From positions 62,001-126,000 of the forward strand of contig NZ_QPJM01000004.1 in NCBI RefSeq assembly GCF_003337575.1: a stretch of 64,000 nucleotides of DNA, read 5' to 3'. The DNA is from Phyllobacterium bourgognense. GTDB lineage: Bacteria; Pseudomonadota; Alphaproteobacteria; Rhizobiales; Rhizobiaceae. The notes under the pieces were generated by a model. The model ran no database searches. It was given only the letters and a program-made list of their open reading frames with translations, and was not told the DNA's origin. Shown here piece by piece: positions 1 through 64,000 of the stretch (position 1 is its first letter; the number at the start of each line of letters is the position of its first letter). The position numbers were made by a program, and so were the translations under genes.

Positions 1-689
1 AAGGCGCCGAGAGCGAGCAGGCCGCCACCTTCGCGATCATCATCATCCTCGTCGTCATAATCATCGTCTTCGGCCACGTGTCGAGTGGACTTCTTGGTGA
101 CCACCGGTTCGCTGTCGCGATAGGTGATGCCACTGGCAAAGCCAAATATCCAAAGGGTCGGGATGGCAAGAATGGCAACCATGATCATGGCAAGACCACC
201 ACGGGGGAAAGTGCCGATAAAGATGCCAGGTATTTTGAGGACCATATCACCAAAGACACCGCCAAGACCGATGGGCATGGGCCAGCTTTCAGGGATAGCG
301 AAGCATCCGGCGATCGCCGCAGCCAGAAGCGAGGCGCAAAGCCAGGCAACACTTCGGCGCATCATACGATCCACGCCGCGCCCAGTGAGAAAGAGCCCGC
401 CCCAGAAAAGCGCCGGCATCAGTGCCACGACCATGGAAAGACCAAAAAACTGCATGCCGAGATCGGCGAAGACCGCACCGGGATAACCGAGTGCATTGCG
501 GGTCGGATTCGACGTCGCATGACTGAAGCTTGGATCAAGCACGTTCCACGTAGCGAGGCTGCCGATAGCAAAGGCCACCAAACCGATAAGCCCCAGCCCC
601 CACAGGATATGAATCTGCCTGCGGAACAGGGTGGATAACCCGGTTCGCTGATCATCAATGGCATAGGAGGAAGGGTATCCCTGACGCAT
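1..689 (-). CDS. ftsK: DNA translocase FtsK, N-terminal part (cut by window edge)
   Basis: FtsK anchors in the septal membrane and pumps chromosomal DNA during division. Only about 229 N-terminal codons lie here; the motor domain is beyond the window. The minus-strand frame is open to the left edge and encodes a short cytoplasmic N-terminus, about four hydrophobic segments (for example ILWGLGLIGLVAFAIGSLAT), and then an acidic stretch rich in Asp/Glu near residues 212-225, as expected where the FtsK membrane domain passes into its linker. The ATG at 687-689 was chosen as start, but the frame stays open upstream without a better ATG, so the N-terminus is uncertain. Assignment rests on the membrane-domain pattern and on the amtB/glnK/tesB/ubiH neighbourhood, since no motor motif is visible. 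Confidence 0.78.
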   Translation of the reverse strand, partial: MRQGYPSSYAIDDQRTGLSTLFRRQIHILWGLGLIGLVAFAIGSLATWNVLDPSFSHATSNPTRNALGYPGAVFADLGMQFFGLSMVVALMPALFWGGLFLTGRGVDRMMRRSVAWLCASLLAAAIAGCFAIPESWPMPIGLGGVFGDMVLKIPGIFIGTFPRGGLAMIMVAILAIPTLWIFGFASGITYRDSEPVVTKKSTRHVAEDDDYDDEDDDDREGGGLLALGA

Positions 690-866
690 GAAATCCGGCC
701 CCGCGTGAACGCATACAGAGCAGCTGCGAGCAGCCGCCAATCCAAGAGTTGATTCTGACGTTACGGTGCGGATGGTTAAGGGGCCATTAACCATGGAAAG
801 GGCAGTCGAGGTATTTACCGAAAACGAAATTGAAATGTTGTAGCGGCTACGGTGACTTCGTGATCG

Positions 867-1250
867 TCAGGGATGTGCTTCTTGATCTACGTCTAACAGT
901 CGCTTGGCGAGATACTCAGCGAATTCGGCTCCAGAAGAAAATAGGATCCAGCTGACTGCCCCCACAATGTCGAACAAAGATATGACATACCTGTCGCCAT
1001 AACTGACACCCGCCATGAGCCCGGGTGTGCGAGCGATGTGGCGATCGTATATCTTCCAAACTTTTCGAGCTGTTCTACTCTTCACAACAATGAGAAGTGC
1101 CTTTGCCGTTTTATGGTACCAAGGCAGTGGCTTTTGCCGAATTGCCAGCAATCCAACCAAGGCCTTCCTTAGCGGTTTTCGAAGCGTTGGTGACAGCTCG
1201 GAACAAATTTGAAACGCAAGTTTGTCTTGTTCTTCAGCGGTTAGCGTCAT
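867..1250 (-). CDS. Hypothetical protein, 127 aa
   Basis: I do not recognise this protein. The start at 1250 is supported by an SD sequence GAGAGG about 4 nt upstream of the ATG; an earlier ATG 7 codons upstream has no such site. The sequence is basic in the middle, with one weakly hydrophobic stretch (residues 92-106) and no signal peptide. It lies between ftsK and the displaced amtB 3' end. Base composition is somewhat AT-richer than neighbouring core genes (28 G+C in the 60 bases at 1081-1140), which is compatible with recent acquisition but does not prove it. Confidence 0.6.
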   Translation of the reverse strand: MTLTAEEQDKLAFQICSELSPTLRKPLRKALVGLLAIRQKPLPWYHKTAKALLIVVKSRTARKVWKIYDRHIARTPGLMAGVSYGDRYVISLFDIVGAVSWILFSSGAEFAEYLAKRLLDVDQEAHP

Positions 1251-1380
1251 GTTACCTCTCCGGCGAAACAATACTCACTATCCATAAAGGAATGCTTGCA
1301 TTGTTCGGGAGCTGAGGGTTCCCGCAAATCGCAGGCGTCGCTGTTGGCACAAGGTTGCCGCTGGTGAGCCATGTCCGAAC

Positions 1381-1453
1381 AAAAAGGGCCCGGAAAACCG
1401 GGCCCTTCTGCTTCTTTTCAAGATTGTTCTATCAGCTGTGATACGCGGCTTCA
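1381..1453 (-). repeat. Displaced copy of amtB 3' end plus terminator
   Basis: This is a direct repeat of 2921-2993 at a fixed offset of 1540 bp. About 62 of the first 70 positions match. On the minus strand it still reads the last AmtB residues E-A-A-Y-H-S followed by TGA (stop at 1432-1434), with synonymous differences in the two Ala codons, and it includes a second copy of the terminator hairpin. The stop codon of the tetR gene abuts this remnant directly, so it marks the left junction of the tetR-SDR insert. Confidence 0.85.
1384..1407 (-). terminator. Rho-independent terminator downstream of tetR
   Basis: A perfect 10-bp stem (AAGGGCCCGG with its complement) closes a 4-nt loop. Read on the minus strand it runs into TTTTTG, so it should terminate tetR. 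The stem is identical to the amtB/SDR terminator at 2924-2947; only the loop differs. Confidence 0.8.
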
Positions 1454-1993
1454 CTTCGGGCTAATCCACTCACGCGTCTGCGCCAGCAGTTCATCAGACA
1501 AATGCGGGTCATCGCTCATCCGGGCCAAGATAACTGCACCCACCATCGCCGCCCAGCTCCCAATGGCGGCCCGGCGTTTGTTTTCTGCGGTTGCTCCAGG
1601 AGCCGAGCGGCTCAGGCGCTCGATGTGCTCTCGCAAGCCTGCCGTCATCGCTGCGCGGGCCTCTGGCGATTGATGGATGGTTTGGCCGGCCAGCCCCGCC
1701 GTTGGACATCCGCCGGCGATATCATCCCGGTGACTTTCCGAGAGGTACGTCGTCGCGTACCGCGTCAGATCGAGGTCCTCCGGTATCCCGGCTGAAACGA
1801 TGTGGGCCAGGGTTTGAACGATCAGGTCATCTTTCGAACTGAAATGCCCATAAAAAGCGCCGTGGGTGAGAGACGCCGCCTTCATGACATCCGCCACTGT
1901 CACCGCCTCGAACCCTTTGGCCCTGAAAAGCCTGCCAGCTGCCTCCAGGATCCTTTGCCGGTTTTCCGCGACTTGCTCCCGACTGACTTTCAT
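1451..1993 (-). CDS. TetR/AcrR family transcriptional regulator
   Basis: A 180-residue one-domain regulator. The N-terminal 50 residues form the TetR helix-turn-helix, with the typical pattern RQRILEAAGRLFRAKGFEAV followed by the recognition-helix region THGAFYGHFSSKDDL. The C-terminal part should be the ligand-binding and dimerisation domain. It is divergent from the short-chain dehydrogenase at 2096, with 102 bp between them that contain dyad symmetry, so it most likely represses that gene and itself. The last codons and the stop abut the displaced amtB tail, which places the gene inside an inserted segment. The ligand cannot be told from sequence. Confidence 0.9.
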   Translation of the reverse strand: MKVSREQVAENRQRILEAAGRLFRAKGFEAVTVADVMKAASLTHGAFYGHFSSKDDLIVQTLAHIVSAGIPEDLDLTRYATTYLSESHRDDIAGGCPTAGLAGQTIHQSPEARAAMTAGLREHIERLSRSAPGATAENKRRAAIGSWAAMVGAVILARMSDDPHLSDELLAQTREWISPK

Positions 1994-2018
1994 TCCGTCC
2001 TCGATTTCTCACTTGACT

Positions 2019-2071
2019 TTAATCATTACAGCGATCATGAATACACTAAACATGATGACGATCATGATTAA
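2019..2071. promoter_or_regulatory. Candidate TetR operator in the divergent intergenic region
   Basis: An imperfect dyad centred near 2045: TTAATCAT at 2019-2026 and ATCATG at 2034-2039 are mirrored by CATGAT at 2051-2056 and ATGATTAA at 2064-2071. A further ATCATGAT palindrome lies at 2061-2068. A possible -35 box TTGACT for the rightward gene is at 2013-2018. The position between a TetR gene and its divergent target is the usual place for an operator; binding is inferred. Confidence 0.5.
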
Positions 2072-2095
2072 TAATCCCAACTCAAGGAAAAAGCA

Positions 2096-2896
2096 ATGAA
2101 AGCCAAATCCACCGTCCTTATTACCGGAGCCTCCACTGGCATCGGTGCTGTTTATGCCGACCGTTTTGCCAAGCGAGGACATGACCTTGTATTGGTTGCT
2201 CGAGACCTGGCTCGACTGGAAGCGCTCAGCGAGCGGCTGCGCCGTGAAACCGGAGCCAATGTCGATATCCTTCAAGCCGATCTCACCGATGAGGTCGAGC
2301 TCGCCGGGGTGGAGTCGCGGGTGCGTGACGATGCGCGCATTGGCATACTGATCAACAATGCCGGCGCCAGCGCGGCCGGCGGCTTCGCCGATCAAACGCC
2401 GGACGACGTGGCCAAGCTCATCAGTCTCAACACGACTGCGCTGACACGGCTGGTCAGCGCTGTTACACCCCGTTTCGTCAAGGCTGGGGAAGGGTCGATC
2501 ATCAATATCGCCTCGGTTGTTGGATTGGCTCCTGAATTTGGTCTAACCGTCTACGGAGCGACAAAAGCATTTGTGCTGTTCCTCAGCCAGGGACTCCAGC
2601 TCGAACTTGGCCCAAAGGGAGTGTATGTCCAGGTAGTACTGCCCTCGGCGACGCGAACAGAGATCTGGGAGCGTTCAGGTCGGGATGTGAATACACTTCC
2701 GGCCGTGATGGAAGTAGACGAACTGGTCGACGCAGCACTAGTGGGCTTCGATCGTCGCGAGTCCGTGACTATTCCGCCGCTTCCGGATGCCGATCAATGG
2801 AAGGTTTTCGACGCGGCTCGACAGTCAATGATTCCGAATTACGCGCAGGTCCACGCTGCCGATCGTTATCAGCCCGAAAAAGCGCTCGCAAGTTAA
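2096..2896 (+). CDS. Short-chain dehydrogenase/reductase (SDR)
   Basis: A 266-residue NAD(P)-dependent classical SDR. The cofactor loop TGASTGIG is at residues 10-17, NNAG lies near residue 87, and the catalytic tyrosine and lysine are in YGATKAF in the middle of the protein, preceded by the serine region INIASVVGLAPE. The start ATG follows AAGGAAA by 7 nt. It is divergent from the TetR gene and probably under its control. Together they form a two-gene insert between amtB and a displaced amtB tail. The substrate is unknown; such TetR-SDR pairs are often linked to detoxification or secondary metabolism, which is only a guess here. Confidence 0.88.
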   Translation: MKAKSTVLITGASTGIGAVYADRFAKRGHDLVLVARDLARLEALSERLRRETGANVDILQADLTDEVELAGVESRVRDDARIGILINNAGASAAGGFADQTPDDVAKLISLNTTALTRLVSAVTPRFVKAGEGSIINIASVVGLAPEFGLTVYGATKAFVLFLSQGLQLELGPKGVYVQVVLPSATRTEIWERSGRDVNTLPAVMEVDELVDAALVGFDRRESVTIPPLPDADQWKVFDAARQSMIPNYAQVHAADRYQPEKALAS

Positions 2897-2920
2897 GGCA
2901 GCGCCAGGAGGCGTTTAAAC

Positions 2921-2993
2921 ACAAAGGGCCCGGTGAACCGGGCCCTTCTGGTTCTTTTCGAGATAGTTCTATCAGCTGTGATAGGCAGCTTCG
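2921..2993 (-). repeat. Native-position amtB 3' end repeated at 1381-1453
   Basis: This is the second member of the direct repeat, made of the amtB terminator and the last codons of intact amtB. See the copy at 1381-1453. The two repeats bracket the 1.5-kb tetR-SDR segment. Confidence 0.85.
2924..2947. terminator. Bidirectional terminator between SDR gene and amtB
   Basis: A 10-bp perfect stem (AAGGGCCCGG) with loop TGAA lies between two convergent genes. It is followed by TTCTGGTTCTTTT on the plus strand and by TTTGTGTTT on the minus strand, so it can serve both the SDR gene and amtB. Confidence 0.75.
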
Positions 2994-4396
2994 CCGTGCG
3001 AGGTGAGGTCGAGGCCTTCACGCTCTGATTCAGGCGATGCGCGCAGGCCGACGATCAGATCGACGATCTTGTAAAGGATCGCGCTACCGATACCGGACCA
3101 GAGCAGTGTCACGGCGACACCCTTGAACTGCGCCCAGAGCTGAGTCGCCGTACCTGCGTAGCTGGCGGCGAAGTCGGCAGTCGAATAATCAACGATGCCG
3201 GCACCACCCAGTGCAGGATTGACGAGGATGCCGGTACCAAGAGCACCGATGATACCACCGACGCAATGGATGCCGAAGACATCGAGGCTGTCATCATAGT
3301 CGAACGTGTTCTTCACCACTGCGACGAAGAAGTAGCAGACGACGGTGACGACCGCGCCGAGCACGATGGCTCCCATCGGACCGACAAAACCGGCAGCCGG
3401 GGTAACGGCAACCAGGCCGGCAACGGCGCCCGATACGGCACCGAGCATCGAAGCCTTACCACGCAGGAAGGATTCGAGGATGATCCACATCACCGCCGCA
3501 GCAGCTGTCGCGACGAAGGTGTTGATCATGGCAAGGCCCGCATAGGCATTGGCTTCGAGATTGGAACCGGCATTGAAGCCGAACCAGCCAACCCACAGCA
3601 ATGACGCACCGATCATGGTCATCGTCATGGAGTGCGGTGCCATGATGTCTTTCTTGTAGCCGGTACGCTTGCCGATCATCAGAGCGCCGACGAGACCTGC
3701 AATGCCGGCATTGATATGAACGACGGTACCACCGGCGAAGTCGATTGCGCCAAAGCCGAAGATCAGGCCCGACGGGTCGGAATAGGCACTTGGACCACCC
3801 CAGAACCAGACCATGTGAGCGATCGGGAAGTAAACGAAGGTGACCCAGAGAATAACGAACAGGATGACCGCCGAGAACTTCACGCGTTCAGCGAACGCAC
3901 CGACGATAAGCGCCGGCGTGATGCAGGCAAAGGTCATCTGGAAGACGACATAGACCAGCTCGGGGATGGCGACGCCCTTCGTGAAGGTTTCGGACATCGT
4001 CGTCACGTCGACGCCTTGCAAGAATGCCTTCGACAGGCCACCGACAAACGAATTGCCGGGTGTGAACGCCAGGCTATAGCCGTAGAACACCCAGATCAGC
4101 ATCACCACAGCGGTGATGGTGAAGACCTGCATGAGAACCGAAAGCATGTTCTTCGAGCGGACAAGACCGCCATAGAAAAGCGCGAGGCCGGGGATGGTCA
4201 TCAACAGCACAAGCACTGTCGAGATCATCATCCAGGTGGTGTCGCCCTTGTCGACTGTGAAGGCTGGCGCTGCGGCGGCGGGAGCTGCTGGCGCGGCCTC
4301 CTGAGCGAATGCGGCCAGCGTACCGATAGCGACCAGTGCGAGCGACCCGAGAAGGGTGCTGCGCGCCGCAGATGTCAGACTGGTTGGAATTTTCAT
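2972..4396 (-). CDS. amtB: Ammonium transporter AmtB
   Basis: An inner-membrane ammonium channel of the Amt/MEP/Rh family, 474 residues. An N-terminal hydrophobic signal-like segment (residues 12-31) and an Ala/Pro-rich stretch precede the channel core of about eleven membrane helices. The conserved Asp in FGAIDFAGGTVVHIN (near 219), the twin pore histidines (H227 and H377, the latter in DVFGIHCVGG) and the TFACITPALI segment are all present. The start at 4396 was preferred because AAGGAGA sits about 6 nt upstream; a longer in-frame ATG is 10 codons earlier. It lies 26 bp downstream of glnK and is almost certainly co-transcribed with it. GlnK would bind and block the channel in nitrogen-replete cells. 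Confidence 0.96.
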   Translation of the reverse strand: MKIPTSLTSAARSTLLGSLALVAIGTLAAFAQEAAPAAPAAAAPAFTVDKGDTTWMMISTVLVLLMTIPGLALFYGGLVRSKNMLSVLMQVFTITAVVMLIWVFYGYSLAFTPGNSFVGGLSKAFLQGVDVTTMSETFTKGVAIPELVYVVFQMTFACITPALIVGAFAERVKFSAVILFVILWVTFVYFPIAHMVWFWGGPSAYSDPSGLIFGFGAIDFAGGTVVHINAGIAGLVGALMIGKRTGYKKDIMAPHSMTMTMIGASLLWVGWFGFNAGSNLEANAYAGLAMINTFVATAAAAVMWIILESFLRGKASMLGAVSGAVAGLVAVTPAAGFVGPMGAIVLGAVVTVVCYFFVAVVKNTFDYDDSLDVFGIHCVGGIIGALGTGILVNPALGGAGIVDYSTADFAASYAGTATQLWAQFKGVAVTLLWSGIGSAILYKIVDLIVGLRASPESEREGLDLTSHGEAAYHS

Positions 4397-4422
4397 TATT
4401 GTCTCCTTGAACCCCAAATAAA

Positions 4423-4869
<447 letters not shown>

Positions 4870-4879
4870 CTAAGGAGTA

Positions 4880-4895
4880 TTCAAGTTCCATGCCA
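4880..4895 (-). promoter_or_regulatory. Sigma-54 type -24/-12 promoter for glnK-amtB
   Basis: On the minus strand TGGCATG-N4-TTGAA matches the sigma-54 consensus TGGCACG-N4-TTGCW except for the -12 C, with correct spacing. Transcription would start near 4869, about 108 bp before the glnK start codon. Confidence 0.6.
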
Positions 4896-4978
4896 GACTC
4901 GAAATATAACGCCAAGTTATTGATTATAAATGTATATTTTTAACAATTGGCAGCATGCCTGCGTGACTCTAAGCAACA

Positions 4979-4995
4979 TGCCTAAAATTTAGGCA
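4979..4995. promoter_or_regulatory. Candidate NtrC binding site (TGC-N11-GCA)
   Basis: A perfect 17-bp palindrome TGCCTAAAATTTAGGCA with TGC/GCA ends separated by 11 nt, the spacing of NtrC sites in alphaproteobacteria. It lies about 115 bp upstream of the inferred sigma-54 start, the usual enhancer distance. A weaker TGC-N10-GCA is next to it at about 4960-4975. Confidence 0.55.
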
Positions 4996-5017
4996 AACTC
5001 AATGGTCTTTAAAAACG

Positions 5018-5887
5018 TCACGCCTCGGAATGCACACGAATTAGGCCTTCCTGTGCTGTCGAGGCAATCAATATGCCATCACGGCTATAGATTGCACCAC
5101 GATTAAAGCCACGCGCTCCGGATGTACTGGGGCTGTCTGCCGTATAAAGCAGCCAATCGTCGAAACGGCAGGGACGATGAAACCACATGGCGTGGTCGAG
5201 ACTGGCGACCTGCAGGTCGCGATCGAAAATCGATCTCCCATGCGCATAGAGCGAGGTATCGAGCAGCGTCATGTCCGACAGGTAGGCCAGCACCGCCGCC
5301 TGCACGGCGCGATCATCCGGCACAGGACCTGTGGTCTTGATCCACACGTTCTGCTCGGGCGGCAGCTTCTCGCGCGAGAAATAATGGGCGAGCGACAGAG
5401 GCTTCATCTCGATGGGCCGGTCCTGCTCCCAGTACTTGCGGATAGCGGCAGGCGCATTCTGCAGATATTGCTCTTTCAGGTCGCGGTCGCTGATGAGATT
5501 TTCCGGTTCGGTGACGTCGAGCGGTTTGGGCTTTTGATGTTCAAGCCCCTCCTCCTCGATCTGGAAGGAGGCTTCCAGCGAAAAGATCGCGTGGCCGTGC
5601 TGGATACCGACAACGCGCCGCGTGGTGAAGCTCGAACCGTCGCGAATACGATCGACCTCGTAGATGATCGGCACTTTCGGATCGCCGGCGCGCATGAAAT
5701 AGCCGTGCAGCGAATGCACATGACGCAGAGGATCGACGGTGCGCTGTGCTGCGACCAATGCCTGGCCGATGACCTGGCCGCCGAAGACGCGTTGCCAGCC
5801 GGACTGCGGGCTGCGACCTCGAAACAGGTTGTGTTCAAGCATCTCAAGGTCGAGTATGGACAAAAGCTCATTCATGGCGTCAGACAT
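5018..5887 (-). CDS. tesB: Acyl-CoA thioesterase II
   Basis: A 289-residue TesB-type thioesterase with two hot-dog domains, hydrolysing medium and long acyl-CoA. Recognisable segments are the N-terminal LFRGRSPQSGWQRVFGGQV, the HSLHGYFMRAGDP block and the C-terminal SLDHAMWFHRPCRFDDWLLY with the catalytic Asp region and the closing GASRGFNRG-like motif. The start at 5887 follows GGGAGA; an upstream in-frame extension is Cys-rich and unlike the family. It is divergent from the ubiH-like gene with about 90 bp between them. Confidence 0.93.
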   Translation of the reverse strand: MSDAMNELLSILDLEMLEHNLFRGRSPQSGWQRVFGGQVIGQALVAAQRTVDPLRHVHSLHGYFMRAGDPKVPIIYEVDRIRDGSSFTTRRVVGIQHGHAIFSLEASFQIEEEGLEHQKPKPLDVTEPENLISDRDLKEQYLQNAPAAIRKYWEQDRPIEMKPLSLAHYFSREKLPPEQNVWIKTTGPVPDDRAVQAAVLAYLSDMTLLDTSLYAHGRSIFDRDLQVASLDHAMWFHRPCRFDDWLLYTADSPSTSGARGFNRGAIYSRDGILIASTAQEGLIRVHSEA

Positions 5888-5977
5888 GATCGAAGTCTCC
5901 CGTTCGCGCGTCCAACGCTTGCAACAGGAACAGCAGCACAAGTCAAGCGCCGCACAATTGCAACCCGGAGGCAAATC

Positions 5978-7207
5978 ATGGTTGAACGAAGCTCCCCGCA
6001 AGACATCACCATCGCCGGCGCAGGCTATGTCGGCCTTGCGACAGCGGTCGCGCTGAAATCATCGGCGCCGCACCTTGCCGTCACGGTTATCGACGCCGCG
6101 CCCGCCGGCGTCTGGCGTAACGATACGCGCGCGTCGGCTATCGCCGCCGCCGCAAGCCGCATGCTGGACCGCCTCGGATGCTGGGAGGCGATCCTTCCCG
6201 AAGCGCAACCCATTACCGAGATGATCGTCACCGATTCGCGCACGTCCGATCCCGTACGGCCGGTGTTCTTGACCTTCAACGGCGAAGTCGAGCCGGGCGA
6301 GCCGTTCGCGCATATGGTCGAGAACCGCGTCCTCAACGCATCGTTGCGCAAGAAGGCGGAAGAACTTGGCGTAACCTTCATCGAAGGCGCGCCGGTGAAC
6401 GGTTTCGAACATGGCGAGGCACATCTGACGGTCCGTTATTCAGATAACAAGAGCTTGCGCACCCGGCTGCTGATCGCGGCCGACGGCGTCAAATCCCGCC
6501 TGCGCGAGATGGCCGGCATCAAGGTCGTGAACTGGGAATACGGCCAGTCAGGCATCGTTTGCACCGTCACCCATGAGCGCCCGCATCATGGCCGGGCCGA
6601 GGAACACTTCTTGCCGGCAGGCCCCTTTGCGGTGCTGCCGCTCAAAGGAAACCGTTCATCGCTGGTCTGGACAGAACGGACCGCAGATGCAGAGCGCCTG
6701 ATCAACGAGGATGATTTCGTTTTTGAAGCCGAACTCGAACAACGCTTTGGCCTGAAACTCGGTGAAGTACACGTGGAAGGCGCGCGTAAAGCCTTTCCGC
6801 TCGGTCTTACGCTTGCTCGGGATTTCGTCAAGCCGCGCTTCGCGCTGGTGGGCGATGCAGCGCACGGCATCCACCCGATCGCCGGGCAAGGTCTCAATCT
6901 CGGCTTCAAAGATGCGGCAGCGTTGGCGGAAACCATCGTCGATGCCGATCGGCTCGGGCTCGACATCGGTTCGGTAGCGGTGCTCGAGCGCTACCAGACC
7001 TGGCGCCGCTTCGACACGGTGCAGATGGGCGTCACAACGGACGTTTTGAACCGGCTGTTTTCCAACGACAACGTACCGGTCCGGGCGCTGCGCGATTTCG
7101 GTCTCGGCCTTGTCGAACGGATGCCGCGGCTCAAGGGATTCTTCATCCGCCAGGCCGCGGGACTATCGACGACAGCGCCGAAACTGCTGCAGGGCCAGCC
7201 GATCTAG
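5978..7207 (+). CDS. ubiH: UbiH/UbiF/COQ6-family FAD hydroxylase (ubiquinone biosynthesis)
   Basis: A 409-residue flavoprotein monooxygenase, normally hydroxylating the ubiquinone ring. The dinucleotide motif GAGYVGLATA is at residues 14-23, the DGVKSRLREMAG motif is near 170, and the GDAAHGIHPIAGQGLNLG FAD/ribityl motif is near residue 292. The start ATG follows CCGGAGG; the same frame is open far upstream but that part is antisense to tesB. The exact ring position (UbiH, UbiF, UbiI or UbiL type) cannot be decided from sequence alone. Its stop TAG shares the palindrome CTAG with the stop of the convergent next gene. Confidence 0.88.
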   Translation: MVERSSPQDITIAGAGYVGLATAVALKSSAPHLAVTVIDAAPAGVWRNDTRASAIAAAASRMLDRLGCWEAILPEAQPITEMIVTDSRTSDPVRPVFLTFNGEVEPGEPFAHMVENRVLNASLRKKAEELGVTFIEGAPVNGFEHGEAHLTVRYSDNKSLRTRLLIAADGVKSRLREMAGIKVVNWEYGQSGIVCTVTHERPHHGRAEEHFLPAGPFAVLPLKGNRSSLVWTERTADAERLINEDDFVFEAELEQRFGLKLGEVHVEGARKAFPLGLTLARDFVKPRFALVGDAAHGIHPIAGQGLNLGFKDAAALAETIVDADRLGLDIGSVAVLERYQTWRRFDTVQMGVTTDVLNRLFSNDNVPVRALRDFGLGLVERMPRLKGFFIRQAAGLSTTAPKLLQGQPI

Positions 7208-8244
7208 AGCGGGCGTGGATATTTGCGGTAGATCGCGTTTATCTCCTTGAGGAGTTCCGGTGGCAGCGTGATCTGGCTTGCCCATATATCGGTCTTCAAC
7301 TGCTCCATTGATGTTGCACCGATGATAACCGAGGTCATGAACGGCCGCGTCAGCGCGAAAGCGATCGCCATCTGCGCCACATCGAGATTGTGCTTGCGGG
7401 CGAGTTCAATATAAGCGCGAACCGCAGGCGCGGAGTGTTCATTGTTGCGCCACAGACCGCCCGGCTGAATCGAGCCACGTGTGCCCGCCGGCGTTTTCCC
7501 GTCGAGATATTTGCCGGTCAGTACACCGGAAGCCAGCGACGAATAGGCGAGAAGGCCGACATCCTCATGATGGCTGAGTTCGGCAAGATCGAGATCGAAA
7601 ACGCGCTGGATAAGGCTGTATTCGTTCTGCACCGAAGCAACGCGGGGCAGATCGTGACGCTCGGAAAGCTTGAGCCATTGACCGATGCCCCAGGCCGTTT
7701 CGTTGGAAAGGCCGATGTGACGGATCTTGCCTTCCTTGACCATATCGCCAAGCCCTTGCAGAGCCTCTTCGATCTGGGCGACGACCTGCGACTTGTCCTG
7801 GTTCTGCGGCGCATACTGCCATGCGGTACCGAAATGATAATGACCGCGGGCGGCATAGTGGACCTGATAGAGATCGATATAGTCGGTCTGCAGACGCTTC
7901 AGACTGCCTTCCACCGCCTCACGCACGGTCTGGCGATCAGGTGGAGTTCCATTGCGGATCCAGCTATTGCCGCCGCCGGAAATCTTCGACGCCAATACGA
8001 ACTTGTCGCGCTTGCCGGTTTTCTTGAACCACGTGCCGATATAACTTTCGGTTTTGCCGTAGGTGTCCGCGCTCGACGGAATTGCATAGACTTCCGCCGT
8101 ATCCATGAAATTGATACCCGCATCCAGCGCATAGTCGATCTGGCTGTGTGCATCGGCTTCGGTGTTCTGTACGCCCCAGGTCATGGTGCCGAGGCAAATT
8201 TCAGTGACGACGATATCGGTCCTGCCGAGTTTCTTCAGTTTCAC
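7204..8244 (-). CDS. Aldo/keto reductase, Tas-like
   Basis: A 346-residue NADPH-dependent AKR of the Tas type. The catalytic Asp/Tyr pair is in FMDTAEVYAIP and the lysine in KFVLASKISG; the Tas-specific insertion with G-N-S-W-I-R-N-G-T follows. HIGLSNETAWGIG and the C-terminal SVIIGATSMEQLKTDI cofactor motif are clear. The start is GTG at 8242-8244 with AGGAAA 6 nt upstream. The stop codon overlaps that of the convergent ubiH-type gene in the shared sequence CTAG. The physiological substrate is unknown. Confidence 0.9.
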   Translation of the reverse strand: MKLKKLGRTDIVVTEICLGTMTWGVQNTEADAHSQIDYALDAGINFMDTAEVYAIPSSADTYGKTESYIGTWFKKTGKRDKFVLASKISGGGNSWIRNGTPPDRQTVREAVEGSLKRLQTDYIDLYQVHYAARGHYHFGTAWQYAPQNQDKSQVVAQIEEALQGLGDMVKEGKIRHIGLSNETAWGIGQWLKLSERHDLPRVASVQNEYSLIQRVFDLDLAELSHHEDVGLLAYSSLASGVLTGKYLDGKTPAGTRGSIQPGGLWRNNEHSAPAVRAYIELARKHNLDVAQMAIAFALTRPFMTSVIIGATSMEQLKTDIWASQITLPPELLKEINAIYRKYPRPL

Positions 8245-8271
8245 GGGATTTTCCTGTTTGATCTTGGTTGA

Positions 8272-8796
8272 TCAGTCGACTTGGAGGCCAAGCCTCTGCT
8301 TTAGCTTTCTGACACGCTGGCCGTAATGATGGGAGACAGGGACGGCAGCAGCGGCCGCCCCTACCATATCAATCAATTCGCACTTTTCCAGTTCGTTAAG
8401 CTGCTGGCGCAGAAACGGGGAGGTTTTTTCGATGACAGTTGCGGTATCGCCGACCTGGCTGAAAGCCCATTTCGCATAGATCATCGCCTCGTCCGCCTTT
8501 TTGGGACTGCTGATATGAAGGACCACACTCCTTACGGCATCGAAATGACCATCCGTAATCAGAGTATCTTCGGCGATGATCGCAAAGATCAATGTCGCTG
8601 CGGCAAGAACCGGGTCCTCAATCGCAGTCAGCGGCGAATGCTCTGCCTGCAAGCGTATTTTCCTGCGTCGGAAATATCCGCGCAGGCGCCCGGCGCCGTC
8701 TAGGACATCACCCGCCGCTTCATTCAGTATCTTCAACCTGTACCACCAGAAGAGGCCGCCGCCGAGGAGCCCGAGAACTGCCAGAATAATATGCAT
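8272..8796 (-). CDS. TerB-like membrane-anchored protein
   Basis: A 174-residue protein. Residues 3-20 form one membrane segment (IILAVLGLLGGGLFWWY), followed by a basic linker and an all-helical domain that looks like the TerB/DjlA N-terminal family: an ITDGHFDAVRSVV-type helix, then YAKWAFSQ, ending in a basic tail. It lies 27 bp upstream of the aldo-keto reductase in the same direction and may be co-transcribed. A tellurite role is not implied; the TerB-like assignment is tentative. Confidence 0.6.
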   Translation of the reverse strand: MHIILAVLGLLGGGLFWWYRLKILNEAAGDVLDGAGRLRGYFRRRKIRLQAEHSPLTAIEDPVLAAATLIFAIIAEDTLITDGHFDAVRSVVLHISSPKKADEAMIYAKWAFSQVGDTATVIEKTSPFLRQQLNELEKCELIDMVGAAAAAVPVSHHYGQRVRKLKQRLGLQVD

Positions 8797-8978
8797 GATT
8801 AAAATCCCCCTATGAAAAACTCCAGTTTAGAGGGAGGGAAATCGATCCGTAAATTAGGCGATGGAATAATACGGTGCCATGGATATGATACGGAACTATG
8901 CTAGCACGGAACCGTTATCGCCAAGCCTGATCACGGCGCACCACACGTCTTGCAATAACTTCAACGAGGGAGATAGAA

Positions 8979-9407
8979 ATGGACAGACAAGCAACAGCAA
9001 TCTGGAAAGGCGCGCTGAAAGATGGCCAAGGTACGCTCGACACCCAAAGCGGCGCGTTGAAAGGTCTTCCCTACAATTTCAAGGCCCGTTTCGAGGACGC
9101 AAGCGGCACTTCCGGTACCAATCCTGAGGAACTGCTAGGCGCAGCCCACGCGGGTTGTTTTGCCATGCAGCTTTCACACTTCCTTGCGGAGAACGGCACC
9201 CCGGCGGAAAAGCTCGAGGCAAAGGCGGTCGTGACGCTTGACCCGGCCAAGGGCGCGATCACCAAAAGCGCACTGACGCTGGTCGGCAATGTTCCGGGTA
9301 TCGACGCTGCGACTTTCAGTGAGCTTGCCAACAAAGCCAAGGCCAACTGCCCCGTGTCAAAGGCGCTCGGCGCGATCGAACTTACTCTGGATGCCAGGCT
9401 GGCTTGA
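8979..9407 (+). CDS. osmC: OsmC/Ohr family peroxiredoxin-like protein
   Basis: A 142-residue OsmC-type hydroperoxide reductase that reduces organic peroxides with thiols or dihydrolipoamide. Both redox cysteines are present: C60 in HAGCFAMQLS and C124 in KANCPVSKAL. The substrate-site segment TNPEELLGAAHAGC is canonical. The start ATG follows GAGGGAGATAGAA. The gene stands alone with a hairpin terminator behind it. Context fits stationary-phase or osmotic stress defence. Confidence 0.92.
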   Translation: MDRQATAIWKGALKDGQGTLDTQSGALKGLPYNFKARFEDASGTSGTNPEELLGAAHAGCFAMQLSHFLAENGTPAEKLEAKAVVTLDPAKGAITKSALTLVGNVPGIDAATFSELANKAKANCPVSKALGAIELTLDARLA

Positions 9408-9434
9408 TTGTCAGGCAGCCAACCGAATGATCTG

Positions 9435-9452
9435 CGGGCGCTCTGGCGCCCG
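9435..9452 (+). terminator. Terminator downstream of osmC
   Basis: A perfect 7-bp stem CGGGCGC/GCGCCCG with loop TCTG is followed by TTATTGTG. It starts 28 bp after the osmC stop. Confidence 0.6.
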
Positions 9453-9488
9453 TTATTGTGTATGGCGATAGGCCGGATCACTTAACTT

Positions 9489-9863
9489 ATGATTGCATCG
9501 CTCAAACAGTGGGCGCGGACTATCAAACGCGATGTCGTTGCGCTCTGGCTCGCCGCGCGTGATCCGCGTGTTCCGTGGTATGCGAAAGCAGTCGCCGGGG
9601 CCGTTGCCGCCTATGCTCTGAGTCCTATCGATCTTATACCGGACTTCATTCCGATCATCGGCTACCTGGACGATCTCATCATAGTACCGCTTGGCATCAT
9701 GCTGGCGGTCAAACTTGTGCCTGACGATCTCATGCAGGAACTCCGGGACGAGGCCACGCGCCGCGCCAGACCGGCGAGCAAGGAGGGGCTGATCTTTGTG
9801 GTGCTGGTCTGGACGCTGGCGGCTATCGCGTTGCTGTGGGTTTTCTGGCCGAATTCTGCCTAG
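9489..9863 (+). CDS. DUF1232 (YkvA family) membrane protein
   Basis: A 124-residue protein with the DUF1232 signature AYALSPIDLIPDFIPIIGYL followed by DDL near residues 41-64, and a C-terminal membrane segment (about 99-119). The function of the family is not known. The ATG has no strong SD. In the assumed ancestral order its 3' end would have faced the end of sdhB directly; now a displaced sdhB tail and an inserted gene lie between. A second, soluble-ended member of the family is at 57678. Confidence 0.85.
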   Translation: MIASLKQWARTIKRDVVALWLAARDPRVPWYAKAVAGAVAAYALSPIDLIPDFIPIIGYLDDLIIVPLGIMLAVKLVPDDLMQELRDEATRRARPASKEGLIFVVLVWTLAAIALLWVFWPNSA

Positions 9864-9884
9864 CTTCCTTCGGCGACCGCGGCG

Positions 9885-10064
9885 TCAAACCCGCCGCTCC
9901 ACCATCATCTTCTTGATCTCGGCGATTGCTTTGGCGGGATTAAGACCTTTCGGGCAAGCCTGCGCGCAGTTCATGATCGTATGGCAGCGATAGAGCCGGA
10001 ACGGATCTTCCAGATTGTCCAGACGCTCGCCCGTTGCTTCGTCGAGGCTGGTGCGCATAATCAT
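9885..10064 (-). pseudogene. Displaced 3' fragment of sdhB
   Basis: Bases 9885-10043 repeat the last 159 bp of sdhB (10565-10723) at an offset of 680 bp with 149/159 identities. All ten differences are synonymous third-base changes, so the 52 encoded residues and the stop are identical to the SdhB C-terminus, including the Cys cluster [14 protein letters not shown]. The frame continues upstream to ATG codons at 10058 and 10064 in unrelated sequence without an SD. A functional peptide is improbable; it reads as the displaced original 3' end of sdhB at an insertion junction. Confidence 0.85.
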
Positions 10065-10143
10065 GCACAGGCGACAGAGAGCAGGGTGCTTCAGGCAAAT
10101 GGACCGAACTCTCCAACCTCAAAGCTCGCCTGCAAAACCCATT

Positions 10144-10542
10144 CTATTGGTTCTCAGTTCCAAGATGGAAGACCACCTCGACATCTTTCCAATTTTCATA
10201 TTTTTCCGGAGGAAGTTTATACGGTGCAGCACGGAGTACGGAACGGCGAACGCTGGCAATTGCCGCTCTCTGCATCGCGGGCGGAGCCCCACTGGCAGAT
10301 ATGTTCAGTTGCCCTTCGATTTCGCCCTTTCGATCAAGATGAAATTTGACCGTCACGGTGAAATCTGGAGACGCGTCTAAATCCACAGGACGCGCCCAGT
10401 TAGATTCAATACTCCGTTGTATCTGACTCAGGATATTCTCTGAGGGGCCTGCCGATGCTTGCGAAGGGCCCGCTACAACTGTGAAAATCATGATTGATGA
10501 GAAAATACTGACCTTGCCAAAAACTCTATCAAAATAGCGCAA
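10144..10542 (-). CDS. Exported free-standing TolA/TonB C-terminal-type domain protein
   Basis: A 132-residue protein. The start is TTG with GGAG about 8 nt upstream. Residues 1-31 look like a cleavable signal peptide ending near SQASA-GP. The rest resembles the C-terminal domain of TolA/TonB: a helix SENILSQIQRSIESNW, then P-x-x-FTVTVKFHLDRKGEIEG, and a PYKLPPEKYENWKDVEVVF ending. Normal TonB/TolA have an uncleaved anchor and long spacer, both absent here. The gene is clearly AT-richer than its neighbours (24 G+C in the 60 bases at 10141-10200). It lies between intact sdhB and the displaced sdhB tail, so it is an insert. The role is unknown. Confidence 0.75.
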   Translation of the reverse strand: MRYFDRVFGKVSIFSSIMIFTVVAGPSQASAGPSENILSQIQRSIESNWARPVDLDASPDFTVTVKFHLDRKGEIEGQLNISASGAPPAMQRAAIASVRRSVLRAAPYKLPPEKYENWKDVEVVFHLGTENQ

Positions 10543-10564
10543 AATATAAGCTCCTACGTTAAAA

Positions 10565-11344
10565 TCAAACCCGGCGCTCCACCATCATCTTCTTGATTTC
10601 GGCAATTGCCTTGGCAGGGTTAAGACCCTTCGGGCAAGCCTGCGCGCAGTTCATGATCGTGTGGCAGCGATAGAGCCGGAAAGGGTCTTCCAGATTGTCC
10701 AGACGCTCGCCCGTTGCTTCGTCACGGCTATCGATCAGCCAGCGATAGGCTTGGAGCAGAACAGCCGGGCCGAGATAGCGATCACCATTCCACCAGTAGC
10801 TTGGGCATGAGGTCGAGCAGCAGGCGCACAGGATGCACTCGTAAAGGCCATCGAGCTTGGCGCGGTCCTCGTGACTCTGCAGCCATTCCTTGGCCGGCTC
10901 AGGTGAGACCGTCTTCAGCCACGGCTCGATCGAACGATGCTGCGCGTAGAAATTGGAGAGGTCCGGCACCAGATCCTTGACGACGGGCAGATGCGGCAGC
11001 GGATAGATCTTCACAGCGCCCTTGATCTCGTCCATGCCCTTGGTGCAGGCGAGCGTATTGGTGCCATCGATGTTCATGGCGCAGGAGCCGCAAATGCCCT
11101 CACGGCACGACCGGCGCAATGTCAGTGTCGGATCGATCTTGTTCTTGATCCACAACAGACCATCGAGCACCATGGGCCCGCAGTCATCCAGATCGACATA
11201 ATAGGTATCGATACGCGGATTTTCGCCATCGTCCGGCGACCAGCGGTAAATCCGGTACTCGCGCAGATTGTTTGCGCCCTGCGGACGATCCCATGTCTTG
11301 CCGGGACGCATCTGCGAGTTCTTGGGAAGTGCAAGTTCAACCAT
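10565..11344 (-). CDS. sdhB: Succinate dehydrogenase iron-sulfur subunit
   Basis: A 259-residue SdhB carrying electrons from the flavoprotein to ubiquinone. The [2Fe-2S] ligands are in [10 protein letters not shown] and NTLAC; the [4Fe-4S] and [3Fe-4S] ligands are in [11 protein letters not shown] and [14 protein letters not shown]. The ATG follows AGGATATT. It is the last gene of sdhCDAB. The last 159 bp are repeated at 9885-10043, so the 3' end may be a recombinant replacement. Confidence 0.97.
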
Positions 11345-11373
11345 AATATCCTGGTCTCTCTATTTGTTCTGTC

Positions 11374-11420
11374 GCAACCCCTGACGGAAAACCGGTACCC
11401 ACTTTTCCCGGGATTGCTTT
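11374..11420. repeat. Dispersed palindromic element, copy A (sdhA-sdhB spacer)
   Basis: A 47-bp unit running from GCAACCCCTGACGG to CGGGATTGC, with outer arms GCAA...TTGC and an inner GGAAAA/TTTTCC pairing. It closely resembles the element at 17199-17242 and a repeat type common between genes in Hyphomicrobiales. It lies in the 75-bp gap between sdhA and sdhB, overlapping the last base of sdhA. Confidence 0.65.
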
Positions 11421-13240
11421 TAGTACACACGCGCTTTCGGCGCGATCTTGGCGAGGCTGATGCCGCCATCCTCTTCCTTGAGCAGCGGCTCGAGGTGAAC
11501 AGGACGATAACCCAGCGTGACCTTTCCATCCGGCGCCAGCCAGGCAAGGCTGTGCTTGCGCCAGTTGACATCATCGCGGTTGGGGAAATCCTCGTGCGCA
11601 TGGGCGCCGCGGCTTTCCTTGCGCGCCTCGGCGGCAACGACTGTGGTGATGGCATTGGCCATGAGGTTTTCGAGTTCGAGCGTTTCCACCAGATCGGAAT
11701 TCCAGATCATCGAACGATCCGTAACTTTCACATCCGGTAGCTCGTTCCAGATCTGCTCCATGCGGTTCACGCCCGACTTCAGCGATTCCGAAGTGCGGAA
11801 CACTGCCGCATCTTCCTGCATGGTCTTTTGCATCTTTTCGCGCAACGCAGCGGTCGGAATTCCGCCATTGGCATGACGCAGGCGGTCGAAGCGATCCATG
11901 ATCTTCGTGACCGAAGCCTCATTGATGTCCGGGATCTTGGCGTTACGGTCGATTACCTGTCCGGCGCGGATCGCAGCGGCACGACCGAACACCACAAGGT
12001 CGATCAGCGAATTGGAGCCGAGACGATTGGCGCCATGCACCGAGGCGCAACCCGCCTCGCCCACAGCCATCAGACCGGGCTGGATCCGGTCCGGATCTTC
12101 CTTGGTCGGATTGAGCGCTTCACCCCAATAATTGGTCGGGATGCCCCCCATATTGTAGTGAACCGTCGGAATGACCGGGATCGGCTCCTTGGTGAGATCG
12201 ACGCCGGCAAAAATCTTCGCCGATTCCGAAATGCCTGGCAGCCGCTCGTGCAGGACGGCCGGATCGAGGTGATCAAGATGCAGGAAGATGTGATCCTTGT
12301 TCTTGCCGACGCCGCGCCCTTCGCGGATCTCCAGCGTCATGCAGCGTGAAACCACGTCGCGCGACGCCAGATCCTTGGCGGAGGGTGCATAGCGCTCCAT
12401 GAAACGCTCGCCTTCAGAATTGACGAGGTAACCGCCCTCGCCGCGCGCACCTTCCGTGATCAGACAGCCGGCGCCATAAATACCAGTCGGGTGGAACTGG
12501 ACGAATTCCATGTCCTGCAAGGGCAAACCCGTGCGCGCAACCATGCCGCCGCCATCGCCGGTGCAGGTATGCGCCGACGTTGCGGAGAAGTATGAGCGGC
12601 CATAGCCGCCCGTTGCCATAACCACCATCTTGGCGGCAAAGCGGTGGATCGTGCCATCGTCGAGGTTCCAGGCGACAACGCCGGTGATAGTGCCCTCTTC
12701 ATCCTGGATGAGATCGAGCGCGAAATACTCGATGAAGAACTGCGCATTGTGGCGCAGGCTCTGACCATAGAGCGTGTGCAGGATGGCGTGGCCTGTGCGA
12801 TCGGCCGCCGCGCAGGTGCGCTGCACCGGCGGACCATCGCCATAATTCATCATGTGGCCGCCGAAGGGGCGCTGGTAGATCTTGCCCTCTTCGGTGCGCG
12901 AGAACGGCACGCCGTAGTGTTCGAGCTCGTAGACGGCGGCCGGCGCTTCCCGCACCAGATATTCCATGGCGTCCGTATCGCCAAGCCAGTCCGAACCCTT
13001 GACGGTGTCATACATGTGCCACTGCCAGGAATCGGCACCCATATTGCTAAGCGAGGCAGCGATGCCGCCCTGCGCTGCAACCGTATGTGAGCGGGTGGGG
13101 AAAACCTTGGTAATGCAGGCTGTCTTCAGGCCCTGCTCCGCCATGCCGAGCGTGGCGCGCAGGCCCGCGCCACCCGCGCCGACGACGACCACATCGAACT
13201 TGTGGTCGACGAACTTATAGGCTTTATCTGTTGGTGCCAT
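11420..13240 (-). CDS. sdhA: Succinate dehydrogenase flavoprotein subunit
   Basis: A 606-residue catalytic subunit oxidising succinate to fumarate. The FAD motif [17 protein letters not shown] is at the N-terminus; the histidine for covalent FAD is in [11 protein letters not shown]; substrate-site residues lie in [21 protein letters not shown] and in the [13 protein letters not shown] region. The start at 13240 ([10 protein letters not shown]) fits homologues; an upstream in-frame ATG overlaps sdhD. The gene lies 8 bp from sdhD. Confidence 0.97.
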
Positions 13241-13248
13241 AGTAGAGT

Positions 13249-13632
13249 TTAAACTCCAAAGCTCAGCTTGAGGATCGCAAAGATGCACACGATACCGACG
13301 CCAAGAGCGAAGAAGGTATTGAGCATCAAAAGCACGACCTTCGCACCTTCACCGTGTACATAATCTTCAATGATGACCTGCATGCCGAGACGCATGTGAT
13401 AGAGACCGGAGATGATCACCATCAACAGCACAAGGGCAGTCAGCGGATGGGACAGGGCGGCCCTTGTCTCGACATAGCCTGCGCCATGCAGGGACAGAAT
13501 CAGCCCGATGAAGAACAGGATCAGCGGAATATTCGACATCGCAGTCAGGCGCTGACGCCAGAAATGTTCCGTGCCTTCTTTTGCAGAACCAAGTCCGCGA
13601 ACCTTCTTAAGCGGCGTGCGCATATCGCTCAT
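13249..13632 (-). CDS. sdhD: Succinate dehydrogenase membrane anchor subunit
   Basis: A 127-residue protein with three membrane helices (about residues 35-51, 64-81 and 101-122). [16 protein letters not shown] carries the conserved haem and quinone-site residues of SdhD. The start ATG follows GGAGGCGGAT. It is the second gene of sdhCDAB, 10 bp after sdhC. Confidence 0.94.
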
Positions 13633-13642
13633 ATCCGCCTCC

Positions 13643-14041
13643 TCAAGCTATCGTAAATGCGGCGATCCAGACCAGGATCGTCAATGCGACGGAAAGAACG
13701 AGCGAACCCCAGGCCATCTTCGTGGTCGTGTCCTTCTCGAGGCCGCGGCCGGTATCCCAGATCAGGTGGCGTATGCCGCCGATCATGTGATGAATAAGCG
13801 CCCAGGTGTAACCGAGCAGAACCAGAAGGCCGATCCATGAACCATAGACCATGTTGACGATGTCGAACTGCCGCTCGCTTGTCGCCGTTGCGATCAGCCA
13901 CCAGGCGACCAGCAGCGTGCCGACATAAAGCGCCGAGCCGGTGATGCGGTGGACGATCGACATGACCATGGTTGGAATTGGTTTGTAGATTTGCAAATGC
14001 GGCGACAGCGGCCGATTGGCTGTAGAGCGAGATTGGGTCAT
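13643..14041 (-). CDS. sdhC: Succinate dehydrogenase cytochrome b556 subunit
   Basis: A 132-residue SdhC. The family N-terminal motif [20 protein letters not shown] is followed by SIVHRITG with the haem-ligand region, three membrane helices and the [15 protein letters not shown] block. The only possible ATG start lies inside the terminal repeat of a palindromic element (14023-14296), so codons 1-6 (M-T-Q-S-R-S) are repeat-derived. No SD sequence precedes it, unlike most genes here. It begins the sdhCDAB operon. Confidence 0.94.
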
Positions 14042-14296
14042 ATTGATGCGTTCTGCCGGATGGAATTTGGTTCAAGGTCGAGGGGTTTGGCGAGGCCGAT
14101 GTTTTTCCATCGGACGAGGCCGAAGTCCGAAGGATTTGGACCAAATTCGCCCGGCCCTTCGGGTTTCCGGCTGGCGGCCAACCACGTTGTCAGGCGGCAT
14201 CGGACGATGGAAGCACATCGCCCTCGCCACCTTCCTAGTGGATTGTCTCGCCATCCGAGAAACAGAACGTCGTCAATATGACCCGATCTCGCTCTA
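14023..14296. repeat. 274-bp imperfect palindromic repeat element
   Basis: The ends are 24-bp inverted repeats with a single mismatch (14023-14046 and 14273-14296; TAGAGCGAGAT at the outer edge). Similarity continues inward: GGCGAGGCCGATG...TTCCATCG on the left matches the complement of CGATGGAAGCACATCGCCCTCGCC on the right. Inside are hairpins such as CCGATG/CATCGG and GAATTTGGTTC/GGACCAAATTC. No protein gene is credible within it. It occupies the sdh leader, and its left end overlaps the sdhC start. It resembles the palindromic intergenic repeats known in Rhizobiales, but I cannot assign a named family. Confidence 0.75.
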
Positions 14297-14387
14297 AGAT
14301 TTGTCTTGCTCATAGCGTCCCCGAGGGTAGCGCCACATCTGGTTAGACGGGCAGGGCCGAAAGGCTGGATAAAGGCAATTTAGAGGG

Positions 14388-14416
14388 GTTTTAATCCGGT
14401 TTTTGCACTGCGTCAA
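14388..14416 (-). promoter_or_regulatory. Candidate sigma-70 type promoter for sdhCDAB
   Basis: On the minus strand TTGACG (14411-14416) and TAAAAC (14388-14393) are 17 bp apart. The resulting leader of about 340 nt would contain the palindromic element. Confidence 0.4.
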
Positions 14417-14561
14417 AGCCCCATTCCGCACCCTCATGCGGCGAATTGGCTTGAATAGCAAGTCAATAAGGTTTTTGCTTAAAATTCAATCGTTTAAAGC
14501 GGTAAAAACGCCTGTTTCAGCGGTCAAATCTGGCACGCGTGCCCTGCAAAAATAAATTGCC

Positions 14562-14584
14562 TGAGTCTCGAACAACGAGACTCA
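14562..14584 (-). terminator. Hairpin downstream of the acetyltransferase gene
   Basis: A perfect 9-bp stem TGAGTCTCG/CGAGACTCA with a 5-nt loop. On the minus strand it is followed by GGCAATTTATTTTTG, so it may terminate the gene that ends at 14673. Confidence 0.5.
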
Positions 14585-14672
14585 AGACGAGCATTTATAC
14601 GATAGTCGAACGCGACGGGACGGGTCGTTTGCAGGATATTCATCGTGCGTAACAATCCCGGGTTGCCCCGGG

Positions 14673-15146
14673 TTACTGATTGCCGAAGCGGATGATGAAA
14701 CTGGTCCAGTCGGCGGGCGCAGCGACCTGTTCGTAGAGCTTGCGGCCATCTTCCGGCACGCGCGGCGCATTGAGCGAGAGCTTGGTCCAGCCGCGTTCTT
14801 CCGCCTTGTCGGCGAGCACGTCGATCAGTGCCTTGGCAATACCTTTGCCGCGATGATCATGGTGCACATAGATATGATCGACCTGGCCGGCGCGCATGCC
14901 GGACACGGGTTCGGGCAGATCGTAGAAAATGACGAAGCCGACGAGAACCCCATCGAGCCGGGCGCCAGCGATTTCCGCCGTGCGATCCCGCAACAGGTTC
15001 TCGGCGTAATAATCGTCCGGACGGCGCGGTGCGCCCCGCTTCAGGGCCTGGGCATAACTGGCAAGGAGAGGCGCGAACTCATGGGCATGGCTGAGATGCA
15101 GCAAGGAAATGTCGATGGCGTGCTCGTCCGCGCTTTTCTTGGTCAT
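14673..15146 (-). CDS. GNAT family N-acetyltransferase
   Basis: A 157-residue GNAT enzyme using acetyl-CoA. Motif A, the pyrophosphate-binding segment, is VDHIYVHHDHRGKGIAKALI near residues 88-107, and the C-terminal part has the motif B region LSLNAPRVPEDGRKLYEQVA. The substrate is unknown. The gene stands alone, with a hairpin about 90 bp downstream. Confidence 0.88.
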   Translation of the reverse strand: MTKKSADEHAIDISLLHLSHAHEFAPLLASYAQALKRGAPRRPDDYYAENLLRDRTAEIAGARLDGVLVGFVIFYDLPEPVSGMRAGQVDHIYVHHDHRGKGIAKALIDVLADKAEERGWTKLSLNAPRVPEDGRKLYEQVAAPADWTSFIIRFGNQ

Positions 15147-15333
15147 GGTCGCATCTGTCCCTTCATGGCTGCCTCGGCAGGGTGTTCTTATACATCGGAG
15201 GATTGGTTGATTGCGGTCAGCACGTCAACCTGCACCGGGGATGAAAATCGATTTGATTAGGTTTTGAGCGGATGACAATTGTTAATAAAAGGTTAATCTT
15301 CGGTTGACGAAATTCGAGCATCCGAGGTCGGCC

Positions 15334-15738
15334 ATGTTCCAGAACAAGAATCTTGCCTGCTCAGTACTGGTATCGCTTACGCTCGCGATCAGTTCGCAGA
15401 TTGCGGCGGCAGAAGATTTCAATCCCGGCAATAGCTATGGCGACGAATATGGCAATGTGATCCTGCATGAGGCGGGAGGCCTGAAGATCATCTTTGTGGG
15501 TGCCGCTGCAGCGAAATCCGACAAGCTGGGCCGGGCCATTCGGCGGCAGGTGCCAGTCTATAAACGGGGTAAAGGCCCCTCGGTAATCTCCCCAGTCAGC
15601 GACCCGCTCGTCGCAGGTGTCGTCCCGGCGCCAAATACCGGCGGTTGCAACAGCGCGTTTGTCATTCAAGGACGCGGTTACATGTATGGTGTCGACCGCA
15701 ACGAAACGCCGGTTCTTGGCAATCCAGGCTGCGAATAG
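15334..15738 (+). CDS. Hypothetical secreted protein
   Basis: A 134-residue protein I do not recognise. The ATG at 15334 was chosen because GAGG lies 6-9 nt upstream; a TTG 10 codons earlier is possible. Residues 1-26 form a clear signal peptide with a likely cut after AAA before EDF. The mature part is Gly-rich with two cysteines near the C-terminus (NTGGCNSAF and NPGCE), compatible with one disulfide in the periplasm. It precedes the que operon but is probably unrelated. Confidence 0.75.
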   Translation: MFQNKNLACSVLVSLTLAISSQIAAAEDFNPGNSYGDEYGNVILHEAGGLKIIFVGAAAAKSDKLGRAIRRQVPVYKRGKGPSVISPVSDPLVAGVVPAPNTGGCNSAFVIQGRGYMYGVDRNETPVLGNPGCE

Positions 15739-15818
15739 CGCCTCCTCACGTCAAGATTTGATTTGCCTCCGTTAGCTGCGCCCTGTATTGGGGGCCGCTT
15801 CATCGAGAGGTAGTAATA

Positions 15819-16529
15819 ATGGCTCGCAGCTCCGACGGCGCACTGGTCCTGTTTTCCGGCGGGCAGGATTCGGCGACTTGCCTCGCCTGGGCACTATCGC
15901 GCTTCGACCGCGTTGAAACGGTTGGTTTCGACTATGGCCAGCGGCACCGGATCGAGCTCGAGATGCGCGGGCGATTCCGTAGCGCCCTCGCCGGCAAATT
16001 TCCGGATTGGACCGCGCGGCTTGGCGACGATCATATGCTGGACGCAAGCATCATCGGCGAGCTTGGATCGACAGCCATGACTCAGGATATTGCCATCGAG
16101 ATGGCGGAAAACGGCTTGCCGAATACGTTTGTGCCCGGCCGCAATCTGCTGTTCTTCACACTCGCCGCTGCGCTGGCCTACCGCCGCGGCCTGCGGACAA
16201 TCGTAGGCGGCATGTGCGAGACCGACTACTCCGGGTATCCCGATTGCCGCGATGACACATTGAAGGCCCAGCAAGTAGCGCTGTCGCTGGGGCTGGACCG
16301 CCGCATAACGATCGAAACGCCCTTGATGTGGCTCGACAAGGCCGAGACCTTTGAACTGGCGCAAGATCTCGGCGGCGAAGCTTTGCTGGATCTGGTCGTC
16401 GAGCACACCCATACTTGCTATCTCGGCGATCGTTCGCAGCGGCATGAGTGGGGCTATGGCTGTAACAGCTGTCCGGCCTGCGAATTACGTGCGAAAGGGT
16501 GGCAGAAGTTCAAGGCGGAGTTCGCATGA
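15819..16529 (+). CDS. queC: 7-cyano-7-deazaguanine synthase QueC
   Basis: A 236-residue ATP-dependent enzyme turning 7-carboxy-7-deazaguanine into preQ0. The PP-loop SGGQDS is at residues 13-18. [20 protein letters not shown] is typical, and the C-terminal zinc site has four cysteines in HTCYLG and [10 protein letters not shown]. The ATG follows GAGAGGTAGTAATA. It is the first gene of queCEDF; its TGA overlaps the ATG of queE. Confidence 0.96.
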
Positions 16530-17179
16530 GCTACGCCGTCAAGGAAATCTACCTGACCTTGCAGGGCGAAGGCAATCATACGGGCCGCGCCGCCGTGTTT
16601 ATGCGTTTTGCCGGCTGCAATCTGTGGTCCGGGCTCGAGCGCGACCGCGAAGAGGCGAACTGCAAGTTCTGCGATACGGATTTTATCGGCGTGAATGGTC
16701 CGGGCGGCGGCAAGTTTAAAACGGCAGCCGCTCTGGCTGACGCCGTGGCAGCAGCCTGGCCACAAAATGCTGGCGGCAAGCCTTATGTCATCTGCACCGG
16801 CGGCGAGCCGCTGCTGCAGCTTGACACGCCATTGATCAAGGCCTTTCACGCGCGCGGTTTCGAAGTAGGTATCGAGACTAATGGCACCATCGCGGCGCCG
16901 GCGGAAATTGACTGGATCTGCGTCTCGCCCAAGGCGGCCGCGCCGCTCGTTCAGACCAGCGGCAACGAGCTCAAACTGGTCTATCCGCAAAAGGAAGCCG
17001 AGACGCATCCTTCGCGGTTCGAGCAGCTCTCCTTCGAGCATTTCTATCTGCAGCCTCTTGACGTCATCGGTGATCCGGCGCAAACCGCCGCGCATGTGGC
17101 ATCTGCAGCGGCCTATTGCCTCGCCCATCCGCTTTGGCGGCTGAGCACGCAGACACACAAGATACTGGGTTTGCCTTGA
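16526..17179 (+). CDS. queE: 7-carboxy-7-deazaguanine synthase QueE
   Basis: A 217-residue radical SAM enzyme converting carboxy-tetrahydropterin to 7-carboxy-7-deazaguanine. The cluster ligands are spaced C-x14-C-x2-C, from FAGCNLWSG to NCKFCDTDF, as in the QueE family rather than the usual CxxxCxx[11 protein letters not shown] is the SAM-binding segment. The start overlaps the queC stop in ATGA with GGCGGAG upstream. Confidence 0.95.
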
Positions 17180-17198
17180 GGTAAGCCCTTTGTTTACA

Positions 17199-17242
17199 GC
17201 AATTCCGGACGCAAAACCGTAGAACACTTTTGCTGGAATTGC
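17199..17242. repeat. Dispersed palindromic element, copy B (queE-queD spacer)
   Basis: A 44-bp unit GCAATTCC...GGAATTGC with perfect 8-bp ends enclosing ACGCAAAACCG and CACTTTTGC. It is related to copy A at 11374-11420 and lies inside the queE-queD gap, where it would form a hairpin in the operon transcript. Confidence 0.65.
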
Positions 17243-17285
17243 TTTTGCGGGCGCCTGTATTGCGCCAATGCGAACGAGGAAAACC

Positions 17286-17672
17286 ATGAGAATCTTCAAC
17301 GAATTCACGTTTGAAGCGGCGCATCATTTGCCGCACATCTTTCCCGACGGACACATCAATACGCGTCTGCACGGGCACAGCTTTCGCGTTCGCGTGACGC
17401 TGGAAGGAAAACCCGATACGAGGACCGGCCTAATCTCCGACCTTGGCGCTGTCAAAAGCGCTTTCGACAGCGCTCACGGCAAACTCGATCATCGCTATCT
17501 CAACGAAATCGAAGGGCTTGAAACACCAACGCTTGAAAACATCGCGATGTGGCTGTGGCGGCACTTTGCACTGTCCCTGCCCGGTTTGGCCGAAGTTGGC
17601 GTCTACAGGGACACTTGCGGCGAGGGCTGCGAGTATCAGGGCGAGTTCGAGATGGAAAGGAAAGCAGCATGA
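17286..17672 (+). CDS. queD: 6-carboxy-5,6,7,8-tetrahydropterin synthase QueD
   Basis: A 128-residue member of the 6-pyruvoyl-tetrahydropterin synthase fold, converting 7,8-dihydroneopterin triphosphate to carboxy-tetrahydropterin, the first step after GTP cyclohydrolase. Zinc ligands are in FEAAHHLP and LHGHSF; the catalytic region LDHRYLNE and the pterin-binding Glu in GEFEMER are present. The start at 17286 follows GAGGAAA; an ATG-equivalent 6 codons upstream is less likely. Its stop overlaps the queF start. Confidence 0.95.
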
Positions 17673-18127
17673 GTAATTATGCAGAACAGGCGACGATGCT
17701 CGGCAAGGATGTGCAAATCCCGCAGCATCCGGATGAGGCCATCCTCGATGCAGTCCCGAACCCGCAGGCCGGAACGCTTTTCCTGGCACGCTTCGCCTGC
17801 CCCGAATTCACCTCGCTATGCCCGGTTACCGGCCAACCGGATTTCGGCCATCTGGTTATCGACTACGCGCCGGACCAGACACTGGTGGAGTCCAAATCGC
17901 TGAAACTCTTTCTCGGCAGTTTCCGCAATCATGGGGCTTTCCACGAAGACTGCACCGTCGGGATCGGCAAGCGTATTGTCGAAGCGGTCAAGCCGTTGTG
18001 GCTGCGCATCGGTGGGTATTGGTATCCACGCGGCGGTATTCCGATCGATGTGTTCTGGCAGACCGGTCCCGTACCGGAAGGCCTATGGCTGCCGGATCAG
18101 GGCGTCCCGGCCTATCGGGGGCGGTGA
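17669..18127 (+). CDS. queF: NADPH-dependent 7-cyano-7-deazaguanine reductase QueF
   Basis: A 152-residue short (YkvM-type) QueF that reduces preQ0 to preQ1. The nucleophilic cysteine is in [14 protein letters not shown]; the NADPH motif [20 protein letters not shown] is intact. The start ATG overlaps the queD stop in ATGA with AAGGAAA upstream. It completes the queCEDF set; a GTP cyclohydrolase and the tRNA-guanine transglycosylase must be elsewhere. Confidence 0.96.
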
Positions 18128-18142
18128 TTCGTTTTAAACGGA

Positions 18143-18179
18143 TGGCATCGCTGCTGTGCGTGGTTCGACAGCGATGCCA
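18143..18179. terminator. Terminator between queF and leuC
   Basis: A perfect 11-bp stem TGGCATCGCTG/CAGCGATGCCA between convergent genes, followed by GCAGAATTATTT on the plus strand. It probably serves both directions. Confidence 0.6.
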
Positions 18180-18185
18180 GCAGAA

Positions 18186-19595
18186 TTATTTCCACTCTCT
18201 GATATCTACAAAATGCCCGGCGATTGCCGCGGCGGCTGCCATCGCAGGCGAAACAAGATGCGTGCGGCCCTTGAAGCCCTGCCGGCCTTCGAAGTTACGG
18301 TTCGAAGTCGAGGCACAGCGTTCGCCGGGCTTCAGCCGATCATCGTTCATTGCAAGGCACATGGAGCAGCCTGGCTCGCGCCAGTCAAAACCAGCAGCCT
18401 TGAAAATCTTGTCGAGCCCCTCGGCTTCCGCCTGTTGCTTGACCAAGCCTGAACCCGGCACGATCATCGCATCGACGGTTGCAGCAACCGTGCGGCCCTC
18501 GACGACCTTGGCGACAGCACGAAGATCTTCGATGCGGCCATTGGTGCAAGAGCCGATGAACACACGATCAAGCTTGATATCCGTGATCGGTGTACCGGGC
18601 TTCAGGCCCATATAGTCGAGCGCGCGCCACTTCGATGAGCGCTTGGTCTCATCGGGAATCTCATCCGGGTTCGGCACGGCGCCGGTGACGGCAATCACGT
18701 CTTCCGGCGAAGAACCCCAGGAAACGATAGGCGGCAGATCGGCTGCGTTCAGAACGACGACCTTGTCGAAATGCGCACCCTCATCGCTCTGGAGCGTTTT
18801 CCAGTATTCGAGTGCCTGGTCGAACGCTGCGCCCTTTGGCGCGCGCGGCTTGCCTTTGACATAGGCGAAAGTCGTTTCGTCCGGTGCGATCAGGCCCGCG
18901 CGAGCGCCACCTTCGATCGACATATTGCAGATGGTCATGCGGCCTTCCATCGACAGCGCACGAATGGCTTCGCCGGCATATTCGATGACATAACCGGTAC
19001 CGCCCGCAGTGCCGATCTCGCCGATGATGGCAAGGATGATGTCCTTGGCGGTCACGCCGGCCGGCAGCACGCCATCGACACGCACCAGCATGTTCTTGGC
19101 TTTCGACTGGATCAGCGTCTGCGTCGCGAGAACGTGCTCGACTTCCGATGTGCCGATACCATGCGCCAAAGCGCCGAAAGCGCCATGCGTCGAGGTGTGG
19201 CTGTCACCACAGACGATCGTCATGCCCGGCAGGGTAAAACCCTGCTCCGGCCCGATAATGTGGACGATGCCCTGACGGATATCCTTCTCCGAATAGTATT
19301 CGACGCCGAAATCCAGCGCATTCTTGGCTAGGGCTTCGACCTGGATACGGCTCTCGTTGTTTTCGATACGCTTCGTCCGGTCCGGCGAGGTCGGTATGTT
19401 GTGGTCGACGACGGCGAGTGTCTTTTCCGGATGGCGAACCTTGCGGCCAGTGAGGCGAAGACCTTCGAAAGCCTGCGGGCTGGTCACTTCATGGACAAGA
19501 TGGCGATCGATATAGAGAAGGCATGTGCCGTCCTCCTGACTATCGACCAAATGGTCATCCCATATCTTGTCATAGAGTGTGCGTGGCGCAACCAT
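18186..19595 (-). CDS. leuC: 3-isopropylmalate dehydratase large subunit
   Basis: A 469-residue LeuC, isomerising 2- to 3-isopropylmalate in leucine synthesis with LeuD. The [4Fe-4S] cysteines are in [13 protein letters not shown] and GCSMCLAMN. The N-terminal [13 protein letters not shown] and the [19 protein letters not shown] block are canonical. The ATG follows GAGGAAA. leuD and leuB are not adjacent, as in many rhizobia-type genomes. The upstream same-strand gene is a transporter permease 119 bp away. Confidence 0.97.
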
Positions 19596-19714
19596 TGCGG
19601 TGTTTCCTCAGACTTTCCGATTATTTCGTGGACATATGCACTCGAGGTCCACTTACGTCAAGAAACAAGCGAAAAAAGTAATAATCCGGCGACAAAGCGC
19701 CGCTGTTTCCTGGA

Positions 19715-20530
19715 TTAACGGCGATTCAAACGGCGTTCCAGCCAGCGCAGCCCGAGTGACAGGCTGATTGTCAGAACGAGATATATATAGGCGACGACGG
19801 AGTACGTTTCAAAGAAGCGGAACGAGCCCGAGGCATAGACCTTGCCCATCTGCGTGACGTCGACGACGCCCAACACAGAGACAAGCGAAGAATCCTTCAC
19901 CATCGAGATAAAATCATTGCCGTAAGGCGGCAGGATGGTGCGGATCGCCTGCGGCATGACGATCAGCCGAAACCGTTGAAACCGCTTGAGGCCCAACGCT
20001 TTCGCAGCTTCGATCTGCCCCTTGTCCACGGCCTGGATGCCCGCCCGGAAAATCTCGGCGAGAAAGGCCGCATAGGCCAGCATCAACGCGATGATCGCGC
20101 GCCAGAGCAGCGAGAAATCACGAACTTGCAATGGATCGAGAATCCCTGCCGCCTGCATCGGCTGCGTCATGAAATTCCACAGCCAGACTGCCGCCGGCGC
20201 GCCGACAAAGGCGATATAGAACAGCAGCACCAGCAAGGGGATGCCGCGAACAATCTCGACATAAAACCGCGAGATCTGCCTGACAACGACATGTTCTGAA
20301 AGGCTCATCACCGCGAGGAGAAGACCGAAGGCCGACGCGAGGAAGAAGGCCAGCAGCGAAACCCAGACCGTAATCCAGATACCTTGCGAGACCGTCGTGA
20401 AGACCTGTCCGTAGATCGGGTTGACGAGAATGGCGATGCCGAGTGCAACGGCAATCATTCCCGTCACAAGCAGCCACCACGGGAAATCATTCTCCTCCGA
20501 AGGTCCCCTGCTCTTCGCGTTATCGGGCAC
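19715..20530 (-). CDS. Polar amino-acid ABC transporter permease
   Basis: A 271-residue permease of the HisM/GlnP type. It has about five or six membrane helices and the EAA loop AAKALGLKRFQRFRLIVMPQ near the C-terminal third, which contacts the ATPase. I chose GTG at 20530, 8 nt after the stop of the binding-protein gene; an ATG at 20569 overlapping that gene is equally open. Neither has a strong SD, and translation is probably coupled. No ATP-binding subunit is encoded beside it. Confidence 0.87.
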   Translation of the reverse strand: MPDNAKSRGPSEENDFPWWLLVTGMIAVALGIAILVNPIYGQVFTTVSQGIWITVWVSLLAFFLASAFGLLLAVMSLSEHVVVRQISRFYVEIVRGIPLLVLLFYIAFVGAPAAVWLWNFMTQPMQAAGILDPLQVRDFSLLWRAIIALMLAYAAFLAEIFRAGIQAVDKGQIEAAKALGLKRFQRFRLIVMPQAIRTILPPYGNDFISMVKDSSLVSVLGVVDVTQMGKVYASGSFRFFETYSVVAYIYLVLTISLSLGLRWLERRLNRR

Positions 20531-20538
20531 TGTCGGGA

Positions 20539-21333
20539 TTACTGCCCGAGCTTGTAGTCGAGGAACCATCTCTTGTTGAGCGCATCGAATGTGCCATCAG
20601 CTTTCAGCGCAGCAATGGCTGCATTGACCGGTGCGACGAGGTCCGACCCCTTCGGAAAGATGAAACCGAAATCCTCGGCGCCGAGCGGCCCGCCGATCAG
20701 CTTCAACGTACCGCCCGAGGCATCGACATAGCCCTTGCCGGCCGTGCTGTCGGTTAGCACAAGATCGACATCGCCGGTCTTCAGCGCCTGGATGGTCGCG
20801 CCGAACGTCTCGAACAGTTTGATGCGCGGGTTCTGCTCGTTGCCGTCCAGCACATTGTATACGGCGACGTAGAAATTGCTGGTACCGGGCTGCGCACCGA
20901 CGAGCGTATCCTTGGCATCGGCGAAGCTTTTCTGATCGGTGAAGCGGCTCTCGTCGCTGCGCACCAGCATGAACTGCTCCGAACGCATATAGGGTTCTGA
21001 GAAATCCACCTTCTGCTTGCGCTCGTCATTGATGGTGATGCCGGTCATGCCAATCTGGTACTGATTGTCGGAAACAGCCTGAATCATCGCATCCCAGCTG
21101 GTATTGAGATATTCGACTTTGAAGTTGAGCCGTTTGGCGATCTCGTTCATCGCGTCATATTCCCAGCCGACAGCCTTGCCGGTCTTCGGGTCGACGAATT
21201 GCAGGGGCGGATAGGCATTTTCCGTGACGACCGCGACTTTCCTGCCGCCAAGATCGGGCAGCTCCGCGGCCAAGGCAGAAAGCGGCGTCAGGGCGAGTAT
21301 CAGCCCTGCCAAAAGAACGGATCGCAAGTTCAT
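20539..21333 (-). CDS. Amino-acid ABC transporter substrate-binding protein
   Basis: A 264-residue periplasmic binding protein of family 3 (SBP_bac_3). Residues 1-22 are a signal peptide ending in ALAA. The fold signatures ENAYPPLQFVDPKTGKAVGW and EYDAMNEIAKRL, and MTGITINDERKQKVDFSEPY, are typical for polar amino-acid binders. It forms a two-gene unit with the permease downstream. The ligand is unknown. Confidence 0.92.
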   Translation of the reverse strand: MNLRSVLLAGLILALTPLSALAAELPDLGGRKVAVVTENAYPPLQFVDPKTGKAVGWEYDAMNEIAKRLNFKVEYLNTSWDAMIQAVSDNQYQIGMTGITINDERKQKVDFSEPYMRSEQFMLVRSDESRFTDQKSFADAKDTLVGAQPGTSNFYVAVYNVLDGNEQNPRIKLFETFGATIQALKTGDVDLVLTDSTAGKGYVDASGGTLKLIGGPLGAEDFGFIFPKGSDLVAPVNAAIAALKADGTFDALNKRWFLDYKLGQ

Positions 21334-21456
21334 CTCAAACCCCTGTCACGTGTTTGCGTCGGAAACAGATTTCACCTTGTCATTGGCGCGTCAATCCCCG
21401 CAAGCATCTCTGTTCCTTCTGCGCCCGCGCAGGCAGATGAATTTTGCGCGTCAAAC

Positions 21457-21485
21457 AAAAAAGGCGGCCCGAAGACCGCCTTTTT
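21457..21485 (-). terminator. Terminator downstream of rplS
   Basis: The stem AAAGGCGG/CCGCCTTT, flanked by A-runs and T-runs on either side, is a good rho-independent terminator for rplS on the minus strand. Confidence 0.8.
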
Positions 21486-21504
21486 CAAAATGATAGGACC
21501 GCGC

Positions 21505-21957
21505 TTATTCAGCGGCAGGTGCCTTGGCAACAGTTGCTTCCGAGACTGTCTCGGCTGCACCGGTTGCAGGAACGGTTGTCTTGTTCTTGCGGTTGTCTTT
21601 CTTCTCGACGATACGGGCCGCCTTACCGGTGAGGCCACGCAGATAGTAAAGCTTGGCACGACGTACCTTACCGCGACGAACGATATCGACGCCTTCAACC
21701 AGCGGAGAAATAACCGGGAATACGCGCTCGACGCCTTCGCCATAGGAGATCTTGCGAACCGTGAAGTTCTCGTTGATGCCAGCGCCGTTACGGGCGATGC
21801 AAACGCCTTCATAGGCCTGAACGCGGGTACGGGTACCTTCCGTCACGCGGACATTTACACGAACAGTGTCGCCTGGGCGGAAATCCGGGAGTACGCGCTT
21901 GGCTTCGATTTTTGCTCTCTGTTCGAGATCGAGCTGACGAATAATATCGACGGTCAT
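21505..21957 (-). CDS. rplS: 50S ribosomal protein L19
   Basis: A 150-residue L19 at the 30S-50S interface. The core [20 protein letters not shown], the [15 protein letters not shown] block and the [15 protein letters not shown] tail are typical; an Ala/Thr-rich C-terminal extension is common in this order. The start at 21957 was preferred because AAAGGA is well spaced from it; an ATG three codons earlier is too close to that SD. It lies 213 bp downstream of trmD. Confidence 0.96.
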
Positions 21958-22170
21958 CGTCTTCATCCTTTGTTTTTCAAACAGTCAGAGCGCTCGACAC
22001 TTGAAACACAGCAGCCTGGCCGTATTTCTATGCCTCCGACGAAGCAGGAGCGAATTCACCATTCATTGATTAATGGCCATTGTTAATGGACTTGGGTATT
22101 TCCCGAGTTGGCGGGCTGATACACCATAAAACCCGGTTTGTCACGTACACAGACGATTCTTTTTGTCCGC

Positions 22171-22896
22171 TTATTTCTTTAATAAAGCTCGATGCGCCTG
22201 CCAAAGATCCGGCCGACGCTCCTTCGTCAACCGTTCGGCCTCCGAACGCCGCCACTTATCGATAGCGCCGTGATTGCCGGAGAGGAGTACATCGGGAATG
22301 CGCCGCCCTTCCCATTCCTGCGGCTTGGTATAGTGCGGATGTTCAAGAAGGCCGGTCTCGAAACTCTCGGTTTCGCCGGACATGACGTTGCCCATCACGC
22401 CCGGCAGAAGCCTGACGATCGCATCGAGAATGACGATTGCAGCAGTCTCGCCGCCGGAAAGTATGTAATCTCCGATTGAGATTTCTTCGAAATCCCGGGC
22501 CTCGATCAGCCGTTCGTCCACGCCTTCGAAACGTCCGCAGAGCATGATCGCGCCTGGCCCCGCGGCCAGTTCTCGTACACGGGCCTGGGTCAAGGGTTTG
22601 CCGCGCGGGCTCATGTAAAGTTTCGGACGCCCATCCGCCACGTGCCCACCTGATACATGATCGATCGCACGGGCGAGAACATCCGCTTTCATGACCATGC
22701 CCGCGCCGCCGCCTGCGGGCGTGTCATCGACCATGCGGTGCTTGTCGGTGGTGAAATCGCGGATCTGCACCGTTTCCAGCGACCATGCGCCATCCTGCAA
22801 GGCTTTTCCGGCAAGCGAAACCCCAAGCGGTCCCGGAAACATTTCCGGATAAAGCGTCAGCACAGTGGCGCGAAAACCGCCTTCTGCCCCGGTCAT
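22171..22896 (-). CDS. trmD: tRNA (guanine37-N1)-methyltransferase TrmD
   Basis: A 241-residue SAM-dependent methylase with the trefoil-knot SPOUT fold. [32 protein letters not shown] and the [16 protein letters not shown] block hold the SAM and catalytic residues. Modification of G37 prevents +1 frameshifting. The start overlaps the rimM stop by 4 bp (ATGA). Confidence 0.97.
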
Positions 22897-23474
22897 GGCT
22901 GCTTCTTCCCGCCATCCTCGCCGCCGAGTTGCCGGCGGCGTTCCTCATCTTCGTTCTCGTCGGGAATGAGCCCGGCGGCCGCGGGATCGATAATGATATG
23001 ACCGGCCTTGATATCCACATGGGGCACCGCGAGCAGCGTGAAAGGGATCAGCATCGAGCGCTTTCCCGGTATGGTCAGCTCGAGCAAATCGCCGCCGCCG
23101 AAATCGAACATCGCCGATACCTTGCCATGCTTGTTGCCTTCGGCGTCGATCGCCTCGAGCCCGATCAGGTCCGAATGGTAGTATTCGTCCTCGTCGAGAT
23201 CCTGCGGCAGCTGCGAGCGATCTATGAACAAAGTCGTGCCATTGAGGGCCTCGGCCATGTTGCGATCGTTCACTCCGCGAAAGCGCACGACGACGACCGT
23301 TTTCGCCGGACGGATATCAAGCACCTCGAAAGGCCTGCCGGTCACGTCATAAAGCGGACCGTAATCCGCCAGCGCCATCGGATCGCCGGTGAAGGTTTTC
23401 ACCCTGAGCTCTCCGCGTGTGCCATGCGCCGCACCGATCACCGCCAACTGCACCGGATCGTTCAACTTCGCCAT
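22893..23474 (-). CDS. rimM: 16S rRNA processing protein RimM
   Basis: A 193-residue ribosome maturation factor for the 30S head (binds S19). N-terminal [20 protein letters not shown] and the PRC-barrel region [17 protein letters not shown] are clear; the C-terminus has an acidic, then basic tail. It heads the rimM-trmD-rplS set. rpsP, usually just upstream, is not here; xerC is divergent instead. Confidence 0.95.
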
Positions 23475-23598
23475 TGGGCTTCTTCCATCTTGTTCATTCA
23501 GCCCGAATTAGAGCAAAGCCGAGGCAAATCCAAGAACGAAACGACTCTGTAAGAAGTCGTGTGGCATCGTCCCGGCATATTAGCCGAGGAGCGATGCC

Positions 23599-24555
23599 AT
23601 GGGCGTCCAGCCACAAACCGAACAGTTCCTTGTTTCCGCTCGACCGGATCTGATCGACGCGCGCGAAAACTGGTTGAAATCGCTGAAGAATACTCGGCGG
23701 CTGGCAGCGAACACATTGGAAGCCTATGAACGCGACACGCGCCAGTTTTTTCAGTTTCTTACAGGACATCTCGGCGAGCCTCCGGCACTCAAGGACGTAG
23801 CGACACTGCGGATCGCCGATTTGCGTTCATTTCTTGCGCGACGGCGCAATGACGGTGCCGGCGCGCGCACACTCGGCCGCGGGCTTGCCGGGATACGTTC
23901 ATTTCTGCGCTTCCTCGAAAAGCAGGGCATGGCCAACGCTGCTGCTTCGATCGCTATGCGGGCGCCGCGCCAGCCGAAATCCCTGCCCAAGCCGCTGACC
24001 ATGGTGGATGCACGGCGTGTCGTCGAGAAGGGCGAACAATTGAACGAATTGCCGTGGATCGCCGCGCGCAATGCTGCGGTTCTGACCTTGCTTTACGGCT
24101 GCGGATTGCGCATTTCCGAGGCGCTCGGCCTCGATGGCGGCGCATTGACCGATCCGGATGCGCGCTCGATTCTGATTACCGGCAAGGGCGGCAAGACCCG
24201 AATGGTGCCATTGCTACCCATCGTGCACCGGGCTGTTGCCGAGTATCGCGCGCTCTGCCCCTACCACCTCGAAGAGGGCAAGCCGCTGTTTCGCGGCGCC
24301 CGTGGCGGCGAACTGCATTCGGCCATCATCCAGCGCGATATGCAGAAGATGCGCGGCGCGCTCGGCCTGCCAGACACGGCGACACCGCACGCCTTGCGTC
24401 ATTCCTTTGCCACGCATTTGCTGGGACGGGGCGGCGATCTGCGCACGATCCAGGAGTTGCTCGGTCACGCCAGCCTGTCGACGACGCAGGTCTATACCGG
24501 CGTCGATACGGAGCGATTGATGGAAATTTACGCCAAAGCGCATCCCCGCGCCTGA
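23599..24555 (+). CDS. xerC: Tyrosine recombinase XerC
   Basis: A 318-residue site-specific recombinase resolving chromosome dimers at dif with XerD. All catalytic residues are visible: Arg in GCGLRISEAL, Lys in GKGGKTRMVPL, HxxR in HALRHSFATHL, and His and Tyr in LGHASLSTTQVYTGV. The N-terminal SAM-like DNA-binding domain covers about residues 18-110. The ATG follows GAGGAG. It is a housekeeping XerC by length and motifs, not a mobile-element integrase; no att sites are adjacent. Confidence 0.93.
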   Translation: MGVQPQTEQFLVSARPDLIDARENWLKSLKNTRRLAANTLEAYERDTRQFFQFLTGHLGEPPALKDVATLRIADLRSFLARRRNDGAGARTLGRGLAGIRSFLRFLEKQGMANAAASIAMRAPRQPKSLPKPLTMVDARRVVEKGEQLNELPWIAARNAAVLTLLYGCGLRISEALGLDGGALTDPDARSILITGKGGKTRMVPLLPIVHRAVAEYRALCPYHLEEGKPLFRGARGGELHSAIIQRDMQKMRGALGLPDTATPHALRHSFATHLLGRGGDLRTIQELLGHASLSTTQVYTGVDTERLMEIYAKAHPRA

Positions 24556-24618
24556 ATACGGACAATTTACCGGCGGAGATTAACGCTTTCTCCGCAGGCT
24601 TACGGATAGATACCAGGC

Positions 24619-25683
24619 ATGAACGACACCGATAATCCCACTTCGCTTGATCATATAGCAGATAGCCTGCTGCGGCTTTGCCTGGTACTGAGCTGGCTGC
24701 TATTGGCTTCGCTTTTCGTGGTAGCCTTCAGTGTGACACGCGCCAGAGCCGAAGAGGTCGTCTGCGGCGGCCATGATCTGATCGCGGAAATGGCAAGGAC
24801 CGATCCGGCAAAGCTCGATGCCTTGCGCAGGGAGGCCGCGGATACCGTAAACGGCAAGGGTCTGCTGTGGAAGATCGAGAAGGCCGGAACACGACCATCC
24901 TATCTCTACGGCACGATGCATCTGACCGATCCGCGCGTGCTCAAGCTTTCCGATGCCGCTGAGGCCGCCTATCGGGGTGCCGGAACCGTCGTCATAGAAA
25001 CAGATGAGGTCCTCGACCCGAAGGCCCCAATGAAGGTCATGGCCGAAACGCCGGAACTGATGATGTTCATGGACGGCAATACGCTGGACAAGATCATTCC
25101 CCAGGACGCGCTTGAGACGGTCAGGACTGCGCTGTCAGAGCGGGGTATCTCGCTTGCCGCCGTCAATCGCATGCAGCCCTGGATGCTGACCAGCATGCTC
25201 GCCATGCCGGCATGCGAATTCGCCCGCACGAAGGAAGGTGCAGCTTTTCTCGATATCAAGCTGGCGGAAGACGCCAAGGTACAAGGCAAGCAGATTGCCG
25301 GTCTTGAGACAATCAAGGATCAACTCGGCGCCATGGCGTCGCTGCCAACGCAGTTTCACATCGACGGATTGATCGAGACGCTGACGCTCCGGTCGAAACT
25401 GCCGGATGTCTTCGAAACGATGACTGTACTTTATACCCAAGGCGATATCGGCATGATCTTTCCCTTGATGCGCTCGGTATCTCCCGACACCACGAGTGGC
25501 GCGAACTATGCCGAGTTCGAGGAGAAGATGGTCAATGCGCGCAACCGGACCATGGCAGAGCGTGCCGTGCCAATCGTAGCCAAGGGCAATGCTTTCATAG
25601 CAGTCGGCGCACTGCACCTGCCCGGCGAGCAAGGTCTTGTTTCACTGCTGAGAAGCAAAGGCTACACAGTCACCGCCGACTGA
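24619..25683 (+). CDS. TraB/GumN family protein
   Basis: A 354-residue protein. A membrane segment at residues 20-42 is either a signal anchor or a cleaved signal (ARA-EE). The TraB/GumN (Tiki-like) motifs are the first GTMHL near residue 93 and a second G-A-L-H-L-P-G-E near residue 333, which are putative metal-binding positions for a periplasmic or outer-leaflet peptidase-like domain. Function in bacteria is poorly defined. It is 60 bp from xerC in the same direction. Confidence 0.88.
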   Translation: MNDTDNPTSLDHIADSLLRLCLVLSWLLLASLFVVAFSVTRARAEEVVCGGHDLIAEMARTDPAKLDALRREAADTVNGKGLLWKIEKAGTRPSYLYGTMHLTDPRVLKLSDAAEAAYRGAGTVVIETDEVLDPKAPMKVMAETPELMMFMDGNTLDKIIPQDALETVRTALSERGISLAAVNRMQPWMLTSMLAMPACEFARTKEGAAFLDIKLAEDAKVQGKQIAGLETIKDQLGAMASLPTQFHIDGLIETLTLRSKLPDVFETMTVLYTQGDIGMIFPLMRSVSPDTTSGANYAEFEEKMVNARNRTMAERAVPIVAKGNAFIAVGALHLPGEQGLVSLLRSKGYTVTAD

Positions 25684-25834
25684 TAGTCTTACCAAGTATT
25701 GATGTGATGAACCGTCCTATATCGGGCAAAACGTCAAAAAGCATCGTCAGGACGGCAACGGTTATTTCCGGAACTTTCCTGACCAATAATCGTTGTGCTC
25801 TTCGGAATGTACTAAAAGTCATGGAGGACACGAA

Positions 25835-26122
25835 ATGACATACGATCCAAACCTGCAGCAGCGGCCGATGGAAAGCGATCCGAACAATCCGAGATCAACC
25901 ATTGTTAAAAGCGGTGGTGGCAGCGGTTTCCTGATCGCCGGGATTATCATAGCTGCGTTAGTGATCGGCGGCTACTTCTTCCTCAATCGTAGCGATACCG
26001 GGATGAGCCCGACGGCTCCAACACCGCCTGCTGCGACTGCACCTGCACCGACTGCTCCGGCTCCTGCAGAACCTGCTCCGGCACCAGCTACGCCGGCTCC
26101 AGCTCCTGCACCCGCTCAGTAA
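25835..26122 (+). CDS. Small membrane-anchored Pro/Ala-rich protein
   Basis: A 95-residue protein I do not recognise. GGAGGA lies 8 nt upstream of the ATG, strong support for translation. Residues 31-49 are one membrane helix (GFLIAGIIIAALVIGGYFF). The remaining 40 residues are almost only Pro, Ala and Thr, in a PAP-rich low-complexity tail that may span the periplasm. A terminator follows. Confidence 0.8.
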   Translation: MTYDPNLQQRPMESDPNNPRSTIVKSGGGSGFLIAGIIIAALVIGGYFFLNRSDTGMSPTAPTPPAATAPAPTAPAPAEPAPAPATPAPAPAPAQ

Positions 26123-26137
26123 TTAGCGAGGATACAG

Positions 26138-26164
26138 AAAAGGCCCGGATCTCCGGGCCTTTTT
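26138..26164. terminator. Bidirectional terminator between small membrane protein and lpdA
   Basis: The stem AAAAGGCCCGGA/TCCGGGCCTTTT is flanked by A-run and T-run, the best-formed terminator in this part, lying between convergent genes. Confidence 0.85.
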
Positions 26165-26183
26165 GATATATTAGCAAGAAAAC

Positions 26184-27590
26184 TTACATGTGGATCGGCT
26201 TGAAGAAAGTCGCCAGAGCGGCTTCGCGCACGGCTTCCGACATGGTCGGATGAGCGTGTGTCGTGCGCGCCAAATCCTCTGAAGAACCGCCAAACTCCAT
26301 CAGCACTGTTGCTTCGTGAATCATTTCACCAGCACCATAACCCAGAATATGGACACCCAGCACCCGGTCGCTACCCTTGTCAGCCAGGATTTTCACAAAA
26401 CCGTCCGTGTGCAGCATGGCACGCGCACGGCCATTGGCCGTGAACGGAAATTTGCCAGCTTTGTATTCGATGCCGGCCGCCTTCAGCTCCTCTTCCGTCT
26501 TGCCGACAGACGCCACTTCGGGCTGCGTATAGACCACGCTGGGGATTGCATCGTAATTGACGTGGCCCGCCTGTCCGGCGAGGATTTCGGCAACGGCAAT
26601 GCCTTCATCCTCCGCCTTGTGTGCCAGCATCGCACCCTCGACGACATCGCCAATGGCATAGATTCCCGGGATATTCGTCTGCCAATGGTCATTGATGGCG
26701 ACACGTCCGCGATCATCGACTGCAACGCCGGCCTCCTTCAGGCCCACACCGTCCGTATAGGGTTTGCGGCCGGTTGAAATGAGCACCACGTCGGCCTCGA
26801 TGGTTTGGGCTTCGCCACCCTTGACCGGCTCGAACGTGATCTTGGCGCCTTTCCCGGATTTTTCGACGCCGGTCACCTTGGCGCTCATCTTGAAGTCGAT
26901 GCCCTGCTTTTCCAGCATGCGCTGGAACTGGCGCGAGACTTCGCCGTCCATTGGTCCGAGGATCTTGTCCAGGTATTCGACGACTGTGACCTTCGATCCG
27001 AGACGCGACCAGACCGAACCGAGCTCGAGGCCAATGACGCCGCCACCAACCACAATGAGACGCTCCGGTACTTTTTCAAGCTCCAGCGCGCCAGTCGACG
27101 ATATGATGACTTTCTCGTCGAATTCGACATTGACGCCGGGAATGCCGGCCACATCCGAACCGGTGGCGATGACGATGTTTTTCGCTTCGATCTCCTGAAC
27201 CGTGCCGTCTTCGGCGGTCACGGAAACCTTGCCGGCTGCCAAAATCTTGCCTGTGCCTATGAACGTGTCGATCTTGTTCTTCTTGAACAAGAACGCAACG
27301 CCATTGACGTTGGCCTCGACCGTTGCATCCTTATGGGCCAGCATGGCAGGAAGATTGAGCTTTGGCGTGCCGACATCGACGCCCAAAGTGGCATGGGAAT
27401 GACCCGCCTCATGGAACACTTCGGAGGCGTGCAACAGTGCTTTTGACGGGATGCAGCCGATATTGAGGCAGGTTCCGCCGAAAGTAGCGCGCTTCTCGAT
27501 CACCGCGGTCTTGAGACCAAGCTGCGCGGCCTTGATCGCGCAGACGTAGCCACCCGGACCTGTTCCGATGACGACGACATCATATGGCAT
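26184..27590 (-). CDS. lpdA: Dihydrolipoyl dehydrogenase (E3)
   Basis: A 468-residue flavoprotein reoxidising lipoamide of the 2-oxoglutarate dehydrogenase complex. FAD motif VVVIGTGPGGYVCAIKAAQL, redox disulfide GGTCLNIGCIPSK, NAD motif VVGGGVIGLELGSVW, second FAD motif YAIGDVVEGAMLAHKAEDEG, and the C-terminal catalytic HAHPTMSEA are all visible. The start at 27590 follows AAGGAATCAATC. It is the last gene of the mdh-sucCDAB-lpdA series, separated from sucB by one unknown exported protein gene. Confidence 0.97.
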   Translation of the reverse strand: MPYDVVVIGTGPGGYVCAIKAAQLGLKTAVIEKRATFGGTCLNIGCIPSKALLHASEVFHEAGHSHATLGVDVGTPKLNLPAMLAHKDATVEANVNGVAFLFKKNKIDTFIGTGKILAAGKVSVTAEDGTVQEIEAKNIVIATGSDVAGIPGVNVEFDEKVIISSTGALELEKVPERLIVVGGGVIGLELGSVWSRLGSKVTVVEYLDKILGPMDGEVSRQFQRMLEKQGIDFKMSAKVTGVEKSGKGAKITFEPVKGGEAQTIEADVVLISTGRKPYTDGVGLKEAGVAVDDRGRVAINDHWQTNIPGIYAIGDVVEGAMLAHKAEDEGIAVAEILAGQAGHVNYDAIPSVVYTQPEVASVGKTEEELKAAGIEYKAGKFPFTANGRARAMLHTDGFVKILADKGSDRVLGVHILGYGAGEMIHEATVLMEFGGSSEDLARTTHAHPTMSEAVREAALATFFKPIHM

Positions 27591-27624
27591 GATTGATTCC
27601 TTCTCTTGCGACGTTGCCAACAAA

Positions 27625-28152
27625 TTACTGTTCGGGCACGCATTCTTTGAAGCGGAAGACTTCCCAGGGAAAAGTCTCGATGGGTTTTTCAGTTTTGAAA
27701 TTGAACTTGCTGATGGAACTGGACAAATCCGGCAGGAGCAACGCCTGCGCAGCCGGTTCCTTGGCTAGGGGCAGCAGGTCGGCGTCGGCTCCCTCCTTCA
27801 ACGCATAGATGACGCCGCGCCAAACGGTGCATGCCCGCAGTTCGTCACCGGTAACATCGCCAGTGGGGCACTTGTACATGATGATGCCATTGGGTCTTGC
27901 AATGCCCTCATTCCACATGACCACGCCATCGAGTTTCAGATCGCTGTCGTTCCTCTCTATGGAGAATTCATTCGAAGTCATGACAGGCTGATCTTCGGGA
28001 ACATGCTTGAACTTCAGTGTATAAGCATCATCCCTGTCAGTGTAGATCGCCCGATCCTGCGTACAGGCGGCGAAAGCAGGAGCAGTAAATAGAGCCGACC
28101 CCAAGAGAGCAGCTAGAATACGTGCAGAACGGGAATAAACACGCGAATCCAT
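27625..28152 (-). CDS. Hypothetical exported protein between sucB and lpdA
   Basis: A 175-residue protein I do not recognise. The start at 28152 gives a standard signal peptide (residues 1-28) with a cut at AFA-AC; a longer frame upstream has no signal logic. Four cysteines remain after the first in the mature protein (KCPTGDV, RACTVW, KECVPEQ region), suggesting disulfides in the periplasm. It is placed inside a TCA-cycle operon, 79 bp after sucB and 34 bp before lpdA, and is most likely co-transcribed. Confidence 0.78.
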   Translation of the reverse strand: MDSRVYSRSARILAALLGSALFTAPAFAACTQDRAIYTDRDDAYTLKFKHVPEDQPVMTSNEFSIERNDSDLKLDGVVMWNEGIARPNGIIMYKCPTGDVTGDELRACTVWRGVIYALKEGADADLLPLAKEPAAQALLLPDLSSSISKFNFKTEKPIETFPWEVFRFKECVPEQ

Positions 28153-28231
28153 CAATACTCTAACTCTCGGATTTGACACGACGGGCCAGCTGTTCTCCCT
28201 TGCGGGAGCAAACCCAGCACTGTCGCATTTG

Positions 28232-29527
28232 TTAAAGATCGAGAACAAGACGCTCCGGATCCTCGAGGCTTTCCTTGACGCGAACGAGGAAGGTCACTGC
28301 TTCCTTGCCATCGACGATGCGATGATCGTAGCTCAGCGCCAGATACATCATCGGGCGAATGACGATCTGCCCGCCAACAACCACCGGGCGATCCTGGATC
28401 TTGTGCATGCCGAGAATACCCGACTGGGGCGCATTGAGGATGGGGGAGGACATCAGCGAACCGTAGACGCCGCCATTGGAAATGGTGAACGTACCGCCCT
28501 GCATATCAGCCATCGACAGCGCGCCATCGCGTGCAGCCTTGCCGAGGCGGCCGATTTCCTTTTCGATCTCGGCGATCGACATCTGGTCGGCATTGCGCAC
28601 GACCGGAACGACAAGGCCCCGATCCGTGCCGACAGCAACGCCAACGTGAGCGAAGTTCTTGTAAATGATATCGTTGCCGTCGATTTCCGCGTTGACCGAT
28701 GGTACTTCCTTCAGCGCATGCGTTACGGCCTTGGTGAAGAAGCCCATGAAGCCGAGCTTGACGCCATGTTTCTTCTCGAAGATTTCCTTGTAGCGATTGC
28801 GCAGATCCATGACAGCCGACATATCCACCTCATTGTAGGTGGTCAGCATGGCGGCCGTGTTCTGTGCGTCCTTCAACCGGCGCGCAATGGTCTGACGCAA
28901 ACGGGTCATCTTCACCCGCTCTTCGCGCGATGCGTCGTCAGCAGACGATGCGGGACGAGCCGCAACAGGCTTGGGTGCTTCGCCTGCGGTGGGCTGGGCG
29001 GTGATGCCTTTGGCAACGGCATCGAGCACGTCCCCCTTTAGCACCTGTCCGCGCTTGCCGGACCCTTCGACCTGAGAGAGGGAAACACCTTTCTCGGCAA
29101 GGATCTTGGATGCAGCAGGGGAAGCCGGCATCTCGCTTGGTTTGCGGATCGTGATAGCCGGCTCACCGGCGACTTCGGCGGTCTTTGCTTCTGCTTCCTT
29201 GGTCGAAGCAGCAGCAGCACTGCCCGAGGCCTGCGCAGTAGCTTCCGGCTTTGCCTCCGCCTTCTTGGCGGGAGCAGCTGTTGCGCCATCGCCGGAACCG
29301 ATCATACCGAGCAGGGCACCGACCTCGACCGTATCGCCCTCCTTCGCAGTGATTTCAGCGAGCGAGCCGGCAGAAGATGCCGGCACCTCGATCGTCACCT
29401 TGTCGGTTTCGAGTTCGACCAAAGGCTCATCAACGGCAATCGCATCGCCGACATTTTTGAACCATTTGCCAATTGTCGCTTCGGAAACGGATTCGCCCAG
29501 CGTTGGGACGCGGATTTCGGTGGCCAT
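28232..29527 (-). CDS. sucB: 2-oxoglutarate dehydrogenase E2, dihydrolipoyl succinyltransferase
   Basis: A 431-residue E2. The lipoyl domain with [12 protein letters not shown] covers about residues 1-77, then an Ala/Glu-rich linker, the E1/E3-binding domain around [13 protein letters not shown], another linker, and the catalytic domain ending in [19 protein letters not shown] with the HxxxD motif. One lipoyl domain is usual for SucB. It is 34 bp downstream of sucA. Confidence 0.97.
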
Positions 29528-29561
29528 GTTCTCGTTCTTCCGTTGATCGTGATCTGTCTAA

Positions 29562-32500
29562 TTAAGAACCCAAAGCATCTTCAAGGAATGCTTCAAGCTG
29601 TGCAAGGTGTTTGGACATCAGGCCCGTTGCCGTCGAAGCTGCCGCAGGACGTCCGGTGTAACGGACGCGCTGATGCTTGGCATCGATATGCGCGAGGACC
29701 CATTCCAGATAGGGATCGATAAAGGCCCATGCGCCCATGTTCTTGGGCTCTTCCTGACACCAGACCATTTCCGCGTTGCGGAAGCGGGAAAGTTCAGTGA
29801 TCAGGGCCTTTGCCGGGAATGGATAAAGCTGCTCGACACGCAGGAGATAGACATCGTCGATGCCGCGCTTTTCGCGCTCCTCGTAAAGGTCGTAGTAGAC
29901 CTTGCCGGAGCACAACACCACGCGGCGGATCTTCGAATCCTTCTGCAGCTTTATAGGCTGATCTTTGAGAAGTTGCGCATCGTCCCACAGCAAGCGGTGG
30001 AATGATGAATCGCCCGTGAAATCACCAATCGAGGAAACGGCACGCTTGTGACGCAGCAAGGATTTCGGCGTCATCAGGATAAGCGGCTTGCGGAAATCGC
30101 GTTTCATCTGACGGCGCAGGATATGGAAGTAATTAGCCGGCGTCGTACAGTTAGCGACCTGCATATTGTCTTCTGCACAAAGCTGCAGATAACGCTCGAG
30201 CCGGGCCGAGGAATGTTCCGGCCCTTGACCTTCATAGCCATGTGGCAGAAGGCAGACGAGACCCGACATGCGCAGCCACTTGCGCTCACCCGAAGATATG
30301 AACTGGTCGAAGATGACCTGCGCGCCGTTGGCGAAATCGCCGAACTGCGCTTCCCACAGGGTCAGCGCCCGCGGATCGGACAGCGAATAACCATACTCGA
30401 AACCAAGCACGGCCTCTTCCGAAAGCATCGAATTGATGACTTCGTAGATCGCCTGGCCCTTCTGCAGATTGTTGAGCGGGATATAGCGCTTCTCGGTGTC
30501 CTGATCATAAAGCACCGAATGACGCTGGCTGAAAGTGCCGCGCTCGACATCCTGGCCGGACAGGCGCACCGGATGGCCTTCCGTGACCAGCGAACCGAAC
30601 GCCAAAGCTTCGGCAGTCGCCCAATCGAAGCCCTCGCCAGTCTCGATCATCTTGGCGCGGTTATCCTGGAAGCGCTGGATGGTCCTGTGCACATTGAGCC
30701 CAGGCGGAACTTCGGCGAGTTTCCTGCCGATTTCCTTCAAGGTCTTCACCGGCAGGCCGGTCTTGCCGCGCCGCTGTTCGTCGGCATTGTCGGCCGTACG
30801 TAGGCCGCTCCACGCACCGTCGAGCCAGTCGGCCTTGTTTGGCTTGTAATGCTGGCCCGCTTCGAATTCCTGTTCGAGACTTTCACGCCATGCTGCGCGC
30901 ATTTTTTCGAGGTCAGCGTCGGTAATGAGCCCTTCGTCGATCAGCTTCTGCGAATAGACCTGGACCGTTGTCTTCTGACTGCGGATCGTCTTGTACATGA
31001 TCGGCTGCGTGAATGCAGGCTCATCACCTTCATTGTGGCCGAACCGGCGATAGCAGAACATGTCGATGACGACTGGCTTATGGAACGTCATGCGATATTC
31101 GGTGGCAATCTTCGCCACATAGACAACGGCTTCCGGATCGTCGCCATTGACGTGGAAAATCGGCGCTTCAATCATTTTCGCCACATCAGAGGGATAGGGC
31201 GAGGAACGTGAGAAGCGCGGATTGGTGGTGAAACCGATCTGGTTGTTGATGATGAAATGCACGGTGCCGGCGACGCGGTGACCGCGCAGACCTGACAGGC
31301 CGAGACATTCGGCGACAACGCCTTGACCGGCGAACGCCGCATCGCCATGCAGAAGCAGCGGCATGATCTTGGCGCGTTCAGACAGCGGGACAATCTCATC
31401 GCGGGCATTCCCAGCAATGAGATCCTGCTTGGCACGCGCCTTGCCCATGACAACCGGATTGACGATCTCAAGATGCGAAGGATTGGCGGTCAGCGACAGG
31501 TGGACCTTGTTGCCGTCGAACTCGCGATCCGACGAAGCGCCAAGGTGGTACTTCACGTCACCGGAGCCTTCAACGTCATCCGGCGTATAGGAGCCGCCCT
31601 TGAACTCATGGAAAATCGCGCGATGCGGCTTGCGCATGAACTGGCTGAGAACGTTTAGACGGCCGCGGTGCGCCATGCCGAGAACGATTTCCTTCAGGCC
31701 CATGGATCCGCCGCGCTTGACGATCTGCTCCAGGGCCGGAATGAGCGACTCGGCACCATCAAGACCGAAACGCTTGGTGCCCTTGTACTTGACGTCGATG
31801 AACTGCTCGAAGCCTTCCGCCTCGATCAGCTTCGACAGGATGGCCTTCTTGCCTTCCGCCGTGAAAGCAACGCCCTTGTCCGGGCCTTCGATGCGCTCCT
31901 GGATCCAGGCTTTTTCCACCGGATCGGAGATATGCATGAACTCGACGCCGATGGTCGAACAATAGGTGCGCTGGAGGATGTCGAGCATCTGCGGTATCGT
32001 CGCATATTCGAGACCCAGCACATTGTCGATGAAGATCTTGCGGTCGTAGTCAGCCGGCGAGAAACCATAGCTCTCGGGCGACAGCTCATTATAATCTTCC
32101 TTGACTTCGGCAAGGCCGAGCGGGTCAAGTTTGGCATGCAGGTGACCGCGCATGCGATAGGCGCGGATCATCATAATCGCGCGTACGGAATCGCGGGCAG
32201 CATGGATGATATCCGAATCTGACGCTGGCACCTGAACGGCAACGGCAGCGCCATTGGTAGCTGCTGCGCCGTTGGCACTCTTGGCCTTCAACTTGTCGGT
32301 GATGTGCTTTTCAACTTCGCCCCAATTGCCGTCGAGCGCTGAAACGAGCTCGCCATTGCTGGTAATCGGCCAGTTCGGCTTCTCCCACGAAGCACCCTTG
32401 GCATTGGCGATGACGTCAGCCTTGCTGTCGTTGAGGTTGGCGAAGAATTCCTGCCATTCGGCGTCCACTGATGCCGGATCCTGCTCGTAACGTGCGTGCA

Positions 32501-32582
32501 ATTCCTCGATATAATTGGCATTGCCGCCATAGAGAAATGAGGTGAGAGCGAAAAGATCGTTGGCCTGTTCTTGACGTGCCAT
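29562..32582 (-). CDS. sucA: 2-oxoglutarate dehydrogenase E1 component
   Basis: A 1006-residue thiamin-diphosphate enzyme decarboxylating 2-oxoglutarate. The N-terminal LTSFLYGGNANYIEELHARY binds E2; LGMAHRGRLNVL, GDAAFAGQGVVAECLGLS and the IINNQIGFTTNP segment form the cofactor site, and HGYEGQGPEHSSARLERYLQ is the typical C-domain block. The length matches alphaproteobacterial E1o. It lies between sucD (88-bp gap) and sucB. Confidence 0.98.
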   Translation of the reverse strand: MARQEQANDLFALTSFLYGGNANYIEELHARYEQDPASVDAEWQEFFANLNDSKADVIANAKGASWEKPNWPITSNGELVSALDGNWGEVEKHITDKLKAKSANGAAATNGAAVAVQVPASDSDIIHAARDSVRAIMMIRAYRMRGHLHAKLDPLGLAEVKEDYNELSPESYGFSPADYDRKIFIDNVLGLEYATIPQMLDILQRTYCSTIGVEFMHISDPVEKAWIQERIEGPDKGVAFTAEGKKAILSKLIEAEGFEQFIDVKYKGTKRFGLDGAESLIPALEQIVKRGGSMGLKEIVLGMAHRGRLNVLSQFMRKPHRAIFHEFKGGSYTPDDVEGSGDVKYHLGASSDREFDGNKVHLSLTANPSHLEIVNPVVMGKARAKQDLIAGNARDEIVPLSERAKIMPLLLHGDAAFAGQGVVAECLGLSGLRGHRVAGTVHFIINNQIGFTTNPRFSRSSPYPSDVAKMIEAPIFHVNGDDPEAVVYVAKIATEYRMTFHKPVVIDMFCYRRFGHNEGDEPAFTQPIMYKTIRSQKTTVQVYSQKLIDEGLITDADLEKMRAAWRESLEQEFEAGQHYKPNKADWLDGAWSGLRTADNADEQRRGKTGLPVKTLKEIGRKLAEVPPGLNVHRTIQRFQDNRAKMIETGEGFDWATAEALAFGSLVTEGHPVRLSGQDVERGTFSQRHSVLYDQDTEKRYIPLNNLQKGQAIYEVINSMLSEEAVLGFEYGYSLSDPRALTLWEAQFGDFANGAQVIFDQFISSGERKWLRMSGLVCLLPHGYEGQGPEHSSARLERYLQLCAEDNMQVANCTTPANYFHILRRQMKRDFRKPLILMTPKSLLRHKRAVSSIGDFTGDSSFHRLLWDDAQLLKDQPIKLQKDSKIRRVVLCSGKVYYDLYEEREKRGIDDVYLLRVEQLYPFPAKALITELSRFRNAEMVWCQEEPKNMGAWAFIDPYLEWVLAHIDAKHQRVRYTGRPAAASTATGLMSKHLAQLEAFLEDALGS

Positions 32583-32670
32583 GTTCGTGACCGGAGCCCT
32601 GCTCCGTCTCCTTTTCTGGTGATTGACCGGGGCGCCTACCGTCCCGATCCGTTCTCGCTATGTTAAAGTC

Positions 32671-33585
32671 TCAGCCTTTGAGAACTTCGACCAATGTCTT
32701 GCCGAGCTGCGCCGGCGAAGGCGAAACGCGGATACCCGCGGCTTCCATCGCTGCGATCTTGTCTTCCGCGCCGCCCTTGCCGCCGGAGATGACAGCACCG
32801 GCATGACCCATCGTACGTCCGGGAGGTGCCGTACGCCCGGCGATGAAACCAGCCATCGGCTTCTTGCGGCCACGCTTTGCTTCGTCGGCAATGAACTGCG
32901 CTGCATCTTCTTCAGCCGAGCCACCGATTTCACCGATCATGATGATCGATTTGGTCGCTTCGTCGGCAAGGAACATTTCCAGGACGTCGATGAACTCGGT
33001 GCCCTTTACAGGATCGCCGCCGATACCGACTGCAGTCGTCTGGCCGAGGCCCTCGTTCGTCGTCTGAAACACTGCTTCATAGGTAAGTGTTCCGGAGCGC
33101 GATACAACACCCACGGAGCCCTTCTTGAAGATGTTACCCGGCATAATGCCGATCTTGCATTCTTCCGGTGTCAGGACGCCAGGGCAGTTCGGGCCGATCA
33201 GACGCGAGGTGGAACGGTCGAGGCGCGCCTTGACCCGAACCATGTCCATGACAGGAATACCTTCGGTGATGCAGATGATCAGAGGAATCTCTGCCTCGAT
33301 GGCTTCCAGAATTGCTTCTGCTGCGCCTGCAGGCGGAACGTAGATGACCGACGCATTGGCGCCTGTACGATCCTTACCTTCCGCAACCGTAGCGAAAATC
33401 GGCAGCTGCGCGCTCGAACCGGTCGGCAGATTGCCTTCCCAGGTCTCGCCGCCCTTTTTCGGATGGATGCCGCCGACCATCTGGGTACCGTAATAGGCCA
33501 AAGCCTGCTCGGTGTGGAATGTTCCGGTCTTGCCGGTGAGGCCCTGAACGAGAACCTTGGTGTCTTTGTTGACCAGAATAGACAT
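32671..33585 (-). CDS. sucD: Succinyl-CoA synthetase alpha subunit
   Basis: A 304-residue alpha subunit. CoA-binding N-terminal fold with [20 protein letters not shown] and the phosphorylated histidine in [38 protein letters not shown] is conserved. It begins 3 nt after sucC and acts with it, forming ATP or GTP from succinyl-CoA. Confidence 0.98.
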
Positions 33586-33588
33586 GCC

Positions 33589-34785
33589 TTAGTTTCCCTT
33601 CACAGCTGCGACGATTTTCTGCGCCGCATCATCGAGATCGTCCGCAGAGACGACATTCAGGCCGCTTTCATTGATGATTTTCTTGCCGAGTTCGGCATTG
33701 GTACCTTCGAGGCGAACGACGAGCGGGACCTTGAGACCGACTTCCTTGACCGCAGCGATCACCCCTTCGGCAATGATATCGCACTTCATGATACCGCCGA
33801 AGATGTTGATCAGGATGCCTTTGACCGCAGGGTCGGCCGTGATGATCTTGAACGCAGCCGTGACCTTCTCCTTGCTGGCGCCACCGCCAACATCGAGGAA
33901 GTTCGCTGGCTCAGCACCATATAGCTTGATGATGTCCATCGTTGCCATAGCGAGGCCGGCACCATTGACCATGCAGCCGATATTGCCGTCGAGTGCCACA
34001 TAGGCGAGGTCGTATTTCGAAGCTTCGATTTCCTTGGCGTCCTCTTCCGTCGTGTCACGGAGTTCAACGACGTCAGGATGGCGGAACAGCGCGTTGCCAT
34101 CGAACGAGACCTTGGCATCAAGAACACGCAAGCGGCCGTCTTTCATGACGATCAGCGGATTGACCTCGAGCAAGCTCATGTCCTTCTCGGTGAAGGCCTT
34201 GTAGAGGATCGGGAAAAGCGTCTCGCCATCGGACCGGGCTTCACCCGCGAGGCCATATGCGTCGTTGATCTTGGCGGTATCGTCTGCAGTCACGCCTTTT
34301 TCCGGATCAATCGAAACGGTGATGATCTTTTCCGGCGTGTCGTGCGCGACGCCTTCGATATCCATCCCACCCTCAGTGGAAACAACGAAAGCCGGGCGGC
34401 CGGTGGCGCGATCGATCAGGATCGACAGATAGAGCTCGCGCTCGATGTCGGCGCCGTCCTCGATGTAAAGGCGGTTCACCTGTTTGCCGGCAGGACCGGT
34501 CTGCTTGGTGACCAGCGTGTTGCCCAGCATTTCCTTCGCGTTGGCAACAACCTCCTCGACCGATCTGGAAAGGCGTACGCCGCCCTTCGCATCCGGTCCG
34601 AGTTCCTTGAACTTGCCCTTGCCACGCCCGCCAGCATGGATCTGGCTCTTTACCACATAAAGCGGACCGGGCAGCGTTTTCGCCCACTCTTCCGCCTGTT
34701 CGACGGAGTAGACGGCGACGCCATTGGCGATGGGGGCACCGAACGAGTGCAACAGACGCTTGGCCTGATATTCGTGAATATTCAT
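33589..34785 (-). CDS. sucC: Succinyl-CoA synthetase beta subunit
   Basis: A 398-residue beta subunit with an ATP-grasp fold. N-terminal [37 protein letters not shown] and the [14 protein letters not shown] power-helix region are typical, as is [16 protein letters not shown]. It lies 69 bp downstream of mdh. The start ATG follows GAGGAAATATC. Confidence 0.98.
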
Positions 34786-34854
34786 ATGATATTTCCTCTA
34801 CGAATAATCCGCACACATAGGTGCGGATCGTTTCAGAATTGTTTCAGGCCCGAG

Positions 34855-36119
<1,265 letters not shown>

Positions 36120-37307
36120 TCAAATCTGTGCGGATCGTGTTTCCCCGACCGCGTCGCCCTTGCCTGCTGCCGCCAGATAATCTTCGCTCTGCATCTCAAA
36201 CAACCGTGACGCCGTACGATCAAATTCAAAGGCCTCGTTGCCTGACTTTGCCACATAAAGCTGGTCTGGCGAGGCCGCCGCCGAGACCACCACGTGCACG
36301 TGGTGATCATAGAGGAGATCGATCAGGATGATGAACCGCTTGGCTTCATTGCGTCTCGGTAGGTCGAGCACTGGCACGGCATCGATAAAGATCGTCTGAT
36401 AGCGCTTTATGATTGCGGTATAATCGGCTGCCCCGAGCGGCTTCGAGCAAAGATCGGCAAAGGTAAAGCGCGCGACGTGCCGTGCGGCCTGCGGAATGAT
36501 GACCGTACGGCCTTTGACCTTGACACTATCTTGGGTGATGGTCGCGCCAGCGGTCGCGGCGTGCCAAGCGTCATCCATCAGCCGGTTCGTCTCATCGTTC
36601 AGCGGCGAAAGAAAGACCGGCATGCGGTTCAGCTTCTCCAGGCGATAATCCGTGCGGGCATCGAGGTTGATGACGTCGACGTGGGTTTTCAGAAGATCGA
36701 CAAACGGCAGGAAGAGCTGGCGGTTGAGACCATCGCGATAAAGATTGTCCGGCGCGACATTCGACGTAGCGACGAGGACCACGCCGCGCTCGAACAGCGC
36801 GCGAAACAGGCGCGACAAGATCATCGCATCGGCAATATCGGTCACCGTGAATTCGTCGAAACACAGAACCCATGCCTGCTCCGCCAACGCATCGGCAACC
36901 GGCGGAATAGGATCTTCCTGTTTCGTCTCGCCTTTCTTGAGAGCCTGGCGGTGCGCGTTGATGCGTTCATGCACATCCGCCATGAAGTCGATGAAGTGCG
37001 CCCGACGTTTGCGTTTGACCGGTACCAGTTGATGGAACATGTCCATCAACATGGTCTTGCCGCGACCGACTTCGCCGTGGATGTACAGACCCTTGACGAT
37101 TTCGTGCCGAGGCGCCTTTCGGCTGAAGAGCCAGCCCAGCGCACTGGATTTTGTTGCAAGCCGCTTCGTCGCCACGTCGTGGATCAAACGATCAAATCGA
37201 CTGGCAAGACGCTGTTGCGATGGATCGTCGTCCAAATCTCCTGCATGCACAAGCGCATCGTAGCGCTCACGCACGGAGGGAAATACTTTCAGATTATCGT
37301 GCGACAT
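36120..37307 (-). CDS. zapE: AFG1/ZapE family ATPase
   Basis: A 395-residue AAA-type ATPase (cell division protein ZapE; mitochondrial homologue Afg1/Lace1). Walker A GEVGRGKTMLMDMF near residue 77, Walker B LCFDEFTVTDIADAMIL near residue 152, and the RLFRALFERGVVLVATSNV sensor segment. In E. coli ZapE acts on the Z-ring under stress; in this order the gene commonly lies beside mdh. It is 58 bp downstream of omp19 on the same strand. Confidence 0.94.
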   Translation of the reverse strand: MSHDNLKVFPSVRERYDALVHAGDLDDDPSQQRLASRFDRLIHDVATKRLATKSSALGWLFSRKAPRHEIVKGLYIHGEVGRGKTMLMDMFHQLVPVKRKRRAHFIDFMADVHERINAHRQALKKGETKQEDPIPPVADALAEQAWVLCFDEFTVTDIADAMILSRLFRALFERGVVLVATSNVAPDNLYRDGLNRQLFLPFVDLLKTHVDVINLDARTDYRLEKLNRMPVFLSPLNDETNRLMDDAWHAATAGATITQDSVKVKGRTVIIPQAARHVARFTFADLCSKPLGAADYTAIIKRYQTIFIDAVPVLDLPRRNEAKRFIILIDLLYDHHVHVVVSAAASPDQLYVAKSGNEAFEFDRTASRLFEMQSEDYLAAAGKGDAVGETRSAQI

Positions 37308-37365
37308 GCGAAATGCAGTCTCCGGATGCGCCTGTGGCGCACTCCAATTTTAGGTCGTAAGATAA

Positions 37366-37902
37366 CTAACGTGACAGACTGACGTTCTGCCCGCCCGACG
37401 TCTGACCGTCGAACTTCGATTGGCCGGAAGAATAAAGTTTTGCCACTGTACCGCCAGCTGCATCATAAAGCGTGAGCTGTTTGCCACTCACAGCCCAAGA
37501 AGACAGATTGGCAAGTTCGCCCGGGCAGCGCAGAGGACCGGCTCGGTAGCCTTGGCCGAACTTGGTTTGCGGCGTCGCGATCTTGCAGCTCTGCCCGCCC
37601 ATCGAAGCATTCCAGACGCCGGCAACGCTGCTGGCAGTAAGGTCAGGAGCATTTTCAGGCGGCAGCGCAGCGACCTGCGTATTGCCCTGCGGCGCTGGAG
37701 TTGCGTTACCCGTTGTCGGGGCCGTCGGAAACTGATTGGAGCCGCCCGGCGGTGGCAGTTGGCTCTGGCTCACCGAGCCTGAGGGTGCCGGCTGCAATGG
37801 TGCAGGCGCGGTAGAGACGGGATCCATCCGTGAACTCTGGCATCCCGCCAGCGCCATGCCAACGACGGCGACGGCCAGCAAATTGACTTTCAAAGTCCCC
37901 AT
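37366..37902 (-). CDS. omp19: Omp19-type outer-membrane lipoprotein / protease inhibitor
   Basis: A 178-residue lipoprotein. The signal peptide ends in a lipobox LAGC near residue 21; a Pro/Thr/Gln-rich linker follows (to about residue 95), then a C-terminal inhibitor (Inh/Omp19) beta-barrel domain: VAGVWNASMGGQSCKIATPQ, YRAGPLRCPGELANL and KFDGQTSGGQNVSLSR. The two cysteines of the domain should form a disulfide. This matches Brucella Omp19, which inhibits proteases. The start at 37902 has GGAG 12-15 nt upstream; an ATG 8 codons earlier cannot be excluded. Confidence 0.93.
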   Translation of the reverse strand: MGTLKVNLLAVAVVGMALAGCQSSRMDPVSTAPAPLQPAPSGSVSQSQLPPPGGSNQFPTAPTTGNATPAPQGNTQVAALPPENAPDLTASSVAGVWNASMGGQSCKIATPQTKFGQGYRAGPLRCPGELANLSSWAVSGKQLTLYDAAGGTVAKLYSSGQSKFDGQTSGGQNVSLSR

Positions 37903-38288
37903 AACTTCAGTTCTCCATCTGCGCATTTGAACTCAGAATGCGATTCCATTCGGCGCTCGTTAACCATCAATACAATGGCGATACTGGCGAAATTTCAACC
38001 CGCACCCCAGAAAAAGCGCTGTTTTTCTGACTGAACCGGCCATCAGGACCATCAAAATTTGGTGGAACTGACAATATCGCCACACCTTGCAAAGCTGCCC
38101 GCGATCAACCTGGACCAGCGGTATTAACCAATTCAATCATTTCAAGGTGAATAAAGTCTTATGCATTGCAGCAAGCCAGTATCGCTGCCACGCAGGCATT
38201 GGTGTGCGCTGGCACTGGCATTTCTTTCCCTTTTCCGCCATATAAGCCCTCTATCGACAGATGATGGCAATTATAGGCTAGCGAAGGC
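37903..38288. other. Divergent intergenic region omp19/dapF
   Basis: There is no credible gene. TATAAG at 38242-38247 is a possible -10 for dapF. Nothing RNA-like (tRNA, SRP RNA, 6S-type fold) was recognised. Confidence 0.4.
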
Positions 38289-39182
38289 ATGGCGGCATAC
38301 GCGCAATTTGCGAAGATGAACGGGCTTGGTAACGAAATCATCGTTGCCGATATGCGCGGGCGTGCGGACCGGATTACGGCTGACGCGGCTATCGCGCTCG
38401 ACCGGGATCCGGCGACCAAGTTCGACCAGATCATGGCCATTCACTCAGCCAGAACTGGCGGCACGGAAGCCTATATCGAGATTATCAATTCCGACGGCAG
38501 CCAGGCACAGGCCTGTGGCAATGGCATGCGCTGCGTGGTGCAGGCGCTGAGTTCCGAAACCGGCAAGCGTGAATTCACTTTCGAGACGATCGCCGGAATT
38601 CTGACTGCGCAGGAGCATCCTGACGGGCAAATCTCCGTCGACATGGGGACACCGCGCTTCGATTGGCAGGACATTCCCCTCGCGGAACCGTTTCACGATA
38701 CGCGCAGGATCGAATTGCAAATTGGGCCGATCGATGCGCCGGTCTTGCATTCGCCATCGGTCGCCAATATGGGCAATCCGCATGCGATCTTCTGGGTTGA
38801 CCAGGATGTGTGGACCTACGATCTCGAGCGGTTTGGACCGCTACTTGAAAACCATCCGATCTTCCCGGAACGCGCTAATATCTCGATCGCGCAGGTGACC
38901 AGCCGCAACGCCATTACCCTGCGTACATGGGAACGCGGTGCCGGTTTGACCAAGGCCTGCGGTTCTGCTGCCTGCGCCGCTGGTGTTTCCGCCGCGCGCA
39001 CCGGCCGTACCGAAAGGGTAGTAACGGTCACTGTGCCGGGCGGACCGCTATTGATCGAATGGCTTGAAAACGATCACGTGATCATGACGGGCCCGGCCGA
39101 ATGGGAATTTTCAGGATCGCTGAACCCCGCGACGGGAGCGTGGCATCGCGACGAAGCCAAATCTTCGCAGGGAGCGGCGTGA
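38289..39182 (+). CDS. dapF: Diaminopimelate epimerase
   Basis: A 297-residue PLP-independent racemase making meso-DAP for lysine and peptidoglycan. The two catalytic cysteines are in [11 protein letters not shown] (near residue 77) and [12 protein letters not shown] (near residue 224). [11 protein letters not shown] at the N-terminus is canonical. Its TGA overlaps the ATG of mtaB by one base. Confidence 0.96.
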
Positions 39183-40465
39183 TGGCTGTCGATGTCGTCA
39201 CTTTCGGATGCCGGCTCAATACATACGAGTCGGAGGTGATGAAGCGCGAGGCCGACGCGGCGGGTCTGGGCGCGCTTGAGGATGGCGCGATCATCTTCAA
39301 TACCTGCGCCGTTACCAGCGAAGCTGTGCGCCAGGCCCGGCAAGCCATCCGCAAGGCGCGCCGGAATAATCCGCAAGCGCGCATCATCGTTACCGGTTGC
39401 GCCGCTCAAACGGGCGCTGATGAATTTGCCGCCATGGGTGAGGTGGATCTCGTTCTCGGCAACGAGGAGAAGCTGAAATCCAACTCCTATCGCATGCTGC
39501 CGGATTTCGGCGTCAACCAGTTTGAAAAAGTGCGCGTCAACGACATCATGGAGGTGCGCGAGACCGCCTCGCATATGGTCGACGCCATCGAGGGTCGCGC
39601 GCGTGCTTTCGTTCAGGTGCAGAATGGCTGCGATCACCGCTGCACATTTTGCATTATCCCCTATGGCCGGGGTAACTCCCGCTCGGTGCCGATGGGCGGG
39701 GTCGTCGAACAGGTGAAGCGGCTCGTCGGCAACGGTTATAACGAAGTGGTGCTGACCGGCGTCGACATGACCAGCTATGGACCGGATCTTCCGGGAAACT
39801 TGCGGCTGGGCAAACTGGTGAAGACCGTACTCAAGGAGGTACCGGACTTGAAGCGGCTGCGCCTTTCCTCCATCGACTCAATCGAGGCCGACGAGGATTT
39901 GATGGAAGCGCTGGCCACCGAAAAACGTATGATGCCGCATCTGCATCTATCGTTGCAGTCCGGCGACAACCTGATTCTGAAGCGCATGAAGCGCCGCCAT
40001 CTGCGCGAAGACTCAATCGCGTTCTGCGAAAATGTCCGGAAGATTCGCCCGGATATCGTTTTTGGTGCGGATATTATCGCTGGTTTTCCGACCGAGACGG
40101 ACGAGATGTTCGAAAATTCTATCCGGATCGTCGAGGAGTGCGGGCTGACGCATCTGCATGTTTTTCCGTTCAGCCCGCGTGAAGGAACGCCTGCTGCGCG
40201 AATGCCGCAGCTTAACCGTCAGATCGGCAAGGCACGCGCGGCAAGGCTGCGAGCTGCCGGCGATACTGCCTATCACCATCACTTGCAAAGTCTCGTTGGC
40301 ACGACGCAAAAAATTCTCATCGAGCGCGAAGGCCTTGGCCGGACAGAGGGTTTCACTCTCGTTGGTGTCGATGACGGAGTGCCGGGCCATATCATCGAGC
40401 GCACGATCAATGGCCATGACAGCGACAAGCTATTGGCTAATGATAGTAGCCGGCGCGCGGCATAA
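39182..40465 (+). CDS. mtaB: tRNA t6A37 methylthiotransferase MtaB
   Basis: A 427-residue radical SAM methylthiotransferase converting t6A37 to ms2t6A37 in tRNA. N-terminal UPF0004 domain with three cluster cysteines (FGCRLNTYESE, NTCAVTSEAV, VTGCAAQ), the radical-SAM CDHRCTFCIIPYGRG near residue 157, and a C-terminal TRAM-like end. The sequence QVQNGCDHRCTFC and VTFGCRLN fit MtaB rather than MiaB. It is coupled to dapF and lies 23 bp upstream of ftsY. Confidence 0.95.
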   Translation: MAVDVVTFGCRLNTYESEVMKREADAAGLGALEDGAIIFNTCAVTSEAVRQARQAIRKARRNNPQARIIVTGCAAQTGADEFAAMGEVDLVLGNEEKLKSNSYRMLPDFGVNQFEKVRVNDIMEVRETASHMVDAIEGRARAFVQVQNGCDHRCTFCIIPYGRGNSRSVPMGGVVEQVKRLVGNGYNEVVLTGVDMTSYGPDLPGNLRLGKLVKTVLKEVPDLKRLRLSSIDSIEADEDLMEALATEKRMMPHLHLSLQSGDNLILKRMKRRHLREDSIAFCENVRKIRPDIVFGADIIAGFPTETDEMFENSIRIVEECGLTHLHVFPFSPREGTPAARMPQLNRQIGKARAARLRAAGDTAYHHHLQSLVGTTQKILIEREGLGRTEGFTLVGVDDGVPGHIIERTINGHDSDKLLANDSSRRAA

Positions 40466-40488
40466 TCTTAATCAGCAAAGCAGTTTTC

Positions 40489-41907
40489 ATGGCTCTGGGT
40501 TTCATCAAGAAGATATTCTCCTTCGGCAAAAAGGAGGTCGAAGAGGTTCCGGCTGACAAGCCCCTGGCCGAGCTTGACCAGCTATCGACCCCTGAGCAGC
40601 TTTATGAGGATACGACGGCACAGGAAGCCTTGAATGTTCCGGCCGAAACTATTCCTGCTGAGGCAGAACCGGTTGTCGAGGAACAGGATGCCTTCGAAGA
40701 GACGGCGGTAGAGCCTGAGTTACTTCAAGACATCGAACCTGTCGTCGTCGAACAGACCGAAATCATATCGCCGCCGGTCGATGAGTTCATCGAGGCCACG
40801 GATGAGATGGAGTCGCCGATGGGCGAGGCGGCGATCGAGCCGGTGGCGATCCCTGCCCCCGAAGCTCCCGCCCCAGAGGTTGAAGAAGCACCCGAACCTA
40901 TAATTGCGCCCAAGCCTTCAAAAGTGACGGTTAGCAAAACGGTGGAGGAAAAGCAGGTCGAAGTACCGATAGTGGCAGAACCGGCGGTACGTCTTTCCTG
41001 GTTCGAGCGCCTGCGCAAGGGGCTGTTCCGTTCCTCCCAGCAACTCGGCGATTCCATCGGCAGCATCTTCACGCGACGCAAGCTCGACGAAGATACACTG
41101 CAGGATCTGGAAGACGTGCTGATTCAGGCAGATCTCGGCATGGAGACCGCCATCCGCATCACTGGGGCCCTGAGCGCAACACGCTATGGCAAGGATATCA
41201 GCACAGAGGAAGTCCGCACCATCATGGCAGCGGAAATCGAGAAGGTGCTGGGCCCGGTGGCCAAGCCGCTGGAACTCGACCTTTCGCACAAACCACACGT
41301 CATCCTTGTTGTTGGGGTCAATGGCACCGGCAAGACCACCACGATAGGCAAGCTTGCCGCCAAGCTTACGGCAGGTGGCCTTAACGTCATGCTCGCCGCG
41401 GGTGACACGTTCCGGGCGGCGGCCATCGAACAGTTGCACATATGGGGCAAACGCACTGGCGCACCCGTCGTCTCCTCCAAGCTCGGCGCCGATGCGGCGG
41501 GGCTTGCCTTCGATGCGTGGAAACAGGCGAAGGAGGCCGGAAGCGACGTACTGATCATCGACACAGCCGGCCGTCTGCAGAACCGCGCCGAACTGATGGA
41601 CGAACTCGCGAAGATCGTTCGCGTGCTCGGCAAGAACGACCCGGAAGCACCGCATACGGTGTTGCAGACGCTCGATGCGACGACGGGGCAGAACGCGCTC
41701 AATCAGGTCGAGATTTTCAAGAATATTGCTGGCGTCAATGGTCTCGTGATGACCAAGCTTGACGGCACAGCACGTGGCGGCATCCTTGTCGCCATCTCGG
41801 CAAAACACAAATTGCCGGTCTACTTCATTGGTGTGGGCGAGCAGGTCGAAGACCTCGAACCCTTCGCCGCAAGCGATTTTGCCAAAGCCATCGCAGGAGT
41901 TGCATGA
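40489..41907 (+). CDS. ftsY: Signal recognition particle receptor FtsY
   Basis: A 472-residue SRP receptor GTPase. [15 protein letters not shown] is an amphipathic membrane-targeting helix; residues about 17-145 are an acidic Glu/Pro-rich A-domain; the NG domain follows with [45 protein letters not shown] and [10 protein letters not shown]. It docks ribosome-SRP complexes at the membrane. Its stop overlaps the ATG of the septation-protein gene. Confidence 0.97.
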
Positions 41908-42590
41908 TGGAACAGCCCATATTCGAACGCGATCCATCTGATCCGGCAGCCAGAACTGACCTGGCGCGCAAGGAAATCAATCCGCTGCTCAAGCTGGTTC
42001 TGGAACTCGGCCCGCTGATGGTGTTCTTTTTCGCCAATGCGCGCGGCGAATGGTTGATCGAACGCTTTCCCGCCCTCTCCAATATTGGCGAGCCGATTTT
42101 CATCGCCACCGCCCTGTTCATGGCGGCAACGGCGATTGCACTTGCGGCCTCATGGATTCTGGTTCGCAGCCTGCCGATCATGCCGTTGATCTCCGGTATC
42201 GTCGTGCTGATCTTCGGGGCACTGACGCTATGGCTCCACAATGAAACTTTCATCAAGATGAAGCCGACCATCGTCAATGCATTGTTCGGGGTCATCCTGC
42301 TGGGCGGACTTTACTTCGGTAAATCCCTGCTCGGCTATGTCTTTGACAGTGCCTTCAAGCTGAATGCCGAGGGATGGCGCAAGCTGACGATGCGCTGGGG
42401 GATCTTCTTCATTTTCCTCGCGGTCCTGAATGAAGTTGTGTGGCGCAGCTTCTCGACCGATTTCTGGGTGGCGTTCAAGGTTTGGGGCACCATGCCGATT
42501 ACGCTGCTCTTCACCTTTGCGCAGATGCCGCTCGTGATGAAATATTCCATTGAGCCTGCAGCCGAGAAAGCGTCGAGCAAAGACCAATAA
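41904..42590 (+). CDS. yciB: Inner-membrane septation protein A (YciB/IspZ family)
   Basis: A 228-residue polytopic membrane protein with about five or six helices. [40 protein letters not shown] and [20 protein letters not shown] are family blocks. It is implicated in cell-envelope integrity and septation. Two ATGs in tandem overlap the ftsY stop; either can be the start. Confidence 0.92.
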
Positions 42591-42707
42591 GACCGCCACA
42601 ATCCGGCTGGAAAGGGTCATAATTTCCGCCTGATCACGACGAAATCCCGCCGCGATCCGTGCTCAAGAATCGGTGCATCCGCAACGAATCTTCAGAAGGC
42701 CCAATCC

Positions 42708-43127
42708 ATGAAAACGGTTCTCATCGTAATGACCCTGATGGGTTGCGACTGCGATGCGAAAATCTGCGAATATATAAAGACCGCAGATGCGGGCTGGACC
42801 AGTATCGAACGATGCAGAGCCGACCAGGAGAACCAGATTCGTCAGAACACGAAGGTCGACTATCCGTTGATCACCGCGACATGTACCGTGAAATCTGCTC
42901 CTGAATCAGTGGTCGCCGGCAGGTCTTTTACGGTTCCCGCTGCGGACCGGCCAATAGAGACGATTGCCCTTGGCACGCCTATTGTTGCGCCGGTCACGGT
43001 CGCGACTAAAACGACATTCGGCTATCGGATGATCACTGTTCCGCTCACCCACGCCTATGACAGTACGGCGACGGCCGCAACAAGAGCCGCGGGCTGGGTA
43101 CGGCGCTATGCCATGCTGGAAAACTGA
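42708..43127 (+). CDS. Conserved hypothetical protein
   Basis: A 139-residue protein I cannot name. It starts MKTVLIVMTLMGCDCDAKIC, with cysteines at 13, 15 and 20 and two more at 36 and 59, and a short hydrophobic N-terminus that could be a weak signal or the first beta strand. The start ATG is preceded by GAAGGCCCAATCC. It converges with ccmG, 7 bp apart. Confidence 0.65.
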   Translation: MKTVLIVMTLMGCDCDAKICEYIKTADAGWTSIERCRADQENQIRQNTKVDYPLITATCTVKSAPESVVAGRSFTVPAADRPIETIALGTPIVAPVTVATKTTFGYRMITVPLTHAYDSTATAATRAAGWVRRYAMLEN

Positions 43128-43134
43128 AAGACCT

Positions 43135-43734
43135 TTATTTCGCCTTTAGCGCTGCCTCAACGGCAGGCATGACATCGTCGCGGATCGAGTCTTCCGTCAA
43201 AGGTCCGACATGCTTGTAGGCGACGATTCCGTCCTTGCCGACAAGGAAGGTTTCCGGCACGCCATATACGCCCCACTCGATTGCGGCCCGGCCGTTCATG
43301 TCGGCTCCGATGGCGGCGTAGGGATTGCCGAGTTCGTCGAGGAAGCCGAGGACGTTCTCGTTTTTATCCTTGTAGTTCAACCCGGTGAGCCGAAACCGCT
43401 TGTCTTCACCCAATTGCATGAGCAGCGGGTGTTCGACACGGCAGGGCACACACCAGGAACCAAAAACGTTGACGAGCGTGACCTGCCCCTTGAAGGCTGC
43501 CGGATCGAGCCCAGGAACCGGCTGGCCATCCTTTTGTAAGCCACTCACGGCAGGCAGCGACACATTGGGAGCGGGTTTGCCAATCAGCGCAGACGGAATG
43601 ACCGATTCATCGCGGCCCGACGCAAGCTGGAATGCGAAAACAGCGGCTAGGGCGGCAAACAGGATAAGCGGCAGGAAGACAAAGAACAGGCTGCGCTTTC
43701 GTGGAGCCTTTTCGACTTGCTCCTGCCCCGTCAC
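43135..43734 (-). CDS. ccmG: Thiol:disulfide interchange protein CcmG/DsbE
   Basis: A 199-residue membrane-anchored thioredoxin that reduces apocytochrome c for haem ligation. N-terminal membrane helix at residues 17-37; the thioredoxin active site is SWCVPCRVEHP; the Glu/acidic GVYGVPETFLV segment marks CcmG. The start is GTG (43732-43734), overlapping the ccmD stop in GTGA. It ends the ccmABCDG cluster. Confidence 0.95.
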   Translation of the reverse strand: MTGQEQVEKAPRKRSLFFVFLPLILFAALAAVFAFQLASGRDESVIPSALIGKPAPNVSLPAVSGLQKDGQPVPGLDPAAFKGQVTLVNVFGSWCVPCRVEHPLLMQLGEDKRFRLTGLNYKDKNENVLGFLDELGNPYAAIGADMNGRAAIEWGVYGVPETFLVGKDGIVAYKHVGPLTEDSIRDDVMPAVEAALKAK

Positions 43735-43904
43735 GATGCGTTATCCATCTTCGTCTCGGACCTGCGACGCACTCCGCGCGATTCCAGTTCCTGCAGCGCC
43801 TGACGCTGGCTGCGTTGATCGATGAAAATCCATCCGATCAAGGCAGCAAGGACGATGATGGCAGCGCCATAGGAGGCAAGCACGAAACCGGTATGGCTCA
43901 TCAT
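43731..43904 (-). CDS. ccmD: Haem exporter protein CcmD
   Basis: A 57-residue small membrane protein, translated from the minus strand. It starts M-M-S-H-T-G-F-V and has one helix (VLASYGAAIIVLAALIGWIF) followed by a basic tail with Q-R-S-Q-R-Q-A-L-Q-E-L-E, as typical for CcmD, which helps release haem-CcmE from CcmABC. The start overlaps the ccmC stop in ATGA, and the stop overlaps the GTG start of ccmG. Confidence 0.9.
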   Translation of the reverse strand: MMSHTGFVLASYGAAIIVLAALIGWIFIDQRSQRQALQELESRGVRRRSETKMDNAS

Positions 43905-44668
43905 GACACTGTTCCCCGATCTGCGCTACGGGCAGCAACGCGGCGCATCGCCGTGACGCGGCGACGCCAGATTTCGTTGCGCATTGCCATCATATGCAAC
44001 GTGAAAAATAGCAGGGTGAAACCGATTGCCATGACCAGCAGTGGCTTGAGATAGGACGGGTCGAGAGTTGAGCCACCCATGCGCAGCACTGACGCAGGCT
44101 GATGCAGCGTGTTCCACCAGTCGACCGAAAACTTGATGATCGGAATATTGATGAAGCCGACAAGGGTTAGGATAGCCGTGGCCTTTGCCGATTTTGCCGG
44201 GTCATCCATGGCGCGGGTAAGCGCGATGATCCCGAGATACATCAGAAACAGGACAAAAACGGAGATGAGCCGCGCATCCCAGACCCACCACGTGCCCCAC
44301 ATCGGCTTACCCCAAAGTGAGCCGGTAATCAGCGCCAAAGCAGTGAAGACAGCACCGATCGGCGCCGCAGCCTTGGCGGAGACATCGGCCAGCGGGTGGC
44401 GCCATACGAGTGTTCCGAGCGCCGCGACGCTCATGATCGTGTAACACATCATCGAAAGCCAGGCGAAAGGCACGTGGATGAACATGATCTTGACGGTCGA
44501 GCCTTGCTGGTAATCGTCGGGCGCGTTCATCGACATCCAGAAGCCGATGGCCAGCACGAGAACGGTAAGTCCGCCAAGCCACGGCAGAATGCCACCTGCC
44601 AGGCTCAAAAACCGCGTAGGGTTGGCCAGGTCGATCCATCGTCCGGTCTTGGATACTGCGTCACTCAT
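43901..44668 (-). CDS. ccmC: Haem exporter permease CcmC
   Basis: A 255-residue polytopic membrane protein with six helices. The tryptophan-rich haem-handling motif is WGKPMWGTWWVWDARL; flanking histidines are in MFIHVPFAW and NTLHQPASV. It loads haem on CcmE. ATG at 44668 was preferred; a GTG directly upstream is also open. It lies 47 bp downstream of ccmB. Confidence 0.95.
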   Translation of the reverse strand: MSDAVSKTGRWIDLANPTRFLSLAGGILPWLGGLTVLVLAIGFWMSMNAPDDYQQGSTVKIMFIHVPFAWLSMMCYTIMSVAALGTLVWRHPLADVSAKAAAPIGAVFTALALITGSLWGKPMWGTWWVWDARLISVFVLFLMYLGIIALTRAMDDPAKSAKATAILTLVGFINIPIIKFSVDWWNTLHQPASVLRMGGSTLDPSYLKPLLVMAIGFTLLFFTLHMMAMRNEIWRRRVTAMRRVAARSADRGTVS

Positions 44669-44715
44669 CACATACTCTTAGCTTTCTGATGCCCGTTTCG
44701 CAATTCATCACGCCG

Positions 44716-45381
44716 TCAATCGGCTGAAGACCTCAACGCCGCTGCGGCGGCTATTGGACCCAGCACTGCAAAGAACAGCGTAATCGCAGCAAGAATAAGG
44801 AAAGGTGCCAGAAACGGTGCGGGATCTTCAACTGCGCCATAGGACGCAGACACGCCGAAAATCAGCACCGGTATCGTCAGCGGCAGGATGATCACAGAAA
44901 CCAAAAGACCGCCCCGCGGCAGCGAAACCGCCACCGCAGCGCCAACAGCGCCGATCAGCGTGATCGCCGGCGTGCCAACCAGAAGGGTCAAAGCGGTCGC
45001 ACCAATGGCCGCGGCCTCCATGTTCATGAAGAGCCCAAGCAGCGGCGAGGCAATGACCAATGGCAAGACGCTGACTGTCCAATGCGCCAGACATTTGATC
45101 AGGATTGTAAGTGGAAGCATGTGCCGGTCCGACGCCATGATCAAGAGATCGAGCGAGCCATCATCACGATCCGCCTGAAACAGGCGGTCGAGGCCAAGCA
45201 AGGTCGCAAGCAGCGCTCCGATCCACAACATGGCCGCCCCAATACGGGAAAGCAGCTTCAGATCGGGCCCCACGCCAAAGGGGACGACGGCAATTACCGC
45301 CAGAAAGAACAGGATTCCAACCAACGCGCCGCCGCCAGCGCGCAAGCCCAGTCGAACGTCGCGAAGGAACAATGCGCCCAT
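44716..45381 (-). CDS. ccmB: Haem exporter permease CcmB
   Basis: A 221-residue membrane protein with six helices. The N-terminal FLRDVRLGLRAGGG and the FQADRDDGSLDLLIMA segment are characteristic of CcmB. It forms the CcmAB ABC transporter needed to release holo-CcmE. The ATG overlaps the stop of ccmA (TAATG). Confidence 0.94.
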   Translation of the reverse strand: MGALFLRDVRLGLRAGGGALVGILFFLAVIAVVPFGVGPDLKLLSRIGAAMLWIGALLATLLGLDRLFQADRDDGSLDLLIMASDRHMLPLTILIKCLAHWTVSVLPLVIASPLLGLFMNMEAAAIGATALTLLVGTPAITLIGAVGAAVAVSLPRGGLLVSVIILPLTIPVLIFGVSASYGAVEDPAPFLAPFLILAAITLFFAVLGPIAAAAALRSSAD

Positions 45382-45989
45382 TACGCGGCTGCTCCCAAGG
45401 CCAATTCCTTCGATCCCTCAAGCCCCAGTGGCAAATGGGTCGCTGCAACTATAATTCCGCCGCTTGTCAGGTGTCCGCGCATAAGTCCGGTGAACTGCGT
45501 CTCAGATGCTTTGTCCAACCCGGCGGTTGGCTCATCCAGAAGCCACACCGGCCGGTCGCTGACAAGAAGCCGGGCGATGCTCACACGGCGTTTTTGTCCG
45601 GTCGAAAGATAGCCAAAAGGCAGGTGACCAATTTCACCAAGACTGACATAGTCGAGCGCTTCGGCAATCGAATACTGACCCTGTCCGTTGAACGATTGCC
45701 AGAAATGCAGGTTTTCACCAACGCTGAGGACCGGCTTCATGGCATTGAGGTGGCCAAGATAATGAGCGGCTGCGGTGAGCCCCTCAAACGCGGCTGGCGC
45801 ACCCTCGAGCCGAAGCATTCCTTCCGCCTGGACAAGCAGACCTGCGATAATTCGAAGCAGGGTCGATTTACCTGAACCATTGGGCCCGGTCACCATAAGG
45901 GCTTCACCGGAGGAAACAGCAAAGTGAAGACCGGAAAACAACAGTTCTCCTCCCCGTTCACCACCCAAATTCTCGGCGATTAACCGCAT
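45381..45989 (-). CDS. ccmA: Haem exporter ATP-binding protein CcmA
   Basis: A 202-residue ABC ATPase. Walker A GPNGSGKSTLL near residue 34, signature LSTGQKRRVSIARLL near 124, and Walker B VWLLDEPTAGLD. First gene of ccmABCDG. The haem chaperone ccmE and lyase ccmF/H genes are not in the window, so the maturation system is split between loci. Confidence 0.94.
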   Translation of the reverse strand: MRLIAENLGGERGGELLFSGLHFAVSSGEALMVTGPNGSGKSTLLRIIAGLLVQAEGMLRLEGAPAAFEGLTAAAHYLGHLNAMKPVLSVGENLHFWQSFNGQGQYSIAEALDYVSLGEIGHLPFGYLSTGQKRRVSIARLLVSDRPVWLLDEPTAGLDKASETQFTGLMRGHLTSGGIIVAATHLPLGLEGSKELALGAAA

Positions 45990-46230
45990 GACCGATCCGC
46001 TTTTTGGTACTTGTGAAACGCCACGTGATTATTTCGACGCAGCACACAATTTAGACTAATTCCGGTCTGGCACAGATCAGCGAAAAACTCTATATAGCTC
46101 ACAACCATGCCAGCGGTCGGCGTGGAAACCATTTTGGCCGATCTCGATACGGGTTCATTGGACCTGTTGCGGGACGGACAGCGGAAATGACTGCACCCGC
46201 ACCTTAGCGCGTCCTTGAAACGCGGCAAAG

Positions 46231-46271
46231 GCGTTCGTCCCGGGTTTAGGCCTCAGCATAAGGACGAACGC
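46231..46271 (+). promoter_or_regulatory. Hairpin masking the acnA ribosome binding site
   Basis: GCGTTCGTCC (46231-46240) pairs perfectly with GGACGAACGC (46262-46271) across a 21-nt loop. The SD AAGGA at 46260-46264 lies partly in the right arm, 11 nt before the ATG at 46276. In the mRNA this would lower initiation unless opened. Confidence 0.5.
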
Positions 46272-46275
46272 AACA

Positions 46276-48963
<2,688 letters not shown>

Positions 48964-49160
48964 ACGTTAAGGATAATGTGAAATGGATGGTCGCCGGGAA
49001 ACCGGCGGCCTTTCGACCAGAGCCTCGGGATCTAAGGCAAGACGAAACGTGATCGAATTCACCTCAAAGTGACTTCCTGTTGAAACGATCGGCTCCTATC
49101 AATCTTCTGACAATGAAATGACAAATAAGAACTAAAAAACTCGGGAAGAAAATAACTGCC

Positions 49161-49934
49161 TTGCCCCTGCGCACCCTATCCAGACGCATTGTAATCAGCG
49201 CACCGTTCGTGGCAGCAGTGGCCTATGTGCTGCCTGTCTATGCGGGGGATTCTGGCCAGCAACCAGAAGGTGTCGTCGAGCTTTATACGTCTCAAGGCTG
49301 TGGATCATGCCCCCCGGCGGATGCGGTGCTGAAGTCGCTTGCTACGGAAGGAAAGGTTGTCGCGCTGGCCTTCCACGTGGATTATTGGGACTACCGCGGC
49401 TGGAGGGATAGCCTAGCCGTACCCGAAAACACCGACCGTCAGAATGCATATCGTACCGCGCTGGGATTGAACGGTGTTTATACGCCGCAGGTGATCATCA
49501 ATGGCCGGGAGCATATGAACGGTCAGGATGGCCAGAAGATTCGCAGGCGTATTGCAGAAACGCGTAACACACCGACTGGGCTTACCATCCCCGTATCCAT
49601 CGAAAAGGCCGCGCAGGACCGGCTGTTGATCGACATAGGTTCAGGCCCATCAGCAACCAATCCGGTTCGGGTTCTGCTGGCCTATTTTAATCGGGAGAGT
49701 ATCATCACCATTCCCGATGGCGAGAATGTTGGGCGCAAGGTCAATTACGCCAATAGTGTACGCGCGATGGAGACGGTCGGCATGTGGGATGGAACGGCGC
49801 AGAAGATCGAAATCCCGCTAAGTGAGATCGCCAGCAAGAAAGCGTCCGGCTGCGCGGTGCTGCTGCAGGAGATGCTGGGTGAAGGCAAGCCAGGCCCTAT
49901 CATCGGCGCCTCCATTATTGCCGCGAAACCCTAG
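49161..49934 (+). CDS. DUF1223 thioredoxin-like exported protein
   Basis: A 257-residue protein. It appears to start at TTG 49161, since no ATG exists between the upstream stop (49119-49121) and the signal peptide; GGGAAG lies about 14 nt upstream. Residues 1-28 are a signal peptide. The thioredoxin-like site is ELYTSQGCGSCPPADAVL with the CGSC motif; VYTPQVIINGRE corresponds to the cis-Pro loop. Function in redox homeostasis of the periplasm is inferred. Confidence 0.86.
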   Translation: MPLRTLSRRIVISAPFVAAVAYVLPVYAGDSGQQPEGVVELYTSQGCGSCPPADAVLKSLATEGKVVALAFHVDYWDYRGWRDSLAVPENTDRQNAYRTALGLNGVYTPQVIINGREHMNGQDGQKIRRRIAETRNTPTGLTIPVSIEKAAQDRLLIDIGSGPSATNPVRVLLAYFNRESIITIPDGENVGRKVNYANSVRAMETVGMWDGTAQKIEIPLSEIASKKASGCAVLLQEMLGEGKPGPIIGASIIAAKP

Positions 49935-50315
49935 AGCACCCAGAAAAACAGGCCGGATAAATCCGGCCTGAGTATTGGGGCATGTTGCTTAGGGAGACTT
50001 GTCGGGCTCAACCCGGGCAACCCGTTGGGCGGGGGGCTTGGGGTTTTCGGATTGCTTCGAGAAAGAGGCCGGTCTCCGACAACATGCGATTGATGTTGGG
50101 TGTCGAATCCGGCGGCAATGCGAACAGATAATGGCGAGAATGTGTCAACCTATCACCATTGAATTCACGACGTATTGCTTTGTGAGAAAGCCCACAAAAC
50201 AGTTCGTAAGCAGCGGTATCGAACAGCTCCCATAACTCCGGACTTGTAAATTGACACGGATCAGGCCAACTTATGTCATCCACGTGACACAACAGTTCTC
50301 AAAGGCGGTTGATTG
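49935..50315. other. Gap between DUF1223 and DUF2794 genes
   Basis: It holds a terminator and one uncertain minus-strand frame (50008-50292, 94 codons; no recognisable domain, weak start context). On the minus strand the hairpin at 49949-49970 would follow that frame, which is the only argument for a gene. I do not annotate it as CDS. Confidence 0.35.
49949..49970 (-). terminator. Hairpin with T-run on the minus strand
   Basis: Stem CAGGCCGGA/TCCGGCCTG. On the minus strand TTTTTCTGGG follows at once, while on the plus strand there is no T-run. It thus suits leftward transcription better than the DUF1223 gene. Confidence 0.6.
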
Positions 50316-50687
50316 ATGGACAGCAATGCAGGTGGCGACGAATCGCAACAGCAGGCTAAACTTATCTCCCTTACCCGTAACAACGATTTGCCCGTAACCT
50401 TCAACCGGCGCGAACTCGATCAGATCCTAGGAATATATGGTTTCATGGTATCTGCCGGTGAATGGCGGGACTATGCCATCGATCATTTGATGGACCGGGC
50501 AGTCTTTTCGATCTTCCGGCGAACCAGTGAAGTACCGATGTTCCGGATAGAGAAAAACCCCAGGCTTGCGCGCAAGCAAGGCGCGTACAGTGTCATTGCT
50601 GCCAGTGGCCTCATTCTCAAGCGCGGACAGGAACTCGATCGGGTACTAAGGATTTTCGACAAGAGCCTGAGGGTCGTACGGAGTTAG
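50316..50687 (+). CDS. DUF2794 family protein
   Basis: A 123-residue protein. LPVTFNRRELDQILGIYGFM, AAGEWRDYAID-like SAGEWRDYAIDHLMDRAVFS, FRIEKNPRLARKQGAYSVI and the RVLRIFDKSLR end match the DUF2794 family found in alphaproteobacteria; function unknown. The ATG follows AAGGCGG; a TTG one codon earlier is also possible. It converges with the acetyltransferase gene, 16 bp apart. Confidence 0.85.
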   Translation: MDSNAGGDESQQQAKLISLTRNNDLPVTFNRRELDQILGIYGFMVSAGEWRDYAIDHLMDRAVFSIFRRTSEVPMFRIEKNPRLARKQGAYSVIAASGLILKRGQELDRVLRIFDKSLRVVRS

Positions 50688-50703
50688 GGTCCTGACTTAG
50701 CGC

Positions 50704-51252
50704 TTAAGCTTTCAGCGGAGGCTTGCCAGGCAATGTTTCCGAGCCGCCGTTCATATCCAGCTGCATCAGCACGGTGTCGAGCCAACGGCCGTGCTTGAAG
50801 CCCGATGCCTTGATCGTCCCCGAATGTTTGAAGCCGGAGCTCAAATGCAAGCGTACCGACGCCGATGCATCGTGGCCATCGCCGATGACTGCGATAAACT
50901 GGCGGAAGCCGAGATTGGTACAATCCTTGATCAGCTGTTGCAGCAGGACCTTGCCGAGCCCCTTACCCTTGGCCTCCGGCGCAACATAAATCGAATCTTC
51001 GGCTGACCACCAATAAGCCGGGCGTGTCCGGAAATAACTGGCATAGGCATAGCCGATTACTGCTCCGTCGAGTTCCGCGACAACGTAGGGAAATCCATCC
51101 GTGGTGATCGCATGGAACCGCCGCGTCATCTCCTCCATATCGGGTGGATCGATTTCGTAAGTCGCCGTTCCATGCAGGACGGCGTCGCGATAGATTTCGG
51201 TTATGGCCGGAAGGTCGGCGGGGCGGGCCGAACGGATATGAATCTGGGACAT
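50704..51252 (-). CDS. PAT/Bar-type GNAT acetyltransferase
   Basis: A 182-residue GNAT close to phosphinothricin/methionine-sulfone N-acetyltransferases. IRSARPADLPAITEIYRDAV at the N-terminus, YAYASYFRTRPAYWWSAEDS, and the acetyl-CoA segment VAPEAKGKGLGKVLLQQLI are typical for the family, as is VIGDGHDASASVRLH. Most such chromosomal copies acetylate methionine derivatives or similar amino acids. The SD is weak. Confidence 0.88.
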   Translation of the reverse strand: MSQIHIRSARPADLPAITEIYRDAVLHGTATYEIDPPDMEEMTRRFHAITTDGFPYVVAELDGAVIGYAYASYFRTRPAYWWSAEDSIYVAPEAKGKGLGKVLLQQLIKDCTNLGFRQFIAVIGDGHDASASVRLHLSSGFKHSGTIKASGFKHGRWLDTVLMQLDMNGGSETLPGKPPLKA

Positions 51253-51361
51253 GGCATTTCGCAATGAATAGATGATCTTGAACGCTTCATGCACTTCTTT
51301 GCATGGAATTTGAAGGGAGCGTCGCGAAAATTGTCGCCGAATCACCGGCGGCAGGAAAAAC

Positions 51362-51391
51362 GATAAGGGCAGCGTTTCCGCTGCCCTTATC
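51362..51391 (-). terminator. Terminator downstream of the Bax inhibitor-1 gene
   Basis: A perfect 13-bp stem GATAAGGGCAGCG with a TTTC loop. On the minus strand it is followed by GTTTTTCC. It begins 21 bp after the stop. Confidence 0.8.
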
Positions 51392-51412
51392 TTCAATTCA
51401 GGTTCGCAAGAG

Positions 51413-52189
51413 TCAGTTGCGGTTACCCAGGAACTGCAGCAGGAACATGAACATGTTGATGAAGTCGAGATAAAGTCGGAGTGCACCCATGATTGCCTTG
51501 CGGCCATAAGTGTCCGAGCTATCACCTTCGTAGTACATTTCCTTGATATTCTGCGTGTCATAGGCAGTCAGGCCGGCAAAGACCAGAACGCCGATAGCCG
51601 AGATTGCGAACTGCAACGCGCTCGACGCAAGGAAAATATTAACCAGCGACGCAAGGATGATACCGATCAGGCCCATGAACAGGAACGAGCCCATCCCGGA
51701 CAGATCACGCTTTGTGGTGTAGCCGTACAGAGACAGCGCACCAAACGATGCTGCGGTGATGAAGAAGGTCTGAACGATGCTTCCGGATGTATACACGAGG
51801 AAGATCGAGGACAGGGAAATACCGACGAGCGCGGCATAGACCCAGAACGTCGTCTGCGCAGCAGCAACGCTCATCTTCTCGATGCGGAAGCTCAAGAAGA
51901 ACACTGCGGCAAGTGGTGCAAGCATCACAACCCAGCGAAGGGGCGAGCCATAGATTGCCACGCCAAGATTTGTCAGCATCTTGCCGTTCGGCAACTGCGC
52001 TGCGGCGAGCGACGCATCATTGGTGGTTGCGAGATAAACGATTGCAAGGGCGGCCAAACCGGTCACAGCAAGACCGATACCCATAAGGTTATACACCTTC
52101 AGCATGTAGCTGCGTAGACCTTGATCGATCCCCGCGTCCACACGCACTCCGGCCGATGTACGGGCCTGGATGTTGCGATAGTCAGCCAT
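51413..52189 (-). CDS. Bax inhibitor-1/YccA family protein
   Basis: A 258-residue polytopic membrane protein with seven helices. LRSYMLKVYNLMGIGLAVTG, VFAGLTAYDTQNIKEMYYEG and the LYLDFINMFMFLLQFLGNR end are signatures of the BI-1 (TMBIM/YccA) family, proposed pH-sensitive calcium leak channels. The start at 52189 has GAGGAAAA just upstream; an ATG 4 codons earlier overlaps that SD. Confidence 0.93.
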   Translation of the reverse strand: MADYRNIQARTSAGVRVDAGIDQGLRSYMLKVYNLMGIGLAVTGLAALAIVYLATTNDASLAAAQLPNGKMLTNLGVAIYGSPLRWVVMLAPLAAVFFLSFRIEKMSVAAAQTTFWVYAALVGISLSSIFLVYTSGSIVQTFFITAASFGALSLYGYTTKRDLSGMGSFLFMGLIGIILASLVNIFLASSALQFAISAIGVLVFAGLTAYDTQNIKEMYYEGDSSDTYGRKAIMGALRLYLDFINMFMFLLQFLGNRN

Positions 52190-52379
52190 GGTTTTCCTCA
52201 TTTGCTTCGTCCCGTCGGGTGTCGGGGGAATCCCGGGCGCCGCTGGCGGGACCCCAGCATGCCTTGCTAAGAATTATGGTGATTTAAATGCCTCATAACA
52301 AGACCTGATTTACTCAAGATCGTGTGTTGCAGTCCCAAATTGCCCTGAATCCGTACAATATTACATCGTTTTAATGATT

Positions 52380-54947
52380 TCAAAGGTTTCGCAAGATCGG
52401 CGCCGCCTTCTGGCCAAGTATTCGCCATGTGCCAGCGAGGCCGAAACCGATAGTCAGAACCAGTGCGATAATTACCGTCATCATCGCCACCTCCGGCTGG
52501 AATGAAGCTGGCAATGTCATGACACGCACAATCACATACCAGGCAGCCACACCACCGGCGAGCAACGCAAAAATAGCGGTTGATAGGCCGAGCAGCATAT
52601 ATTCGAGCGTAAAGGCCTTTATCAGCGTGCGTCTGGTCGCTCCAAGCGTTTTCAGCACGACCGCATCATGGACACGCGCGCGGTTTCCTGCCGCCAAAGC
52701 ACCGCCAAGCACCAGAATCGATGCGATGAGTGCCACTGACGCTGCCGCGCGAATAGCAACGGCCAATTGTCCGACCAGCTCATTTGCGATGGTGATCGCA
52801 TCCTTGACCCGAACGGTCGTCACCGCCGGAAAGGCGCGGGTCACATCGCGCATGACGGTGGCTTCTTGCTGGGAGGTGGCTGCGGGGTCGGTCAGGGTCG
52901 CCAGCCACGCATGCGGCGCGCCGGTAAACGTGTTCGGCGAAAACACCATCACGAAGTTGATGGCAAGAGATTCCCACTGGAGTTGGCGAAAATTGGCGAT
53001 CCGCGCGGTGATGTTGCGACCAAGCACATTGACCGTCACGGTGTCACCAATCTTCAAGTCAAGATTGCCAGCCTCTTCGGCAGAGAAGGAGACGAGCGGT
53101 TCACCGGAGTAATCAGCCGGCCACCACGAACCTTGTGTCAGCGTCGAGTTTTCCGGCACGGTTTTGGCATAGGTGATACCGCGATCGCCGCGCAATACCC
53201 ATGCGCCCTCGGGTGGAATGGTCAATTTGGTGATATCGGTCCCGTTGAACGCGACGATCCGACCGCGCAGCATCGGAGCGCTGACGATCTTGCCATTCGG
53301 CGCCGCATTCTGCAGGAGACTGGTGAATTGATCGACCTGCTTGCTCTGAATATCGACAAAGAAGAAATTTGGCGCCCGCTCGGGCAAGTTACCCGCCAGT
53401 TGCTGGCGCAAACTACCGTCGATAAGGGCAAGCGCCACGAGAAGCGTCAGTCCCAGGCCAAGCGACAGGACTACGGACGGAGTCAGGGCACCAGGCCGGT
53501 GAATATTGCCAAAAGCCAGTCGCAGCGCTGTCGATCGCACGCGCGGCGCACGCCGTGCAAGCCATTGAACCAGGCCCGAAACAGCGCGCAAAACGACGAA
53601 TGAGAACGCCACTGCGCCAACAAAGACCATGGCGATTCGCCGGTCATAGGCAAAAATCACGGCCAGCAAGCAAAGAATGGCAATTAGCACAACCGCGACT
53701 ACCACATAGATTGGCTTCGGCCAGCCCCGCTGTTCAAACCCCTGTTCGCGGAAAAGTGCCGTCGCTGGAACGTCCCTAGCGCGCCCCAAGGGCAATATGG
53801 CGAACGCGAGCGTTGTCAAAAGACCAAACAGCGCCGCCCAGAGCAATGCGCCGGGATAGAAGCCGCCCTTCGAGGCGATGGGCAGAACACTTTGCAACGC
53901 ATAGCCAGCGGCATAAGGAATAAGGGCCGCAACGACGAGGCCGATGAGAATTCCGGCCAGCGCCATGATGACGATCTGTATCAAATAGACGGCGATGACG
54001 AACCAGCCTGGAGCTCCAAGCGACTTGAAAGTGGCAATGACGCCGCGCTTCGCGTCGAGATAGGACCTTACCGCATTGGCTACGCCAACCCCGCCAACGA
54101 TCAGGGAGGTCAGCCCGACTAAGGTCAGGAATTGTGAGAACCGTTCGATATTGGCACTGAGCGAAGGCGCGGCATTGTTGCGGCCACGTATTGTCCAACC
54201 GGCTTGTGGAAATTGCTTTTGCGCTTCGTCGCGTATGGCAGTGATCGCAGCGTCCGTCTCCCCGGCTGGTAGAGCGATCTTATAGCTATGATCGACAAGG
54301 CTTCCCGGCTGGATAAGCCCGGCAGCTCCAAGTCCTTCAAGCGAAACCATGAAGCGAGGTGCGAAGCCAAAGCCGTCGGATAGCAGATCCGGCTCGTTGC
54401 TGATGACGGAGCGCAACTCGAACGTTGCAGTTCCAAGGAGAACCCGGTCACCCAGCTTCAGATTGAGCCGGTCGAGAAATATCTGGGCTATGGCGGCTCC
54501 GTAGGCACCATCCTTTTCTGCAAACAGTGCCTGATGGTCAAGTGCGGGTGTTGTCTGCAGCGCTCCATAGAGCGGATAGGCATTGTCCACTGCCTTCACT
54601 TCCACCAGCGACTGATCAGACCCGTCGGCGAGCCTTGCCATCGACCGCATGTTGGCGCTGACGGCTACGCGGCCCTTGCTGTCGAGAAAAGCCCGCTCGT
54701 CCGGGTCGACTTCGCGCTGGTTGAGCTGGAAACGGATATCGCCGCCAAGGATGCTCTGGCCTTGCGTGGAGATACCCGCCGTAACGGAGTTTGCGACCGA
54801 GTTGACACCGCCAATGGCCGCCACACCAAGCGCAATGCAGGCGAGAAAGATATAGAACCCTGACAGACCACCGCGCATTTCACGCAGGGCGAAACGCAAC
54901 GCCAGTTTCAGGGACGGTGAAGCACGGGCGGGGGATATCTCGCTCAT
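52380..54947 (-). CDS. ABC transporter permease (YbbP/FtsX type)
   Basis: An 855-residue permease with two FtsX domains. One N-terminal helix (about 34-53), a large periplasmic region, a helix cluster around 260-480, a second periplasmic region, and a C-terminal cluster with LGATRRTLIKAFTLEYMLLG near residue 780. It pairs with the ATPase directly upstream (ATGA overlap) and with the divergent esterase, as in the E. coli ybbP-ybbA/tesA locus. Proposed to export or extract lipophilic envelope components; substrate unproven. Confidence 0.92.
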   Translation of the reverse strand: MSEISPARASPSLKLALRFALREMRGGLSGFYIFLACIALGVAAIGGVNSVANSVTAGISTQGQSILGGDIRFQLNQREVDPDERAFLDSKGRVAVSANMRSMARLADGSDQSLVEVKAVDNAYPLYGALQTTPALDHQALFAEKDGAYGAAIAQIFLDRLNLKLGDRVLLGTATFELRSVISNEPDLLSDGFGFAPRFMVSLEGLGAAGLIQPGSLVDHSYKIALPAGETDAAITAIRDEAQKQFPQAGWTIRGRNNAAPSLSANIERFSQFLTLVGLTSLIVGGVGVANAVRSYLDAKRGVIATFKSLGAPGWFVIAVYLIQIVIMALAGILIGLVVAALIPYAAGYALQSVLPIASKGGFYPGALLWAALFGLLTTLAFAILPLGRARDVPATALFREQGFEQRGWPKPIYVVVAVVLIAILCLLAVIFAYDRRIAMVFVGAVAFSFVVLRAVSGLVQWLARRAPRVRSTALRLAFGNIHRPGALTPSVVLSLGLGLTLLVALALIDGSLRQQLAGNLPERAPNFFFVDIQSKQVDQFTSLLQNAAPNGKIVSAPMLRGRIVAFNGTDITKLTIPPEGAWVLRGDRGITYAKTVPENSTLTQGSWWPADYSGEPLVSFSAEEAGNLDLKIGDTVTVNVLGRNITARIANFRQLQWESLAINFVMVFSPNTFTGAPHAWLATLTDPAATSQQEATVMRDVTRAFPAVTTVRVKDAITIANELVGQLAVAIRAAASVALIASILVLGGALAAGNRARVHDAVVLKTLGATRRTLIKAFTLEYMLLGLSTAIFALLAGGVAAWYVIVRVMTLPASFQPEVAMMTVIIALVLTIGFGLAGTWRILGQKAAPILRNL

Positions 54948-55648
54948 GCGCTTTTCGCCAGCTCCGGAGCATGTTCATCCGCTTCGATCAGGCCGGAGCG
55001 AACGCGGATCTCCCTGTCGCAGCGCGCGGCAAGCGTCGCGTCATGGGTGACGAGGACCAGCGTGACGCCGAATTCCTTCTGCTTCTCAAACAGTAGGTCG
55101 GTTATTTGCCGGCCGGTCGCAGTGTCGAGATTGCCCGTTGGCTCGTCGGCAATGAGGATCTTCGGCGACGGCGCCAGTGCGCGGGCAATCGCGACGCGCT
55201 GCTGCTCGCCGCCCGAGAGTTCCCCTGGGTAATGCGTAATGCGATCGGCTAGACCGACTGCCGCGAGCACATTCTCTGCAATACCGAAGGCATCCGGATT
55301 CCCCGCGAGCTCGAGCGGCACAGCGACATTTTCGAGCGCCGTCATGTTCGGAATGAGATGAAATGATTGGAATACGATGCCGATATTGCGACCGCGGAAC
55401 GCCGCGATCTGATCTTCGCTCATGCTTTCGAGTTTCTCGCCGGCAATCTGGACCGAACCGGAATCCACATGCTCAAGTCCGGCAAGAACCATCAGCAGTG
55501 TCGATTTGCCCGAGCCGGACGGGCCGACAATGCCGACTGACTGCCCATAATTGATATTTAGCGAGATGCCTTTCAGTACATGAACCGAGGAAGCGCCGCT
55601 GCCAAGTGTCAACTCAATGTGATCAAGCGCGATAACGGATTTAGTCAC
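54944..55648 (-). CDS. ABC transporter ATP-binding protein (YbbA/LolD type)
   Basis: A 234-residue ATPase. Walker A GPSGSGKSTLL, Q-loop FQSFHLIPNMTALENVAVPL, signature LSGGEQQRVAIARALA, Walker B ILIADEPTGNLD. The start is taken as GTG (55646-55648) because GGAAG lies 8 nt upstream; a longer in-frame ATG would overlap the divergent promoter region. Partner of the permease downstream. Confidence 0.94.
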   Translation of the reverse strand: MTKSVIALDHIELTLGSGASSVHVLKGISLNINYGQSVGIVGPSGSGKSTLLMVLAGLEHVDSGSVQIAGEKLESMSEDQIAAFRGRNIGIVFQSFHLIPNMTALENVAVPLELAGNPDAFGIAENVLAAVGLADRITHYPGELSGGEQQRVAIARALAPSPKILIADEPTGNLDTATGRQITDLLFEKQKEFGVTLVLVTHDATLAARCDREIRVRSGLIEADEHAPELAKSA

Positions 55649-55716
55649 GAAGCACTTCCTTTGCGGTATGGTCATCACCAGATTGATTGCAGCTGGTCTG
55701 ATATGGGTACCCAAGA

Positions 55717-56376
55717 ATGAGATTCAAACCATTGTTACAGTTCTTCGTTTTGTCTGGCCTTGTTGCCTTGCCGTCCGTGGCTCTGGCCAATCAAAATGCC
55801 GTGTCCGACCGCCCCTTGGCGGTCGTCGGTTTCGGCGACAGCCTGATGTCCGGCTTCCAACTGCCAATCCAGGATTCGTTCACCGCCCAGTTGGAAAAGG
55901 CCCTGAAGGACAAGGGTGTCAACGTGACGATCACCAATGCGGGCGTTGCGGGAGAAACGACCACAGACGGCGTCTCCAGGCTGGATTGGTCGGTACCCGA
56001 AGGTACCGACCTGGTGATTCTCGAATTCGGCGCCAATGACGCGCTTCGAGGCATCGACCCGGCCATCAGCGAGAAAAACCTTTCCGATATCCTTGAGAAA
56101 TTGAAGCAGCGCAAAGTTCAGGTCATTCTCGCCGGCATGCTGGCACCCCCCAACATGGGCAATGATTATGCCGAGAAATTCAACGCGATCTTTCCACGTC
56201 TGGCGAAAAAATACGACGTGCCGCTCTATCCCTTCTTCCTGGATGGGGTCGCCACAGTAAAATCATTGCAACTCGAAGACGGCGAACATCCGAACACGGA
56301 GGGTGTTGCCAAGATGGTTGAACGTTTTCTGCCCCTCATGGAAAAGACCATAAGCCAGCGCACCGCATCACAATAG
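55717..56376 (+). CDS. tesA: Arylesterase / lysophospholipase TesA-type (SGNH hydrolase)
   Basis: A 219-residue secreted GDSL hydrolase. Signal peptide at residues 1-24 (VALA-NQ). SGNH blocks: GFGDSLMSGFQLP with the nucleophile Ser42, the NAGVAGETTTDG Gly, EFGANDALRG Asn, and DGEHPNTEG with the Asp-x-x-His pair. It is divergent from the YbbA/YbbP transporter, a conserved arrangement. Likely periplasmic esterase/thioesterase activity. Confidence 0.93.
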   Translation: MRFKPLLQFFVLSGLVALPSVALANQNAVSDRPLAVVGFGDSLMSGFQLPIQDSFTAQLEKALKDKGVNVTITNAGVAGETTTDGVSRLDWSVPEGTDLVILEFGANDALRGIDPAISEKNLSDILEKLKQRKVQVILAGMLAPPNMGNDYAEKFNAIFPRLAKKYDVPLYPFFLDGVATVKSLQLEDGEHPNTEGVAKMVERFLPLMEKTISQRTASQ

Positions 56377-56538
56377 GTGCTCAACGCGCTGATGGAGGCA
56401 ATCTGGCAACCTGTTCCGCCACCTTTGGATGAGCCGTGGCTAATTTGTCGCGCCGGAGGATAATCTGAACTTATGTCTTGCTCGCGAGTTCATTCGATGA
56501 TTCTCTAAAGTCACAACTCGATTCGGGGAGGATGCCTT

Positions 56539-57135
56539 ATGCCGCGTCTCTTTACTGCCCTCGAAATCCCGAGGGACGCCGCTCTCTCACTGTCGCTCTT
56601 GCGCGGTGGCCTGCCAGGTGCCCGATGGATTGATGTCGAAAACTATCACATCACACTGCGCTTTATCGGAGATGTCGAAGGCCATATCGCCGACGAGGTC
56701 GCCAATGCGCTCGACCGGATAAGGCGACCGGAGTTCACGCTGCAACTTTCCGGCGTGAACGCCTTCGGTTCAAAGAAGCCCCATAGTCTGGTCGCGGGCG
56801 TTTTTCCTTCGCCCGATATTCAGGCCCTGCACGCCGAAATCGAACGCATCTGTCAGCGGCTTATGCTGCCGCCCGATCAACGCAAGTTCACTCCGCATGT
56901 CACGCTGGCACGACTGCGCAATGTCCGTAATGAAGAAGTCGCGCACTATCTCTCCTCACGTGGAAACTTCTCCACAGCGCCGTTCACAATCGGACGTTTC
57001 GTGCTGATGTCTTCGCGCGACTCCATCGGCGGCGGGCCTTACATCGTCGAGGAAGCCTGGCCCATGGAAGCCCCGCGCTCTTTCTATCAGAACCGCGCGG
57101 AGAGGCCCTTGGAAGCCGCCAGGATCATTCGGTAG
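56539..57135 (+). CDS. thpR: RNA 2',3'-cyclic phosphodiesterase ThpR
   Basis: A 198-residue 2H phosphoesterase. The two HxTx motifs are in ENYHITLRFIGD (near residue 36) and KFTPHVTLARLR (near residue 121). The start ATG follows GGGGAGGATGCCTT. Its last 49 bp overlap the end of the convergent phosphatase gene. Confidence 0.93.
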   Translation: MPRLFTALEIPRDAALSLSLLRGGLPGARWIDVENYHITLRFIGDVEGHIADEVANALDRIRRPEFTLQLSGVNAFGSKKPHSLVAGVFPSPDIQALHAEIERICQRLMLPPDQRKFTPHVTLARLRNVRNEEVAHYLSSRGNFSTAPFTIGRFVLMSSRDSIGGGPYIVEEAWPMEAPRSFYQNRAERPLEAARIIR

Positions 57136-57557
57136 ACGCGTTCGAAATCGACACTCGTGCCGTAATACGGATCCGGGATCTGTTTGGCTTCTCCAAGTGC
57201 GAGCTCATAGAACATTCCGAATTCCGCTGTAGCAAAGCTGGGCCGCCGCGCTTTAATGGTCGCGATATTCTCCCGGTCCATGCCGACGATCAGGTCAAAC
57301 CGGTTGAAATCATCCGCGATGAGTTGACGGCACCTTTGAGCTGAAATGTCGATGCCGTGGCGACTGGCGACGGCAATGGAACGTTGGTCCGGCAATTCTC
57401 CCGTGTGATAGCCATTGGTACCGGCGGAATCTATGAGAACACCATTCTCCTTCCTCTCCGCCGCAAGCACCGATCGGAATACACCCTCGGCCAAGGGAGA
57501 GCGGCAAACATTGCCGAGACAAACGAACAGAACGGAATGAAGCGGGTGTGATGTCAT
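57087..57557 (-). CDS. Low-molecular-weight protein-tyrosine phosphatase
   Basis: A 156-residue LMW-PTP. P-loop CLGNVCRSPLAEG with nucleophile C13 and R19; the general-acid Asp is in IPDPYYGTSVDFERVY. DSAGTNGYHTGELPDQRS is also typical. The C-terminal 16 codons overlap the thpR 3' end on the other strand. The substrate is unknown; such enzymes act on tyrosine kinases or on small phosphoesters. Confidence 0.93.
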   Translation of the reverse strand: MTSHPLHSVLFVCLGNVCRSPLAEGVFRSVLAAERKENGVLIDSAGTNGYHTGELPDQRSIAVASRHGIDISAQRCRQLIADDFNRFDLIVGMDRENIATIKARRPSFATAEFGMFYELALGEAKQIPDPYYGTSVDFERVYRMILAASKGLSARF

Positions 57558-57677
57558 GCAAGCACTCTGGTTTGGACGGGGACGTGTTCACCAATTCCTG
57601 CAACAATTTCACTGAAACTCTTGCAGCAGGTGGCCGTTCTTCCCATGTTGTCACGGAATGGTTTTGAAGGAAAAGGG

Positions 57678-58070
57678 ATGAACGACGCAAAGATTGGCGA
57701 AATTCTGGAACCGGGGAGTGAGGATCAGCAGCGCTCCCGCGAGGAACGCGTTCGTGCGCGCTTCTGGAAAACGGCACGCAAGGCTGCGAAATCGATCCCG
57801 TTTCTCGATGAAGTGGTTGCCGGTTATTTTTGTGCGCTCGATCCTGCGACGCCGACGAAAGTGCGCGGCATCCTTCTCGGTTCGCTTGCCTATTTCGTAT
57901 TGCCCCTCGACTTCATTCCGGACTTCCTCTTCGGTCTCGGTTTCACCGACGACGTCGCAGTCCTGATGGCAGCATTGAGCGCCATTCGCAGTCACATCAC
58001 ACCGGCGCATCGGGCGGCCGCACAGACGGCGATCGAAAACCTCGACCGCGACCCTTCGCCGGCCAATTGA
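57678..58070 (+). CDS. DUF1232 (YkvA family) protein
   Basis: A 130-residue protein with a basic N-terminal third (residues 19-38) and the DUF1232 core ILLGSLAYFVLPLDFIPDFL followed by TDDVAVLMAAL. Unlike the paralogue at 9489 it has no separate C-terminal membrane helix. The ATG follows GAAGGAAAAGG. Function unknown. Confidence 0.87.
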   Translation: MNDAKIGEILEPGSEDQQRSREERVRARFWKTARKAAKSIPFLDEVVAGYFCALDPATPTKVRGILLGSLAYFVLPLDFIPDFLFGLGFTDDVAVLMAALSAIRSHITPAHRAAAQTAIENLDRDPSPAN

Positions 58071-58323
58071 TTTCGATTCATCACAAGGATGTGAAACCGT
58101 GAAACGTCAAAGTCTCGCCGCTTTTGTTTGGCTGGAGTTCACAGGTGGGACGTTAACGAGGACGCGATATTCGTAGCTCTGAAAATTTGCTCTATCTTCA
58201 CCGTTTGGTAACCCAGATTAAGTCAAATTAAGGGAAGCGAACTGGACAATACGGCATTCGGAAATCTCCGGGCCATTGCCGGTTCGCTAGTTATGAAATA
58301 CGCGAGAAAAACTGGTAGGTAAA

Positions 58324-58827
58324 ATGTTTGGAAAATCAATCGTAGCGATCTCTGTGCTCATGTTTGGGCTGACGGGAACAGCTCTTGCCCAGACCCCAAG
58401 TCAGATCAGCCAGTACAACGCGTGGGGCGCTTACAGCTACCAGCAAGGCAACGGTAAAGTCTGCTACGTCCTTTCTGTCCCCATCGACAAGCAACCTGCC
58501 AAGATCGATCATGGCGATAATTTCTTCATGGTCAGCCAGAAGCCAGGGCAGAACGTCAGTTATGAGCCGCAGTTCAAGGCTGGCTACGATCTGCAGGCAA
58601 ATTCGAAGGTCGTTGTAAAGATCGACGAGCGCTCTTTCTCCATGTTTACGAGTGGCAGTCATGGCTGGATGGAAAACGCTGCCGAAGAACCGCAACTGGT
58701 CGCTGCGTTGCGCGCGGGACATCAGATGTCAATCAACGCTGTCTCGAAGCGCGGTACGAAGACGAGTTATGCGTATTCGCTGAAGGGTGTCTCGGCTGCT
58801 CTGAAGGCCATTGCGACCTGCAAATAA
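58324..58827 (+). CDS. Invasion-associated locus B (IalB) family protein
   Basis: A 167-residue exported protein. Signal peptide at residues 1-22 (ALA-QT). WGAYSYQQGNGKVCYVLSVP, the ADDNFFM-like GDNFFMVSQKPGQNVSYEPQ and FKAGYDLQANSKVVV match IalB-family proteins of Brucella and Bartonella. Two cysteines (one near residue 47, one at the end, ATCK) could form a disulfide. Its role in invasion is known only for some members. A terminator follows. Confidence 0.88.
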   Translation: MFGKSIVAISVLMFGLTGTALAQTPSQISQYNAWGAYSYQQGNGKVCYVLSVPIDKQPAKIDHGDNFFMVSQKPGQNVSYEPQFKAGYDLQANSKVVVKIDERSFSMFTSGSHGWMENAAEEPQLVAALRAGHQMSINAVSKRGTKTSYAYSLKGVSAALKAIATCK

Positions 58828-58850
58828 CAATTCGAAGAGATGTCGTCGCA

Positions 58851-58877
58851 AGGGCCGAGCACTGTTTCGGCCCTTTT
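58851..58877 (+). terminator. Terminator downstream of the IalB-family gene
   Basis: The stem AGGGCCGA/TCGGCCCT with an 8-nt loop runs into TTTT, 23 bp after the stop. Confidence 0.75.
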
Positions 58878-58947
58878 GCATGTGGAGGTGACGCGCGGGC
58901 TGGAACGTGGTATGAGCCCGCTTCCGATTAGAACGTTAGAAAACTCC

Positions 58948-60186
58948 ATGTCCGTATCGCTAGACCTGACACACCCTGTTGCCCGGGATAAATCCCGTGA
59001 TGCTATTCGAACCGCGCTGGTTGAAAAGCCGTCGTTGATTGGCTTGTCGCGTGCGGAAATGGGCGAGGCGTTGGTTGCGATTGGCGTGCCGGAACGTCAG
59101 ATAAAGATGCGCGTCGCACAGCTCTGGCATTGGCTCTATGTACGCGGCGTTTCCGATTTCGCCGATATGCTCAACATTTCGCGGGACATGCGTGAATTGC
59201 TGGATCGGCATTTCAATATTGCGCGTCCGGAGATCGTCGAGGAACAGATCTCCAATGACGGGACGCGCAAGTGGCTGTTCCGCTTCCCGCCACGCGGGGC
59301 CGGACGTCCTGTGGAGATCGAAACCGTTTATATTCCGGAAGAAGGCCGCGGCACCCTGTGTATTTCCAGCCAGGTCGGCTGCACCCTCACCTGCTCCTTC
59401 TGCCACACTGGCACCCAGAAGCTCGTCCGCAATCTGACCGCCGAAGAGATTCTGGCTCAGCTGCTCATCGCCCGGGACTGCCTCGGCGATTTCCCTGATC
59501 GCAATACTCCGGATGGCGCCATTGTACCCGCTGAGGGCCGCAAGGTTTCCAACATTGTGATGATGGGGATGGGCGAGCCGCTTTATAATTTCGAGAACGT
59601 CAAGAAGGCTCTGCTAATCGCCTCCGATGGCGACGGCCTGTCGTTGTCCAAGCGCCGGATCACATTATCGACTTCAGGCGTTGTGCCTGAAATTTATCGC
59701 GCGGGCGAAGAGATTGGCGTCATGCTGGCCATCTCGTTACATGCGGTGAACGACGATCTGCGCGACATGCTCGTGCCTATCAACAAGAAGTACCCGCTGA
59801 AGGAATTGCTCGATGCTTGCCGGGCTTATCCGAGCCTCTCCAATTCGAAGCGGATCACCTTTGAGTATGTCATGCTCAAGGGCGTCAATGACTCGCTCGA
59901 CGATGCCAAACAGCTTGTAAAGCTACTCAGGGGCATTCCGGCGAAGATCAATCTGATCCCGTTCAATCCCTGGCCCGGTGTGAACTACCAGTGTTCCGAC
60001 TGGGAGCAGATCGAGAAATTCGCCGATTACGTCAACAATGCTGGCTACGCCTCGCCGATACGCACTCCGCGCGGACGTGATATTTTGGCAGCCTGCGGCC
60101 AATTGAAATCAGAATCGGAACGCATGAAGAAGACCGACCGTCTGGCGTTCGAGGCGGCCATGATCGCCGGGCACGGCGAAGATTGA
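58948..60186 (+). CDS. rlmN: Dual-specificity 23S rRNA/tRNA adenine-C2 methyltransferase RlmN
   Basis: A 412-residue radical SAM enzyme methylating A2503 in 23S rRNA and A37 in tRNA. Radical-SAM ligands C-x3-C-x2-C in [17 protein letters not shown] segment [14 protein letters not shown]; the methyl-carrying C-terminal cysteine is in [11 protein letters not shown]. The start [11 protein letters not shown] at 58948 was chosen for family length; the frame is open 36 codons further up but crosses the preceding terminator. Confidence 0.95.
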
Positions 60187-60611
60187 GCCGGATCCTGTTC
60201 TACTTGCTGCGTTTTGGCCTGATCACGTTTGGCTTTGTCTGCGCGATTTTCGCCGCATCCCTGTTCCTTAACCTGCTGCTGCTCGGTAGCTCCGAGTTGA
60301 TCGGCTCGGAGGGTCCATTTCTCTATCTGACCGTTCCGGCTTTTGCGGTGGTGATTGGCTACAGCATCTTCTTTCCGGCGGCCATCCTGATCCTGTATGC
60401 CGAGCTGACCGCCTGGCGCGATTGGCTGTTCTACGCGCTCGGCGGTGCTGGCATCGCCGTCGTGATCATTGTCTGGAAATGGCGGCCGCAGGCGGAAGAC
60501 ACAAGTACATTCGCTGCAATCCTCGCCACCGGGGTTGTCGGTGGTTTTGTTTACTGGCTGATTTCAGGACGCAGTGCAGGCGTGATCGCGCAGCTGCCGA
60601 AAGACCTGTAG
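60183..60611 (+). CDS. Hypothetical membrane protein
   Basis: A 142-residue protein with about four helices (residues 4-34, 47-73, 80-98 and 110-131). The start is TTG overlapping the rlmN stop in TTGA, so translation is probably coupled. I do not recognise a family. It lies between rlmN and the LysE gene, convergent with the latter. Confidence 0.75.
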
Positions 60612-60620
60612 CCTAACGCA

Positions 60621-61262
60621 CTACTTCGCTTGTGCCATCAGGATCTTTGCCGCGAAAGCGGAAAAAACACCCGCGAAAAGCCAATCAGTGATCCGGGTGA
60701 CCGTCGGGTTTTTCTTGAGCAGCTTGGAAAACTTGTCCGCCGCGATAATCATCGGCGCAACCACAGGCAGGGCGAGCGGGATAAACAGCACACCTAGAAA
60801 AAACAGTTTTCCGGGTGCGTGCGGATCCGAGGCCGAGACGAACTGTGGCAAGAAGGTCATGAAAAACAGAATGATTTTCGGATTGAGCAGATTTATTCCG
60901 AAGCCGGTCAGCCAGTTTTGAAACAATGTGTGAGATTGCCCTGCCTGCTTTTCGGGCGAAAATGCTGACCCATGGCGGATTGCCTGATAGGCAAGCCATA
61001 CCAGGTATCCCGCGCCGACGATCTTGAGCGCAAGGAAGGCGCTTGGTGAAGCAACAATCAATGCGGAAAGCCCAATAGCCACCATCGTCGTGTGTACGAC
61101 AACCCCGCTGCTTGCGCCGGCCAGACAAGCAAAACCGGCCGCCTTGCCTTCCGACAAAGCCCGTCCCACGAAAAGCGTCATATCAGGCCCGGGTGTGATT
61201 GACAGAACGAAGGTCGCAACGGCGAACTGCAGGATGATGGACCATTCGGGAATGAAGTTCAT
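60621..61262 (-). CDS. LysE/RhtB family amino-acid exporter
   Basis: A 213-residue inner-membrane exporter with about six helices. N-terminal LSITPGPDMTLFVGRALSEG is the family motif, followed by GASSGVVVHTTMVAIGLSA and NLLNPKIILFFMTFLPQFV. Substrate is probably a neutral amino acid or homoserine lactone-like compound; not decidable from sequence. Confidence 0.92.
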   Translation of the reverse strand: MNFIPEWSIILQFAVATFVLSITPGPDMTLFVGRALSEGKAAGFACLAGASSGVVVHTTMVAIGLSALIVASPSAFLALKIVGAGYLVWLAYQAIRHGSAFSPEKQAGQSHTLFQNWLTGFGINLLNPKIILFFMTFLPQFVSASDPHAPGKLFFLGVLFIPLALPVVAPMIIAADKFSKLLKKNPTVTRITDWLFAGVFSAFAAKILMAQAK

Positions 61263-61512
61263 TTACAAGCTCCGCTACGGATTTGGCGGAAACTAACGCG
61301 ACTGTCGGATTTTAGCCACCCGCTTTCGGGGCTCGACGCCTATTTTGTACGCTGCATTTTCGAATGTCGTTCTCGAACCGTTGACTTTTCCGGTTCACCG
61401 ACCGACACGACACCTGCAGAGGCAAGCCGCAGCTCTCCGAGACCAGCCTTGCCAACATCACCCCACCTGATAAAAGACCCTGCAAGAAATGGCCAATATG
61501 CGGGAAAACAGA

Positions 61513-62736
<1,224 letters not shown>

Positions 62737-62756
62737 TATGTCCGAACGCGAAGCGA

Positions 62757-62781
62757 AGCGGGGCCCTGCCCCGCTTTTTTT
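62757..62781 (+). terminator. Terminator downstream of argG
   Basis: A perfect 8-bp GC-rich stem AGCGGGGC/GCCCCGCT with a 3-nt loop, directly followed by seven T. Confidence 0.9.
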
Positions 62782-62888
62782 GTTTGGCACACTTGTGCAG
62801 ACTTTATCGCAGATCCGACTTGTGGCACTCGCTTCTCCGTCTTAGATGTTACACGCTTAGAGTTTCTTGCCTATGACGGAGTGCCCCC

Positions 62889-64000
62889 ATGTCCTCAACA
62901 AAACCGTCCATCAACGCAGCATTGAGAGAATGGACCGGGCCTCTTGGGCTGCCGGACTTCACCGCGTTCAACGATGACGACTTCACCGCTGCCTTTGATG
63001 CCGCCCTTGCGGGAGACCTCGCCGATATCGAGGCCGTGATTAACCAGCACGACGTCCCGACGATTGAGAACACGCTGAAAGCCTTGCAACTTTCCGGCAA
63101 GGACCTGGATCGCGTCTCCGCAATATTCTGGCTGCGGGCCGGTGCCCACACCAATGAAACGATTCAGGCGCTTGAACGGGTCATTGCGCCGAAAATGTCA
63201 CGCCATTCTTCCTCGATCATGATGAACCCGCTGCTCTTCGCGCGTATCGATTCGCTTTACGAGCAGCGCGACCTGCTCGGTCTCGATCCCGAAACAGATC
63301 GCGTACTGGAAAAGACCTGGAAGGGTTTTGTGCGCAGCGGCGCGCGGCTCGCTGAACAGGGGAAGGCACGGCTTGCCGACATTAATGAAAGGTTGGCAAG
63401 CCTTGGCGCGCAATTCGGGCAGAATGTGCAAAAAGACGAAGCGGATTGGGCACTTTTCATCACTGACGAGGCGGAGCTGGCCGGTTTGCCGGATTTTGTG
63501 CGTGATGCGATGCGCGGTGCCGCCGAAGAACGTGACCGCCCCGATGCCTGGGCAGTCACATTATCCCGCTCCATTATCGAACCGTTCCTGTCCTTCTCCG
63601 AGAACCGCTCCCTGCGCGAAAAGTCGTTCCGTGCATGGGCAGCCCGGGGCGAAAATGGCGGCGAGACGGACAATACCGACATCGTTGCCGAAATGGTGAA
63701 GCTGCGTGCTGAAAAAGCCAAACTGCTCGGCTACCAAAGCTTTGCGGCTTACAAGCTCGATGACACGATGGCCAAAACGCCCAAGGCGGTTATGGACTTG
63801 CTGGAACCGGTCTGGGACAAAGCCAAGGCACGCGCCGCCGAAGAAGAAACCGATCTGCAGCGACTTATCACAGGCGAAGGCCGCAATCACAAAGTCGAAC
63901 CCTGGGACTGGCGCTACTATGCCGAGAAACTGCGCAATGAACGTTTCGCTTTCGACGAGGCCGAACTGAAACCCTACTTGCAACTGGAGAAGGTCATCGA
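62889..64000 (+). CDS. M3 family oligopeptidase / peptidyl-dipeptidase (cut by window edge)
   Basis: The first 370 codons of a zinc metallopeptidase of the oligopeptidase A/Dcp type (family M3A). It has no signal peptide. The helical N-terminal half has NDDDFTAAFDAAL, TIENTLKALQLSGKDLDRV, FWLRAGAHTNETI and the LGYQSFAAYKLDDTMAKTP segment, followed by EPWDWRYYAEKLRNERFAFD, all typical of M3A enzymes. The HExxH site lies beyond the window, so activity cannot be confirmed. Dcp versus PrlC-type cannot be fully separated; I favour Dcp-like. Confidence 0.88.
   Translation, partial: MSSTKPSINAALREWTGPLGLPDFTAFNDDDFTAAFDAALAGDLADIEAVINQHDVPTIENTLKALQLSGKDLDRVSAIFWLRAGAHTNETIQALERVIAPKMSRHSSSIMMNPLLFARIDSLYEQRDLLGLDPETDRVLEKTWKGFVRSGARLAEQGKARLADINERLASLGAQFGQNVQKDEADWALFITDEAELAGLPDFVRDAMRGAAEERDRPDAWAVTLSRSIIEPFLSFSENRSLREKSFRAWAARGENGGETDNTDIVAEMVKLRAEKAKLLGYQSFAAYKLDDTMAKTPKAVMDLLEPVWDKAKARAAEEETDLQRLITGEGRNHKVEPWDWRYYAEKLRNERFAFDEAELKPYLQLEKVI

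Follow-up and report, generated by a model that had tools for sequence, protein, structure and literature searches.

Displaced 3′ ends of amtB and sdhB in Phyllobacterium bourgognense: probable gene gain by one-sided recombination with DNA of a relative

Results and discussion

Two core-gene ends are present twice

In the genome of Phyllobacterium bourgognense (GCF_003337575.1; G000 below) the 3′ ends of amtB and sdhB each occur twice, once attached to the intact gene and once displaced behind an insert. In each case genes were probably gained through one-sided homologous recombination with DNA from a relative, completed by an illegitimate second joint. The window analysed is a stretch of 64,000 nt (contig NZ_QPJM01000004.1, positions 62,001–126,000 of the forward strand), and feature coordinates are positions within it.

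A direct-repeat search of positions 1–13000 placed the sdhB 3′ end at 9885–10049 and 10565–10729 (165 nt, 93%) and the amtB 3′ end with its terminator at 1378–1452 and 2918–2992 (75 nt, 89%). These are by a wide margin the longest direct repeats in that region, the next direct family measuring 27 nt, and the duplicated core-gene ends reported in the first-pass annotation are thereby confirmed at both loci. In the 1.59 Mb of G000 scanned, each repeat has two copies at E < 1e-5 and so is not dispersed there. The repeats, the Pfam genes and comparison with relatives also uphold the single architecture proposed for both loci, namely core gene, insert and displaced end, with both target genes complete. 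As had been stated, a Pfam search found no recombinase among the identified insert genes (tetR, SDR and TonB_C-like). Thirteen further ORFs of at least 60 aa overlap the inserts, and the 10 that were searched matched no Pfam family at E ≤ 0.1.

The sdhB insertion

The features of the sdhB locus are as follows.

10565..11344, minus strand: sdhB, intact, 259 aa; the attached repeat copy is formed by the final 165 nt (10565–10729)
10050..10564, minus strand: insert of 515 nt reaching from the sdhB stop to the displaced tail, with 48.9% GC as against 58.3% for sdhB
10144..10542, minus strand: small protein of 132 aa resembling the TonB_C/TolA C-terminus (Pfam PF03544)
9885..10049, minus strand: displaced 3′ end of the resident sdhB, its frame open to the stop; differs from the attached copy at 12 of 165 nt
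9489..9863, plus strand: DUF1232 gene, also a neighbour of sdhB in G003, G017 and G019

A full-length sdhB match is present in all 20 Phyllobacterium genomes, and among these species the duplicated end was found in G000 only. In three sister species (G003, G017 and G019) the site is empty: sdhB is followed directly by flanking sequence homologous to that which lies 3′ of the displaced-tail stop in G000. Because of these empty sites, and because the displaced copy sits in resident context, comparison with relatives identifies the sdhB case as an insertion. Searched as DNA against the other 19 Phyllobacterium genomes, the insert gave nothing at E ≤ 0.001, the best value being 0.0049. Its predicted product matches PF03544 with an E-value of 2.7e-4 and 21.8 bits, which is under the cut-off of 24.6. 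Eight of the nine species with a gene in the sdhB–osmC gap carry it without a displaced tail. G011 has a TonB_C gene directly behind sdhB on the same strand, encoding a protein 45–46% alike, again without a tail copy, and G006 has a degenerate TonB_C gene there; the order sdhB–TonB_C therefore exists in congeners.

The codon-position test covered the last 160 nt of the repeat, the 5 nt at the joint, including one second-position difference, being excluded. The two copies differ at 11 of these 160 sites and all 11 are third codon positions, where about one-third would be expected without constraint; these include the four differences that, within the clade, only the displaced copy shows. The proposed check, that differences should be mainly synonymous, is thus borne out at sdhB outside the joint. 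This pattern, which duplication does not predict, therefore suggests that diverged functional alleles met. Moreover, G019 is the closest match to the displaced tail and to its flank from 9376 onward (94.0–95.9%, others 78–94%), whereas the attached sdhB is on average nearest to G003 and farthest from G019, affinities that make the locus, as judged from these comparisons, a mosaic. Both observations speak for separate allelic origins, yet the tree of the 160-nt tail, in which G019 is the preferred sister, keeps the two G000 copies as possible sisters (delta logL 2.3, AU p 0.37).

The amtB insertion

The features of the amtB locus are as follows.

2972..4426, minus strand: amtB (ammonium transporter), intact, 484 aa (ORF list and domain search)
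2918..2992, minus strand: attached amtB 3′ end with terminator-like hairpin (direct repeat)
2096..2896, plus strand: SDR (short-chain dehydrogenase) of the insert, 266 aa (Pfam adh_short, E 9.5e-45)
1451..1993, minus strand: TetR-family regulator of the insert, 180 aa; last codons replaced, with its stop TGA within the displaced amtB tail
1378..1452, minus strand: displaced amtB 3′ end with terminator-like hairpin, directly behind tetR (direct repeat)

Comparison with relatives indicates that the amtB case is an insertion as well. The end of tetR is replaced at the junction; the closest tetR relatives, two genes at other loci, have different ends (189 aa in L126 and 184 aa in L127). The replacement falls at a candidate joining motif, GCACGG, which is common to amtB and to the tetR genes of relatives and is altered in the present joint. 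An SDR–tetR pair beside amtB without the displaced tail was found in no relative; other genomes have the pair at other loci, with at best 69% DNA identity among 199 family genomes. To speak of a displaced gene end is only partly apt here, since the repeat is real but its coding share is thin, at 21–25 nt, beside a stretch of about 54 nt that includes the terminator; the coding bases are too few for the codon-position test.

Four species (G000, G009, G017 and G019) share a single amtB junction, from which the amtB event is judged older than the sdhB event. Thus, the two loci have their architecture in common, but they do not represent a single burst, since the sdhB case is confined to G000 and the amtB case spans four species.

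Origin of the displaced ends

In the recombination model favoured here, the incoming DNA would consist of a core-gene 3′ end followed by cargo. The incoming end would pair with the resident gene end, so that the core gene stays whole with a (partly) incoming end, and the other end would be joined illegitimately inside the 3′ region of the resident gene, leaving the resident end displaced behind the cargo. One published route to this product is homology-facilitated illegitimate recombination (HFIR) of linear DNA. In another, a fragment is end-joined into a circle that then enters by a single crossover; the two yield the same product and are not separated here. That the donor was a relative, and the order of the steps, are what we infer. 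The illegitimate joint in such recombination often lies at a few shared bases. At both sdhB and amtB one junction is within homology and the target is whole; the gene order that a donor would need occurs for sdhB–TonB_C in G011, where the protein is only 45–46% alike, and in G006, and no amtB–SDR order was found.

The collections of mobile elements were searched for a donor. Plasmid blastn matched 58 records, none over more than 80% of the query, and gave no donor; the 20 matches listed covered 35–39% of the query, as sdhB tails alone would. No phage record covered 80% of the region, blastn returning one weak record. With the SdhB tail as a tblastn query, 5 of 50,697 phage records matched at 44–64% identity, and four were inspected. 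In one record the tail is the end of a 235-aa gene, in two it is annotated as sdhB (one of these adjoining sdhA and sucA), and two are short and unannotated. Fifteen IMG/VR viral contigs had an SdhB match, 14 of them with full or nearly full SdhB; the fifteenth, L357, starts inside sdhB at the contig end, and a crude recombinase motif scan of the 15 loci detected nothing. Leaving aside the two short phage records that lack annotation, we recognised no integrating element bearing an sdhB tail in the plasmid, phage and IMG/VR collections searched. An integrase att site at sdhB was considered and, on these searches, dropped.

Two mechanisms had been offered at the outset. Recombination with DNA from a relative accounts for the data better than integration by a tyrosine recombinase supplied in trans, because the tails are of unequal length (165 and 331 nt for sdhB, about 25 coding nt for amtB) and because no such integrating element was recognised. 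In the recombinase explanation the insert would be a cis-mobilizable remnant between attL and attR, with the gene end as attB. Gene 3′ ends are usual integrase targets, and some known elements carry the gene end in synonymous form; the sdhB end has been hit again in several genera, and five short cases (below) share one left boundary. Against it, no recombinase gene was seen in the three identified insert genes or in 10 of the 13 further overlapping ORFs; an enzyme acting in trans would not require one in the element itself. The boundaries with cargo also differ, at about −25 in amtB and at −165 (G000) and −331 (G233, of another genus) in sdhB, so that the two cargo cases compared show no constant crossover at the same target gene, while the five short cases agree. 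The few phage records matching the tail and the viral contigs, 14 of 15 with whole or nearly whole SdhB, likewise speak against this explanation, and we regard it as distinctly unlikely.

A partial tandem duplication or long target-site duplication, in which one break leaves long overhangs that are filled in around captured DNA, would produce this layout with no need for homology to the cargo, the copies being identical at the start. This would suit amtB, whose cargo lies at a different locus in relatives, and the tail tree does not reject sister copies at sdhB. However, a displaced sdhB copy free of constraint should change at all codon positions, whereas all 11 changes outside the joint are at the third, and a plain tandem duplication has no way to put foreign sequence between the copies. 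Nor does the sequence between the copies correspond to that behind the second: TonB_C and DUF1232 are different families, and the sister species lack the insert. Duplication is thus held to be unlikely, and recombination with a relative's DNA remains the preferred explanation.

Relation to known systems

The product or the route inferred for sdhB and amtB is already in print (PMC3240628, PMC5361080, PMC2935791). In E. coli conjugation, HFIR or end-joined single crossover gives the same product of core gene, insert and displaced end (PMC3240628); that work concerns laboratory constructs, in which HFIR is very rare, at 3x10^-10 per recipient cell. In other species HFIR is reported at orders of magnitude below normal recombination (PMC5361080). 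This rarity counts against the favoured model. For a Vibrio cholerae type VI effector-immunity module the authors suggest a mechanism akin to HFIR (PMC5361080), with an upstream homology anchor, an illegitimate second joint and the old 3′ part shifted back as here, but the loci there are effector-immunity loci whereas here they are housekeeping genes. In rhs C-terminal displacement, for which Jackson et al. (2009) proposed a single crossover with a circular intermediate (PMC2935791), an intact gene likewise gains a new end and the old end moves downstream with a core fragment of variable length. In contrast to the present cases, the C-terminus of rhs itself changes and, for any one E. coli locus, the rhs core regions are described as identical (PMC2935791), whereas here an unrelated gene is added behind a core gene whose protein is not altered, and the copies have diverged. 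For small variable segments, illegitimate recombination is predicted by the authors to be the pre-eminent mechanism, 10–18% being flanked by direct repeats of which 66–94% are <30 bp (PMC2884548); the present repeats are longer and diverged, and most loci described there are neither insertions nor deletions.

The cases show that one or two genes can join behind housekeeping genes with no recognisable mobile element and with the target unbroken. They also suggest that the distribution of differences over codon positions in a displaced end can distinguish recombination with DNA from a relative from duplication.

Recurrence in G000 and across the family

Recurrence stood for one gene end, sdhB, across the family, and did not stand in G000 as the general route of gene gain envisaged in the first-pass annotation: no further credible case emerged from 1557 G000 ORFs in 1.59 of 5.6 Mb (28%). 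Five tail-like matches were obtained, of which amtB and sdhB are credible. A third belonged to a repeat with 46 copies, a fourth was a 3-copy repeat in a doubtful 117-aa ORF, and a fifth had four copies in a host gene that by eye resembles a tandem paralog; all three were dropped. The mirror control, gene starts repeated upstream, gave nine rows from seven ORFs, and the six ORFs checked had 19–51 copies each.

Across 394 family genomes the sdhB tail had a second match in 14, and in seven of these the extra tail lies close behind sdhB. The control gene acnA had two matches in three of 394 genomes (G283, G150 and G395), that of G283 being a full-length paralog. The excess of seven nearby sdhB tails over at most two for acnA (G150 and G395) is only suggestive. 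G233 has the same architecture at sdhB with a different cargo (216 aa) and a 331-nt tail; 18 of the 23 differences between its copies are at third codon positions.

In five of the seven genomes (G200, G026, G130, G127 and G313) the extra copy begins with an ATG inside sdhB (nt 690/691) and is complete to the stop. These copies, the most novel part of this analysis, are perhaps a retained 29-codon mini-ORF. Displaced tails could, whatever their origin, be kept because they are used, as a translated mini-ORF or as a 3′ processing or terminator module. Consistent with this, 26 of 27 differing codons in the five copies are synonymous. Over the final 90 nt the G000 and G233 copies, too, show third-position differences alone, whereas further upstream the G233 copy has a stop and several missense changes. 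A diverged functional allele introduced by recombination would, however, also produce synonymous differences; gene conversion is probable, since G130 has an identical K-to-L change in both sdhB copies, and by eye no strong ribosome-binding site lies in the 25 nt 5′ of the ATG. Retention through use is accordingly rated quite improbable as the explanation of the displaced tails. A wider proposal, also doubtful, is that the sdhB 3′ end is a recurrent recombination target in the family, its displaced last 29 codons being kept, often behind a hairpin, as a predicted translated mini-gene for a C-terminal SdhB peptide that contains a cysteine and could modulate SdhB assembly, with the G000 and G233 insertions as by-products of that target. 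An Rfam search of the spacer hairpins behind sdhB gave no match, and two chance-level matches fell elsewhere in the loci. Whether leftovers of this kind turn into mini-genes could be tested on the recurring sdhB copies. In two genomes, G162 and G264, a second match appears with a 30-aa tail query.

Duplicated 3′ ends enclose unrelated cargo at sdhB and amtB

A repeat search over positions 1-13000 of the window revealed two long direct repeats, one of 165 nt (93% identity) and one of 75 nt (89%); the longest remaining direct repeat family there is 27 nt. Each repeat pairs a 3′ end that is still part of the intact core gene (the attached copy) with a second 3′ end behind the inserted genes (the displaced copy):

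10565-10729: sdhB 3′ end, attached copy (165-nt repeat)
9885-10049: sdhB 3′ end, displaced copy (165-nt repeat)
2918-2992: amtB 3′ end, attached copy (21 nt from the end of amtB and some 54 nt that include a terminator-like hairpin)
1378-1452: amtB 3′ end, displaced copy (75-nt repeat)

The sdhB copies enclose a gene for a 132-aa TonB_C-like protein (PF03544 score below the family cut-off), and the amtB copies a divergent SDR/TetR pair. The architecture described in the first-pass annotation, a core-gene 3′ end duplicated around unrelated cargo, is thus borne out at both loci. Its description of the inserts as recombinase-free also holds: no recombinase is found among the TonB_C-like, SDR and TetR genes, and the 10 of 13 further overlapping ORFs that were searched gave no Pfam family match at E<=0.1.

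Two probable sdhB alleles

Comparison was made across 20 Phyllobacterium genomes, with syntenic stretches of 12-17 kb taken from each of the 19 relatives of G000 (the 5.6-Mb genome holding the window). The set includes P. brassicacearum (G001), P. calauticae (G002), P. endophyticum (G004), Phyllobacterium sp. 2063 (G006), Candidatus P. onerii (G009) and P. trifolii CECT 7015 (G017). A gene is present in the sdhB-osmC gap in nine of the 20 species, and a displaced sdhB tail in G000 only.

Content of the sdhB-osmC gap
G000: DUF1232 and TonB_C
G003, G017, G019: DUF1232
G005: 238-aa protein
G013: 274-aa protein
G012: 196-aa protein
G011, G006: TonB_C

The 60 nt that come after the displaced copy share homology with the sequence directly after sdhB in G003, G017 and G019, and the sequence following the attached copy is not. 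Judged from this context, the displaced tail is the resident end at its original position, and what was inserted is the TonB_C gene. The insert has a GC content of 48.9%, compared with 58.3% for sdhB, and a DNA search at E<=0.001 matched it in none of the other 19 species.

Over 160 nt (the 5 nt nearest the joint, which contain one second-codon-position difference, being excluded), the two sdhB copies differ at 11 sites, all at third codon positions, so that the differences are indeed mainly synonymous, a point that the first-pass annotation had proposed to check. Within the clade of the displaced copy, four of the 11 are found in that copy alone. If the insertion had begun with two identical copies, the displaced one should show changes at every codon position, one third of them at third positions; the chance of the observed pattern is (1/3)^4 = 0.012 for the four private sites and 6e-6 counting all 11. 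This argues that two functional sdhB alleles came together. The mosaic affinities agree with such a reading, G019 being nearest to the displaced tail with its flank (tiles 9376-9876) and G003, on average, to the attached sdhB. Against this reading, likelihood placement on the 160 nt favours G019 and does not reject a sister relation of the two copies (delta logL 2.3, AU p 0.37).

The amtB junction

The SDR-tetR pair and displaced tail behind amtB are common to G000, G009, G017 and G019. In all four, tetR ends ...WISPK, with its TGA stop inside the amtB tail. The two nearest tetR relatives lie at other loci and have different ends (189 aa in locus L126, 184 aa in L127), and more distant relatives among those listed span 179-190 aa; given this spread, 'end replaced' is safer wording than 'shortened'. 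A divergent SDR is present in 75 of 80 fetched loci and amtB in two, those of P. trifolii and P. onerii, and SDR-tetR DNA was matched in 54 of 199 family genomes (best outside G000, 69%). The tetR end was thus replaced by a single event in an ancestor. The motif GCACGG, common to the relatives' tetR and amtB near the joint, is possibly a microhomology that is no longer intact in the present joint. At the codon level, the GCC GCG of the displaced amtB end is a synonymous variant of the GCT GCC in G000, G017, G019 and G003, and is identical to the attached amtB of G009.

In the sister species G003 the slot behind amtB holds mobile mystery proteins A and B (TIGR02612, TIGR02613; locus L047, 2099-3141), beside which no amtB tail copy was detectable. 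In G002, G005, G007, G008 and G012-G015 the amtB at this position is of a second type, with 67.6-68.8% identity to that of the window, compared with at least 92% in the remaining species. By eye, a recurring stretch whose core is GTTCGACAAGCTCACCAT lies behind sdhB or amtB in G001, G006, G007, G009 and G015, with a variant in G016.

Recurrence within G000 and across the family

A tail test of 1557 ORFs (1.59 Mb of G000) returned amtB, sdhB and three matches that were rejected; the suggestion of a general route of gene gain in this genome is accordingly not upheld. In the family, the 54-aa sdhB tail was matched in 381 of 394 genomes and matched twice in 14, compared with three for the control gene acnA. 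In seven of the 14, including G000, the second match is on the sdhB strand a short way downstream of the gene; in the other seven it is on another contig.

In G233, of another genus (locus L331, 1275-3518), sdhB is followed by a 216-aa gene that matches no Pfam family and then by a displaced tail of 331 nt, in which 18 of the 23 differences fall at third positions and which contains an internal stop. This arrangement represents an independent tail swap with a different tail length. Its downstream flank gave no clean empty-site match, the neighbour gene in G286 lying some 770 nt downstream of sdhB.

Five further genomes, G200, G026 and G130 (one genus; L332, L333 and L335), G127 (L334) and G313 (L336), carry an extra sdhB tail 63-169 nt behind the sdhB stop. 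These short copies begin at an internal ATG (nt 690/691 of 780) and encode the last 29 residues of SdhB, and 26 of the 27 codons that differ do so synonymously. A hairpin without an Rfam family match precedes them, folding less clearly in G130, and G127 additionally carries an approximately 259-nt tandem duplication. There are two readings of the short copies: an exchange of diverged alleles here as well, with gene conversion in G130, or candidate mini-ORFs kept by selection.

Mechanism

Both cases are best accounted for by a route in which one side of the insert would arise by homologous recombination and the second joint would be illegitimate. Such one-sided events are known from E. coli conjugation experiments (PMC3240628) and the same route has been suggested for type VI modules (PMC5361080); for rhs, a circle with a single crossover has been proposed (PMC2935791). 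The events here would be of the same known kind, but in housekeeping genes. Of the two mechanisms put forward in the first-pass annotation, recombination with an illegitimate second joint is thus favoured; integration by a fixed-site recombinase fits worse, because the boundaries of the cargo-bearing cases are not alike. A long target-site duplication likewise fits worse, because the codon pattern opposes it. We infer that two cases of different age within 10 kb reflect coincidence in two variable slots.

SdhB ends were also seen in viral sequences. An IMG/VR contig (L357, 1-110) starts within an sdhB 3′ end at the contig edge, and Phage C48C1 (Kyanoviridae; L358, 958-1665) has a 235-aa gene, annotated as hypothetical, whose C-terminal end is SdhB-like (63.5% over 52 aa) and which is possibly a phage-borne SdhB relative.
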